IMG/VR virus record: IMGVR_UViG_3300027972_000037
Span: 1-34,854 of that record
Strand: one strand, 5' to 3'
DNA from: a virus
Length of the DNA: 34,854 nt
The notes under the pieces are model-generated. The model was given only the letters and a program-made list of their open reading frames with translations, did no database searches and had not been told where the DNA came from. Within the stretch, counting starts at the first letter, position 1. The number at the start of each line of letters is the position of its first letter. The position numbers were made by a program, and so were the translations under genes. Shown here piece after piece: positions 1-34,854 of this stretch.

Positions 1-187
1 AACGGTTGCCTCGCTCGACGTCCTCGAACTTGAAGGTGATCGGCTCGTAGCTCCACGGCACATGCAACCGCGTCATGAGCCGTGCGAAGTTGGCTTCGGC
101 CTGCGAGCGGACAGCGATGCCGAGGTCCGCACGGAACCCGCTCTTCGCCGTCGACTTCGGATGGGCGTAGGTCGTCGCGTTGAGCAT
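1..187 (-). CDS. PDDEXK-type phage nuclease, N-terminal part (cut by window edge)
   Basis: An open frame of 62 codons begins at ATG 187-185, one base after the stop of the 501-aa gene, and runs off the left end of the window. The visible N-terminus has the pattern SGFRADLGIAVRSQAEANFA followed by an aromatic stretch (PWSYEP). This pattern is familiar from small phage nucleases of the restriction-endonuclease-like fold, in which an R-S-x-x-E-A-N helix precedes the catalytic strands. The expected D...ExK catalytic residues would lie outside the window, so the activity cannot be confirmed. Its place at the end of the replication-type operon fits a recombination or DNA-processing nuclease. Family recognition is from memory of sequence patterns; the exact family is uncertain. 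Confidence 0.6.
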   Translation of the reverse strand, partial: MLNATTYAHPKSTAKSGFRADLGIAVRSQAEANFARLMTRLHVPWSYEPITFKFEDVERGNR

Positions 188-188
188 C

Positions 189-1694
189 CTACGCACCACC
201 CTCGTCGGCGCCGGCCATCACTTCGTCGAGCGTCGCTGGGTCGCCCGTTGCCTCGTCGCTTGGATCCGCTGCAGCTTCGACATCCTCTCCGCCGGGGACG
301 ACGAGCACCTTCGGCGCCGGTTCCACAGCCGCAGGCTCCTTCTTCCCATCGGCCTTCTCTTCCGGCTTGGCGTAGACCGAGCACGCCTTGGCGATCGCAA
401 CCGCGCGGGGGAAGATCTGTGTCCGCACGCTGATGACCTGGCGCGTCCGTCCACACGCCCACGCCGACGCGTTCTCGTCAACGAAGACGACGTCTCCTTT
501 GCTGTTCGCGCCGCTGACTGCGGCGTTCACGACCGCAAGGCGAAGCCTCTTGCCGTCCTTGTCCGCCGCCGGGCCGATGCTTCGGCAGCTCGCGCACTCG
601 TAGCAGTTTCGCTCGTCGCACGCGGACTCAGCGGCCGCCGCGGGAGAGGCACCAGACCCGTCGCGCGTGGGCGCCGGCAGAGGGCTCTCTCCTGCTTCGT
701 CGTCTTCGTCGCTCGGACCCTTCATCATCGGAAGGCCTTCGACGGGAACGATGCCGATGATGATCTGCTTGTCGCCGCGAGCCATCGCGCAGAACACCTG
801 GTCGTCGCCGCGGGAGATCTCGACAGCCGCATCGACGGCCGCGGGATCCCCCTCGATCTCCACGCCGTGCGGGTCGGTGTCCGACACGATGTGCACGTCG
901 GCCGTCGTCCGCGCGATCAGCGTGTCCTCCGTCTCCTCGTCGGAGGCGGCGTAGACGATCGTCCCCGCGAGGACCTTCATCCCGCGCTCGCCCCACAGTT
1001 CGACACGGCCGGTCTTCTTGTCGACGTGGAGCTCGTCGCCCTGACCGCCCTGTGTCGTAACGTTACGACTTTCACCCTTGCCGGCCGGCGCCGGCTTCGT
1101 CGGCGGCTTCAAGACCTTCGACTTCACGTCCACCGTTGGGGCCTCGTGGATCATGCTGCGGAAGCCGTCCAGGGTGAGCCGCGGCGCGTTCTCCGGGTCG
1201 CGCTCGTGCTTCTCGATCCGGTCCTGCGCATCCTCGAGCACGTCGAAGTACTTCGGCTCCTTGGCGCGCAACGCAACGACGAAGAACGACGGCGTCAGGC
1301 ACGGGAAGTCGCGGGTGATCCGGCGCTCGGCTGCCGTGAACCGCCCTCCAACCTGAGAGAGCTCACGGGCATAGGAGTACGCCACGGTCTTCAGCCGCTT
1401 CGCACGCGCCCACGTGTTGTACTGGGTGATCCAGTCCTTCAGCTCGCGCTCCCCGGCGAAGCTCGCGCACACCGCACAGCGCAGTTCGAAGGCTTGACCT
1501 TCCGCCTCGAGCGAGATGGCGAAGACGCCGTTCTTGTCGAGCGGACTCATGTCTTTGATGCTCTGGTAGAGCACCTCGAGTGGGTCGTTGAGACCGCGCG
1601 CTCGGAGCTCCTCCTGCAGCCACTGCGACGGATCGACCGTCGCGACTGCTCCGCTACCGCTCTCTTGGTCCTGCTGATTCTCCTCTTGCGACAT
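189..1694 (-). CDS. 501-aa early-operon protein with a Cys4 zinc-like cluster, function unknown
   Basis: Not recognised. The first 20 residues are polar and acidic. Residues about 25-190 look folded, with a CxxC at 73-76 and a helical stretch at 115-185. A Pro/Lys-rich linker follows near 190-215, then a beta-rich region (225-325), an acidic Pro/Ala linker, and a cysteine cluster C359-x4-C364-x2-C367-x2-C370 that could bind zinc. The last 60 residues are low-complexity Ala/Glu/Asp. A purine-rich AAGGGG lies upstream of the ATG. It overlaps the 92-aa gene by 41 bases and precedes the nuclease, so it is probably co-translated with replication genes. The 16-bp palindrome at 1054-1069 is embedded in its coding sequence near residue 210. 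The order suggests a DNA-metabolism role, but this is inference. Confidence 0.75.
   Translation of the reverse strand: MSQEENQQDQESGSGAVATVDPSQWLQEELRARGLNDPLEVLYQSIKDMSPLDKNGVFAISLEAEGQAFELRCAVCASFAGERELKDWITQYNTWARAKRLKTVAYSYARELSQVGGRFTAAERRITRDFPCLTPSFFVVALRAKEPKYFDVLEDAQDRIEKHERDPENAPRLTLDGFRSMIHEAPTVDVKSKVLKPPTKPAPAGKGESRNVTTQGGQGDELHVDKKTGRVELWGERGMKVLAGTIVYAASDEETEDTLIARTTADVHIVSDTDPHGVEIEGDPAAVDAAVEISRGDDQVFCAMARGDKQIIIGIVPVEGLPMMKGPSDEDDEAGESPLPAPTRDGSGASPAAAAESACDERNCYECASCRSIGPAADKDGKRLRLAVVNAAVSGANSKGDVVFVDENASAWACGRTRQVISVRTQIFPRAVAIAKACSVYAKPEEKADGKKEPAAVEPAPKVLVVPGGEDVEAAADPSDEATGDPATLDEVMAGADEGGA
1054..1069. promoter_or_regulatory. 16-bp perfect palindrome, copy 1 (operator-like)
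   Basis: GTCGTAACGTTACGAC reads the same on both strands. The identical 16-mer recurs at 32067-32082, and the shared match is 17 bases counting one flanking T. This copy sits inside the 501-aa coding sequence. Such palindromes are typical binding sites for dimeric DNA-binding proteins or for a partition/centromere protein; the binder is unknown. Confidence 0.5.
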
Positions 1695-1932
1695 GGTGTT
1701 CGGCCCCTTTCTCGCGATCGCAGATCTCGCGGAGACCGCGGATCATGTCGATCATGTCCACCTGGACTCTCCGGCTGCGCCGCCGCGCACGCCGCCCTGA
1801 CCACTCCAGTGCTGCGTCCTTGACCACCTGGTCGGGGTAGCCAAGGTCCTTGTGGAGGAACTCGATGACCTTGGCCGCCGCCTGCAGGCTTGACGTCATC
1901 CGCTTCAGCTCCTCCGCCCGTTTCCCGAACAT
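1654..1932 (-). CDS. Small basic protein (92 aa), unknown
   Basis: Not recognised. Its ATG (1932-1930) overlaps the TGA of the replication-type gene as ATGA, so translation is probably coupled. The N-terminal half is helical (FGKRAEELKRMTSSLQAAAK) and is followed by a very basic stretch around residues 45-57 (RRARRRSRR) that could contact nucleic acid. The C-terminal 13 codons overlap the next gene by 41 bases, which is large for this operon, so the true end of functional sequence is uncertain. The protein lies between a winged-helix protein and a zinc-cluster protein and is likely part of the same early operon. No function is assigned. Confidence 0.55.
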   Translation of the reverse strand: MFGKRAEELKRMTSSLQAAAKVIEFLHKDLGYPDQVVKDAALEWSGRRARRRSRRVQVDMIDMIRGLREICDREKGAEHHVARGESAGPRER

Positions 1933-3050
1933 CAGACCCTCACCTTCTCCAACCGGTATGCAAAGCCTGCCTTCTCGAGCTTCGCTACGATGTCGCGGGC
2001 CCGCTCCTCGAGCTCCCCGCGCCGTGCCTCCATCTCCGCGATCGCTACCGCATCCACCGTGTCACCCGCCTCCGCGCCGTCGAGCATCTTGCCCATCGTC
2101 TGCCGCAGCCGCTCGGGGATCGCCTCCGGGTCGAACGGCTCACGCGAGCGTTCTTCCGTTATCTCCTGGGCGATGCTCGCCGCGCGTCCCATGATCCGCC
2201 GATACTGGTCCACCGCCTCGTCCACCCACTCCGGAACCCCGCCGGCGTCTCCGTTGCGCTGCGAGATCGCCTGGAACTCCTCCATCTTCCCCGCGCGGTG
2301 CTCCGGCAGCCACCGCCGCACCGTGTTGATCGTCCACGGCCAGTCGAGGGCAACGATGCGGTTCATGCAGCCCTCAATCTGCTCGACCGTGTTGCCGTCG
2401 AGGAGCGCACGGCGGAAACCCTGCTGGATCGGGAGCCACTCCTTCCCCTGCGGACGAACACCCTTCAACGCCGCGTAGCGGTCCGTGAGGTGGTCGAGGT
2501 CAGCCTTCTGGACCTTCACCCTCGGGGCCGGTTTTGGTTTTGGCTCCGAGGTAGATCCGTCTACGTCTCCAACCTCACTTCTAACCTCTATAGGCGCCCG
2601 GGCGACGGAGGTCCGGCGCTGGGGCGACCCACCCTCCGGCGCTCTACCGACGGAGGGGGTACGTCGCTCGGGCGCCGGAGGGGGTACGTCGGAAGATTCC
2701 TGCGGCCACATCGGGTAGAGGCGACGTTCGATAACTTGGCCCTTTTCGTCGCGAATGACATCGCGGCGCAAGAGGTTCTTGTCGACGAGCACTTGGACGT
2801 GCTCGCGAACCGTCCGTGCCTCCATGAGGAGGTTCTCGCCGAGCCACTTGTTACTCGCCCAGCAGTAGCCGTGCTTGCCGGCGAGGCCACACACCTTGCC
2901 CCAGACGAGCTTCTGAGCGTGCGTCAGGTCCGGCCGCGCGATGATGAAGGCAGGAATGAACGCGCCGCCGAGCTCCTTCGCGCGCTCGATGGTCAGACCG
3001 TTATCAAGTTCGGCTTCGCGCTCCGGCACCACCCGGTTGCTACCCCCCAC
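1932..3050 (-). CDS. Winged-helix (HTH_36-like) phage replication initiator candidate
   Basis: Start is GTG 3050-3048 with GAGAGGGGG eight bases upstream. Residues about 42-112 form a winged helix-turn-helix: an opening LTHAQKLVWGKVCGLAGKHG, then a recognition-helix region (WLGENLLMEARTVREHVQVL) and a wing ending in RRLYP. This layout is typical of phage and plasmid replication proteins of the HTH_36 or DnaD-like kind, which bind the origin and recruit helicase. A Pro/Arg-rich linker (about 113-175) leads to a helical C-terminal half containing WPWTINTVRRWLPEHRAGKM. The gene sits directly downstream of a 226-base gap holding three stem-loops, an attractive place for an origin or control RNA. 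Function is inferred from fold and position; a transcriptional regulator remains possible. Confidence 0.65.
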   Translation of the reverse strand: MGGSNRVVPEREAELDNGLTIERAKELGGAFIPAFIIARPDLTHAQKLVWGKVCGLAGKHGYCWASNKWLGENLLMEARTVREHVQVLVDKNLLRRDVIRDEKGQVIERRLYPMWPQESSDVPPPAPERRTPSVGRAPEGGSPQRRTSVARAPIEVRSEVGDVDGSTSEPKPKPAPRVKVQKADLDHLTDRYAALKGVRPQGKEWLPIQQGFRRALLDGNTVEQIEGCMNRIVALDWPWTINTVRRWLPEHRAGKMEEFQAISQRNGDAGGVPEWVDEAVDQYRRIMGRAASIAQEITEERSREPFDPEAIPERLRQTMGKMLDGAEAGDTVDAVAIAEMEARRGELEERARDIVAKLEKAGFAYRLEKVRV

Positions 3051-3078
3051 TTGACATCCCCCTCTCGAGCGCTACAAT
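3051..3078 (+). promoter_or_regulatory. Strong sigma70-like promoter on the plus strand
   Basis: TTGACA (3051-3056) is separated by 16 bp from TACAAT (3073-3078). The -35 box is a perfect match and the -10 box matches five of six consensus positions. It points to the right, opposite to every gene around it, into the three stem-loops at 3091-3176. No convincing plus-strand protein gene follows, so it probably drives a small RNA. Confidence 0.55.
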
Positions 3079-3090
3079 GAAAAGCGTTCC

Positions 3091-3176
3091 GGGTCGGCGC
3101 TCACCGACTCGTCAACACCAACAGTCACACGCCCTCGCTCAGGGCTCTTCTCTCCCGCATCCTCGCTCAAGGATGC
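3091..3176 (+). ncRNA. Candidate small RNA: three stem-loops that all show CGCTCA
   Basis: Three hairpins follow the plus-strand promoter within 86 bases. H1 (3091-3110) pairs GGGTCGG with CCGACTC, including one G-U, around loop CGCTCA. H2 (3131-3145) pairs GCCCT with AGGGC around CGCTC, the closing A completing CGCTCA. H3 (3157-3176) pairs GCATCCT with AGGATGC around CGCTCA. The stems differ in sequence while the loop is constant, which is what selection on an RNA loop or a protein-binding loop would give. No clear U-tract terminator follows H3, so the 3' end is unknown. The minus-strand transcript would show loop TGAGCG in the leader of the replication gene, so either strand could be the functional one. 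Confidence 0.4.
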
Positions 3177-3276
3177 ACTTTGCTTCCGTGCCAGTTGCTC
3201 AGACCGGCGACGTCCACCATACCACGGCAGCCGCGCCAGCGTCAACAGGCTGCACAGGCCTCGAACTGAGGAAGGG

Positions 3277-3486
3277 TCAGCAAACACGGCGAAACCTCCT
3301 CCCCGGCCCGCTGTCGCCGTTCGTCCACAGGTCCACGCCGTCCTCGCCAAGCGATGCATGGATCGAGGCCTCGACGGCATCGCGCGTCTCCTCTTCCGAA
3401 CGGCACGCCTCCTCGCGGAGCCACACCGCCTTGACGACGTGGTCGACGCCGAGCTCGTCTTCGTAGAAGGCCTCAATGACCGGCAT
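3277..3486 (-). CDS. Small acidic protein (69 aa), unknown
   Basis: ATG 3486-3484 is preceded by GGAGG at six bases and overlaps the 3' end of the ASCH-like gene by 14 bases. The protein (starting MPVIEAFYEDELGVDHVVKA) is acidic with a helical middle part (EEACRSEEETRDAVEASIHA) and a Gly/Arg tail. Nothing links it to a known family. Tight coupling to the upstream gene and a good ribosome site support it as real. Downstream of its stop is the 226-base gap with the hairpins, so it is the last gene of this sub-block unless transcription reads through into the replication gene. Confidence 0.6.
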   Translation of the reverse strand: MPVIEAFYEDELGVDHVVKAVWLREEACRSEEETRDAVEASIHASLGEDGVDLWTNGDSGPGRRFRRVC

Positions 3487-3850
3487 GGACGACCTCCGGC
3501 GATGCGCTCGGGAGCCACCAGCGAACGTCGAGCGGACGCTTGAGCTTGTGGACGTACACCATCGGCGGCCGCTGGCGCTGCAGGGACGGGTAGCGCTCGA
3601 GGATCCCGCGTTCCATCGCCTCCGGCGACGAGAAGCCGCACGCCTTGTCGAACAAGGCCGAGGCCTCGCGGAGCGTGTGGTGGCTGACGGCCGTGATCTC
3701 GTAGGGGACGTTGACGACGGAGACAATGAGCATGTCGCCGGGACGCGCCAACGGCTGCGGCCGGACGACGGCCTTGATCTGCCAATCGACAATGGCGCGA
3801 TCGGAACACGTCGGGAAAGCGCTCAGCGGTACACGCAGCCGTTGCGACAC
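3473..3850 (-). CDS. ASCH-like small protein (125 aa)
   Basis: Start GTG 3850-3848 is chosen because AAGGGGG lies about eight bases upstream and the frame is protein-like only from there. The core VVRPQPLARPGDMLIVSV, then PYEITAVSHHTL, then a gap and FDKACGFSSPEAMERGILER, resembles ASCH-domain proteins: a small beta-barrel with a G-D near the barrel entrance, an E/T-V strand and a later helix, thought to bind RNA or modified nucleosides. It would be cytoplasmic. The gene overlaps the 69-aa gene and follows the zinc protein by 26 bases. A second ASCH-type protein is encoded at 33419-34081. The family call is by pattern only and moderately sure. Confidence 0.5.
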   Translation of the reverse strand: MSQRLRVPLSAFPTCSDRAIVDWQIKAVVRPQPLARPGDMLIVSVVNVPYEITAVSHHTLREASALFDKACGFSSPEAMERGILERYPSLQRQRPPMVYVHKLKRPLDVRWWLPSASPEVVHAGH

Positions 3851-3876
3851 AGGCGAGCCCCCTTGCTGGACACAGC

Positions 3877-4656
3877 TTAGAACGGAGTACGCTCCTCGCC
3901 AACTACCGTTGTGTCCTCCGGAGCGGCAGGCTCCGTGTCCACCACGTCCGCCACGCCGAGGTCGAACTGCTGGTAGCGGTTGTAGAGCGCCTCGTACTCC
4001 ACGCGCTCGTCGGGCGAGAGCCACTGGAAGCCCGCGAACTTGGCGACGAAGTAGATGCCCTTGGCGTTCTCCTTCTTCTCGAGCTGGAGCGTCACCCGCG
4101 CCGAGAAGAGCGGCACGCCGCGCGCCTTGAACACGCTCAGGAACTTGCGCACCGGCATCGTCGACATCCCGTGCAGCGCGATCGTGAACGGCACGCCCTC
4201 CGCGGGGATCCCGAGGAGGTTGTACTGGAGCGTGCACTTCGGCGGCATGCGTTTGCCGTCCTCCTCCTTGGTCGTCCAGTTGGCGTGCGGGCACTCGTGG
4301 CAGAGCACCATCTCGCCGTCCGGGTTCGCGCCGGTGTCCGGGTGCTGCGCGTCGCGCGACTGGCACACCGGCACGCGGTCTCGGAAGAGCGTGCGGGTCT
4401 TCTTCTGCGAGATGAAGACGCATGTGATCTCCTTCACCTGCACGCTCTCGCTCTCGAGCAGGAACTGCCCGGCGACCCACCCGTCCCCGGTCCCCGATGG
4501 CTGCACGATGCGCACCCGCGGGAACACCATGTCGTCCATGTCGAAGTTCTCCAGCCCGCGCGTGTCCGGGGCTGTTACCAACGCCGTCCCGCGCACCGGT
4601 CCTGGTTCCGCTGCCGTTCCGTTTGCTCCCTGCACCTTCTCCTGATCTCCCGCCAT
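3877..4656 (-). CDS. 259-aa zinc-binding phage protein, possible ssDNA-binding role
   Basis: ATG has GGAGG five bases upstream. Four cysteines, C98, C119, C122 and C141, form a C-x20-C-x2-C-x18-C pattern typical of a treble-clef or zinc-ribbon insert. They sit between strand-rich segments (residues 43-96 and 150-215) that could form an OB-like barrel. The last 25 residues are acidic (DTEPAAPEDTTVVGEE), a feature seen in many ssDNA-binding proteins, where the acidic tail recruits partners. The gene lies in the early operon with the replication-type gene. A ssDNA-binding or recombination role is inference; the family was not firmly recognised. Confidence 0.6.
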   Translation of the reverse strand: MAGDQEKVQGANGTAAEPGPVRGTALVTAPDTRGLENFDMDDMVFPRVRIVQPSGTGDGWVAGQFLLESESVQVKEITCVFISQKKTRTLFRDRVPVCQSRDAQHPDTGANPDGEMVLCHECPHANWTTKEEDGKRMPPKCTLQYNLLGIPAEGVPFTIALHGMSTMPVRKFLSVFKARGVPLFSARVTLQLEKKENAKGIYFVAKFAGFQWLSPDERVEYEALYNRYQQFDLGVADVVDTEPAAPEDTTVVGEERTPF

Positions 4657-4681
4657 GCGTCCCTCCGTTCTGTCGATCCTG

Positions 4682-4957
4682 CTACGCCAACGCGGCTTCG
4701 ATTCGTTCGAGCCGCTCCAGAACGCGTTCCCGTCGGTCGGACTCCCTAGCCCACCGCGTCACCACTCGTTTGATCGCTACGACGCGTCCCCGCACACACG
4801 GCGCGTTGACAGCTCCGATGCCTTGCGCAAGGCGAAGCGCCGGCGCAAGAGCGTAATTCCTAGGGTCGTCGTGCAAGAGAAGCCGGATGTCGTACGCCAA
4901 GAGAACGAGACCGAGAAAAGTGCTTTGCTGATGTTGTCGTCGATGCGAGTCGCTCAT
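4682..4957 (-). CDS. Small helical protein (91 aa), unknown
   Basis: ATG 4957-4955 follows a good GGAGG and is 25 bases upstream of the zinc-protein gene. The sequence begins MSDSHRRQHQQSTFLGLVLL and contains a hydrophobic stretch (about residues 13-25), a middle Ala/Leu-rich helix and a charged C-terminal helix (RRERVLERLERIEAAL) that could form a coiled coil. An upstream in-frame extension exists but lacks a ribosome site. The family is not recognised. Confidence 0.6.
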   Translation of the reverse strand: MSDSHRRQHQQSTFLGLVLLAYDIRLLLHDDPRNYALAPALRLAQGIGAVNAPCVRGRVVAIKRVVTRWARESDRRERVLERLERIEAALA

Positions 4958-4975
4958 CGTGCACACCTCCGTCAG

Positions 4976-5058
4976 TTGACAAGGCGGAAGGCGACGACTA
5001 CGATAAGAACGAGTCTCAGCTACCGTTTGCGACACGGTGGTATGAGCCCCTTGAGGGG
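4976..5058 (+). promoter_or_regulatory. Second plus-strand promoter-like site followed by two hairpins
   Basis: TTGACA (4976-4981), 17 bp, then TACGAT (4999-5004; four of six -10 matches). Downstream, ACCGT/ACGGT (5022-5026, 5034-5038) and CCCC-TTGA-GGGG (5047-5058) could fold. As at 3051, it points against the genes and no plus-strand protein follows. It lies in the 145-base gap between the RHH gene and the 91-aa gene. The weaker -10 box makes this less certain. Confidence 0.3.
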
Positions 5059-5102
5059 TCCCTGTGCCTCCCGCCTGGATGTGCCGGGGACCTCTCGCTT
5101 TT

Positions 5103-5312
5103 CTAGTTCCTGTACTTCGACTTACTCGGCTCCTTCACGAGCGAGCCCCCACTCTTCTGACGATCCAAGTACTCGACGAGCGCTTCTTCCGCCAGCTCCC
5201 GCATGCTTCTCCCCGTCTGTGCGGACGCGACCTTCAACCTCTTGTGCAGTGGGCCGTCGATCCGCATCAGCTTTCCTTCTCGCCCCCGCCCACCGGGTTT
5301 GTCATCCCGCAC
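5103..5312 (-). CDS. Ribbon-helix-helix (Arc/MetJ-type) DNA-binding protein
   Basis: Residues about 14-55 give the RHH pattern: a short strand (KLMRIDGPLHKRLKVASAQT) followed by a helix pair GRSMRELAEEALVEYLDRQ, as in Arc, CopG and MetJ family dimers, which insert a beta-ribbon into the DNA major groove. GTG 5312-5310 is preferred because AAGGAGG lies five bases upstream. An ATG five codons earlier (5327) has GGAGG directly touching it and would be poorly initiated. It is the first gene of the early operon and follows a near-consensus promoter whose TATACT box is duplicated, so autoregulation is likely. The basic tail may aid DNA binding. The family is fairly sure; the target is inferred. Confidence 0.75.
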   Translation of the reverse strand: MRDDKPGGRGREGKLMRIDGPLHKRLKVASAQTGRSMRELAEEALVEYLDRQKSGGSLVKEPSKSKYRN

Positions 5313-5346
5313 CTGGGCCTCCTTCATCCTCCATCCGCGGTAAACA

Positions 5347-5381
5347 AGTATACACGGGTCGGCCCCGGTGTCAAGAGTATA
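5347..5381 (-). promoter_or_regulatory. Sigma70-like promoter of the early operon, with duplicated TATACT
   Basis: On the minus strand TTGACA (5374-5369) is followed after 16 bp by TATACT (5352-5347), about 20 bases ahead of the RHH gene. A second TATACT (5381-5376) lies 29 bp upstream of the first, just before the -35 box. The two copies could be half-sites for the RHH repressor, with the promoter between them. The promoter call is good; the operator is inference. Confidence 0.6.
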
Positions 5382-5472
5382 AACAGAGAGGAATCACTAG
5401 CCGAGGTCCACGCAGAGGTAGACCGACGTTGTGGTGTACTAGGGGTGCGACCTGCACGGACAAGCAGAGGTG

Positions 5473-5549
5473 AAAAGGGGCGGAGAGTGGCGAGGGACCG
5501 ATCGCTACGCTTGACGCGGGACGATGGTTGAGACGAACCACTCTCCGCC
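5473..5549 (-). terminator. Terminator-like 12-bp inverted repeat after the structural operon
   Basis: On the minus strand GGCGGAGAGTGG (5549-5538) pairs perfectly with CCACTCTCCGCC (5490-5479), followed by CCTTTTC. It starts 10 bases after the holin-like gene stop and lies before the early promoter, where an operon terminator is expected. The 47-base loop is much longer than in a normal intrinsic terminator, so it may instead enclose a small RNA or be a recombination site. Confidence 0.5.
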
Positions 5550-5558
5550 TTCACTCGG

Positions 5559-5897
5559 TCACGACGCTCCCGTCGCCTTCTCGATGATCGTCTGAAGGGT
5601 CGGGAGCTTCTTGAAGACCTTCTCTTCGAACCAGCGGTAGATCGCTGTAGCGGTGGTGTAGACCACCGTTGCCGCGCCGAGGAGCCACCCGCACCACTCG
5701 AGAGTGGCGAAGGACCCCGTCGGCTTGCCTGCAGCTCCCGAGAGGATGACCCAGAGGACGCCGGCAACCGCCGACACGGCGAAGGCGAGCCACTTCGCCT
5801 TTGTGGCCTTCCAGGTTCGCTTCTTCAGGAACTGAATGAGGAACGGGGCGACAATCGCCGCCCCGAACCCCGTCAGTGCTTGGAGGAAGACGCTCAC
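5559..5897 (-). CDS. Holin-like small membrane protein (112 aa)
   Basis: Start GTG 5897-5895 overlaps the previous stop as GTGA, with GGAGG seven bases upstream. Three hydrophobic segments are visible: about residues 5-23, 36-54 and 68-86, separated by basic loops (KKRTWKATKAK) and ending in a charged C-terminal tail. Size, three-segment layout and position at the end of the structural operon fit a phage holin that forms the lysis lesion in the inner membrane. No endolysin is adjacent, which weakens the assignment. It could also be another small phage membrane protein. Confidence 0.6.
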   Translation of the reverse strand: MSVFLQALTGFGAAIVAPFLIQFLKKRTWKATKAKWLAFAVSAVAGVLWVILSGAAGKPTGSFATLEWCGWLLGAATVVYTTATAIYRWFEEKVFKKLPTLQTIIEKATGAS

Positions 5898-6463
5898 TTC
5901 GACGCCTCCGTAGTGTCCTTGTTCGTCCGGAAGAGCGCCGCGATGTCGAAGTAGTCGATGGTCGCTCCGGCGGCCCATCCGAAGCCCTTGGCGCTGTAGA
6001 AGATCTCGCCGCGGATCGTCACGTACGGAACGACCAACGCCGCGCTGACCGCTACACCGGGGTCGTCGATCCCAAACACAAATAGGCTGGGCGCGGCCGC
6101 GAAGTTGATCGGCAAGATGAACCCAGCTCCTGGACGGATCACGAAGACCGGTGTGTCCTCGACAGCGTACAAGGTGAAGTCGTAGGTAGCCTGAAGGTCA
6201 AGGTAGCCGCCGAATGCGAACTCCCACGGGTCGCCCATGTGGATCACGAGGTCGGTCAGTAGGAAGTTCTCGAAGGCGCCCCACGAGGACCCAAACTCAT
6301 GCACGTAGCTGATCCCGAATGCAGGCAGCAAGCCCTCGCTCCCGGCGACGTCTTCGTCGTAGTCGAGGTACATCCCGCCGATCGTCGGACCAGCCCACGC
6401 AACCGCGCTGGCAAACGCCAGCCCCAACATCACGAAGAGCGAAAGCACCAACGCTTTCTTCAC
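5894..6463 (-). CDS. Exported protein with signal peptide, possible beta-barrel (189 aa)
   Basis: Start GTG 6463-6461 has GAGGAGG upstream. Residues 1-24 are a classical Sec signal peptide (KK, then a Leu/Val/Ala core, AWA cleavage site before GP). The mature part alternates hydrophobic and polar residues with many Gly, Tyr, Phe and Trp. It has no long hydrophobic helix, which suits a small outer-membrane or periplasmic beta-barrel. It has no lipobox. It is coupled to the holin-like gene by GTGA. Exported proteins of this kind are unusual in a phage structural operon; receptor masking or another change to the host envelope is possible but unproven. Confidence 0.65.
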   Translation of the reverse strand: MKKALVLSLFVMLGLAFASAVAWAGPTIGGMYLDYDEDVAGSEGLLPAFGISYVHEFGSSWGAFENFLLTDLVIHMGDPWEFAFGGYLDLQATYDFTLYAVEDTPVFVIRPGAGFILPINFAAAPSLFVFGIDDPGVAVSAALVVPYVTIRGEIFYSAKGFGWAAGATIDYFDIAALFRTNKDTTEASK

Positions 6464-6554
6464 GATGAACCTCCTCTGAGTACCTGTCCGGCTCATCCAG
6501 CCGGGTGTCTGTCTCGCGCCATCCGCCGCATCAGCGGGGGACGGCCCCCTCTTC

Positions 6555-7427
6555 CTATGGGCATCCGCCCACGTAGATCTCCCAGTAGTCTCTTCGGTAG
6601 GCCTCCGCGCCCATGGAGTCGCGCACCCACTGCTCGACGCAGAGGTTCTTCCCAGACGGCCACGGGTTTTCCGTGTTGAACGGTTCATCCGGATCCGGGT
6701 AGCAACCAAGCGCGCCGATTCCGGGAGCCGGGCCGTCATACCCAACGAAGAAGTACGTCTGTGTCTCCACGGGCAGCCACTGATCGGTGAGGATCTCGTA
6801 CTCGTTCGTGCCCGGAAGGTCGTTGTAGAGGCGATACTGAACGAAGTTCTGCCACGAGCCCTTCTTCGGGCCGGTGATTCGCAGACGGTACGTGAGCGTG
6901 TCTCCGAGAGTAGAGTCCTCGTCGTAGGCGCCCGTGATCTGTTCGGCGGCTACGCTAGGGCACGTGTTCGGGTCGTGGTACTCGACCATGATCCGCAGCA
7001 GAGCGCCCATTTCCGGCTGTACGTCGGAGATCCACGCAGAGTAGAGGTACGGAGCGTTGTTGATGACTGTCAGCTCGTAAATGACGGGGGTTGCTCTCCC
7101 CGAACGGATCGTGATCGTCTGGCTTGTCGTCACGCGAATGGTGGCGCTTGCGTCGAACCACTCTTCCCGGCCAGTGACCCCGGTAACGTACTCGACGCGG
7201 TAGCGAGCATCCGAGTCGCCGCCGGTCACATCGAACCGCAGTACCACGGCTGGGATGCTGTAGTCGGGGCGCGCCTCAACTTGCAGGCCGCCTGCCCAGA
7301 CTTGCTCGTTCACGTACAGCGTGACCTGTAGAGGCGTTACCGACACGCCCGTGAAGATGTCGCAACCGAACACCCCAATGAGAAGCGCACAAGCAACAAA
7401 CAGCGGGAGAATGCGTCTCAGTCTCAT
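6555..7427 (-). CDS. Phage-encoded lipoprotein (290 aa)
   Basis: ATG follows GGGAGGGG. The first 21 residues (RLRRILPLF, then ACALLIGVFG) make a type II signal peptide whose lipobox ends V-F-G-C at Cys22, which would be lipid-modified. The mature protein is beta-rich with Ig- or PKD-like features (VTLYVNEQ, IPAVVLRFDVTGGDS, ATIRVTTSQTITIRSG) and late cysteines that may form disulfides. It would be anchored on the membrane and face the periplasm or cell surface. Its place between XhlA-like and signal-peptide genes near the lysis region suggests a spanin-like or superinfection-related role, but no family is recognised. Confidence 0.65.
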   Translation of the reverse strand: MRLRRILPLFVACALLIGVFGCDIFTGVSVTPLQVTLYVNEQVWAGGLQVEARPDYSIPAVVLRFDVTGGDSDARYRVEYVTGVTGREEWFDASATIRVTTSQTITIRSGRATPVIYELTVINNAPYLYSAWISDVQPEMGALLRIMVEYHDPNTCPSVAAEQITGAYDEDSTLGDTLTYRLRITGPKKGSWQNFVQYRLYNDLPGTNEYEILTDQWLPVETQTYFFVGYDGPAPGIGALGCYPDPDEPFNTENPWPSGKNLCVEQWVRDSMGAEAYRRDYWEIYVGGCP

Positions 7428-7466
7428 CAGTTCCCCTCCCGTGCTGAGTAGTGGCCTTCCTGTCGA

Positions 7467-7796
7467 CTACTTCACGAACAGGGTGACCAGAACATTCAAC
7501 AGCAGCATCCCCAGGGAACTTGCGAAAGCGATTCTGGCGTTGCGAACGGTCTTCCGGATCTCTTTGGCGTCCTGCTCTCGCTCGACACGAAACGTCGTGT
7601 TCAAGTTGACTTGCTCTTTCAGCGACGGCTTCCCGTTGCCCTCGTTCACGCACGTGGTGAGCGACTTGACTTGGTCTTTCAACTCCGCGATGTCGCCCCC
7701 AAACGCCTCGAACTGGCCTTTGATCCACAGCATGAAGGTCTCGAAACCAGGAATCTGATCGATCGACGTGACTTCGGTATCGCGCTTTGCTGTCAC
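7467..7796 (-). CDS. XhlA-like coiled-coil membrane protein (109 aa)
   Basis: GTG 7796-7794 overlaps the previous stop as GTGA. The body (residues about 25-85) is a charged coiled coil with heptad-like Leu/Val spacing, and the last 20 residues (RIAFASSLGMLLLNVLVTLF) form a single C-terminal membrane helix. This layout matches hemolysin XhlA-type holin partners and other tail-anchored phage lysis proteins. Together with the holin-like gene at 5559 it would make a membrane lysis pair, although the two are separated by exported proteins. Confidence 0.55.
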   Translation of the reverse strand: MTAKRDTEVTSIDQIPGFETFMLWIKGQFEAFGGDIAELKDQVKSLTTCVNEGNGKPSLKEQVNLNTTFRVEREQDAKEIRKTVRNARIAFASSLGMLLLNVLVTLFVK

Positions 7797-8257
7797 AAGG
7801 ACTCCACTTCCATGAGAACGTCCTGCTCGAACTCGTGACCCGCGTCGGTCGTCACGCTGACCGTGATCTTGTACTGGTGGCCCGCTACCCCGCCGGCGAC
7901 CTTGAACCACACGATGCCGTCGCCCCAGCCTGTCGACTCAGGGGGCACCATGCCCTCGACCGTCTCCCAAGCGTTCTCGTTGTCGGCTTGGACGAGGAGG
8001 TGCGTCAGCGCCGCGGCGAGCGACTGTGTCGTGCTCGTAAGCAGCTCCCCGCCGGCACGGAGGATGATCTCGACCTCGTCGGCTTCGTACTCCTCGAGGT
8101 CGAGCTCGACGCTCACCTGGTCGCGGTCGTCCCACTCGTAGGCGACGATCGTGGCCGTGGCGATGAGTTCGCCTTCGGACAGCGCATCGACGAACGACAC
8201 CGACACCGGCTTGATCTCGGCCGGCTGCTTGGACTGGATCTCGGCGATCTCGGCCAC
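7793..8257 (-). CDS. Phage fibre-tail adaptor-like virion protein (154 aa)
   Basis: GTG start with AAGGGGG seven bases upstream. The protein is acidic and beta-rich. It ends with a segment built as WFKVAGGVAGHQYKITVSV followed by TTDAGHEFEQD, a form common in small virion proteins that join fibres to the tail or baseplate: an Ig-like domain describing a time/space derivative sheet, with Gly-x-x-Y and T-D-x-G. It follows the fibre genes and precedes lysis-type genes. The adaptor role is inferred from motif and position. Confidence 0.45.
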   Translation of the reverse strand: MAEIAEIQSKQPAEIKPVSVSFVDALSEGELIATATIVAYEWDDRDQVSVELDLEEYEADEVEIILRAGGELLTSTTQSLAAALTHLLVQADNENAWETVEGMVPPESTGWGDGIVWFKVAGGVAGHQYKITVSVTTDAGHEFEQDVLMEVESL

Positions 8258-8295
8258 GGGGCCCCCTTGAGACTAGACGAGCTACTCGTAGCTTG

Positions 8296-8538
8296 CTACG
8301 CGTGCGGCTTGTTGCGCGACCAGGCGACGGCACAGACGCGTGCGTCACCGCTCTGGCACGGGAGGCCATCGGCGAGCAGCTTGCAGCCCGCGCAGGCGCC
8401 CCGCTTCCATCCGGCGGCCTTCGCTCGAGCCGCTAGACAGAAGCCAGCGTTCCGCGGCTCGCACGGTCGGTTGTCGACGTCCACAGGCGTGCACCCTGGA
8501 CACCCAAGCGCCGTCTTCTCACGGTTCAGATCCGGCAT
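8296..8538 (-). CDS. Cysteine-rich small protein (80 aa)
   Basis: Start ATG follows GAGGGATGG. The protein has nine cysteines, including CPGC near residue 13, C26, C34, CAGC near residue 49, C61 and C69, which suggests one or two structural zinc sites or a disulfide-rich fold. The basic middle (ARAKAAGWKRG) could bind nucleic acid. It is not recognised. It sits between virion genes in a 311-base interval and fits it well. Confidence 0.5.
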   Translation of the reverse strand: MPDLNREKTALGCPGCTPVDVDNRPCEPRNAGFCLAARAKAAGWKRGACAGCKLLADGLPCQSGDARVCAVAWSRNKPHA

Positions 8539-8568
8539 GACCCATCCCTCGATTCAGGGCCCGTGGCC

Positions 8569-9240
8569 CTAGCTCTCGGTGATCTCTTCGGTGAGGACCC
8601 ACACCTGGCCGGCTGTCTTCGTGCCCTGAGCGGACACCTTGCGGTTGAGGGCCGTCCCAGCAGAGGCATGGTTCGCGGTGATGAACTCTGCCCAGGCATA
8701 GTTCGCCTGAGCGCCGCCGAAGCTCGACTGGAAAACGGCCTTCTGGCTCGTTCCGTATGTCGGGTAGCCATCCTCCATCCCGACGCGCAGCTTGTTCACA
8801 GCGGCTTTGAGGTCCGTGTCGGCCGGATCGGCAGCGGTGTCGGTGTCACCAACCCCGAGGTAGGCGTTGTCGTTGTCGAGCGCCGTGCCGGCTCCGCCGC
8901 AGACAAGCGGCCACAAGATGTCGTTGATGCCGGAGTTCAAGAGCAGGTTCCCCGCGAAGTCGGTGACCTGGAACGAGATACGCCGCGCGATCTCGCACTG
9001 CAGCGCTTGCGGGACGCAGGCCATCGCGACAATCTCGATCGGCCGACGCGAGTTCAAGGCAACCTTCTGCACCCACGCGCGCCACGTTGGGTCGCGGTGG
9101 AAGAGCGCCTTCGCTTCGATGAGGAGCGCCTTCCGAAAGGCGTCCTTAGCCTGGTGGTTCTCGAATCGCTTGACGGTGAAGTGCGGACGCCAGACGCCGC
9201 GTTCCTGGATGACAGGTGCAGCAGATGCGAGCTTGTTCAT
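8569..9240 (-). CDS. Virion protein, tail-fibre-associated (223 aa)
   Basis: ATG with AGGAGG upstream. The C-terminal third (FQSSFGGAQANYAWAEFITA, then GTALNRKV, then GTKTAGQVWVLTEEITES) is a pattern seen in phage structural proteins that share the ending 'LNR..V..GTKT....W.LT..I..S'. The N-terminal half is alpha-helical (residues 20-75) and may bind the particle. It lies in the fibre module between the repeat protein and the Cys-rich protein. It is likely a virion component or fibre chaperone; the exact role is unknown. Confidence 0.55.
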   Translation of the reverse strand: MNKLASAAPVIQERGVWRPHFTVKRFENHQAKDAFRKALLIEAKALFHRDPTWRAWVQKVALNSRRPIEIVAMACVPQALQCEIARRISFQVTDFAGNLLLNSGINDILWPLVCGGAGTALDNDNAYLGVGDTDTAADPADTDLKAAVNKLRVGMEDGYPTYGTSQKAVFQSSFGGAQANYAWAEFITANHASAGTALNRKVSAQGTKTAGQVWVLTEEITES

Positions 9241-9353
9241 GAGTACGTGCCCTCCTGATCAGGGTGAGGCTGTGCAATTGCGCAGTACACCCAACAGCAA
9301 GGGCAGACTCAGATAGCTAGGCGGGGGAGCTAGGCTGGAGGCTATGCCGCAAG

Positions 9354-10622
9354 CTACGCTTCCAGGTCGTACTCCACGAGCGCGTCCTTCCCGTGGTAGA
9401 CGATCGTCGCGTCCTTCGGCGGGTACTTGATCTGGGTGATGTTCACGTTCGGCACCCACGGCTCTTTCGACACAGCATCATCGCCCGCGCCGGCATCGGA
9501 GACCTCCACGAACGCCGTCACGAGCTTGAGCAAGTCGTCGCCGAGCCCCGCATCCGTGATCCCGATCTTGGCAAGGATCGCAAGCGCCTCAGCCCCAAGG
9601 CCGAGGTCGGCAATCGTCACGCGCGCGAGGACGCTCGCAAGGTCGACGGCTGCCCCTTGGTCGGAGACCGGCACCTGCACACGCACCGTGCCTGCGTCCA
9701 ACCCGGTACCTGCGTCGACTATGGTGAGCTCGACCACGATGCCAACCGTGTCCGTCCCGACCCCGACGTCCGAGAGCAGCGGCACGGGGACGACGAACGA
9801 CACCTGATCCGTCGCCAAGCCTGCGTCCGTGATGGGGACACGCACGGTGATGCTCGGCACGCTGTCCTCGCCGTGCCCAGCGTCGGCGCTCACGACAATG
9901 TGGTTGAGGAAGAAGAGGGCCTCCGCGCCGGCCCCGGCGTCGGTGAGAGGGACCGCCACACGCAACGTGATCTCGTCGCCCGCCACAGCCGAGTCGGTGA
10001 GGAGCACCTGAGCGATCACGCCGACCAGCGTCTCGACGGCTGCGCCAACGTCGGCGATTGGCACACGCACCGCGACCGTACCAGCCTCGGCCCCCGTGCC
10101 GGCGTCCGCGATCGTGAACGAGACCTCCGTGGCGACCTCGTCGGCTCCCGCGGCGACCTCGGCCAGGATGATCGGCACGATGAACGACACGGCCTCGACG
10201 GCCGCCCCGGCGTCGGTGATCGGCACGCGCACCTCGAGCGCGACCGCGTCAGCGCCAACGCCAACGTCCGCGGCAAGCGCGATGTGGTTGACGATCTCCA
10301 GGGCTTCCGCGCCGGAGGCCACGTCGGGGAGCAATACCTGCACGACGAGAACAATTCCCTCGGTGGCTGCGCCAGCCTCGGCGAGCTCAACGTGCGCGAC
10401 GACGGCAACCTGGCTGACCCCGCTCCCGGAGTCAGGTAGCTCAACCGAGACGACGATAGCAACGGTCTCAGTCGCGGCTCCAACCTCGCCGAGAAGCGCG
10501 CTCACCGCAACCGCAAGCGCCTCTGAGGCGGTACCGGCATCCGTGACGGAGATCTGCGTAACGGCGATGCCACCGCCCGCCGTGCCGATGACCGTCGTCC
10601 CAATCAGGTTGCGGCCGAACAT
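9354..10622 (-). CDS. Repetitive fibre protein built of 18-residue DAG repeats (422 aa)
   Basis: From about residue 25 to 390 the protein is almost only an 18- to 19-residue repeat: T/S/A-D-A/V-G-x-G/A-x-E/D-x-V/L, followed by about eight alternating hydrophobic residues, often ending V-P-I. About 20 copies are present. D and G recur at the turn, and the alternating V/I/A pattern suits a beta-solenoid or stacked beta-sheet fibre. A longer unit of about 128 residues is duplicated inside it. The C-terminus ends KDALVEYDLEA, echoed in the 360-aa protein. The ribosome site is weak, so translation is probably coupled to the upstream stop. It is likely an adhesin or fibre shaft of the particle. Confidence 0.65.
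   Translation of the reverse strand: MFGRNLIGTTVIGTAGGGIAVTQISVTDAGTASEALAVAVSALLGEVGAATETVAIVVSVELPDSGSGVSQVAVVAHVELAEAGAATEGIVLVVQVLLPDVASGAEALEIVNHIALAADVGVGADAVALEVRVPITDAGAAVEAVSFIVPIILAEVAAGADEVATEVSFTIADAGTGAEAGTVAVRVPIADVGAAVETLVGVIAQVLLTDSAVAGDEITLRVAVPLTDAGAGAEALFFLNHIVVSADAGHGEDSVPSITVRVPITDAGLATDQVSFVVPVPLLSDVGVGTDTVGIVVELTIVDAGTGLDAGTVRVQVPVSDQGAAVDLASVLARVTIADLGLGAEALAILAKIGITDAGLGDDLLKLVTAFVEVSDAGAGDDAVSKEPWVPNVNITQIKYPPKDATIVYHGKDALVEYDLEA
9440..10545 (-). repeat. Array of degenerate 54-bp units encoding the 18-residue repeat
   Basis: The coding region repeats with a 54- to 57-base period that keeps codon phase; recurring DNA phrases such as GCGTCGGTGATCGGCACGCG appear on the plus strand. 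The copies are diverged, so the array is old or diversified. A six-unit block of about 128 codons is duplicated (start near NHIALAADVG, second copy near NHIVVSADAG). Confidence 0.55.
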
Positions 10623-10624
10623 AG

Positions 10625-11065
10625 TTACACGCCGAGTTCCTGCTTCTTCGCTCGCCCGGCTGCAACGGCGGCCGTGGCGATCTTGTTCATTCGCTCGAAG
10701 TCAGCCGATGCTTCAACGACAACGCCAGTAGCCAGGAGGGCCTTCTCGAGCTGGAGAATGCGACGTCGCAAGATGCCAATCTGCTCGCCAAGAGGCGCGT
10801 TAGGGTGGATCGCTGCGCAGATCGCTGAGTCTGTGTCTCGGTCGACTCTCGCACGCTTCTCCTCCGCTGTGTACTCCAGCACGTCCTTCGGGTAGTACAG
10901 CTCTCGCAGTTGCGGAAGGCCCATCGGCCCTTCACTGTAGAGGTCCAGCTTCTGCTCGGGGACGGCGACGATACTTCCCATCGCCGAGTCGTGATTCGCT
11001 GGGTTGCCGTTACCGCGTCCCGCTGCCAGGATGCGCCCTGTCTTGTGCTCGACAAAGATCCACAT
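10625..11065 (-). CDS. Fibre-associated protein or fibre chaperone (146 aa)
   Basis: ATG with AGGAGG upstream. The N-terminus (MWIFVEHKTGRILAAGRG) is strand-rich. The middle holds KDVLEYTAEEKRARVDRDTD and the C-terminal half is a helical, coiled-coil-like region (LGEQIGILRRRILQLEKALL). The gene follows the beta-helix spike and precedes the repeat fibre, a usual place for a fibre-assembly chaperone. The family is not recognised. Confidence 0.5.
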   Translation of the reverse strand: MWIFVEHKTGRILAAGRGNGNPANHDSAMGSIVAVPEQKLDLYSEGPMGLPQLRELYYPKDVLEYTAEEKRARVDRDTDSAICAAIHPNAPLGEQIGILRRRILQLEKALLATGVVVEASADFERMNKIATAAVAAGRAKKQELGV

Positions 11066-11074
11066 GCTCGCCTC

Positions 11075-12550
11075 CTAGCTCTGATCCTGGATGAACGAGA
11101 AGCCGTCCGTCACGATGTCTGCTGTACTGGCCGGAGCATCAGGATTCGCCTTCGTCGTGTTGTCGGTATAGGTGATGTAGGAACCGAGCTGCCATCCGCC
11201 TGCGGTTGCGTACACCCCTGTCGCGCAGTGCCGCACCTGGAGATATGACACGTTCACCGTGCCCCCTGACGCAATGTAGACGCCGTAGTCGCTAGACTTG
11301 GCTCCGTACACCGTGCCGTAAACCACGAGCACGAATCCGCCCTGCTGCACAACGAGCCCGTACCCGCTGGCGGGGATTCTCCAGCCACAGTAGTAGGTGT
11401 ACGCACTTGATGCGATGTCGCAGCTGAATGCGTACTTGTCGTCGAACAGACAGTCTGTGAACTGCGCGAACGAGACCGCGAGCAGCTCGACACAGTTCAC
11501 CGCGTCCGTTCCAGACGACGTGAACCTGATGCCCTCAAAGAAGAGGTTCCGCACGCCAGTCAGTTGCATCGCCGTCGCCGTGTTGCCGTCGACCACAACC
11601 AGCCCCGTGAGGACGTAGTCGGAGCCGCTCGCCGGGTTCGTCTCCCACGTCGCCACCGTGAGGCGGTTGTTCGACGTAGCGGAGTCCGTGATGTCGCGAA
11701 TCTGCCCGGAGCCGGTGTCGCCGTAGATGATGATCTGCGCGCCGTTCCACTGGTCGTCTGCTGTGACGTGCGCGTCCTCTACATCCACCGTCGTATTCGC
11801 GCCAGCCGCCGCCGCACCGCGAACGTGCAGCGCAACGTCCGACGTATCGACCGCTCGGATCGTCAGAGACGCAATGATGTTGAGTCGGGCGAGTGGAGTG
11901 GTCAGCGACTCGGTGTAGGTCCCCTTTCCGACGTTGATGTAGCAGGCGTGCGCGAGCGTGATCGGGAGCGCATTCAACGCCCCTGTGATCGTCAGCTTCG
12001 GAGCAATCGCGGTTCCAGCGTTTCCATCGTTGCCTGCCTTGTCCACGTAGAGCGTGACACTCGCCGTGGTTGTCCCCGGCTTGCCATCCAGCTGCGTCTG
12101 AATCCCGCTCGTCACGCCGTCCACGTAGCCCAGTTCCGTCAGGCTTGGTAGGGCCTTGAGCGACATCACCGTCTCGCCATTCTCAATGCCCAGCACGCTC
12201 GTCACACCTGCCGCAGGAGCGGTCTGATTCTTCGCCACGCGGTCGTCCAGATCCTCTCCCATGAGGACGCGAGCCACTACGGTGCCCGCAGGCCACGTCT
12301 TCGTCTCGTCGCCAACGGAAACGACTTTGCCCAGCGTGCAGACAGCCAGCCCGGTGAGGGTGTTGGACGACTTTCCGGTGTACACCATCTCGGCGTACGA
12401 GTCGTCGTCACCGATGCGGATGTACCCACCGCCAGCGTCGAACAAGGAGGCGTCCGTGAGCACGACGGAGGTGTCCGTCCCGCGCGTCCACGAATTCTCT
12501 GCGGCGATGGTGGACTCAACGTTGTTCGGTGTGGCGTAAGGTTTGCTCAT
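11075..12550 (-). CDS. Tail spike with right-handed beta-helix (491 aa)
   Basis: The N-terminal part (residues 1-150) is Gly/Thr-rich and probably attaches to the particle. From about residue 165 (LYVDKAGNDGNAGTAIAPKL), the classic 'YVD..GND.N.G' start of a pectate-lyase-like repeat domain appears. It is followed by strand-turn repeats with NN, SG and GG turns to about residue 460 (for example GIRFTSSGTDAVNCVELLAV). Proteins of this kind form trimeric spikes that bind or cleave surface polysaccharide. Catalytic residues cannot be identified by eye. It is flanked by other adhesin-type genes. Confidence 0.7.
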   Translation of the reverse strand: MSKPYATPNNVESTIAAENSWTRGTDTSVVLTDASLFDAGGGYIRIGDDDSYAEMVYTGKSSNTLTGLAVCTLGKVVSVGDETKTWPAGTVVARVLMGEDLDDRVAKNQTAPAAGVTSVLGIENGETVMSLKALPSLTELGYVDGVTSGIQTQLDGKPGTTTASVTLYVDKAGNDGNAGTAIAPKLTITGALNALPITLAHACYINVGKGTYTESLTTPLARLNIIASLTIRAVDTSDVALHVRGAAAAGANTTVDVEDAHVTADDQWNGAQIIIYGDTGSGQIRDITDSATSNNRLTVATWETNPASGSDYVLTGLVVVDGNTATAMQLTGVRNLFFEGIRFTSSGTDAVNCVELLAVSFAQFTDCLFDDKYAFSCDIASSAYTYYCGWRIPASGYGLVVQQGGFVLVVYGTVYGAKSSDYGVYIASGGTVNVSYLQVRHCATGVYATAGGWQLGSYITYTDNTTKANPDAPASTADIVTDGFSFIQDQS

Positions 12551-12559
12551 GGTTGACTC

Positions 12560-13642
12560 CTACTCCCCTCCCGCGTTCGGGTCGTACTCGATCATGGCGT
12601 CCTTGGCGGGGTAGGCCTTCACGGGGTCCTTGGCGGGCGCGTTGATGCGGATCGACCGCGTGCGGATCCAGTTGAGCGGCGAGATGGACTCGGTGGCCGC
12701 ACCGGCATCGGAGACAGTGACAACGCGGTATGCGGCTCGGATGTACTCGATGCTCGCCTGTCCCGCATCGGGCACGGCCACCGCGCGGAGCCACGACACG
12801 TCTTCGCCGGCCGCGCCCGCGTCGGGCACGACAACTCGGTGGAACCACCACGGCACGTCGACGCCGACGCCTGCGTCGGAGATGCCCACCTGCTTCGGGG
12901 CCATAGTGAACGTTGCCGTCGCACTCCAGGGACCTTCCGCGCCCTCGTCGTCCTTCGTCTTGATCCGCCAGTAGAACGTCTCGCCCACCTGGGCAATGGC
13001 CGTCCCCGCATAGCTCACATCGGCGCAGCGATTGCCCTGCACGATGTCGGCAATGTCAAGCCAGCCGGAATCCCACAGCAGGTTCGAGAAGCCCGAGTCT
13101 GTGGCCACCTGGATCGCCACATGGGTCAGCGTGTCGGACGGATCCGGGTCGTTCAGGATGGCCGACAGTTCAGGAGTGAGGTCCGTCACACCCGTCGGGT
13201 TCAATGCGCCTTCGCAGCGGAGCAACGTCGGCGCCGTGGGGGCAGACGCGACGGCGTAGAGCTGGACTTCGTAGATGTAAGCACTTACGACAGTAGTACC
13301 CGTGCGGCTCCAACCGACACGCACCGCAGTGACGTGCTTCGTGGCCTCAAGGTTGGCCGCGAACCACTCTATCGCTTCGGTCACGAGCGTTGTGAGCACG
13401 GCATGCCATGCTCCGTCGTAGTAGGCCTCCACGTACATGGTGGTCGCTCCGCCGAAGCTGCGCTTGGCTCGTATCTGTACCTGGTTGCACCAGACGTAGT
13501 CGCGGTCGAACTGACACCAGTACGTGTGACCAACGTAGGTGATGTTGCAGCCTGCGCACGTGGCCTCGTTGCCGTCGTAGGCAAGCGCGGGGTTCGTCCA
13601 CCCGTCGTTGTTGCTGTACCCCGTCGGGCTGACCCACCCCAT
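12560..13642 (-). CDS. Discoidin-like carbohydrate-binding fibre protein with DAG repeats (360 aa)
   Basis: Residues about 1-130 resemble an F5/8-type C (discoidin, CBM32-like) domain: GWTNPALAYDGNEAT, then paired strands YWCQFDRDYVWCNQVQIRAK, and a later WFAANLEATKHVTAVRVGW. Residues 133-250 look like an Fn3-type domain (DSGFSNLLWDSGW, YWRIKTKDDEG). Residues about 255-330 contain four 18- to 20-residue DAG repeats like those of the 422-aa protein. The C-terminus (AKDPVKAYPAKDAMIEYD) matches that protein's end. A role in binding surface sugars is likely. Two proteins with one repeat type and one ending suggest shared assembly. Confidence 0.65.
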   Translation of the reverse strand: MGWVSPTGYSNNDGWTNPALAYDGNEATCAGCNITYVGHTYWCQFDRDYVWCNQVQIRAKRSFGGATTMYVEAYYDGAWHAVLTTLVTEAIEWFAANLEATKHVTAVRVGWSRTGTTVVSAYIYEVQLYAVASAPTAPTLLRCEGALNPTGVTDLTPELSAILNDPDPSDTLTHVAIQVATDSGFSNLLWDSGWLDIADIVQGNRCADVSYAGTAIAQVGETFYWRIKTKDDEGAEGPWSATATFTMAPKQVGISDAGVGVDVPWWFHRVVVPDAGAAGEDVSWLRAVAVPDAGQASIEYIRAAYRVVTVSDAGAATESISPLNWIRTRSIRINAPAKDPVKAYPAKDAMIEYDPNAGGE

Positions 13643-13677
13643 GGAGGCTCCTCCGGCTTGTGCTTAGCGCATCACGA

Positions 13678-14424
13678 CTACATGAGCGTCATCTGGCTGT
13701 TCGGTCGTCTTCGTGGGGCAGAGCCGAGGAACTGCATGCGCTTCACGACGACGTCGAGGCCGTACACTCGGAATGTGCCGCCCGAGGTGACTTCGTACAG
13801 ACCGATCGCCCCGGCTTCGTAGTCGGGCGAGATGCCGCGCCAGAAGTCTCGAGCGAAGGAGTGACGCGTCACGACCGCCGTCCCCTCGGTGTCGCCGTGG
13901 TTTGCCATCTTCGCTTCGTCCCACGCTCCGCAGCTCTGTCCCATCCAGGACCACATGGCCAGCCAATCGTTCTTGGCCACGTTGATGTACGAGGTCCAGT
14001 CAGGGTAGTTCGAGTGCACGTTCTCGCGCGACAGCGGGCCGCACATCTCGACCGACTCGATGGTCCCAGAGTTCGGCCGCATCGCCCACATGAACTGGTT
14101 GGAGTTCGTGTTGAACCCGCCGAACGTCTGTCGCACGGTCTGTCCGGCAAGAGACTTCGCCACAAGCCAGTTCGTCAAAATGCGGCTGCTAGTGAAGAAG
14201 CCCTCGTACTTGTTGGGCGACACGCCTACGGCCGGCTCTGCTTCGATCGCAATGCTGCCGGTGTAGACGTTGTTTCCTACATTCGACGGAGAGCCGTATC
14301 GGCCGGCGAGGATCCGGTCCTCTTCCGCAACGGCCACCTCGTGGAACTCTCCGAGATTGGCCATCCCGACGTGGGCGTACCCGCCGCCGACGTACAGCAT
14401 CTTGAGTGGTTGCGGTTCGGGCAT
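13678..14424 (-). CDS. Fibre-module virion protein (248 aa), unknown
   Basis: ATG with GGAGG upstream. The sequence is rich in aromatic and Gly residues (KMLYVGGGYAHVGMANLGEF, NKYEGFFTSSRILTNWLVAK, DWLAMWSWMGQSCGAWDEAK), with no membrane helix, typical of folded particle or receptor-binding domains. A beta-sandwich near the C-terminus (GAIGLYEVTSGGTFRVYGLD) resembles lectin-like or laminin-G-like strands. The family was not recognised. Its place between the HxH fibre and the discoidin-like protein argues for a virion component. Confidence 0.55.
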   Translation of the reverse strand: MPEPQPLKMLYVGGGYAHVGMANLGEFHEVAVAEEDRILAGRYGSPSNVGNNVYTGSIAIEAEPAVGVSPNKYEGFFTSSRILTNWLVAKSLAGQTVRQTFGGFNTNSNQFMWAMRPNSGTIESVEMCGPLSRENVHSNYPDWTSYINVAKNDWLAMWSWMGQSCGAWDEAKMANHGDTEGTAVVTRHSFARDFWRGISPDYEAGAIGLYEVTSGGTFRVYGLDVVVKRMQFLGSAPRRRPNSQMTLM

Positions 14425-14433
14425 GTTCCCTCC

Positions 14434-15126
14434 TTACACCGCATGCCGCTCGAGGGTGATGTAGAGCCGCACACCAAGCATTCCCGCCATGTCTGTCGGG
14501 AAGTCGACCGTGAACAGCTGGCCGTCTGCCGTAAGTTCGACATCCGCGATGACCGTACTGCCGGATGCCTGGCCGCTCAGGATCTTCACCTGAGCGATCT
14601 CTACTCCATCGAGGTTCAAGTCGAAGGTGATGTCGCTCGCGGGCTTTCCGTCGGCGTCGCACTCGGCGTAGAAGCCGACGACGTGCACTTCGGTGCCGGC
14701 GATCACGATCCGGTTCACACGCCGCGACCATGCCAGTGCGCCCGTCGGCGCCGCTTCGCCCTTCAGCTGTTCGAGAGCGAGATCCCCCACGGTCACCAAG
14801 CCGAGGTGCTCGGGATGGGTGTGGGCAAGCAGCGAGTACCGGTCGTCGTGGTTGTGGTTCGTCGCCGCGTAGTCATGCGCATGAACGAGTGCCGCGTAGT
14901 CGTGGGTGTGGCCGATGAGCGAGTAGATGCTGTGCGTGTGCGCCGCAACGGGAAGAAGCACCCAGCCGGTGCCTGTGCCGCGGTAGATCTTCCCGGCGTT
15001 CGGCTGGCCGTCGACATCGGTGCAGATGAACAACTGCTCCCGATCGCCTGTCTCCGGCTTGTTCGCATAGAGGTCAAACGTCAGGAGGTTGTACTTGTCG
15101 CGGGCCCCGCGATTCCCACCGGGCAT
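14434..15126 (-). CDS. Tail fibre with a five-fold HxH metal-binding needle (230 aa)
   Basis: Residues 63-104 carry five HxH motifs spaced 9-11 residues apart (H63xH65, H73xH75, H82xH84, H91xH93, H102xH104), separated by aromatic/Ala stretches such as DYAAL. In the T4 long-fibre tip, gp37, trimeric HxH motifs coordinate a chain of iron ions and stiffen the needle; the same is expected here. The N-terminal part is a small sheet (VDGQPNAGKIYRGTGTGWVL) often seen in phage fibre heads, and the C-terminal part is beta-rich. It is coupled to the previous gene with GAGGTGATC near its start. Confidence 0.7.
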   Translation of the reverse strand: MPGGNRGARDKYNLLTFDLYANKPETGDREQLFICTDVDGQPNAGKIYRGTGTGWVLLPVAAHTHSIYSLIGHTHDYAALVHAHDYAATNHNHDDRYSLLAHTHPEHLGLVTVGDLALEQLKGEAAPTGALAWSRRVNRIVIAGTEVHVVGFYAECDADGKPASDITFDLNLDGVEIAQVKILSGQASGSTVIADVELTADGQLFTVDFPTDMAGMLGVRLYITLERHAV

Positions 15127-15127
15127 G

Positions 15128-15784
15128 CTAGATCACCTCGACGGAGTGGATGCACACCGCGGCCGCAATATCGTCGTCGACGTGCGTCCCAAGGTGAGCA
15201 AGGGTGATGTCGAGCGAGTTGCCCTGAACGAGAACGCCAAGCTCGACGTCGGTGACGACGCGCCCGTGCCGCACGGCGGAGTCGCTTGCTTCCTTGACGA
15301 TCGTCGTCGGCGTTCCGGTGAATGTGGCGCCCGTGGCGACGCTCGACACGCTGGCCTGGAACACGGCAGTCCGGATGTCCTCGGCGGACGATGACCAGAT
15401 GACGCGGAGCACGGTCTGCGTCGGTGTGGTGACGGCGTTGTTGCGGCGCACGCGCGCCTTGATCTGGAGCTCCTGGTCCTCTCCAACCTCGAGCTGGATC
15501 ACGGGGATAGCCTTCCCGGTCCCACCGACGATCCACCCGTAGAGCCCTGCGTCATCCCCGATGAGGTTGATCGCGTCGGGGTAGAACTGCTGTGGCAGGA
15601 GGTGCGCCTCGATCGCGTCGACGAGGTTCGCGAGGTCCTTCTGGGTCCAGTAGCGGTCGAAGTTGAAGTGATCGGGCGGCGGTTCCTGACCGACGATCCA
15701 CGTCCGTGTCGACTCCGGCCGCTCGACTCCTGCACTCTCCCACGGGGAGAGATACAGGTCGAGGAGTGCTTTGGTGATCGGCAT
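15128..15784 (-). CDS. Fibre-attachment protein next to the baseplate (218 aa)
   Basis: ATG with GGGGG upstream. The N-terminal 85 residues (MPITKALLDLYLSPWESAGV, WTQKDLANLVDAIEAHLLPQ) are helical and resemble phage proteins between the baseplate and the fibres that hold the fibre to the gpI-like protein. The C-terminal part is a beta-sandwich (IQLEVGEDQELQIKARVRRN ...). It follows the gpI-like gene, as fibre genes do in P2-type tails. The family is not firmly recognised. Confidence 0.55.
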   Translation of the reverse strand: MPITKALLDLYLSPWESAGVERPESTRTWIVGQEPPPDHFNFDRYWTQKDLANLVDAIEAHLLPQQFYPDAINLIGDDAGLYGWIVGGTGKAIPVIQLEVGEDQELQIKARVRRNNAVTTPTQTVLRVIWSSSAEDIRTAVFQASVSSVATGATFTGTPTTIVKEASDSAVRHGRVVTDVELGVLVQGNSLDITLAHLGTHVDDDIAAAVCIHSVEVI

Positions 15785-15793
15785 TCGTTCCCC

Positions 15794-16516
15794 CTAGCTC
15801 AGCGATCCGCTCCACTTCCCGCGCCCGTACCCTCGATCGCTGTCGAGCGTGTCGACCGTTGCGTGGTCCGAGAACTTGAACCCGCCGTGGACGGCGATGA
15901 CGTACTGCACGCCGGTGGCGAGGATCCGTTCGAGCCAAGCGCTGATCGTGGCAACGACCGTCTCGGGCGACATTCCCTCGCCGCGCCACTTCCCGCGGCC
16001 GAAGCCGTACGGGCTGTCGAACGTGGACTCGGTCGGGTGGTCCGAGTACTTGAACCACTGTGTCGTTCCACCCAACAGAAATGCCCCGTAGTTGAGCGAT
16101 ACCTCGACGAAGTAGGCAAGGTCCTCGAGCGCCTGCGACGGCGCGGCGTTGTTCGTGATCTGGATCTGCCCGGGCGCGATGTCGAGCGCCGTCGAGAGGA
16201 TGGTGCGGATCTCCTCGAGCGTCCCCGTCGAGGTGATGACCATGATCTCGAGCCGCAGGCGCTTCTTGTACGACTCGTCGGACTCCGAGGCCTCGCGGCC
16301 GCAGTTGATCTGGTCGCCGATCAGGTCGAGCGATGCACCAAACGCGGTCTCGAGGTAGCGGCTGTCGCGGATCGCCTCGATGGTCTCCTCCTCCAGCTCC
16401 TGGAGGCTCAGGTACGGATAGAGGAGCTTGCCGATGCCCGACGTCGGCCGCTCGTCGTAGACGTAGCCAAACGCGCGGATCAGCTCAGCCGTCCTCTCGT
16501 CGATGTTGAAGCTCAT
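15794..16516 (-). CDS. Baseplate protein, gpI / DUF2612-like, with duplicated C-terminal motif (240 aa)
   Basis: Residues 1-125 fit the DUF2612/gpI type: helix DERTAELIRAFGYVYDERP, then ETAFGASLDLIGDQINCGRE, then YKKRLRLEIMVITSTGTLEE. Such proteins join the tail fibres to the gpJ ring of the baseplate. An ATGA overlap couples it to the gpJ-like gene. The C-terminal part holds two copies of the same 25-residue motif (about 154-179 and 212-237): W/F-F-K-Y/F-S-D-H, later D-S, then G-R-G-K-W. The duplication is unusual and may make a small carbohydrate or fibre-docking surface. Confidence 0.7.
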   Translation of the reverse strand: MSFNIDERTAELIRAFGYVYDERPTSGIGKLLYPYLSLQELEEETIEAIRDSRYLETAFGASLDLIGDQINCGREASESDESYKKRLRLEIMVITSTGTLEEIRTILSTALDIAPGQIQITNNAAPSQALEDLAYFVEVSLNYGAFLLGGTTQWFKYSDHPTESTFDSPYGFGRGKWRGEGMSPETVVATISAWLERILATGVQYVIAVHGGFKFSDHATVDTLDSDRGYGRGKWSGSLS

Positions 16517-18198
16517 GCGACGACCTCGACCGTGATCAGGCCCTCGCCCGTCTCGGCGACCTCGGACGGTTCCATGGCGACGTTGGTCGTTCCAGACCCC
16601 GGCGCGGTCTTCCCGATGCGAACGACGGCATCCTCGACGCCGGTAACGGAGAGGACAGCGGAAACGACCTTGGCGTAGATGACGGTCGCGCCCGGCATGA
16701 GGCCGACGTGGAACTCACCGTCGGTGTCGGCGCCGCCGATGTACTCGACGATCGCGTTCCGAATCTCGTCCAAGCCTGCGTCGTACGAGAACGCGGCGTT
16801 CACGGTGAGGTCGATGTCAACGTACAGACCGACCCGCGTTGCCTTGTTGAAGTGGACGTCGTGCGCCTGGCCGATCGAGTCGCGGACGACGACGGCCGAC
16901 GTGCCGACGAGCTCGCACCCAGCCGGCGCGGCCGCGAACAGTGCTGCAGCGATGTCATCGGGATCCCCGCCGTACACGGTGACCTCGAGCGAGTGCGGCG
17001 GCAGGTCGTCGACCTCGTAATCCATGCGGTTCTGGCGGGTCGAGATCGAGTGGACGTCCGAGAGGCGAGCGACCTGGGAGCGGACGGCCTCCTCGGTGGC
17101 GTTGCCGAACGACGCGGCGGCGGCACGGTAGCGCGTTCGCAGGGCCGAGTCGGTCTCGCCGGCGGCGCCACCCGACGTCGCACCGGGCAGACGACACGTG
17201 AGCGACAGGAGTAGGTCCTTGCCTGTCTGCGGCGCGGTGTTGACCGCCGCGTCGCCAGCCTGGTACGGGTTGCGGTCGTCGTACGCAACACCAAGGTCGG
17301 CGTCGCTCGTCGCCTCGTTGACGACCGCGATGCGCACGTACTCGCCGAGCACGGAGTGGACGTCGATGCTCTGGTAGGTGAACAGAAGGGTCCGCTCCTC
17401 GTCGGCATCGAGGGTGAACGTCTGGGTTTCAGTGCGGCCGATGAGCTCGCCCGACAGGTGGTCGATGACGCGCAAGTGAACGTTGAAGACGCTCGTGGCC
17501 GGCTCGGCCTCGGCGTCGTTCCGCACCGTGATCGCAAGGTCGTCGAGCACGTGCGGGTGCGCAAGCGACGCGACCTTGAGGAGCTGGTAGTCGTCGGCCT
17601 CGCCGTCGTTCGCTACGACGAACGAGCCCGCGTCGTAGCTGCCGAGGATGAGGGTCGATCCAGGGTCGACCTCGTTCTCGACGCTGTCGACGCCGGTGGG
17701 CACGTTGACCATCGTGGTGATCGTCCCGGCTGCAACGTTGCCGGTGGGCCCGGCCACGACGGCACGGATCCACACGTCGGCCTTCCCGCGGCTAGCGATC
17801 ACGCATGCTTCGACGGTCTCGAACAGCGCGCCGTTGTCGGCTTGCAGGCGCGTCCCAGCGGGAATGGTCGTACCGTTGCTGCCGTAGATCGTGGCGATTC
17901 CCTCGGCGTAGGCGGCTGCGGTGCGCGTGAAGCCGAGCTCGCCGACGACGAGCGCCAGCTGCTCGGCCGAAGCGGTGGCGAGGAACCCGGACTTGTACAA
18001 CGCCTCGAGCGCCTGCCAGCGGAGGTCTTCCGCGTCGGCGATCTGGGCGTAGAACCGCCCGAGCGGGGACGCCGCGCCGAGATCGGCGTTCTGCCCGAAG
18101 CCGCGCGACGCATCGAGCGCTCCGGTACGGAGCAAGGTCAGGATCTCGTTGCGCGACGGGCGCCGGAACCCCGTCGCGAGGACGCCGTAGTCGCTCAC
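16513..18198 (-). CDS. Baseplate J-like protein (561 aa)
   Basis: GTG 18198-18196 overlaps the previous stop as GTGA. The family pattern is clear: an N-terminal helical region with RFYAQIADAEDLRWQALEAL; a beta domain with GTTIPAGTRLQADNGALFET and the phrase GPTGNVAAGTITTMVNVPTG; and the signature near residue 355-390, GAAGETDSALRTRYRAAAAS followed by GNATEEAVRSQVARLSDV. Baseplate J proteins form the ring of wedges that carries fibres and contracts with the sheath. It lies between the gp25-like and gpI-like genes, as expected in P2-type baseplates. It is longer than P2 gpJ, with an insert in the middle (about residues 170-340). Confidence 0.88.
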   Translation of the reverse strand: MSDYGVLATGFRRPSRNEILTLLRTGALDASRGFGQNADLGAASPLGRFYAQIADAEDLRWQALEALYKSGFLATASAEQLALVVGELGFTRTAAAYAEGIATIYGSNGTTIPAGTRLQADNGALFETVEACVIASRGKADVWIRAVVAGPTGNVAAGTITTMVNVPTGVDSVENEVDPGSTLILGSYDAGSFVVANDGEADDYQLLKVASLAHPHVLDDLAITVRNDAEAEPATSVFNVHLRVIDHLSGELIGRTETQTFTLDADEERTLLFTYQSIDVHSVLGEYVRIAVVNEATSDADLGVAYDDRNPYQAGDAAVNTAPQTGKDLLLSLTCRLPGATSGGAAGETDSALRTRYRAAAASFGNATEEAVRSQVARLSDVHSISTRQNRMDYEVDDLPPHSLEVTVYGGDPDDIAAALFAAAPAGCELVGTSAVVVRDSIGQAHDVHFNKATRVGLYVDIDLTVNAAFSYDAGLDEIRNAIVEYIGGADTDGEFHVGLMPGATVIYAKVVSAVLSVTGVEDAVVRIGKTAPGSGTTNVAMEPSEVAETGEGLITVEVVA

Positions 18199-18599
18199 AG
18201 TTCCACCTTCACTTTCGACCCATCGCGGGTGATGACGTAGGCCGTGACCGACACACGGCGCGTGCGCTGGTCGACGTCGACGGACAAGGACTGCACCTGG
18301 CGGACACGCGGTTCTTTCTGCAGCTGCGCGAGGACGAGGTACATGACGAGCTCACGGCTGCCCGGGCGCATGCCGCGCAGCTGGAGCCACGGTAGGCCGC
18401 ACGCCGGGTCCTCCCACGCCTCGCCGACGACCATAAGCAGGCGGAGGGTAAGCGCCTGGGCAAGCTCGGCGGAGTCCTCGAGCAGCTGCGGCGCGCCATC
18501 GTCGCCGAGGTCGAGGTCGAACACGGGGTTGAGAACGCCGATCGCCGGCACGCGCTTCAGCTTGAAGCTCGTCGTGGGATGACTCTCAAGCGGCGGCAT
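18195..18599 (-). CDS. Baseplate wedge protein, gp25/gpW-like (134 aa)
   Basis: A protein of typical length for the gp25/DUF2634 type. Visible features are the early strand region NPVFDLDLGDDGAPQLLEDS, a following helix (ELAQALTLRLLMVVGEAWED), then the P-x-x-G-L-P-W turn and a closing sheet. In T4, gp25 nucleates sheath assembly at the wedge. It is coupled to the gpJ-like gene by GTGA. Its position between the spike and gpJ genes supports the call. Confidence 0.75.
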   Translation of the reverse strand: MPPLESHPTTSFKLKRVPAIGVLNPVFDLDLGDDGAPQLLEDSAELAQALTLRLLMVVGEAWEDPACGLPWLQLRGMRPGSRELVMYLVLAQLQKEPRVRQVQSLSVDVDQRTRRVSVTAYVITRDGSKVKVEL

Positions 18600-18614
18600 G
18601 GCTGTCCTCGTTTC

Positions 18615-19319
18615 TCATGGCCCGACCTTGACCGTCTCGCTCGGGTCGGGGAACGGCGTCAACGGCGGACTCGTGGGGTTCCCGCACGCCGGGCACGTGT
18701 GCCGGTGCTCGTCGAACACGAGCTTCGTTCGGTCACCCAACAGAATTCCCTCGACAGCAACGTCATTGGGAGCGCATCCCAGCACGCCGTAGCCGAGGTG
18801 GATCGTCTTGCCCTCTTCGACCTGAATGACGATCCGCTTGTCGACAGTAAGCCGAATAACGGTCGCGTCGCTGTCGCGGTAGTAGATGAGGAGCTCGTCG
18901 GTCCACACGCCGGGGAGCGGTCGGCTCTCGCCTTCCTTGTCGGTCATGCGTCCGTGGACGACGATCGCATCGGTCAGGTGGTGCTTGCGCTTGAAGTGCG
19001 GCCGCCGCGGGTCGAGGTCGCGGAGGATGCGCTCCTTCGAACGCTCGTAGAACCCAAGCGTGACTACGTCCCCCTCGGCGTACGGCGGGCGGATGACGTA
19101 GTTGGCCGTGATCAGCACGTCGACGGGCGTCGCCTCGATGGGCAGGTACTCGAGCTCGGTCTCTTCGTTCGCGCCAACGACCTTGGTGATGACCGGCACA
19201 ACCACGGCGCGCAGCGTCGTCGGATCGAACGAGACGATCTTCCCAGGAAGCCAGGTGTGCACCTGCTCCAGACGCGCCTCGAGCATCTGGCGGAGCACCG
19301 CGGCGATGTTCTCGTTCAC
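18615..19319 (-). CDS. Baseplate central spike, Gp138/gpV-like (234 aa)
   Basis: GTG 19319 with AGGAGG upstream. Residues about 8-130 fit an OB-fold spike base (PGKIVSFDPTTLRAVVVPVI, IRPPYAEGDVVTLGFYERSK, then HHLTDAIVVHG), like the Gp138 N-terminal domain of membrane-piercing spikes. Next comes a beta-helical stretch (TVIRLTVDKRIVIQVEEGKT). Near the end, FDEHRHTCPACGNPTSPP offers H-x-H plus CxxC ligands, compatible with a metal ion at the needle tip. The spike would pierce the outer membrane when the sheath contracts. Confidence 0.75.
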   Translation of the reverse strand: MNENIAAVLRQMLEARLEQVHTWLPGKIVSFDPTTLRAVVVPVITKVVGANEETELEYLPIEATPVDVLITANYVIRPPYAEGDVVTLGFYERSKERILRDLDPRRPHFKRKHHLTDAIVVHGRMTDKEGESRPLPGVWTDELLIYYRDSDATVIRLTVDKRIVIQVEEGKTIHLGYGVLGCAPNDVAVEGILLGDRTKLVFDEHRHTCPACGNPTSPPLTPFPDPSETVKVGP

Positions 19320-19328
19320 CCTTGCCTC

Positions 19329-20243
19329 CTAGTTGTACGCAGCGACCCGCACGGTCGTCAGGAAGCGCCGCCCGTCGCAGCAGTGAGTCCCCAGGATCGC
19401 GCGCCACTTGCCTGTGAGGGAGTCGCTCTCGGTCCGGAAGACCACGTCGGCGAAGATCCGCGGAGTGAGCAGCGCCCGGATCTCGTAGACCATCGGCGTG
19501 TCGGCCTCGTCGAACTTGGCCGAGTGCTTGAAGTCGCTCGCGAGCGCCATGGCGGGCTTCGCCGCGAGGAGGCCGTTGTCGCTGTTGAGAACGATGTCGC
19601 TTTGGATCCCCTCGTCGGGCTTCAGGATGTAGGCGAGCCGGCGGCTGATGTGGATCTTCGAGCGCATGTCGCGAACGACCATCTCGACTTCCGGGCGGAT
19701 GGGTCCGCACACGGTGAGGCCCTTCTCGTAGGTTGGGTCCTCGGCAGGTTCCAGTATCTCGATGTCGATCTCGGCCGCGTCGAGCAGGTCGCGGCAGATG
19801 ACGCTCGCGAGCGTCCCCGCCCCGTACCGTCGCGCGACGGTGGCCGCCGACCACAACTCCGATCCGTCGCCGACGTACACCGTGAGCGCGCGCGTGACCT
19901 TGTCCATCTCCTCGACGATCACGTCCTCGATCGTCCCGTCGATGACGAGCTCCTTGTGCTTGTCGAACGGCTCGTAGCCGGCCTCGAGCTTGCAGAGTTC
20001 GCCACGGACGAAGTGGGACACCTCTTCCTTCTTCACGTTGTAGATCTGGAGCTTGCCGACGTTCACGTCGGGCGAGGTGTCGAATGGGACGTCGAAGCGG
20101 ATGACGAACCCGGCGTCGCCGGAGTTGGTGCCGCGGTCGGGCTGCTGCGCTTCCTTGGAGAAGAACTCGGTGCCGTCGGCTGTCGTGACCTTCGATCGCC
20201 ACCCAGCGCCTTCGATCTTGAACTCGCTCTTCCTCTTAGCCAA
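19329..20243 (-). CDS. Baseplate hub protein (gpD/gp27-like, 304 aa)
   Basis: TTG 20243-20241 is chosen because CGGAGG lies six bases upstream; it overlaps the previous gene by 8 bases. An earlier TTG (20273) has no such site. The protein starts AKRKSEFKIEGAGWRSKVTT and is beta-rich. It contains a typical hub strand-rich start with DVNVGKLQIYNVKKEEVSHF, later YGAGTLASVICRDLLDAAEI, then RSKIHISRRLAYILKP. It lies between the Dit-like protein and the spike, where the hub (T4 gp27, P2 gpD) is expected. It would form the central ring joining tube and spike. Confidence 0.7.
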   Translation of the reverse strand: MAKRKSEFKIEGAGWRSKVTTADGTEFFSKEAQQPDRGTNSGDAGFVIRFDVPFDTSPDVNVGKLQIYNVKKEEVSHFVRGELCKLEAGYEPFDKHKELVIDGTIEDVIVEEMDKVTRALTVYVGDGSELWSAATVARRYGAGTLASVICRDLLDAAEIDIEILEPAEDPTYEKGLTVCGPIRPEVEMVVRDMRSKIHISRRLAYILKPDEGIQSDIVLNSDNGLLAAKPAMALASDFKHSAKFDEADTPMVYEIRALLTPRIFADVVFRTESDSLTGKWRAILGTHCCDGRRFLTTVRVAAYN

Positions 20244-21210
20244 CGACGGCCTCCGACAGAACGACGAGCCCAACAGTCTTTCCGAGGGTGTCCGGGGTCA
20301 CGTCTTCGGTGAGGCCGATGGCGCCGATGTGCAAGCCGCGCACGGACTCGTCGACCACGCCGGCGAGCAGGTCCTCGCCGTACTCGATCGGCCGCTCGCG
20401 GACGAACCACACGCCGCGGCGCCCAAACGAGAACGTGCAGAACTCGCCCGCTTCGTTCGTCCGTAGTTCGATGTCGAACAGGACGCCGTTGATACGTGTC
20501 TGGTAGAGCTGCCGCGGCACGCTGCCCGTGTTGACGAACAGGGAGCCGATGATGCCGATCCCCGCCCCGATGAGCGCGCCGATGGGGCCGCCGATCGCGA
20601 AGCCGATCGCCGCGCCCGCACCGCCCATCAAAAGGGTCGTGAGCGTCTGCCCACCGATGTACTGCATGAGCTGCTGCTCGCCGTAGGCGTAGGCGTCGTC
20701 GGGCGAGTTGTACGGATCGCCGTGCTCGTCGGTGAACACGACGCTCTTGAACTTGATCCGCGCGCCGATGATGTTCGTTTCCCCGTTGCGCGTGGTCGTG
20801 CCCTTGACGGCCTCGTACTCCTCGAGCGCCAGGAAGTAGGTCGGAATCCCCGGGGTGATGTTCATCCCGTCCGAGGTCTGGTTCGCGAAGAGGAACGACT
20901 GGTACGAGAACGTGGTCTTGCGGTTCATGAAGTCGGCGAGCTTCTGGTGCTGGACGAGCTCGTACCCGGCGCCGCCGAGCGACCCAAACGCGACGCCGGG
21001 GTCGCCCGTGAGGTCGACGGTGATGTCGACTTCGAGCGGGTTGAAGTGGATGTTGTCGCCGATCTGCTTCGCCGGCGTCGAGCCGCGCGTGTCGATCGGC
21101 TCGCTCGTGATCTCGTTCGTGAACCGCAGCTTCTCGGAAAGGACCGCCCAGAGGAGGATCTGGTCGCCGGTCTGCTCGTCGGTGATGATGGCGTTGTACT
21201 GTTCGGGCAT
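20236..21210 (-). CDS. Dit-like baseplate protein with a glycine-zipper segment (324 aa)
   Basis: Residues 25-165 fit the Dit-like N-terminal domain: EITSEPIDTRGSTPAKQIGD, then NPLEVDITVDLTGDPG, then DFMNRKTTFSYQSFLFA. Such proteins seed the tube on the hub. Residues about 194-225 are a striking Gly/Ala/Ile run with GxxxG-type spacing (GGAGAAIGFAIGGPIGALIG), long enough to cross a membrane. A beta-rich C-terminal domain follows. A membrane-type segment in a baseplate protein could aid entry into the host envelope or may simply be a buried hinge; this is inference. Confidence 0.65.
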   Translation of the reverse strand: MPEQYNAIITDEQTGDQILLWAVLSEKLRFTNEITSEPIDTRGSTPAKQIGDNIHFNPLEVDITVDLTGDPGVAFGSLGGAGYELVQHQKLADFMNRKTTFSYQSFLFANQTSDGMNITPGIPTYFLALEEYEAVKGTTTRNGETNIIGARIKFKSVVFTDEHGDPYNSPDDAYAYGEQQLMQYIGGQTLTTLLMGGAGAAIGFAIGGPIGALIGAGIGIIGSLFVNTGSVPRQLYQTRINGVLFDIELRTNEAGEFCTFSFGRRGVWFVRERPIEYGEDLLAGVVDESVRGLHIGAIGLTEDVTPDTLGKTVGLVVLSEAVVG

Positions 21211-21212
21211 AG

Positions 21213-23504
21213 CTAGTACTCCTGCGCTTCGCTCGTCGTCATCCCGGAGCGGAGGCTGCGCGCCATGGCTCGGGTGGAGATTTCCTCGCCCTTCGCGATC
21301 TCGGCCGCCGCGGCCTTGCCGGCTGCCTCGCCGTCCTTGTAGCCGGTGATGTGCAAGTGCTCGATGTGGGCCTTGCTCGAGTAGCTCGCGCTGCCGCCGC
21401 TTGCCGTGGCGGTGGCAAACGTGCCCTGCGCCGACGTGCGCCCTTCGGAGTAGTCACTCCCGCCCGTCCAGTCGATCAGGATGTCGAGGATCCCGGTCAC
21501 GCCGGCGAGCAGGAAGTCGAACTTGTGGAGCACGTTCGAGGTGAGCGTTCCAAGCCGCGACGACGCCGGCTCCAGCCACTCGGCCAGCTCAGACGTGATC
21601 GGCTCGGTCACAGCCGACATGAGAGTCGACTCGATCGCGCCGAGCCCTTCGCCGAGGAGCATCGACAGCGGATCCTGTTCGGCCGTGTCGCCGCCGGAGA
21701 GGTCCTCGGTGTTCTCTTCGGTCTCCTTCGAGATCCCAACGAGGTCACGCAGCCAGTTGATGCCCTCCGAGAACCACGTCCCAACGCGGCCCCAGAACGT
21801 AGACGGCTTCTCCTCGGCCGCCGCAGCCGGGGCTTCCTCTTCGATGCGGAGTGGGCCCACAGGCGACGGCCCGGGAAGCCCGGGCAGATACGGTGACTTC
21901 GGCCCGGCTGTCGCCAGGGTAATGCCGCGCTTCTGCTCGTCGGTGAGGCCGGAGTTGTCAACGCTCGACGTCCCCCATCCAGGCCAGCCTTGGTCCGCGA
22001 AGCCCTGGCCCCAACCGGAGACCCCCTTCTCGAACCAGTTGTAGATCGGCCAGATGTAGGGGCCGATGAGCTGATCGGCGCCTTTGGCAAGCACCTGTGG
22101 AAGGCCGGTAACCCAGCCCTCGGCGGCAGTCTTGATGACGGTCCAGAGACCTCTACCCAACCCGCTGACGACAGCCGGGACGGCGGCATCGACGACCTCG
22201 CCCATGATGGTGGCGAGCTCGGGCCCCCACTCGCGGATCTTCTGGCCGATCAGCTCCAAACCGTGTTCGAGCGCCGGCATGAGCACGTTCTGGAACACGC
22301 TCGTCATCTTCTCTTTCCAGGTGTCTCCGCCGCGCTCCCACTCGTCGGTGATCCGGTTGATGAACGGCTTCACGACGTCGTCCAGGAAGCGCTTGAGGTC
22401 GGGGGCGATCGTGTCCATGAGCGTGTTCGTCATGGACAGCCAGGAGTTCTTGAGCCGCTTGAAGCTGCCTTCGGTCGTCTCGCCGAGCAGCTCCGCGCCT
22501 GCCTTGGTGAACCCGACGGCGTTCTCGAGCGCGGTGGCGTACTGGTCAAATGCCACCGCGGCGCCGTCTGCGATGGCGAGCATCGTCTGGCCGGTGCGCT
22601 GGCCGAACAGGATGTTCATCTCGCCGATCTCGGCGCCCGCTTCGCTCAAGCGACCGAGGAAGCGGACGAGGTCGATCTCTCCGGAGGCGATCTTCTTCGT
22701 GAGGGTCTCAGGGCTGATGTCGAGCGACTTCAGGATCCGCTTCTGCGTGGCCGTGTACTTGTTGAGCCCGAACTCGGAGAATGTCGCGGCGCCGGAGCGA
22801 AGCGCCGTTCCAGCCATGCTGCCTTCGATCTTGAACTGCGACAGCATGGCGAGGAGGGCGACGGTCTCCTCGAGCGAGTACCCCATCTCGCTCGCCGTGT
22901 AGCCGACCATCTTCAACCCCTCGGCAAGGCCAGGCATGTCGGTCAGGGCAAGGTTGGCGCCCTTGGCGAGGACGTCGGCCGCCCGCGTCGCTTGGTCGGC
23001 GCCGAGCTTGAACATGGCAAGCGACGACACAACGATCTCGGACGCCGTGGCGAGGTCGAGTTCTTCGATGACGGCCGCGTTCAGCACGCCCGGCGTCGCG
23101 GCAAGAATGGCGTTCACGTCGTAGCCGGCCTTGGCGAGCTGCTGCATCCCCTCGGCGACCTGGGTGGCGCTGTAGATCGTGTTCGAGCCGAGGTCGTCGG
23201 CGAGGTCCTTCAGGAGCTTCATGTCCTCGGCAGTACCGCCAAGGGCAATGCGCGTGCGGACAAGGGCGGTCTCGAGCTTGGCGTACGGCATGATGACCGC
23301 AGCGCTGATCGCGGCCGCCGTGGCGGTGATCAGTACCTTGTTGCGCATGAACCAGCTGCCGAAGTCCTTGAGCTTGCCGGTGACCTTGCCGAGGCCGGAG
23401 GAGAGTCTGTCGCCGATCTTGTTGAGGCCGGCGAGCTCGGCAGCGACCTTGTTGATGCCGCGGCTGTCGATCACCACGGACATCCGGCGGGCTTCGGTGC
23501 TCAC
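21213..23504 (-). CDS. Tail tape measure protein (763 aa)
   Basis: The largest gene of the tail module, GTG start with GGAGGCGCC upstream. Residues about 55-320 carry the TP901-type tape measure core: a hydrophobic stretch (ITATAAAISAAVIMPYAKLE), then DMKLLKDLADDLGSNTIYSA, TQVAEGMQQLAKAGYDVN, SLEETVALLAMLSQFKIEGS and GSFKRLKNSWLSMTNTLMDT. The later part is Gly/Pro-rich and ends with a helical tail. It fixes tail length and is injected with the DNA. It directly follows the chaperone frameshift pair, as in most long-tailed phages. At 763 residues the tail should be fairly short for a myovirus. Confidence 0.9.
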   Translation of the reverse strand: MSTEARRMSVVIDSRGINKVAAELAGLNKIGDRLSSGLGKVTGKLKDFGSWFMRNKVLITATAAAISAAVIMPYAKLETALVRTRIALGGTAEDMKLLKDLADDLGSNTIYSATQVAEGMQQLAKAGYDVNAILAATPGVLNAAVIEELDLATASEIVVSSLAMFKLGADQATRAADVLAKGANLALTDMPGLAEGLKMVGYTASEMGYSLEETVALLAMLSQFKIEGSMAGTALRSGAATFSEFGLNKYTATQKRILKSLDISPETLTKKIASGEIDLVRFLGRLSEAGAEIGEMNILFGQRTGQTMLAIADGAAVAFDQYATALENAVGFTKAGAELLGETTEGSFKRLKNSWLSMTNTLMDTIAPDLKRFLDDVVKPFINRITDEWERGGDTWKEKMTSVFQNVLMPALEHGLELIGQKIREWGPELATIMGEVVDAAVPAVVSGLGRGLWTVIKTAAEGWVTGLPQVLAKGADQLIGPYIWPIYNWFEKGVSGWGQGFADQGWPGWGTSSVDNSGLTDEQKRGITLATAGPKSPYLPGLPGPSPVGPLRIEEEAPAAAAEEKPSTFWGRVGTWFSEGINWLRDLVGISKETEENTEDLSGGDTAEQDPLSMLLGEGLGAIESTLMSAVTEPITSELAEWLEPASSRLGTLTSNVLHKFDFLLAGVTGILDILIDWTGGSDYSEGRTSAQGTFATATASGGSASYSSKAHIEHLHITGYKDGEAAGKAAAAEIAKGEEISTRAMARSLRSGMTTSEAQEY

Positions 23505-23518
23505 GGCGCCTCCAGGCT

Positions 23519-23938
23519 CTACTCGGTGCCTTCGTCGTCCTGCTCAGCTGCGAGTTGATCGAGCAGTTGCTGTCGTCGTTCTTCGATGTACGCGCCGGCG
23601 TCGAACGGCCTCTTGCCGGGGGTTTGCCCTCTGCCGCGCCGCCACGCACCGGATTCGCGCTGCTTGCTCTGGTGCTCGATCCACGCCCGGCGCGCTGCGC
23701 TCAGCCTCTCGTACTCGTCGTAGGCGAGGTTCATCTCCTGGACCTCGCGCTCGGTGAGCCCGAAAGGCCTCCGCCCCCACACCTCGGAGATCGTCGCGTA
23801 CCCTGCGAAGATCAGGCTCCACCAGTGGAACCACCCGAGCGCGCGGAGGCGGATTCGTGTTTCGTCGTAGACGACGCCCGTTGGAAGGACGAGGTCGTCT
23901 ACGCTGCCCGTTCTATGCGCCGTACCCGAGAAACGTCG
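23519..23938 (-). CDS. Tail assembly chaperone, frameshift-derived C-terminal part
   Basis: This frame is open from just after a TGA at 23941-23939 down to 23519 but has no ATG, GTG or ribosome site in its first 52 codons. The first standard start is GTG 23782. Its protein is clearly coding before that point (contains RALGWFHWWSLIFAGYATIS, then EVWGRRPFGLTEREVQEMNL). It overlaps the 116-aa chaperone frame by 26 bases and lies directly upstream of the tape measure, exactly as lambda gpT-type extensions do. Production by a +1 frameshift from the 116-aa gene is the best explanation. The alternative is an independent short protein starting at 23782 (87 aa). Confidence 0.7.
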   Translation of the reverse strand, partial: RRFSGTAHRTGSVDDLVLPTGVVYDETRIRLRALGWFHWWSLIFAGYATISEVWGRRPFGLTEREVQEMNLAYDEYERLSAARRAWIEHQSKQRESGAWRRGRGQTPGKRPFDAGAYIEERRQQLLDQLAAEQDDEGTE

Positions 23939-24263
23939 TCAGCGCTTCTTCCATCGCCACGCAGTCGCGCGACAGCTCGACTCGCGGGTCGAAGCGCGTC
24001 TCGGGAATGACGTCCGTCGTCGGGTTGCCGTCCTCGCCGAGCGCGGCCTTTCCGAGGACGATTTCCTTGCAGAGGACCCGCATGTAGGCCTCGGTGTCGA
24101 GACGGTTCTTCTTGTCGCGGCACCGCGCCTCCATGCGCTTGACCTCGGCTCCCGTGACCTCACGGAAGATCCACGCCGTGTCGTCGACCTCGACGATGGC
24201 TACTTGCTTCTCCGGCTTCTCGGCACTCTCGAACGCATCGCGAGCCGTCTCTCTCTCGCTCAT
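23913..24263 (-). CDS. Tail assembly chaperone (gpG-like, 116 aa)
   Basis: ATG with AGGAGGGG upstream. The protein is acidic and helical, with a small strand start (QVAIVEVDDTAWIFREVTGA) and an ending VELSRDCVAMEEALTTFLGYG, a typical size and look for the short form of the tail chaperone. It binds the tape measure and recruits tube subunits during assembly but is not in the virion. Its stop (TAG 23915-23913) lies inside the next frame, which gives the long form after frameshift. The TTT-C within the last codons is the best slip site. Confidence 0.75.
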   Translation of the reverse strand: MSERETARDAFESAEKPEKQVAIVEVDDTAWIFREVTGAEVKRMEARCRDKKNRLDTEAYMRVLCKEIVLGKAALGEDGNPTTDVIPETRFDPRVELSRDCVAMEEALTTFLGYGA

Positions 24264-24317
24264 CGCTCTTCCCCTCCTAGGTCGAGCCCGGTGCAGTCAA
24301 GCGCCGGGCTGGTTGCG

Positions 24318-24743
24318 CTACAGGATCGACTCTTCGTCGTCGTCCGGATCGCCGGCGCCGTGCCCGAGCTCGAGGTCCGTCGTGATGACCTTCCAAACCT
24401 CCGGGCTCGGACTGGAGCCCTTGCGATCCATGTCGGCGACCTTCTCCAAGCGGCAGGTGGCCGCCGTGGCGCGCCGCGACGCGTCGCTGCGGTCGATGGC
24501 CGACGCCGGGTACGTGCCATCCGACGCGGCCAGGCTCTCCAGCCGCGACGAGATGCCGTTCACGATCGGCAACGTCAGCGTGAACGCGCCGTTCTTGTTC
24601 GGGTTCTTCCCGAAGTAGCCCGGCCCGTTCCCCGCGGCGTGCGTCGCCCAGCGCGGGTTGTCGTACGCCACGGACAGCTCGTCCCACATGGGGATGACGA
24701 TCCCGTTGATCACGAAGTCAGTCTTCTCAGGGTCAAAGTGCAT
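24318..24743 (-). CDS. Tail tube protein (141 aa)
   Basis: ATG with GGGAGG upstream. It directly follows the sheath gene. The N-terminus (DFVINGIVIPMWDELSVAYD) and the middle strands (KNGAFTLTLPIVNGISSRLE) fit DUF3277-like tube proteins, which stack as hexameric rings and form the channel inside the sheath. The length of 141 aa is normal. The acidic ending (GAGDPDDDEESIL) is a common feature. The assignment rests mainly on position between sheath and chaperone. Confidence 0.75.
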   Translation of the reverse strand: MHFDPEKTDFVINGIVIPMWDELSVAYDNPRWATHAAGNGPGYFGKNPNKNGAFTLTLPIVNGISSRLESLAASDGTYPASAIDRSDASRRATAATCRLEKVADMDRKGSSPSPEVWKVITTDLELGHGAGDPDDDEESIL

Positions 24744-24757
24744 GCGTCATCCCTCCC

Positions 24758-25876
24758 CTATTCCTCGAGACTCCAGTTCATGTAGACAAGCACGGTGAAC
24801 GCTTCGAACGCGCCCTGCGGCCAGACGCGGATGCGGATCGTCTTCAGGTGGCGGGACGCGAGAGCCTGCGGATCGTTCAGAGCAAGCCATTCGAGCGTCG
24901 GGATGTCGATCTCCCACCGCCCGGCGCCCGTTCCGCCGCGCTTCTGCAGAACACCCATCTCGTCCGCGCGGACGAGGACGCCCTCGATGCAGGCGTGGAC
25001 CATGTTCAGACCGCGCTGCGTCTGCGGAATCTTCCCGTGCTGCAGCTTGAGACCGAACAGGGTCTCCTTCATCGTGGCAACGAGCCAGTCCTTGTCCCGG
25101 CGCATGTCGGCCGGGGCGCCGTTCGTCGTCCACGATCCGCAGAGCACGGCCACGCCCGCTTGCTTTACGTACGGGATCGCCGCGGGATCCGTGTACGGAT
25201 TCGCGGGCATCAGCTCGGCGAGCTGCGAGGCGGTCCACGACGCAGCCGAAACGCCGTTCAACGGCTTCGCGTCGAGGGTGATCGAGCCGATGGGCATCCC
25301 CGCCCAGTACCCAACCGTCGCGGCGTCGGGCCGCTCCTCATCCGGGTCGTCGTGCGCGATGATGACGACGCGGTCGGAGGCGATCTCCTCGCACACGGCC
25401 TTGATCTGCGACGGTGTCGCGCCGACCTCGTTCGCGGTGACCATGATGGCGGTCATCGCGCTCACGGTGTCGGCCATCTCTTCGAGGTCGCCTTCGACCT
25501 CCTCGCGCTCGGTTGGGACGATGAAGTAGAACTCGGCCCACTGAGCGGCCTCGCACTGCCGCTTGGCTTCGAGGATCGCCGCCGAGAGGTCTTCCGGCGC
25601 CGGCGTCGCCCCGCGCGTCACGCTGAACACGTACACCGTGTCGGGGTGGACGTCTTGCGCGAGGATCTTGGCGACGGTCTTGTACTCCGGCGTGGTGACG
25701 GGGAAGTCGGCCGCAACGGCGACAAGGTCGTCGGACGTGTACCGCTTCAGGGTGTCCTTCACCGCCTCGGGGTCGACCGACGTCCCGAGGACGAGCGGGA
25801 TGTTGAACGCGGCCGTCGCCCACGGGCGCGTGCCGTCGATGACGGAAACGTTGATCCGTTGGATTTCGATGCTCAT
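24758..25876 (-). CDS. Contractile tail sheath protein (DUF3383-like, 372 aa)
   Basis: ATG with GGAGGAGGG upstream. Family features of small sheath proteins are visible: an N-terminal strand region with SVIDGTRPWATAAFNIPLVL; VYVFSVTRGATPAPEDLSAA; a Rossmann-like middle (RVVIIAHDDPDEERPDAATV); GYWAGMPIGSITLDAKPLNG; and a C-terminal sheet (IRIRVWPQGAFEAFTVLVYM) that makes the inter-subunit beta-exchange. This gene proves a contractile tail. At 372 aa it is close to the P2-like and DUF3383 type rather than the larger T4 type. Confidence 0.88.
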   Translation of the reverse strand: MSIEIQRINVSVIDGTRPWATAAFNIPLVLGTSVDPEAVKDTLKRYTSDDLVAVAADFPVTTPEYKTVAKILAQDVHPDTVYVFSVTRGATPAPEDLSAAILEAKRQCEAAQWAEFYFIVPTEREEVEGDLEEMADTVSAMTAIMVTANEVGATPSQIKAVCEEIASDRVVIIAHDDPDEERPDAATVGYWAGMPIGSITLDAKPLNGVSAASWTASQLAELMPANPYTDPAAIPYVKQAGVAVLCGSWTTNGAPADMRRDKDWLVATMKETLFGLKLQHGKIPQTQRGLNMVHACIEGVLVRADEMGVLQKRGGTGAGRWEIDIPTLEWLALNDPQALASRHLKTIRIRVWPQGAFEAFTVLVYMNWSLEE

Positions 25877-25888
25877 GGCCCTCCTCCG

Positions 25889-26257
25889 CTACGCCAGGCC
25901 GAGGGCCTGTCGAACGATCTGCCGCGGCCCGCCGCGGGTGACCAAAGGCGCCATTGCGTTCAGGGCCGCTTGGTCGACGCGGTCGACGACGTTCCGCATC
26001 TCTTCGGTGGTGAGGTCGACGATCTCCTTCTTGACGGCCGAGACTCCGCTCTCGCGGATCTGCGCGACAACGAGATCGACAACCAGCCCTTGGTCGACGA
26101 CGTGCCCGCTCTCGATGTGCGACCGAAGACGCGAGCTGGCCGCGTACGCTTCCTGGTAGATGCCGTCCTCGATCAGGTTCTCTCCAACGGAGAGCTCCAG
26201 GGAGGTTCCGCGGTAGCGCGTGCCGTTGGGGTGTTGCAGTACGACGATTCGCTTCAT
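25889..26257 (-). CDS. Small protein upstream of the sheath (122 aa), unknown
   Basis: ATG 26257 overlaps the previous stop as ATGA. The protein starts MKRIVVLQHPNGTRYRGTSL and has a helical, charged C-terminal half (RNVVDRVDQAALNAMAPLVT). Proteins of this size between terminator and sheath are frequent in myoviruses and poorly described; it may be a tail completion factor. The family is not recognised. Confidence 0.6.
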   Translation of the reverse strand: MKRIVVLQHPNGTRYRGTSLELSVGENLIEDGIYQEAYAASSRLRSHIESGHVVDQGLVVDLVVAQIRESGVSAVKKEIVDLTTEEMRNVVDRVDQAALNAMAPLVTRGGPRQIVRQALGLA

Positions 26258-26856
26258 AGCTCGATCTCCTTGGTGCAGTCCGTTTCTCCGTCGGCTTCGA
26301 GCTCCACGGTCACCTTGCCGAACGTGCCGACCGAGACGCTCCAGTGATCGTCGAGTTCGAACCGCGCCGTCATCGCGAGCCGCAGTTCGACGCTCTCGTT
26401 CAACACCGTCGTGGCGTTCCGGATCTGACCCGGCGTCACGAGGCGTCCCGAGACTCCAGCCAGGAGGAGGTCCATCTTGGCCCTGCTGAGGAGGTACTGA
26501 CGCACCGCCTGGAGCAGGGAATGGAGCTCCGGTGGCTGATGCACGCCGACGACACCGTAGGCGTACAGCGTGAGCTCGAAGTTCCTCGCGTTTTCATGCA
26601 ACAGAAGGACCGCGTCTTCATCGTCGGGATCGTCGATCTGGTGCATCGGAGGGTCGTGCGGCGGGCCGTAGTTGGGGTCGCCTTCGAGGAGGGGAAAGTC
26701 GAAGGTCAGGAAGACCCCCTCCGGGCGGTCGCCGTTGTCCCACTCGTAGACGATCTGCCCTTCGTCAAGCCCCGTCGCGCGCTTGATTCCATCGGTCGCA
26801 TCCTCGTCGTCGCTGCCGAAGAGGAGCTGGTCCAGGAACTTCGCAAGGTCAACCAT
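26254..26856 (-). CDS. Tail terminator-like protein (200 aa)
   Basis: ATG 26856-26854 is chosen because GAGGAGGAAG lies just upstream; it overlaps the previous gene by 8 bases. The sequence begins MVDLAKFLDQLLFGSDDEDA and has the typical strand phrase GVFLTFDFPLLEGDPNYGPP followed by NFELTLYAYGV and a closing sheet (LRLAMTARFELDDHWSV). This layout resembles neck/terminator proteins of the LIC_12616 type, which cap the tube and sheath. Position before the sheath supports the call. Confidence 0.55.
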   Translation of the reverse strand: MVDLAKFLDQLLFGSDDEDATDGIKRATGLDEGQIVYEWDNGDRPEGVFLTFDFPLLEGDPNYGPPHDPPMHQIDDPDDEDAVLLLHENARNFELTLYAYGVVGVHQPPELHSLLQAVRQYLLSRAKMDLLLAGVSGRLVTPGQIRNATTVLNESVELRLAMTARFELDDHWSVSVGTFGKVTVELEADGETDCTKEIEL

Positions 26857-27259
26857 CGTCTTCCTCCTCGGCGGGCACCGCCGCCGGCTTCGGCGCTTCG
26901 ACAAGCGTGTAGTAGCGCACGCCGTAGCGAGCGACTTCGTTGGCCACATCGAGGATCTTGAGCCAGTTATCGTCGCCGCGGTCGACGAGGTCGTCCTTCC
27001 CGATTTCGAGCGCTTCGCCCTCGTCGTCGAGCAGGCCGTCAAACACGACGAGCACCGGCCTGGTCGAGGAGATGACGCCGCCGGGAGCCATGAACTGCTT
27101 CCAGATGTCGGCCTCGGCGATCACGCCGCGGAAGCCGCGCGGCGCGGCCGCTGTCCGTATCGTGTGGCCCTTCACGCGCGCGGCCGTGACTTTGGCGACG
27201 CGGAGGTCTTGCTGAAGCGGACGGAGCGCGGCGCGGAGAGAGGTGGCAACGAAGTTCAT
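26849..27259 (-). CDS. Neck or tail-completion protein (136 aa)
   Basis: A protein beginning MNFVATSLRAALRPLQQDLR with a helical N-terminus, then a beta-rich middle (PVLVVFDGLLDDEGEALEIG) and a Glu-rich tail (PAVPAEEEDDG). It lies between the gp10-like and terminator-like genes and overlaps the latter by 8 bases, so its job is probably in the head-tail neck. The family is not recognised. Confidence 0.55.
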   Translation of the reverse strand: MNFVATSLRAALRPLQQDLRVAKVTAARVKGHTIRTAAAPRGFRGVIAEADIWKQFMAPGGVISSTRPVLVVFDGLLDDEGEALEIGKDDLVDRGDDNWLKILDVANEVARYGVRYYTLVEAPKPAAVPAEEEDDG

Positions 27260-27263
27260 GGCC

Positions 27264-27821
27264 TCATCCTTTGCCGTGCGCCGGCCGGACTTCGTGGATG
27301 ATGTGGCTGAGCAGGAACCCGGTGTCGATGAGCGGGTTCGACGACTTCTTCATCTTGATCGTGAATGGGTGATTCGGCGGCTGACGGAGGTCGCGCATGT
27401 AGCGCTGGATCTTTGTCTGAAGACCGAGGCCGATCCGCTCGTAGGTACGCTCTCCGGCACGCATGTCGCCGGGGCCCGCCGACTTGATTCCTTCGCGCAA
27501 CGCCTCGAAGACGAACTCCTCAGCCTCGCGTCCGTCGACCACGGGATCGAAGAACGGCCGTGGCGGGATCGTGATAGTCGTCGTCTCGTCCTTCAGATGC
27601 AGACCGAGGCCGTGCAGGTAGGCACGCATCTTCGGCGTGACCTTGATCCGGCAGCCCTCGTGGAGGATGACTGCCAGCTGAAGGACGGAGATCTTCGAAT
27701 CCTCGATGGTCTGGTTCGCCCCTTCGCCGAAGATCCCGATCTCGACTTCCGTGTCGGCAAAACCCTTGAACGCGGCGACGATCTGCGGGATGTGGTTGAC
27801 GTCACGGACCTCGTTCGTCAT
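27264..27821 (-). CDS. Minor tail / head-tail completion protein (gp10-like, 185 aa)
   Basis: ATG 27821-27819 overlaps the previous stop as ATGA. The core VEIGIFGEGANQTIEDSKIS, ILHEGCRIKVTPKMRAYLHG, then TITIPPRPFFDPVVDGREAE is the pattern of phage completion proteins: 'G...E.G...I.P..R.fl......G......I..RPF'. It ends with HPFTIKMKKSSNPLIDTGFL, another typical phrase of the family. It probably caps the tail or joins the connector to the tail. Confidence 0.75.
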   Translation of the reverse strand: MTNEVRDVNHIPQIVAAFKGFADTEVEIGIFGEGANQTIEDSKISVLQLAVILHEGCRIKVTPKMRAYLHGLGLHLKDETTTITIPPRPFFDPVVDGREAEEFVFEALREGIKSAGPGDMRAGERTYERIGLGLQTKIQRYMRDLRQPPNHPFTIKMKKSSNPLIDTGFLLSHIIHEVRPAHGKG

Positions 27822-28183
27822 CGGATGCGGTCTCCGGAGCGATTCCAGCGGGCCCAGTTCGACTTGAACTCCTTGCCTGGGGCGGACATCTCGAGGCTCT
27901 CTGTGGTGAGCGCTGCGCTGGCGCCGCGGACACCGGCCCACTCGGTCGTGATCGGCCCAACGCGCACCGACGTCGGCTCGGGCTCCTGCATGACAGTCGC
28001 AAGGTGCGCAGCAAGGAGCGCCCAGGCGTGCTTCCGACTCGCATCGGGGATTGCGATCGCCGTCTCCGGCGCGTACGAGGAGGTCTCGGCGAGGTCGATG
28101 TAGACCTCAAGCGCGTCGTCCGTCATCTCGAACGGGCGAACCCCGCGGACGTCGTCAGCTTCTGGACGGTATGCGCTTGTCAT
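27818..28183 (-). CDS. Head-tail connector (gp6/DUF4054-like, 121 aa)
   Basis: The protein begins MTSAYRPEADDVRGVRPFEM and carries DDALEVYIDLAETSSYAPET, then RKHAWALLAAHLATVMQEP, a helix pair like those in small adaptor proteins that dock onto the portal. C-terminal SAPGKEFKSNWARWN is also in keeping with this type (strand and helix that plug into the next ring). It is coupled to the completion protein by ATGA. The portal itself is not in the window. Confidence 0.65.
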   Translation of the reverse strand: MTSAYRPEADDVRGVRPFEMTDDALEVYIDLAETSSYAPETAIAIPDASRKHAWALLAAHLATVMQEPEPTSVRVGPITTEWAGVRGASAALTTESLEMSAPGKEFKSNWARWNRSGDRIR

Positions 28184-28205
28184 GGTGCCTCCCGTCTAGA
28201 GAACA

Positions 28206-28225
28206 GGGGCGGCCGGCGCGGCCCC
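28206..28225. other. Hairpin between capsid and connector genes
   Basis: GGGGC (28206-28210) pairs with GCCCC (28221-28225) in the 102-base gap; on the minus strand TGTTCTCT follows the stem. It may be a weak, leaky terminator that lowers expression of the tail genes relative to the capsid gene. The gap otherwise holds nothing recognisable. Confidence 0.25.
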
Positions 28226-28285
28226 GCGGTGAGTCGAGGCCTGCTTCCGACCGCCCGTTCCGTGTGGGGCTCGGTTGGCGGTTGG

Positions 28286-28498
28286 TTAGCTCTTCTTCAC
28301 CGCGATCTGGAGCTTGCGCAGCTCGTAGACCCCGGAGTCGCACCTGGCGCGGAAGCCGTCGGGACTCCCCTCGGTGACCGCGACGGCTCCCGAAACCAAG
28401 TCCTTGTCCACCTTGTTGTACCCAGCGGCGATTCGTAGCCCGTTCGGGTACACGTGGTTCTGATCCGAGTTGCTGATCACTTCGACCATACCGGGCAT
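28286..28498 (-). CDS. Small head-module protein (70 aa), unknown
   Basis: ATG 28498-28496 with GAGAGGGGG upstream. The protein begins MPGMVEVISNSDQNHVYPNG and has strands around residues 20-60 (LRIAAGYNKVDKDLVSGAVA). It directly follows the major capsid gene. Small proteins here are often capsid stabilisers or head fibres. The family is not recognised. Confidence 0.55.
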   Translation of the reverse strand: MPGMVEVISNSDQNHVYPNGLRIAAGYNKVDKDLVSGAVAVTEGSPDGFRARCDSGVYELRKLQIAVKKS

Positions 28499-28532
28499 CT
28501 CAGTCCCCCTCTCCCGGATGCGTCTCCGCTGC

Positions 28533-29450
28533 CTAGTCGGTCGAGTTGATGGTCGACCCGACGGCAACGCCGAGCGGGCGATAGACCATCACGCCACCGT
28601 AGCGCTCCTCGAAGTCGACCTCGGCGGTGAACCCGTTCACCATGACCGGCTCGCCTTCGGTGATGTCCATCGGCAGCGCGGCCTCGACGACGTCCTGCGT
28701 GTTCTGCAGCACGACGAGCTTCGACTTCTTGAGGCCGTCCGACGTGACGATCCCCGCGGGGAACATCCCCATCGCCTTGATGACCTCGATGACGGTCCGC
28801 GAGTCCTTGGTCGTGTCGACGAACTGGTACAGGTACTTCGTCGCCATCTCCGTGTTCAGGAGCAGCATCGTGGCGCGGTAGTTGTCCTGCCCCTGGACGG
28901 CCTTCCAGACGAGGATGATGTCCGCGAGGACCTCCATCGCCGTCTTGTTGGCCCAGTACGAGAATCCGGAGACGCCGTTCGGGATGGTGACGAGCTGGAT
29001 CCCGACGAAGTCGAGCAGGCCTTTGATGCCGTGCGGCGTCGACCCGTTGAAGAAGACGTCGTTCTCGCGGATCGACGTGTACAGCTTGCAGTCGTCCGTG
29101 CGCTTCCCAACGATGTCGTCGCCCGTCATCTGCGCCGCCCGCTTCTCCTGGTTCGTGAGCTGGAAGCCGATGACAATCGACACGACGCTCTGCGTCTGCC
29201 GTGTCTTGTGGGCGTTCACGAGCGGGACGTTGTCCGCGGCCGTGTGGTTGAAGATCTTCGCCGCCCCCTCACGCGTGTAGCGGTAGAAGGCGACCGTCTC
29301 CGTTCCGGCCGGGTAGCCCGTGTTGACCCGGGCCACCTGCCGTGCGATCAGGTTCGCAACGTCGGGCAAGACGAGACGGTTCTGGATGGCTACGAGGTCG
29401 CGCGGATCGATGATGCTGTCCGCGACGTACGTTGTTCCGATGCGTTTCAT
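28533..29450 (-). CDS. Major capsid protein (HK97-fold, 305 aa)
   Basis: The protein begins MKRIGTTYVADSIIDPRDLV, then the helix-loop VARVNTGYPAGTETVAFYRY. Later parts hold VVSIVIGFQLTNQEKRAAQM, LYTSIRENDVFFNGSTPHGI and GLLDFVGIQLVTIPNG, and it ends with a sheet (EERYGGVMVYRPLGVAVGST). This is the look of DUF2184/encapsulin-like capsid proteins of about 300 residues. It lies downstream of protease, scaffold and decoration genes, as expected. It forms the icosahedral shell; whether the N-terminus is cleaved cannot be told. Confidence 0.85.
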   Translation of the reverse strand: MKRIGTTYVADSIIDPRDLVAIQNRLVLPDVANLIARQVARVNTGYPAGTETVAFYRYTREGAAKIFNHTAADNVPLVNAHKTRQTQSVVSIVIGFQLTNQEKRAAQMTGDDIVGKRTDDCKLYTSIRENDVFFNGSTPHGIKGLLDFVGIQLVTIPNGVSGFSYWANKTAMEVLADIILVWKAVQGQDNYRATMLLLNTEMATKYLYQFVDTTKDSRTVIEVIKAMGMFPAGIVTSDGLKKSKLVVLQNTQDVVEAALPMDITEGEPVMVNGFTAEVDFEERYGGVMVYRPLGVAVGSTINSTD

Positions 29451-29477
29451 GTGTGTCCCATCTCCTTCGTTGCCCTG

Positions 29478-29945
29478 CTACGGCAGGTTGAGATCGAGCG
29501 TGACGATCGAGGCCGCGCCGGCGCCGACGGTTCGGAACTTCGCGTTCGGCACCGCCGTGTGACCTGCGCCGCTCGTCTTGCCGAAGTTCGCAGTGGCCGT
29601 GTTCACGTACACCGCATCCGTCGGCGTCACTCCTTCGTCGACCTCGACCTGGATCGGTCCCCGCTTGATGACGGAGACGGCGATGCCGTCTTCGTACTGG
29701 TTGCGGTAGACCTCGTTGCCCGATCCATCGAGATCGATGTTGTCCTTGGTCGGATCGGCGACGGCCACGCCTTCGAACGCTCCGCCGGCGAACTTCTTGT
29801 ACTGCGTCACCTTGTCGGTGCCGAGCTCGACTGCGCACCCGAACGGGATCGCCCCTTCGGCCGCTTTGTCGCCTACGCCGTGGAAGGCACCGCCCTCGGG
29901 GATGCACCCCTTGCTCAGTGCGGATTCCTGACCCGTGAAGCTCAT
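29478..29945 (-). CDS. Capsid decoration / cement protein (155 aa)
   Basis: ATG with GGGAGG upstream. The sequence MSFTGQESALSKGCIPEGGA, later VTQYKKFAGGAFEGVAVADP, then YEDGIAVSVIKRGPIQVEVD and DAVYVNTATANFG fits the phage cement proteins that follow the scaffold and bind capsid surfaces. The pattern 'F.G.A......Y..G..VsV...G...V.v...v...DaV' is characteristic. It would stabilise the shell after expansion. Confidence 0.75.
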   Translation of the reverse strand: MSFTGQESALSKGCIPEGGAFHGVGDKAAEGAIPFGCAVELGTDKVTQYKKFAGGAFEGVAVADPTKDNIDLDGSGNEVYRNQYEDGIAVSVIKRGPIQVEVDEGVTPTDAVYVNTATANFGKTSGAGHTAVPNAKFRTVGAGAASIVTLDLNLP

Positions 29946-29971
29946 CGTTCCTCCCTTACCGGCCTAGCGGC

Positions 29972-30649
29972 CTACTTGGTGCCGTCCGGAGTCTTGTCCG
30001 GACTCCTGTGGAGATCGTCGGTGCGCGCCGTGCGCTTCGTCTGCTCGGCGCCGCCCTGGTCGTTGCGGCCGCGGATGCTGCCCGCGCCCGTCGGCTCGGT
30101 CTCGTGCTTGCGGAACGCGTCGACCGCCGCGTCGAATCGCGCGATGACGTAGTCGTCGCTCCGCCCCTCGAGCTTGACCTCGGGGTTCAGCTTCTTGAGG
30201 ACGTCGACGCGGATCGCCTGGGCGTCCTTGCCGTGGAAGTCGTACTCGTCGCCGACGACCTCGCGCGCGAGCTCGACCATCTCGAGGCGGTCGTCGATCG
30301 CAGAGTCCATCTTGGCCTGCTCGCCCTTCTCGGCGGCGTCGACCTTGGCCTGGAGGGTCTCAACCGTCTTCGTGAGGGTCTTGACCTCGTCGTCCTTGCC
30401 GTCGGCGCGCCCATCGGCGGCATCCATCTTGGTCTTCATCTCCGCCTTCTCCCGCTCGGCCGTGTCGAGCTTGGCCTGGAGCGCGGGGACCTGCGCGGCG
30501 TCGGTGCGGAGCAGGTCGATCGCAGCCTGGAACGCTGCAACTTCCTTCGCCGTCGGAGGCGTCTGGCTCCCGTCAACGGAGAAGCTCATGTACAGGCTGT
30601 CGTTGACCTGGATCCGAAGCGGATCGGTCGGTTTCTTTGTCTCGGGCAT
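29972..30649 (-). CDS. Nested scaffolding protein from an internal in-frame start (225 aa)
   Basis: ATG 30649-30647 lies inside the protease gene in the same frame and is preceded by CAGGAGGGAACAAC, a near-perfect ribosome site. Its product is the complete coiled-coil scaffold: an N-terminal strand region (PLRIQVNDSLYMSFSVDG), about 100 residues of heptad-like helix, and a basic C-terminal tail (RGRNDQGGAEQTKRTARTDD) that would bind capsid subunits. Lambda C/Nu3 is the known precedent. The arrangement makes excess scaffold over protease. Confidence 0.65.
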   Translation of the reverse strand: MPETKKPTDPLRIQVNDSLYMSFSVDGSQTPPTAKEVAAFQAAIDLLRTDAAQVPALQAKLDTAEREKAEMKTKMDAADGRADGKDDEVKTLTKTVETLQAKVDAAEKGEQAKMDSAIDDRLEMVELAREVVGDEYDFHGKDAQAIRVDVLKKLNPEVKLEGRSDDYVIARFDAAVDAFRKHETEPTGAGSIRGRNDQGGAEQTKRTARTDDLHRSPDKTPDGTK

Positions 30650-31486
30650 GTTGTTCCCTCCTGCGTTGAGTACGGACTCTTCGCTGACTTCCTCCGCCCC
30701 GTCGCTGATCGAGATCAATGCCCGGCAGTCCGGGCCGCACCTCCCGCGCGGAACGTGGGCCAGGTGGTCGAACACCGGACGGGTTTGGACCTTCGTGTAC
30801 GCCTTTCCGTCGAAGACTCCGCTGCGCTCCTCGACCTTCGCGAGGACCCCGGCGGAGACTTCGACCTTCTCGCCATCGAGCAACGACGCAATCAGATCGC
30901 GGTCGAAGATGGACTCGATGCCGACGATGACGTCGCCATCGACGTAGAACAGCTCTGGGTTCGTGTGCAACACGCCCTTCGTGTAGAGCGCGCGCTGCTC
31001 GTCGCTCATATCGAAGAACGTGACGCTCCCCGACTTCGACTGCGGGTGGAGGTCGGCGACGGGCCGGCCGGGAATCCCGCCCATGAACGCCGGCGTGGCA
31101 AACTCCTTGGCGGGCTTGTACTCGTAGACGACCTCCCCCGCCGCATCCATGTACGGCAGGACCGTCATCTTGATCATCCGCACCTTGGCGGTGAGGATCC
31201 CCGTCTTCTCGTCGTAGCGGACGACCTCGATCGGTTCGGACGACATGACACGCTGCACACGGCCGTCGTCGCGCCGGAGGACGAGGTCCGCGGCGTCGAT
31301 TCGGAGCCGGGAGGCGTCCAGCCGCGACATGGCAATGCGCACCGCGTGGTCGTGGATCGACTCCAATCGGTAGCCGGCGGCCGTGAACGCCGCGAACGCG
31401 GAGTCGTAGAGAGCGATGGTGCTCTCCTTCTGCGAAGCGGAGAGCCCCTGGCGGAGAGCTTCAAGGTCGGCCATCGAGAACGGCAT
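29972..31486 (-). CDS. Prohead protease-scaffold fusion (DUF2213-like, 504 aa)
   Basis: ATG 31486-31484 is chosen because GGAGG lies seven bases upstream. Residues 1-265 match DUF2213-type head proteases: VLHTNPELFYVDGDVIVGIE, then a Ser in VEVSAGVL (S211), and DHLAHVPRGRCGPDCRAL with H241/H244, the likely Ser/His catalytic pair. Residues 280-504 form a charged, helical, coiled-coil scaffold (for example VPALQAKLDTAEREKAEMKT). The protease half cuts scaffold and capsid protein during maturation. An internal ATG with its own strong ribosome site at residue 280 allows separate scaffold synthesis. Confidence 0.75.
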   Translation of the reverse strand: MPFSMADLEALRQGLSASQKESTIALYDSAFAAFTAAGYRLESIHDHAVRIAMSRLDASRLRIDAADLVLRRDDGRVQRVMSSEPIEVVRYDEKTGILTAKVRMIKMTVLPYMDAAGEVVYEYKPAKEFATPAFMGGIPGRPVADLHPQSKSGSVTFFDMSDEQRALYTKGVLHTNPELFYVDGDVIVGIESIFDRDLIASLLDGEKVEVSAGVLAKVEERSGVFDGKAYTKVQTRPVFDHLAHVPRGRCGPDCRALISISDGAEEVSEESVLNAGGNNMPETKKPTDPLRIQVNDSLYMSFSVDGSQTPPTAKEVAAFQAAIDLLRTDAAQVPALQAKLDTAEREKAEMKTKMDAADGRADGKDDEVKTLTKTVETLQAKVDAAEKGEQAKMDSAIDDRLEMVELAREVVGDEYDFHGKDAQAIRVDVLKKLNPEVKLEGRSDDYVIARFDAAVDAFRKHETEPTGAGSIRGRNDQGGAEQTKRTARTDDLHRSPDKTPDGTK

Positions 31487-31548
31487 GTCATGTCCTCCGA
31501 ATTCACGGACATCTGTCCAACGCCTCATCCAACAGAACATTCCAAGAG

Positions 31549-31576
31549 CGAGAGCCTCCCCGGAGGAAGGCTCTCG
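31549..31576. other. 9-bp stem-loop in the head-operon leader
   Basis: CGAGAGCCT (31549-31557) pairs perfectly with AGGCTCTCG (31568-31576) around a 10-base loop. It stands about 60 bases ahead of the protease start. No T-run follows on either strand, so it does not look like a standard terminator. Confidence 0.4.
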
Positions 31577-31644
31577 ACTCTCTCTAGTGGTGGCGGTCCG
31601 CAAGGAGGTTTAGCGGAAGGCTGTCGCTCACAATCAACAGAGAA

Positions 31645-31672
31645 GGCCGCCTCTACTTCTTTCGAGGCGGCC
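31645..31672. other. GC-rich 9-bp stem-loop in the head-operon leader
   Basis: GGCCGCCTC (31645-31653) pairs with GAGGCGGCC (31664-31672) around a 10-base A/T-containing loop. On the minus strand TTCTCTG follows, a poor U-tract. It could be a weak terminator or a stabilising RNA element. Confidence 0.4.
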
Positions 31673-31712
31673 CGCTCGGGGATCGGATTGGTGGTGATGC
31701 GATGCAGTCAAC

Positions 31713-31868
31713 AGACGGGACGGCTAGAAAGACGAGTGCCGTCAGCATCATGGACGGCTCGGCTAGAAGGACGAGGGCCGTCCACATCGCGGACGGCTCG
31801 GCGAGAAAGACGAAGGCCGTCCACATCGTGGATGGCTGGTCAGAAAGGACGAAGGCCGTCCTGACATC
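31713..31868. repeat. Four tandem 39-bp repeats, each able to form a 7-bp stem
   Basis: Units start at 31713, 31752, 31791 and 31830, exactly 39 bp apart. Units 2 and 3 differ at 4 of 39 positions. Each of units 2-4 begins GGACGGC (unit 4: GGATGGC) and carries GCCGTCC 25 bases later, giving a 7-bp stem with an 18-base loop; unit 4 keeps pairing by a G-T wobble. Unit 1 is more diverged but still pairs GACGG with CCGTC. The period is also 13 codons, and the plus strand reads as a 13-residue repeat (DGSARKTKAVHIV), so protein coding cannot be fully excluded. Confidence 0.65.
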
Positions 31869-32065
31869 GGAGCTTTGGACGGCCCTCGGAGCAGATGGTG
31901 ATCTGTCGCCTTACCCAACAGACGCGGCGTCGCGCCGTTCATCATGGCGCGTCCGCCGTTCCGCTTCGGGCATCTAGCCCTGCCCTCTTTTAGCGACACG
32001 GGTAGCTAGGCCCCCAGTCGCGTTGCGACGGCGAACGCGCCAATCATCTTCTCACTTCTGGTGAA

Positions 32066-32083
32066 TGTCGTAACGTTACGACA
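32066..32083. promoter_or_regulatory. 18-bp perfect palindrome, copy 2 (operator-like)
   Basis: TGTCGTAACGTTACGACA is a perfect palindrome whose central 16 bases are identical to 1054-1069. The TAA stop codon of the 109-aa gene lies inside it. Its place at the junction of the accessory block and the head-operon leader suits an operator, a transcription roadblock or a partition/packaging mark. Confidence 0.5.
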
Positions 32084-32405
32084 CAGTCACCTCTCGCAAC
32101 CACGCTCGGCGTACTCCCCGCATTGTGCTGAACAGGCGAAGCTTCCGCCACAACGACCACGAGAAGTCACCCCACGACGCATCTTCCGGCGAAGGGTAGA
32201 GCCAGCCAGAGCTTGACATCTCATCGCACACGTGACGGGTACACTGGCAGACAAGCTGGAGCCCTTCCTCGCTCCAAGGGATCTTCCCACCAGGCACAGA
32301 TGTGAGTAGAGCGTCGAGCCTGTCTTGCAGGTTGGCGGCCAGTTCGGACCTAAGAAGCTCCTCGGTCACAGGCAACGGAATGTCGAGCTTCGCTTGCTCC
32401 ACCAT
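32076..32405 (-). CDS. Small protein (109 aa), unknown
   Basis: ATG with AGGAGGTAAGCAGG upstream, a strong ribosome site. The protein starts MVEQAKLDIPLPVTEELLRS and continues LAANLQDRLDALL, with a Trp-rich C-terminal half (WGDFSWSLWRKLRLF) and three Cys (CQCTRHVC near residue 53). Its stop codon is within the palindrome. It is the last gene before the head-operon leader. The family is not recognised. Confidence 0.55.
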   Translation of the reverse strand: MVEQAKLDIPLPVTEELLRSELAANLQDRLDALLTSVPGGKIPWSEEGLQLVCQCTRHVCDEMSSSGWLYPSPEDASWGDFSWSLWRKLRLFSTMRGVRRAWLREVTVS

Positions 32406-32541
32406 CCTGCTTACCTCCTGTGTTGTGCCGGCACCGCGCCTCGTGGCGCACCATCATCTCGACGTTCTTCTTCGTCCGCTTCCGGCTGAACCGACAGTAC
32501 GAACACTTCACCCGCTCTTGGGTGTAGAAGACGGGGGCCAC
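32350..32541 (-). CDS. Small zinc-finger-like protein (63 aa)
   Basis: GTG start three bases past the lipoprotein stop. The core has C-x2-C at residues 13-16 (KCSYCRFSRKRTKKN) followed about 16 residues later by H-x4-C-x-H, enough for one zinc site (C2HC type). The C-terminal 19 codons overlap the next gene by 56 bases, so the length may be overestimated. Basic residues near the finger suggest nucleic-acid binding. Confidence 0.4.
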   Translation of the reverse strand: MAPVFYTQERVKCSYCRFSRKRTKKNVEMMVRHEARCRHNTGGKQDGGASEARHSVACDRGAS

Positions 32542-32544
32542 AGC

Positions 32545-33144
32545 CTAGTGAACCGTGACCTCGAAGCACGCGCGGTACGGGTCACCGTCATCCACATCGC
32601 CACGGATCCCGATCTCGTACGTGCCCGGCGCGCTGTAGGTGTGCGACCACTCAAGGCCCGTCGAGTGCCCGTAGTTGTCCGGAACGGTTGTCATGTTCGA
32701 GTCGCCCCAGACGATCCAGTAGAACTCGCGCTCGGCGCCGTACACGGTGACGACGATCGTGCTGCCCTCGGTTCGTGCCAGCTCGACGTGCCCACCCGAG
32801 TGCCGAACCTCGGCTATGGCGATGTCTACAACGTAGGCGTCGTTCTGGATCAGCCGCACCGCGTAGACGCCCTCATGCCGGAAGTAGTGGCCGTACGTCC
32901 CAGGCCCCTTCGCCGTGATGTAGGACGCGTCGTCAAACGAGTCGCCCCAGTGAATGACCCCGCCCGCCGACGTCGCGACCTCGACCCAGCCGGCAACGCT
33001 CGGCTCCGTGATCGTGATGTACTGCCCCGTCATCGAGTACCCGTCCTTGCTCGCGTTGTTGCCAATCAGATCGGTGCACCCACCGAGGAACAACGCCCCG
33101 CACAGCACCACTGCCGCCACGAAAACCGAACCCACCTTCTTCAT
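32545..33144 (-). CDS. PKD-like lipoprotein (199 aa)
   Basis: ATG 33144-33142 with AGGAGG just upstream. Residues 1-23 (MKKVGSVFVAAVVLCGALFL, GGC) form a lipoprotein signal with lipobox L-G-G-C. Two beta domains follow, each with the PKD-like phrase 'W-G-D' and a later H-x-Y/F-x-x-x-G-x-Y: VIHWGDSFDD with GHYFRHEGVYAVRL, and YWIVWGDSN with WSHTYSAPGTYEIGI. Such domains bind proteins or polysaccharide outside the cell. The product would sit on the host envelope. A role in superinfection exclusion or adhesion is inference. Confidence 0.7.
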   Translation of the reverse strand: MKKVGSVFVAAVVLCGALFLGGCTDLIGNNASKDGYSMTGQYITITEPSVAGWVEVATSAGGVIHWGDSFDDASYITAKGPGTYGHYFRHEGVYAVRLIQNDAYVVDIAIAEVRHSGGHVELARTEGSTIVVTVYGAEREFYWIVWGDSNMTTVPDNYGHSTGLEWSHTYSAPGTYEIGIRGDVDDGDPYRACFEVTVH

Positions 33145-33197
33145 GAGACCTCCTCTCTGATCCTTAGAACCTGTTGCCCTCACTGCTTTCACCTCAC

Positions 33198-33428
33198 CTA
33201 TCGTACACGATCAGGATGGCTCGCCCATCTTCTAGTTTCCGCCACAGACGCGTACCTCCGGCCGCGGCAGACCCAGTCATGTGGCTCCATGACAAGCTTC
33301 TCGTACGCCTCGTGAGTGAAACGGATCGCGAACCACAACCATCCCACTTCCAAGCTGCGTTCCGCCCTGTTGCGGTACACCCACGGGGCCCGCTGGCAGG
33401 GCCTTGCGGCCTCAAGGATCAGGAGCAC
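33198..33428 (-). CDS. Short protein (76 aa), possibly frameshifted
   Basis: GTG 33428-33426 with GAGGAGG four bases upstream, overlapping the ASCH-type gene by 10 bases. Up to about residue 56 the sequence is protein-like (SLEVGWLWFAIRFTHEAYEK, LVMEPHDWVC). After that this frame turns Arg/Ser-rich, while the neighbouring frame reads GGTRLWRKLEDGRAILIVYD to a stop at 33194. Removing one base near 33250 would join the two halves. The gene may therefore be a recent frameshift or a sequence error. The family is not recognised. Confidence 0.5.
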   Translation of the reverse strand: MLLILEAARPCQRAPWVYRNRAERSLEVGWLWFAIRFTHEAYEKLVMEPHDWVCRGRRYASVAETRRWASHPDRVR

Positions 33429-34081
33429 GACACCTCCTCGAACACGAGCACCCAGACCCACGGGTTGGCGTCCCAGTTGCAGTCACTGTTGGCGTAGACA
33501 GAATTCCAGAGCTTGGCAAACTGGTCGAGGGCATCGAACGCACCAGGAATCGTGAAGTCGACGTGGACTCCCTCGGCGCAAATGTCCCGGCCGCTGATCT
33601 CCTGCAACTGCTCGGCGCGGATGTCGGTGTACCGTCGCACCGTGCGGCCGGCCTCGGTCGGCATGTGGATCGACGACAGAGTGCTGCGTTGCCAGCGCCA
33701 CGGGATCGGCGCGCCGGTACGCAGGCTCACGACGAGCGCGCCGTCATCGGCGTAGTACGCGAGGCCGTCCGCACCGCACTTCAGCGGCTCGGACATGACG
33801 CGGAGGTTGCCGATCCGGCACGTCCGCAGCTCGTACGGAATCCTCGTCCCATCGTCCTCTCCTAGCCAACCAAAGGTGTTTGGGGCACCTGCCTGGCGAT
33901 GAGGACCATCGGGCAACGTCGGCTGCGGTGCCATCGGCCTTCGCGTCTGCGTCTTCCGCCCCGCGCGGATCGCGTCACGCATCTGTCGCGTGAATGGCGG
34001 CATCCGGCCGGCGATCTTGAGGCCGTTGTAGAGAATGGCAGACTCTCCAACGCACCTACATTGCGGTGCCATCGGCATCAT
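33419..34081 (-). CDS. ASCH-type phage protein (220 aa)
   Basis: ATG 34081 overlaps the previous stop as ATGA. The phage ASCH-like pattern is clear: FTRQMRDAIRAGRKTQTRRP near the N-terminus, a middle with YYADDG, WRWQRSTLSSIHMPTEAGRT, a strand-helix YTDIRAEQLQEISGRDICAE, and the ending NWDANPWVWVLVFEEV. Proteins of this kind (phage 'GRKTQTRR...SIHMPR...SWDANPWVWV') are widespread and thought to bind RNA or nucleotides. The usual D-R-L-W-V-R-E stretch after the first segment is missing or altered. It is cytoplasmic and its role is not established. Confidence 0.75.
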   Translation of the reverse strand: MMPMAPQCRCVGESAILYNGLKIAGRMPPFTRQMRDAIRAGRKTQTRRPMAPQPTLPDGPHRQAGAPNTFGWLGEDDGTRIPYELRTCRIGNLRVMSEPLKCGADGLAYYADDGALVVSLRTGAPIPWRWQRSTLSSIHMPTEAGRTVRRYTDIRAEQLQEISGRDICAEGVHVDFTIPGAFDALDQFAKLWNSVYANSDCNWDANPWVWVLVFEEVSCS

Positions 34082-34344
34082 CCAAGGCTCCTTGGACCTG
34101 AGGATCCTGACGGCCCCGCAGGCGGATCGATCTCGTATACGGTCCGCGGCTGCACGATGTGGCCGGGGAGGTACGGCGCGGGGTCATTCGCTCTCCCGCT
34201 GATTGGGAACATCCGGCGCGCAGCCTCAACGAGAATCTCGAACAGGTCGTCGTACGTCTCGTCGCGGCCAAGCGAATGGACCAGCCTTCCAAAGTCGGCG
34301 GCCGACATACTCCTCAGCTTCTCCAGAGTCAGCCCTTCCTCCAT
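34078..34344 (-). CDS. Small acidic-helical protein (88 aa), unknown
   Basis: ATG 34344-34342 with GGAGGTAAC upstream. The protein begins MEEGLTLEKLRSMSAADFGR and continues with a helical region (DDLFEILVEAARRMFPISGR), then a Pro-rich tail. It is coupled to the ASCH-type gene by ATGA and starts two bases after the AbrB-like gene stop. The family is not recognised. Confidence 0.55.
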   Translation of the reverse strand: MEEGLTLEKLRSMSAADFGRLVHSLGRDETYDDLFEILVEAARRMFPISGRANDPAPYLPGHIVQPRTVYEIDPPAGPSGSSGPRSLG

Positions 34345-34346
34345 CG

Positions 34347-34721
34347 TTACCTCCTCTCCACCACCTTCATCACGAGCCCACGGCCGCCAGCGAGCGGCGC
34401 CCACGTGAGTTCGGTTCCGAATGTCAAACCGACCATGTGCGCGATCGCGATCGGTACGGTCGCCCGGAGCGACCTCCGCTCGTCTTCGATCGATGGGTCG
34501 AGGACGACGACGACGTTGCTCGCTCGCGACGACGACGGCCGAACCACCCGCAGCACCAACGTCCCATCGACGCCAGGCCCTGGCATCTCGGCTGCCAGGT
34601 GCGTTCCGCCCTTGATCCCCACCTCATCGCACAGCTCCCGCGGCAACGTCATCCGGAGCGTGCCGCTTGCCTTGCTCGACCGGGTGATCCGGTAGAGTCT
34701 CTCTGTTTCCTTCGTCCCCAT
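34347..34721 (-). CDS. Tandem AbrB/SpoVT-like protein (124 aa)
   Basis: Of two adjacent ATGs, the second (34721) has GGAGG at six bases and is preferred. Residues about 10-45 (RITRSSKASGTLRMTLPREL, CDEVGIKGGTHL) match the swapped-hairpin AbrB fold: 'sG..R.TlP.el...lgi..Gt'. Residues about 83-120 repeat the plan (RSLRATVPIAIAHMVGLTFG, TELTW). AbrB-like dimers bind DNA and act as transition-state or antitoxin-type regulators. Two fused copies could make a one-chain pseudo-dimer. No toxin-like partner was recognised beside it. Confidence 0.65.
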   Translation of the reverse strand: MGTKETERLYRITRSSKASGTLRMTLPRELCDEVGIKGGTHLAAEMPGPGVDGTLVLRVVRPSSSRASNVVVVLDPSIEDERRSLRATVPIAIAHMVGLTFGTELTWAPLAGGRGLVMKVVERR

Positions 34722-34854
34722 CATCCGCCTCCTGCACTGCTTCGGCGGAGATCCCCTCACTAGGGTGCGACACGATCTCGCCTTCCTCAATGACGATGCC
34801 CGTCCCTTTCCCGGGCTCCGCTACGATCTCCATCAACACCTGGTACCCGCGGTC
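34624..34854 (-). CDS. C-terminal part of a gene cut by the window edge
   Basis: An open frame enters from the right edge and ends at 34624. Visible sequence starts DRGYQVLMEIVAEPGKGTGI, then VIEEGEIVSHPSEG, and ends in an acidic and basic low-complexity tail. The last 30 codons overlap the AbrB-like gene by about 100 bases, which is unusual here. The true gene may be a shorter frame or have a non-conserved tail. No function is assigned. Confidence 0.35.
   Translation of the reverse strand, partial: DRGYQVLMEIVAEPGKGTGIVIEEGEIVSHPSEGISAEAVQEADDGDEGNRETLPDHPVEQGKRHAPDDVAAGAVR

Follow-up and report, generated by a model that had tools for sequence, protein, structure and literature searches.

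The DNA stretch analysed here, called the window, is a whole 34.9-kb IMG/VR virus record with 65% G+C. Its capsid, maturation protease, sheath, tape measure and baseplate genes are all on the minus strand, and the source is a myophage. The early genes run leftwards from a likely early promoter, TTGACA-16-TATACT (5374-5347, minus strand). They are headed by a 74-aa ribbon-helix-helix (RHH) regulator gene of the Omega-repressor/Arc-like kind (5103-5327) and continue through a Pam3 gp34-like gene (3877-4656) and small genes to a 226-base gap and the rep gene. The small genes comprise a reading frame at 3473-3880 with an approximate start position and a 69-aa gene (3277-3486) just upstream of the gap, all on the minus strand.

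The rep gene (1932-3050, minus strand) encodes 372 aa from a GTG start and is a replication initiator gene by its HTH_36 domain and its matches to several replication-initiation PHROG families. The gap before this replication-type gene is thus as the initial annotation described it, and it scores as non-coding in all frames. A ribosome-binding sequence of rep, GAGAGGGGG, can be read directly at 3058-3066 on the minus strand. Inside rep, three copies of short direct repeats of about 19-25 bp resembling GGCGCYCGGGCGACGGAGG lie at 2593-2686, where the coding score dips. They are possible origin iterons, as in lambda O, a role that we infer only.

Elsewhere in the window, a perfect 12-bp inverted repeat, GGCGGAGAGTGG/CCACTCTCCGCC with 47 nt between the arms, is at 5479-5549 and is followed by the minus-strand CCCCTTTTC. 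Lying between the late and early genes, it is likely a late-operon terminator. Another promoter-like site on the plus strand, TTGACA-17-TACGAT (4976-5004), is counter-oriented inside the leftward early region.

The gap begins with a promoter that faces away from rep. This counter promoter, TTGACA-16-TACAAT on the plus strand at 3051-3078 just as initially annotated, matches the consensus at 11 of 12 positions, and its predicted start is about 3085. Only two sites in the window match so well, this one at 3051 (plus) and the early one at 5374 (minus). The spacer of the counter promoter overlaps the ribosome-binding sequence of rep on the opposite strand. From here a counter-transcribed RNA of about 100 nt is predicted at 3085-3185, with approximate ends, inside the non-coding gap. 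It would carry three hairpins and be antisense to the rep leader.

The first hairpin is GTCGG-CGCTCA-CCGAC (3093-3108), the second GCCCT-CGCTC-AGGGC (3131-3145) followed by the pyrimidine tract TCTTCTCTCC, and the third GCATCCT-CGCTCA-AGGATGC (3157-3176) followed by ACTTTGCTTC. The last makes a weak terminator-like end of the predicted RNA. All three stems are thus as the initial annotation drew them, but the identical CGCTCA loop holds for two of the three. The middle loop is the five-base CGCTC, since the A that follows closes the stem, and this core is common to all three. The inner stems of the second and third hairpins are alike, CCTCGCTCA[A/G]GG.

The array is also larger than the three hairpins annotated, which left out a fourth at 3190-3208. 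Read on the minus strand it is GCCGGT-CTGAGCA-ACTGGC with one G.U pair and has the same TGAGC core as the other three. Directly before it would begin a leader transcribed in the rep direction from a promoter-like site on the minus strand (TTGACG-18-TATGGT, 3245-3216, TG before the -10, predicted start about 3209). This site faces the plus-strand promoter, so the two promoters converge across the array.

The strand clues are mixed. The fourth hairpin is fully paired on the minus strand alone, an A-C mismatch interrupting it on the plus strand, and the first and third hairpins gain U.G loop-closing pairs on the minus strand, so these favour the leader strand. The first hairpin extends to 8 bp (3090-3111) with one G.U pair on the plus strand but an A-C mismatch on the minus strand, which favours the counter-transcript. 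If both RNAs matter, such a mixture is what one would expect.

GC-rich DNA commonly forms hairpins, and those with GAGC and GCTC loops were listed 44 and 56 times. CGCTCA is not enriched in the window, with 39 occurrences against 37.6 expected. The arrangement is what exceeds chance. No dinucleotide shuffle of the 226-base gap out of 5000 gave three non-overlapping hairpins with a common 5-mer loop core, and 33 of 5000 gave two. Pattern scans of viral contigs, with at least 244 matches listed, gave no other case of the same three TGAGCG spacings with each copy in a separate hairpin, apart from tandem-repeat stretches; among the matches listed, three TGAGCG at the same spacing were chance or tandem repeats only.

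Scans of viral contigs with the rep protein, a 501-aa protein and the baseplate protein gave no relative covering the array, and a blastn search with the gap found nothing useful in phages or plasmids. Because rep and the neighbouring proteins yielded no relative, the search was moved to structural proteins. Sheath and capsid alignments then turned up a handful of contigs from this group and, via the capsid, one 49.7-kb myophage contig, JALTFO010000199.1 (locus L217). The sequences of the sheath and capsid relatives L002 and L206-L208 end short of the early region. No similar element was seen in the regions checked of a more distant record of L211 and of phages Cormatin, ANDSL2_ph1, Tunturi_3 and Tunturi_4, and a weak AT-rich descriptor match in ANDSL2_ph1 was judged chance.

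The JALTFO010000199.1 contig is distantly related to the window, with 50% identity in the capsid and 55% in the baseplate protein. It sits in a MAG labelled Candidatus Bipolaricaulota, which may reflect the host or mis-binning; no other copy of its capsid was found among 100 genomes of the assigned phylum. Synteny is anchored by its Pam3 gp34-like gene (L217:6586-7383; 33% identity, E 6e-34) and by the next small gene (L217:7416-7790), which matches the window's 3473-3880 frame (31%, E 5e-14). Beyond the small gene and an inserted stretch of about 1.2 kb lie a forward promoter-like site (TTGACA-17-TAGGAT, 9353), four hairpins and a counter-facing promoter. An AT-rich gene for 250 aa (L217:8068-8820), apparently inserted recently, separates the small early genes from the array.

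The counter promoter of the relative, TTGACA-17-TACAAT, reads leftwards from 9596 and adjoins the start of the next gene (ATG, 9612). It is conserved as CTTGACATCC...GCTACAAT and is the strongest conserved sequence between the two phages. The predicted counter-transcript runs from 9562 to 9462 on the minus strand. Hairpins E (9541-9558), D (9504-9518) and C (9473-9493) are counterparts of the first, second and third hairpins of the window, respectively, and hairpin B (9444-9462) is that of the fourth. Hairpin C is followed by CTGTTTTCG, a better terminator-like 3′ end than that of the window. Only the first 18 codons of the downstream gene are on the contig, so this gene is at most a presumed replication initiator.

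We compared the two counter-transcripts from their predicted starts, aligning the hairpins by order and counting the pairs by hand. The linkers are 22 and 11 nt in the window and 22 and 10 nt in the relative, and the fourth hairpin comes 13 and 10 bases beyond the third, respectively. The U-containing tail past the third hairpin is ACUUUGCUUC in the window and CUGUUUUCG in the relative. The second hairpin has an identical stem of five pairs, GCCCU/AGGGC, in both phages. In the three variable hairpins, 15 of the 18 pairs are changed on both sides and are still paired in both phages (4 of 5 in the first, 6 of 7 in the 7-bp third and 5 of 6 in the fourth).

The loops behave otherwise. They are CGCUCA in the window versus GUAACA in the relative for the first hairpin, CGCUC versus CAUGG for the second with five bases in both, and CGCUCA versus UUGCCAG for the third. 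The loop common to several hairpins is UGAGC in the window but CUGGCAA in the relative, where the third and fourth hairpins alone, two of the four, have it (UUGCCAG on the counter strand). The inner stems are also alike within the relative, in its hairpins B and C. Loops that are alike within a genome and different between the two genomes could come from local duplication or from a selected pairing code. A further hairpin upstream in the relative, CCCCTCT-CTGCCAA-AGAGGGG (L217:9240-9260), has a loop UGCCA complementary to the UGGCA of two array loops.

By sequence, then, the promoter, the stems and the spacing are what is kept across the two phages, and the loop sequence is not. The constant loop is real in the window but cannot bear the weight that the initial annotation put on it, and the anticipated compensatory change with the loop kept is borne out for the stems of one relative but not for the loops. 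The syntenic copy does support the other initial proposal, a structured small RNA from the counter promoter within the rep leader that possibly controls replication.

The match to the relative was spotted by eye and tested afterwards, and the element is seen in just two genomes. Because the alignment is anchored on the hairpins, the tests against background are those that count. Of 313 promoters in 4.25 Mb of strand, three fitted a descriptor of a promoter plus three hairpins, namely those of the window, the relative and one unrelated contig, in background loci mostly chosen for TGAGCG triplets and so not a random sample. A tighter hairpin geometry without the promoter had four matches in 4.28 Mb of strand, two of which are the window and the relative. 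With the promoter included, 3 of 2000 shuffles reached the window-relative similarity. When the RNA was aligned by itself, 1 of 2000 did so in local and 6 of 2000 in global alignment.

A strong promoter pointing away from the gene, an adjoining three-hairpin stretch, its spacing and its compensating stems amount, as far as sequence tells, to the anatomy of a counter-transcribed antisense RNA that opposes a replication leader. The promoter is on the opposite strand within the rep leader, and it is so placed in the relative too. The predicted RNA is short, folds into stem-loops and is fully complementary to the rep leader. The opposed gene is a replication initiator in the window, while that of the relative is cut by the contig end. 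Since a distantly related phage has the same layout, we take the element to be, in all probability, a natural antisense brake of the plasmid kind that restrains replication. We thus favour, with a fair degree of confidence, an RNA of about 100 nt that lies over the rep leader and brakes rep expression via loop contact and duplex formation.

We infer transcription, pairing and the effect on rep as follows. The plus promoter at 3051-3078 would make an untranslated RNA of approximately 3085-3185 that folds into three hairpins, has a terminator-like end and is complementary throughout to the minus-strand rep mRNA leader. A CGCUCA loop of the counter-transcript would make the initial contact with UGAGCG of the leader, and a duplex would then spread. 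The duplex would lower rep expression by a translation block, early transcription end or RNase III. Since the promoters converge, polymerase collision may add to the effect. The rep output and hence phage replication would be restrained as the copy number rises.

Simple masking of the ribosome site is not supported as the way of action, because blocking the array in silico left the predicted exposure of the rep site unchanged (mean 0.45 versus 0.46), and its unmasking by the antisense RNA was not seen in folding either. An alternative leader hairpin, AGCGCCG-ACC-CGGAACGCU-UUU (-6.7 kcal/mol), is terminator-like and competes with the first hairpin, so attenuation could be permitted in the window; no counterpart was seen in the relative.

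In the plasmid systems the loops differ; identical loops would make the register of their contact less sharp, which counts against the antisense brake. The U-turn motif YUNR is present as CUCA in the window loops but absent from the first two loops of the relative (GUAACA and CAUGG). Conceivably, any loop of the RNA kisses any loop of the rep leader, and the phage-specific loop serves as a code of replication incompatibility or superinfection, a speculation to which we give a low probability.

The initial annotation had offered protein titration, which is not needed to explain the data, and pairing with other mRNAs, which is without support. UGAGCG is at the start codon in only 3 of the 37 listed start sites, those of the minus-strand genes at 4957, 18198 and 24263, and CGCUCA pairing with the start codons of just three genes was judged ordinary. 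A leaderless ORF on the plus strand (3077-3466) was rejected as its codon-position base composition is unlike that of the phage's genes. A double-stranded operator of the RHH protein was rejected too, as the spacing is irregular and centres kept amid varying flanks do not suit a palindromic operator.

The counter promoter might instead act chiefly through its polymerase, in the manner of lambda pO. This polymerase would collide with or block the leftward transcription into rep and the origin, and the RNA would be a by-product or act OOP-like on the upstream gene. The place is that of lambda pO, with early genes on one side and on the other the initiator gene, from which the promoter reads away, the lambda replication effect has been ascribed to the promoter rather than to the OOP RNA (PMC3985674), and the window has two convergent promoter-like sites. 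Left unexplained, though, is why both phages keep three hairpins at fixed spacing whose stems compensate, as are the common loops, and the predicted RNA ends near 3185, short of the upstream gene's 3′ end at 3277, so it is not antisense to that end unless a read-through transcript is made. This account is unlikely, yet it deserves some weight. Quite unlikely is that the rep leader is the working molecule, with its four UGAGC-loop hairpins bound by a phage or host protein, or by a small RNA of the host, as a control of rep translation or antitermination, and with the plus promoter secondary. The full pairing of the fourth hairpin and the U.G closures speak for it, as does the likeness of the second hairpin in stem and size to lambda boxB, GCCCU-GAARA-AGGGC. 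However, the loops GAGCG and UGAGCG are not of the GNR(N)A kind read by N peptides, and a boxA, sought by reading only, was not seen upstream. Moreover, the loops differ in the relative and only two of its four match each other, so no common protein target is apparent, and conservation is strongest at the counter promoter.

As the hairpins adjoin the initiator gene, they might also act as DNA, forming single-strand structures that serve priming or bind the initiator at a replication origin. This is very improbable, as the direct repeats inside rep are better origin candidates and a role in DNA gives no reason for both phages to keep a consensus promoter whose start site lies right at the array. 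Coincidence would make the promoter and the hairpins unrelated and the likeness of the relative accidental. There are two sequences only and hairpins abound in such GC-rich DNA, but the gap shuffles, the promoter descriptor, the tight geometry and the alignment shuffles all make coincidence so unlikely that we give it hardly any credence.

The proposed antisense brake has parallels among plasmids, and its nearest functional likeness appears to be RNAII of pMV158. RNAII is encoded against the copG-repB intergenic region and inhibits repB translation alongside the repressor CopG (PMC4485353). Like the window RNA, it has a promoter just upstream of the rep start that reads away and is fully complementary to the untranslated region before rep, and the element also encodes an upstream ribbon-helix-helix repressor. 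RNAII differs from it in being 48 nt long with a single terminator hairpin and in directly abutting the RepB translation signals, whereas the window RNA would be about 100 nt with three hairpins. The window element belongs to a phage, lies several genes away from the upstream RHH gene and is known from sequence, whereas that of pMV158 is proven by experiment.

CopA of the IncFII plasmid R1 and RNAI of ColE1 are short structured RNAs that oppose a replication leader, RNAI having three stem-loops, and their loops start the pairing. Those loops differ from one another while the window loops repeat one core, and RNAI opposes a primer while the window RNA would oppose an initiator mRNA. No Rfam family matches the window RNA among the covariance models, including those of CopA, RNAI and plasmid ctRNA.

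In phage position, the nearest likeness appears to be lambda pO/OOP, also a backwards-reading element between early and initiator genes with a short RNA. OOP is antisense to cII and has been reported to be without effect on the O-P mRNA stability (PMC3985674), whereas the window RNA would cover the rep leader and end within the gap.

Antisense control of the initiator is textbook matter for plasmids, while OOP, which comes closest among the classic phage cases, reportedly leaves the initiator mRNA itself alone. If true, a conserved counter-transcribed RNA over the initiator leader in uncultivated myophages would mean plasmid-style copy control in phages. It would also provide a simple signature for finding more such RNAs and raise the question whether phages of this group pass through a plasmid-like stage or control superinfection.
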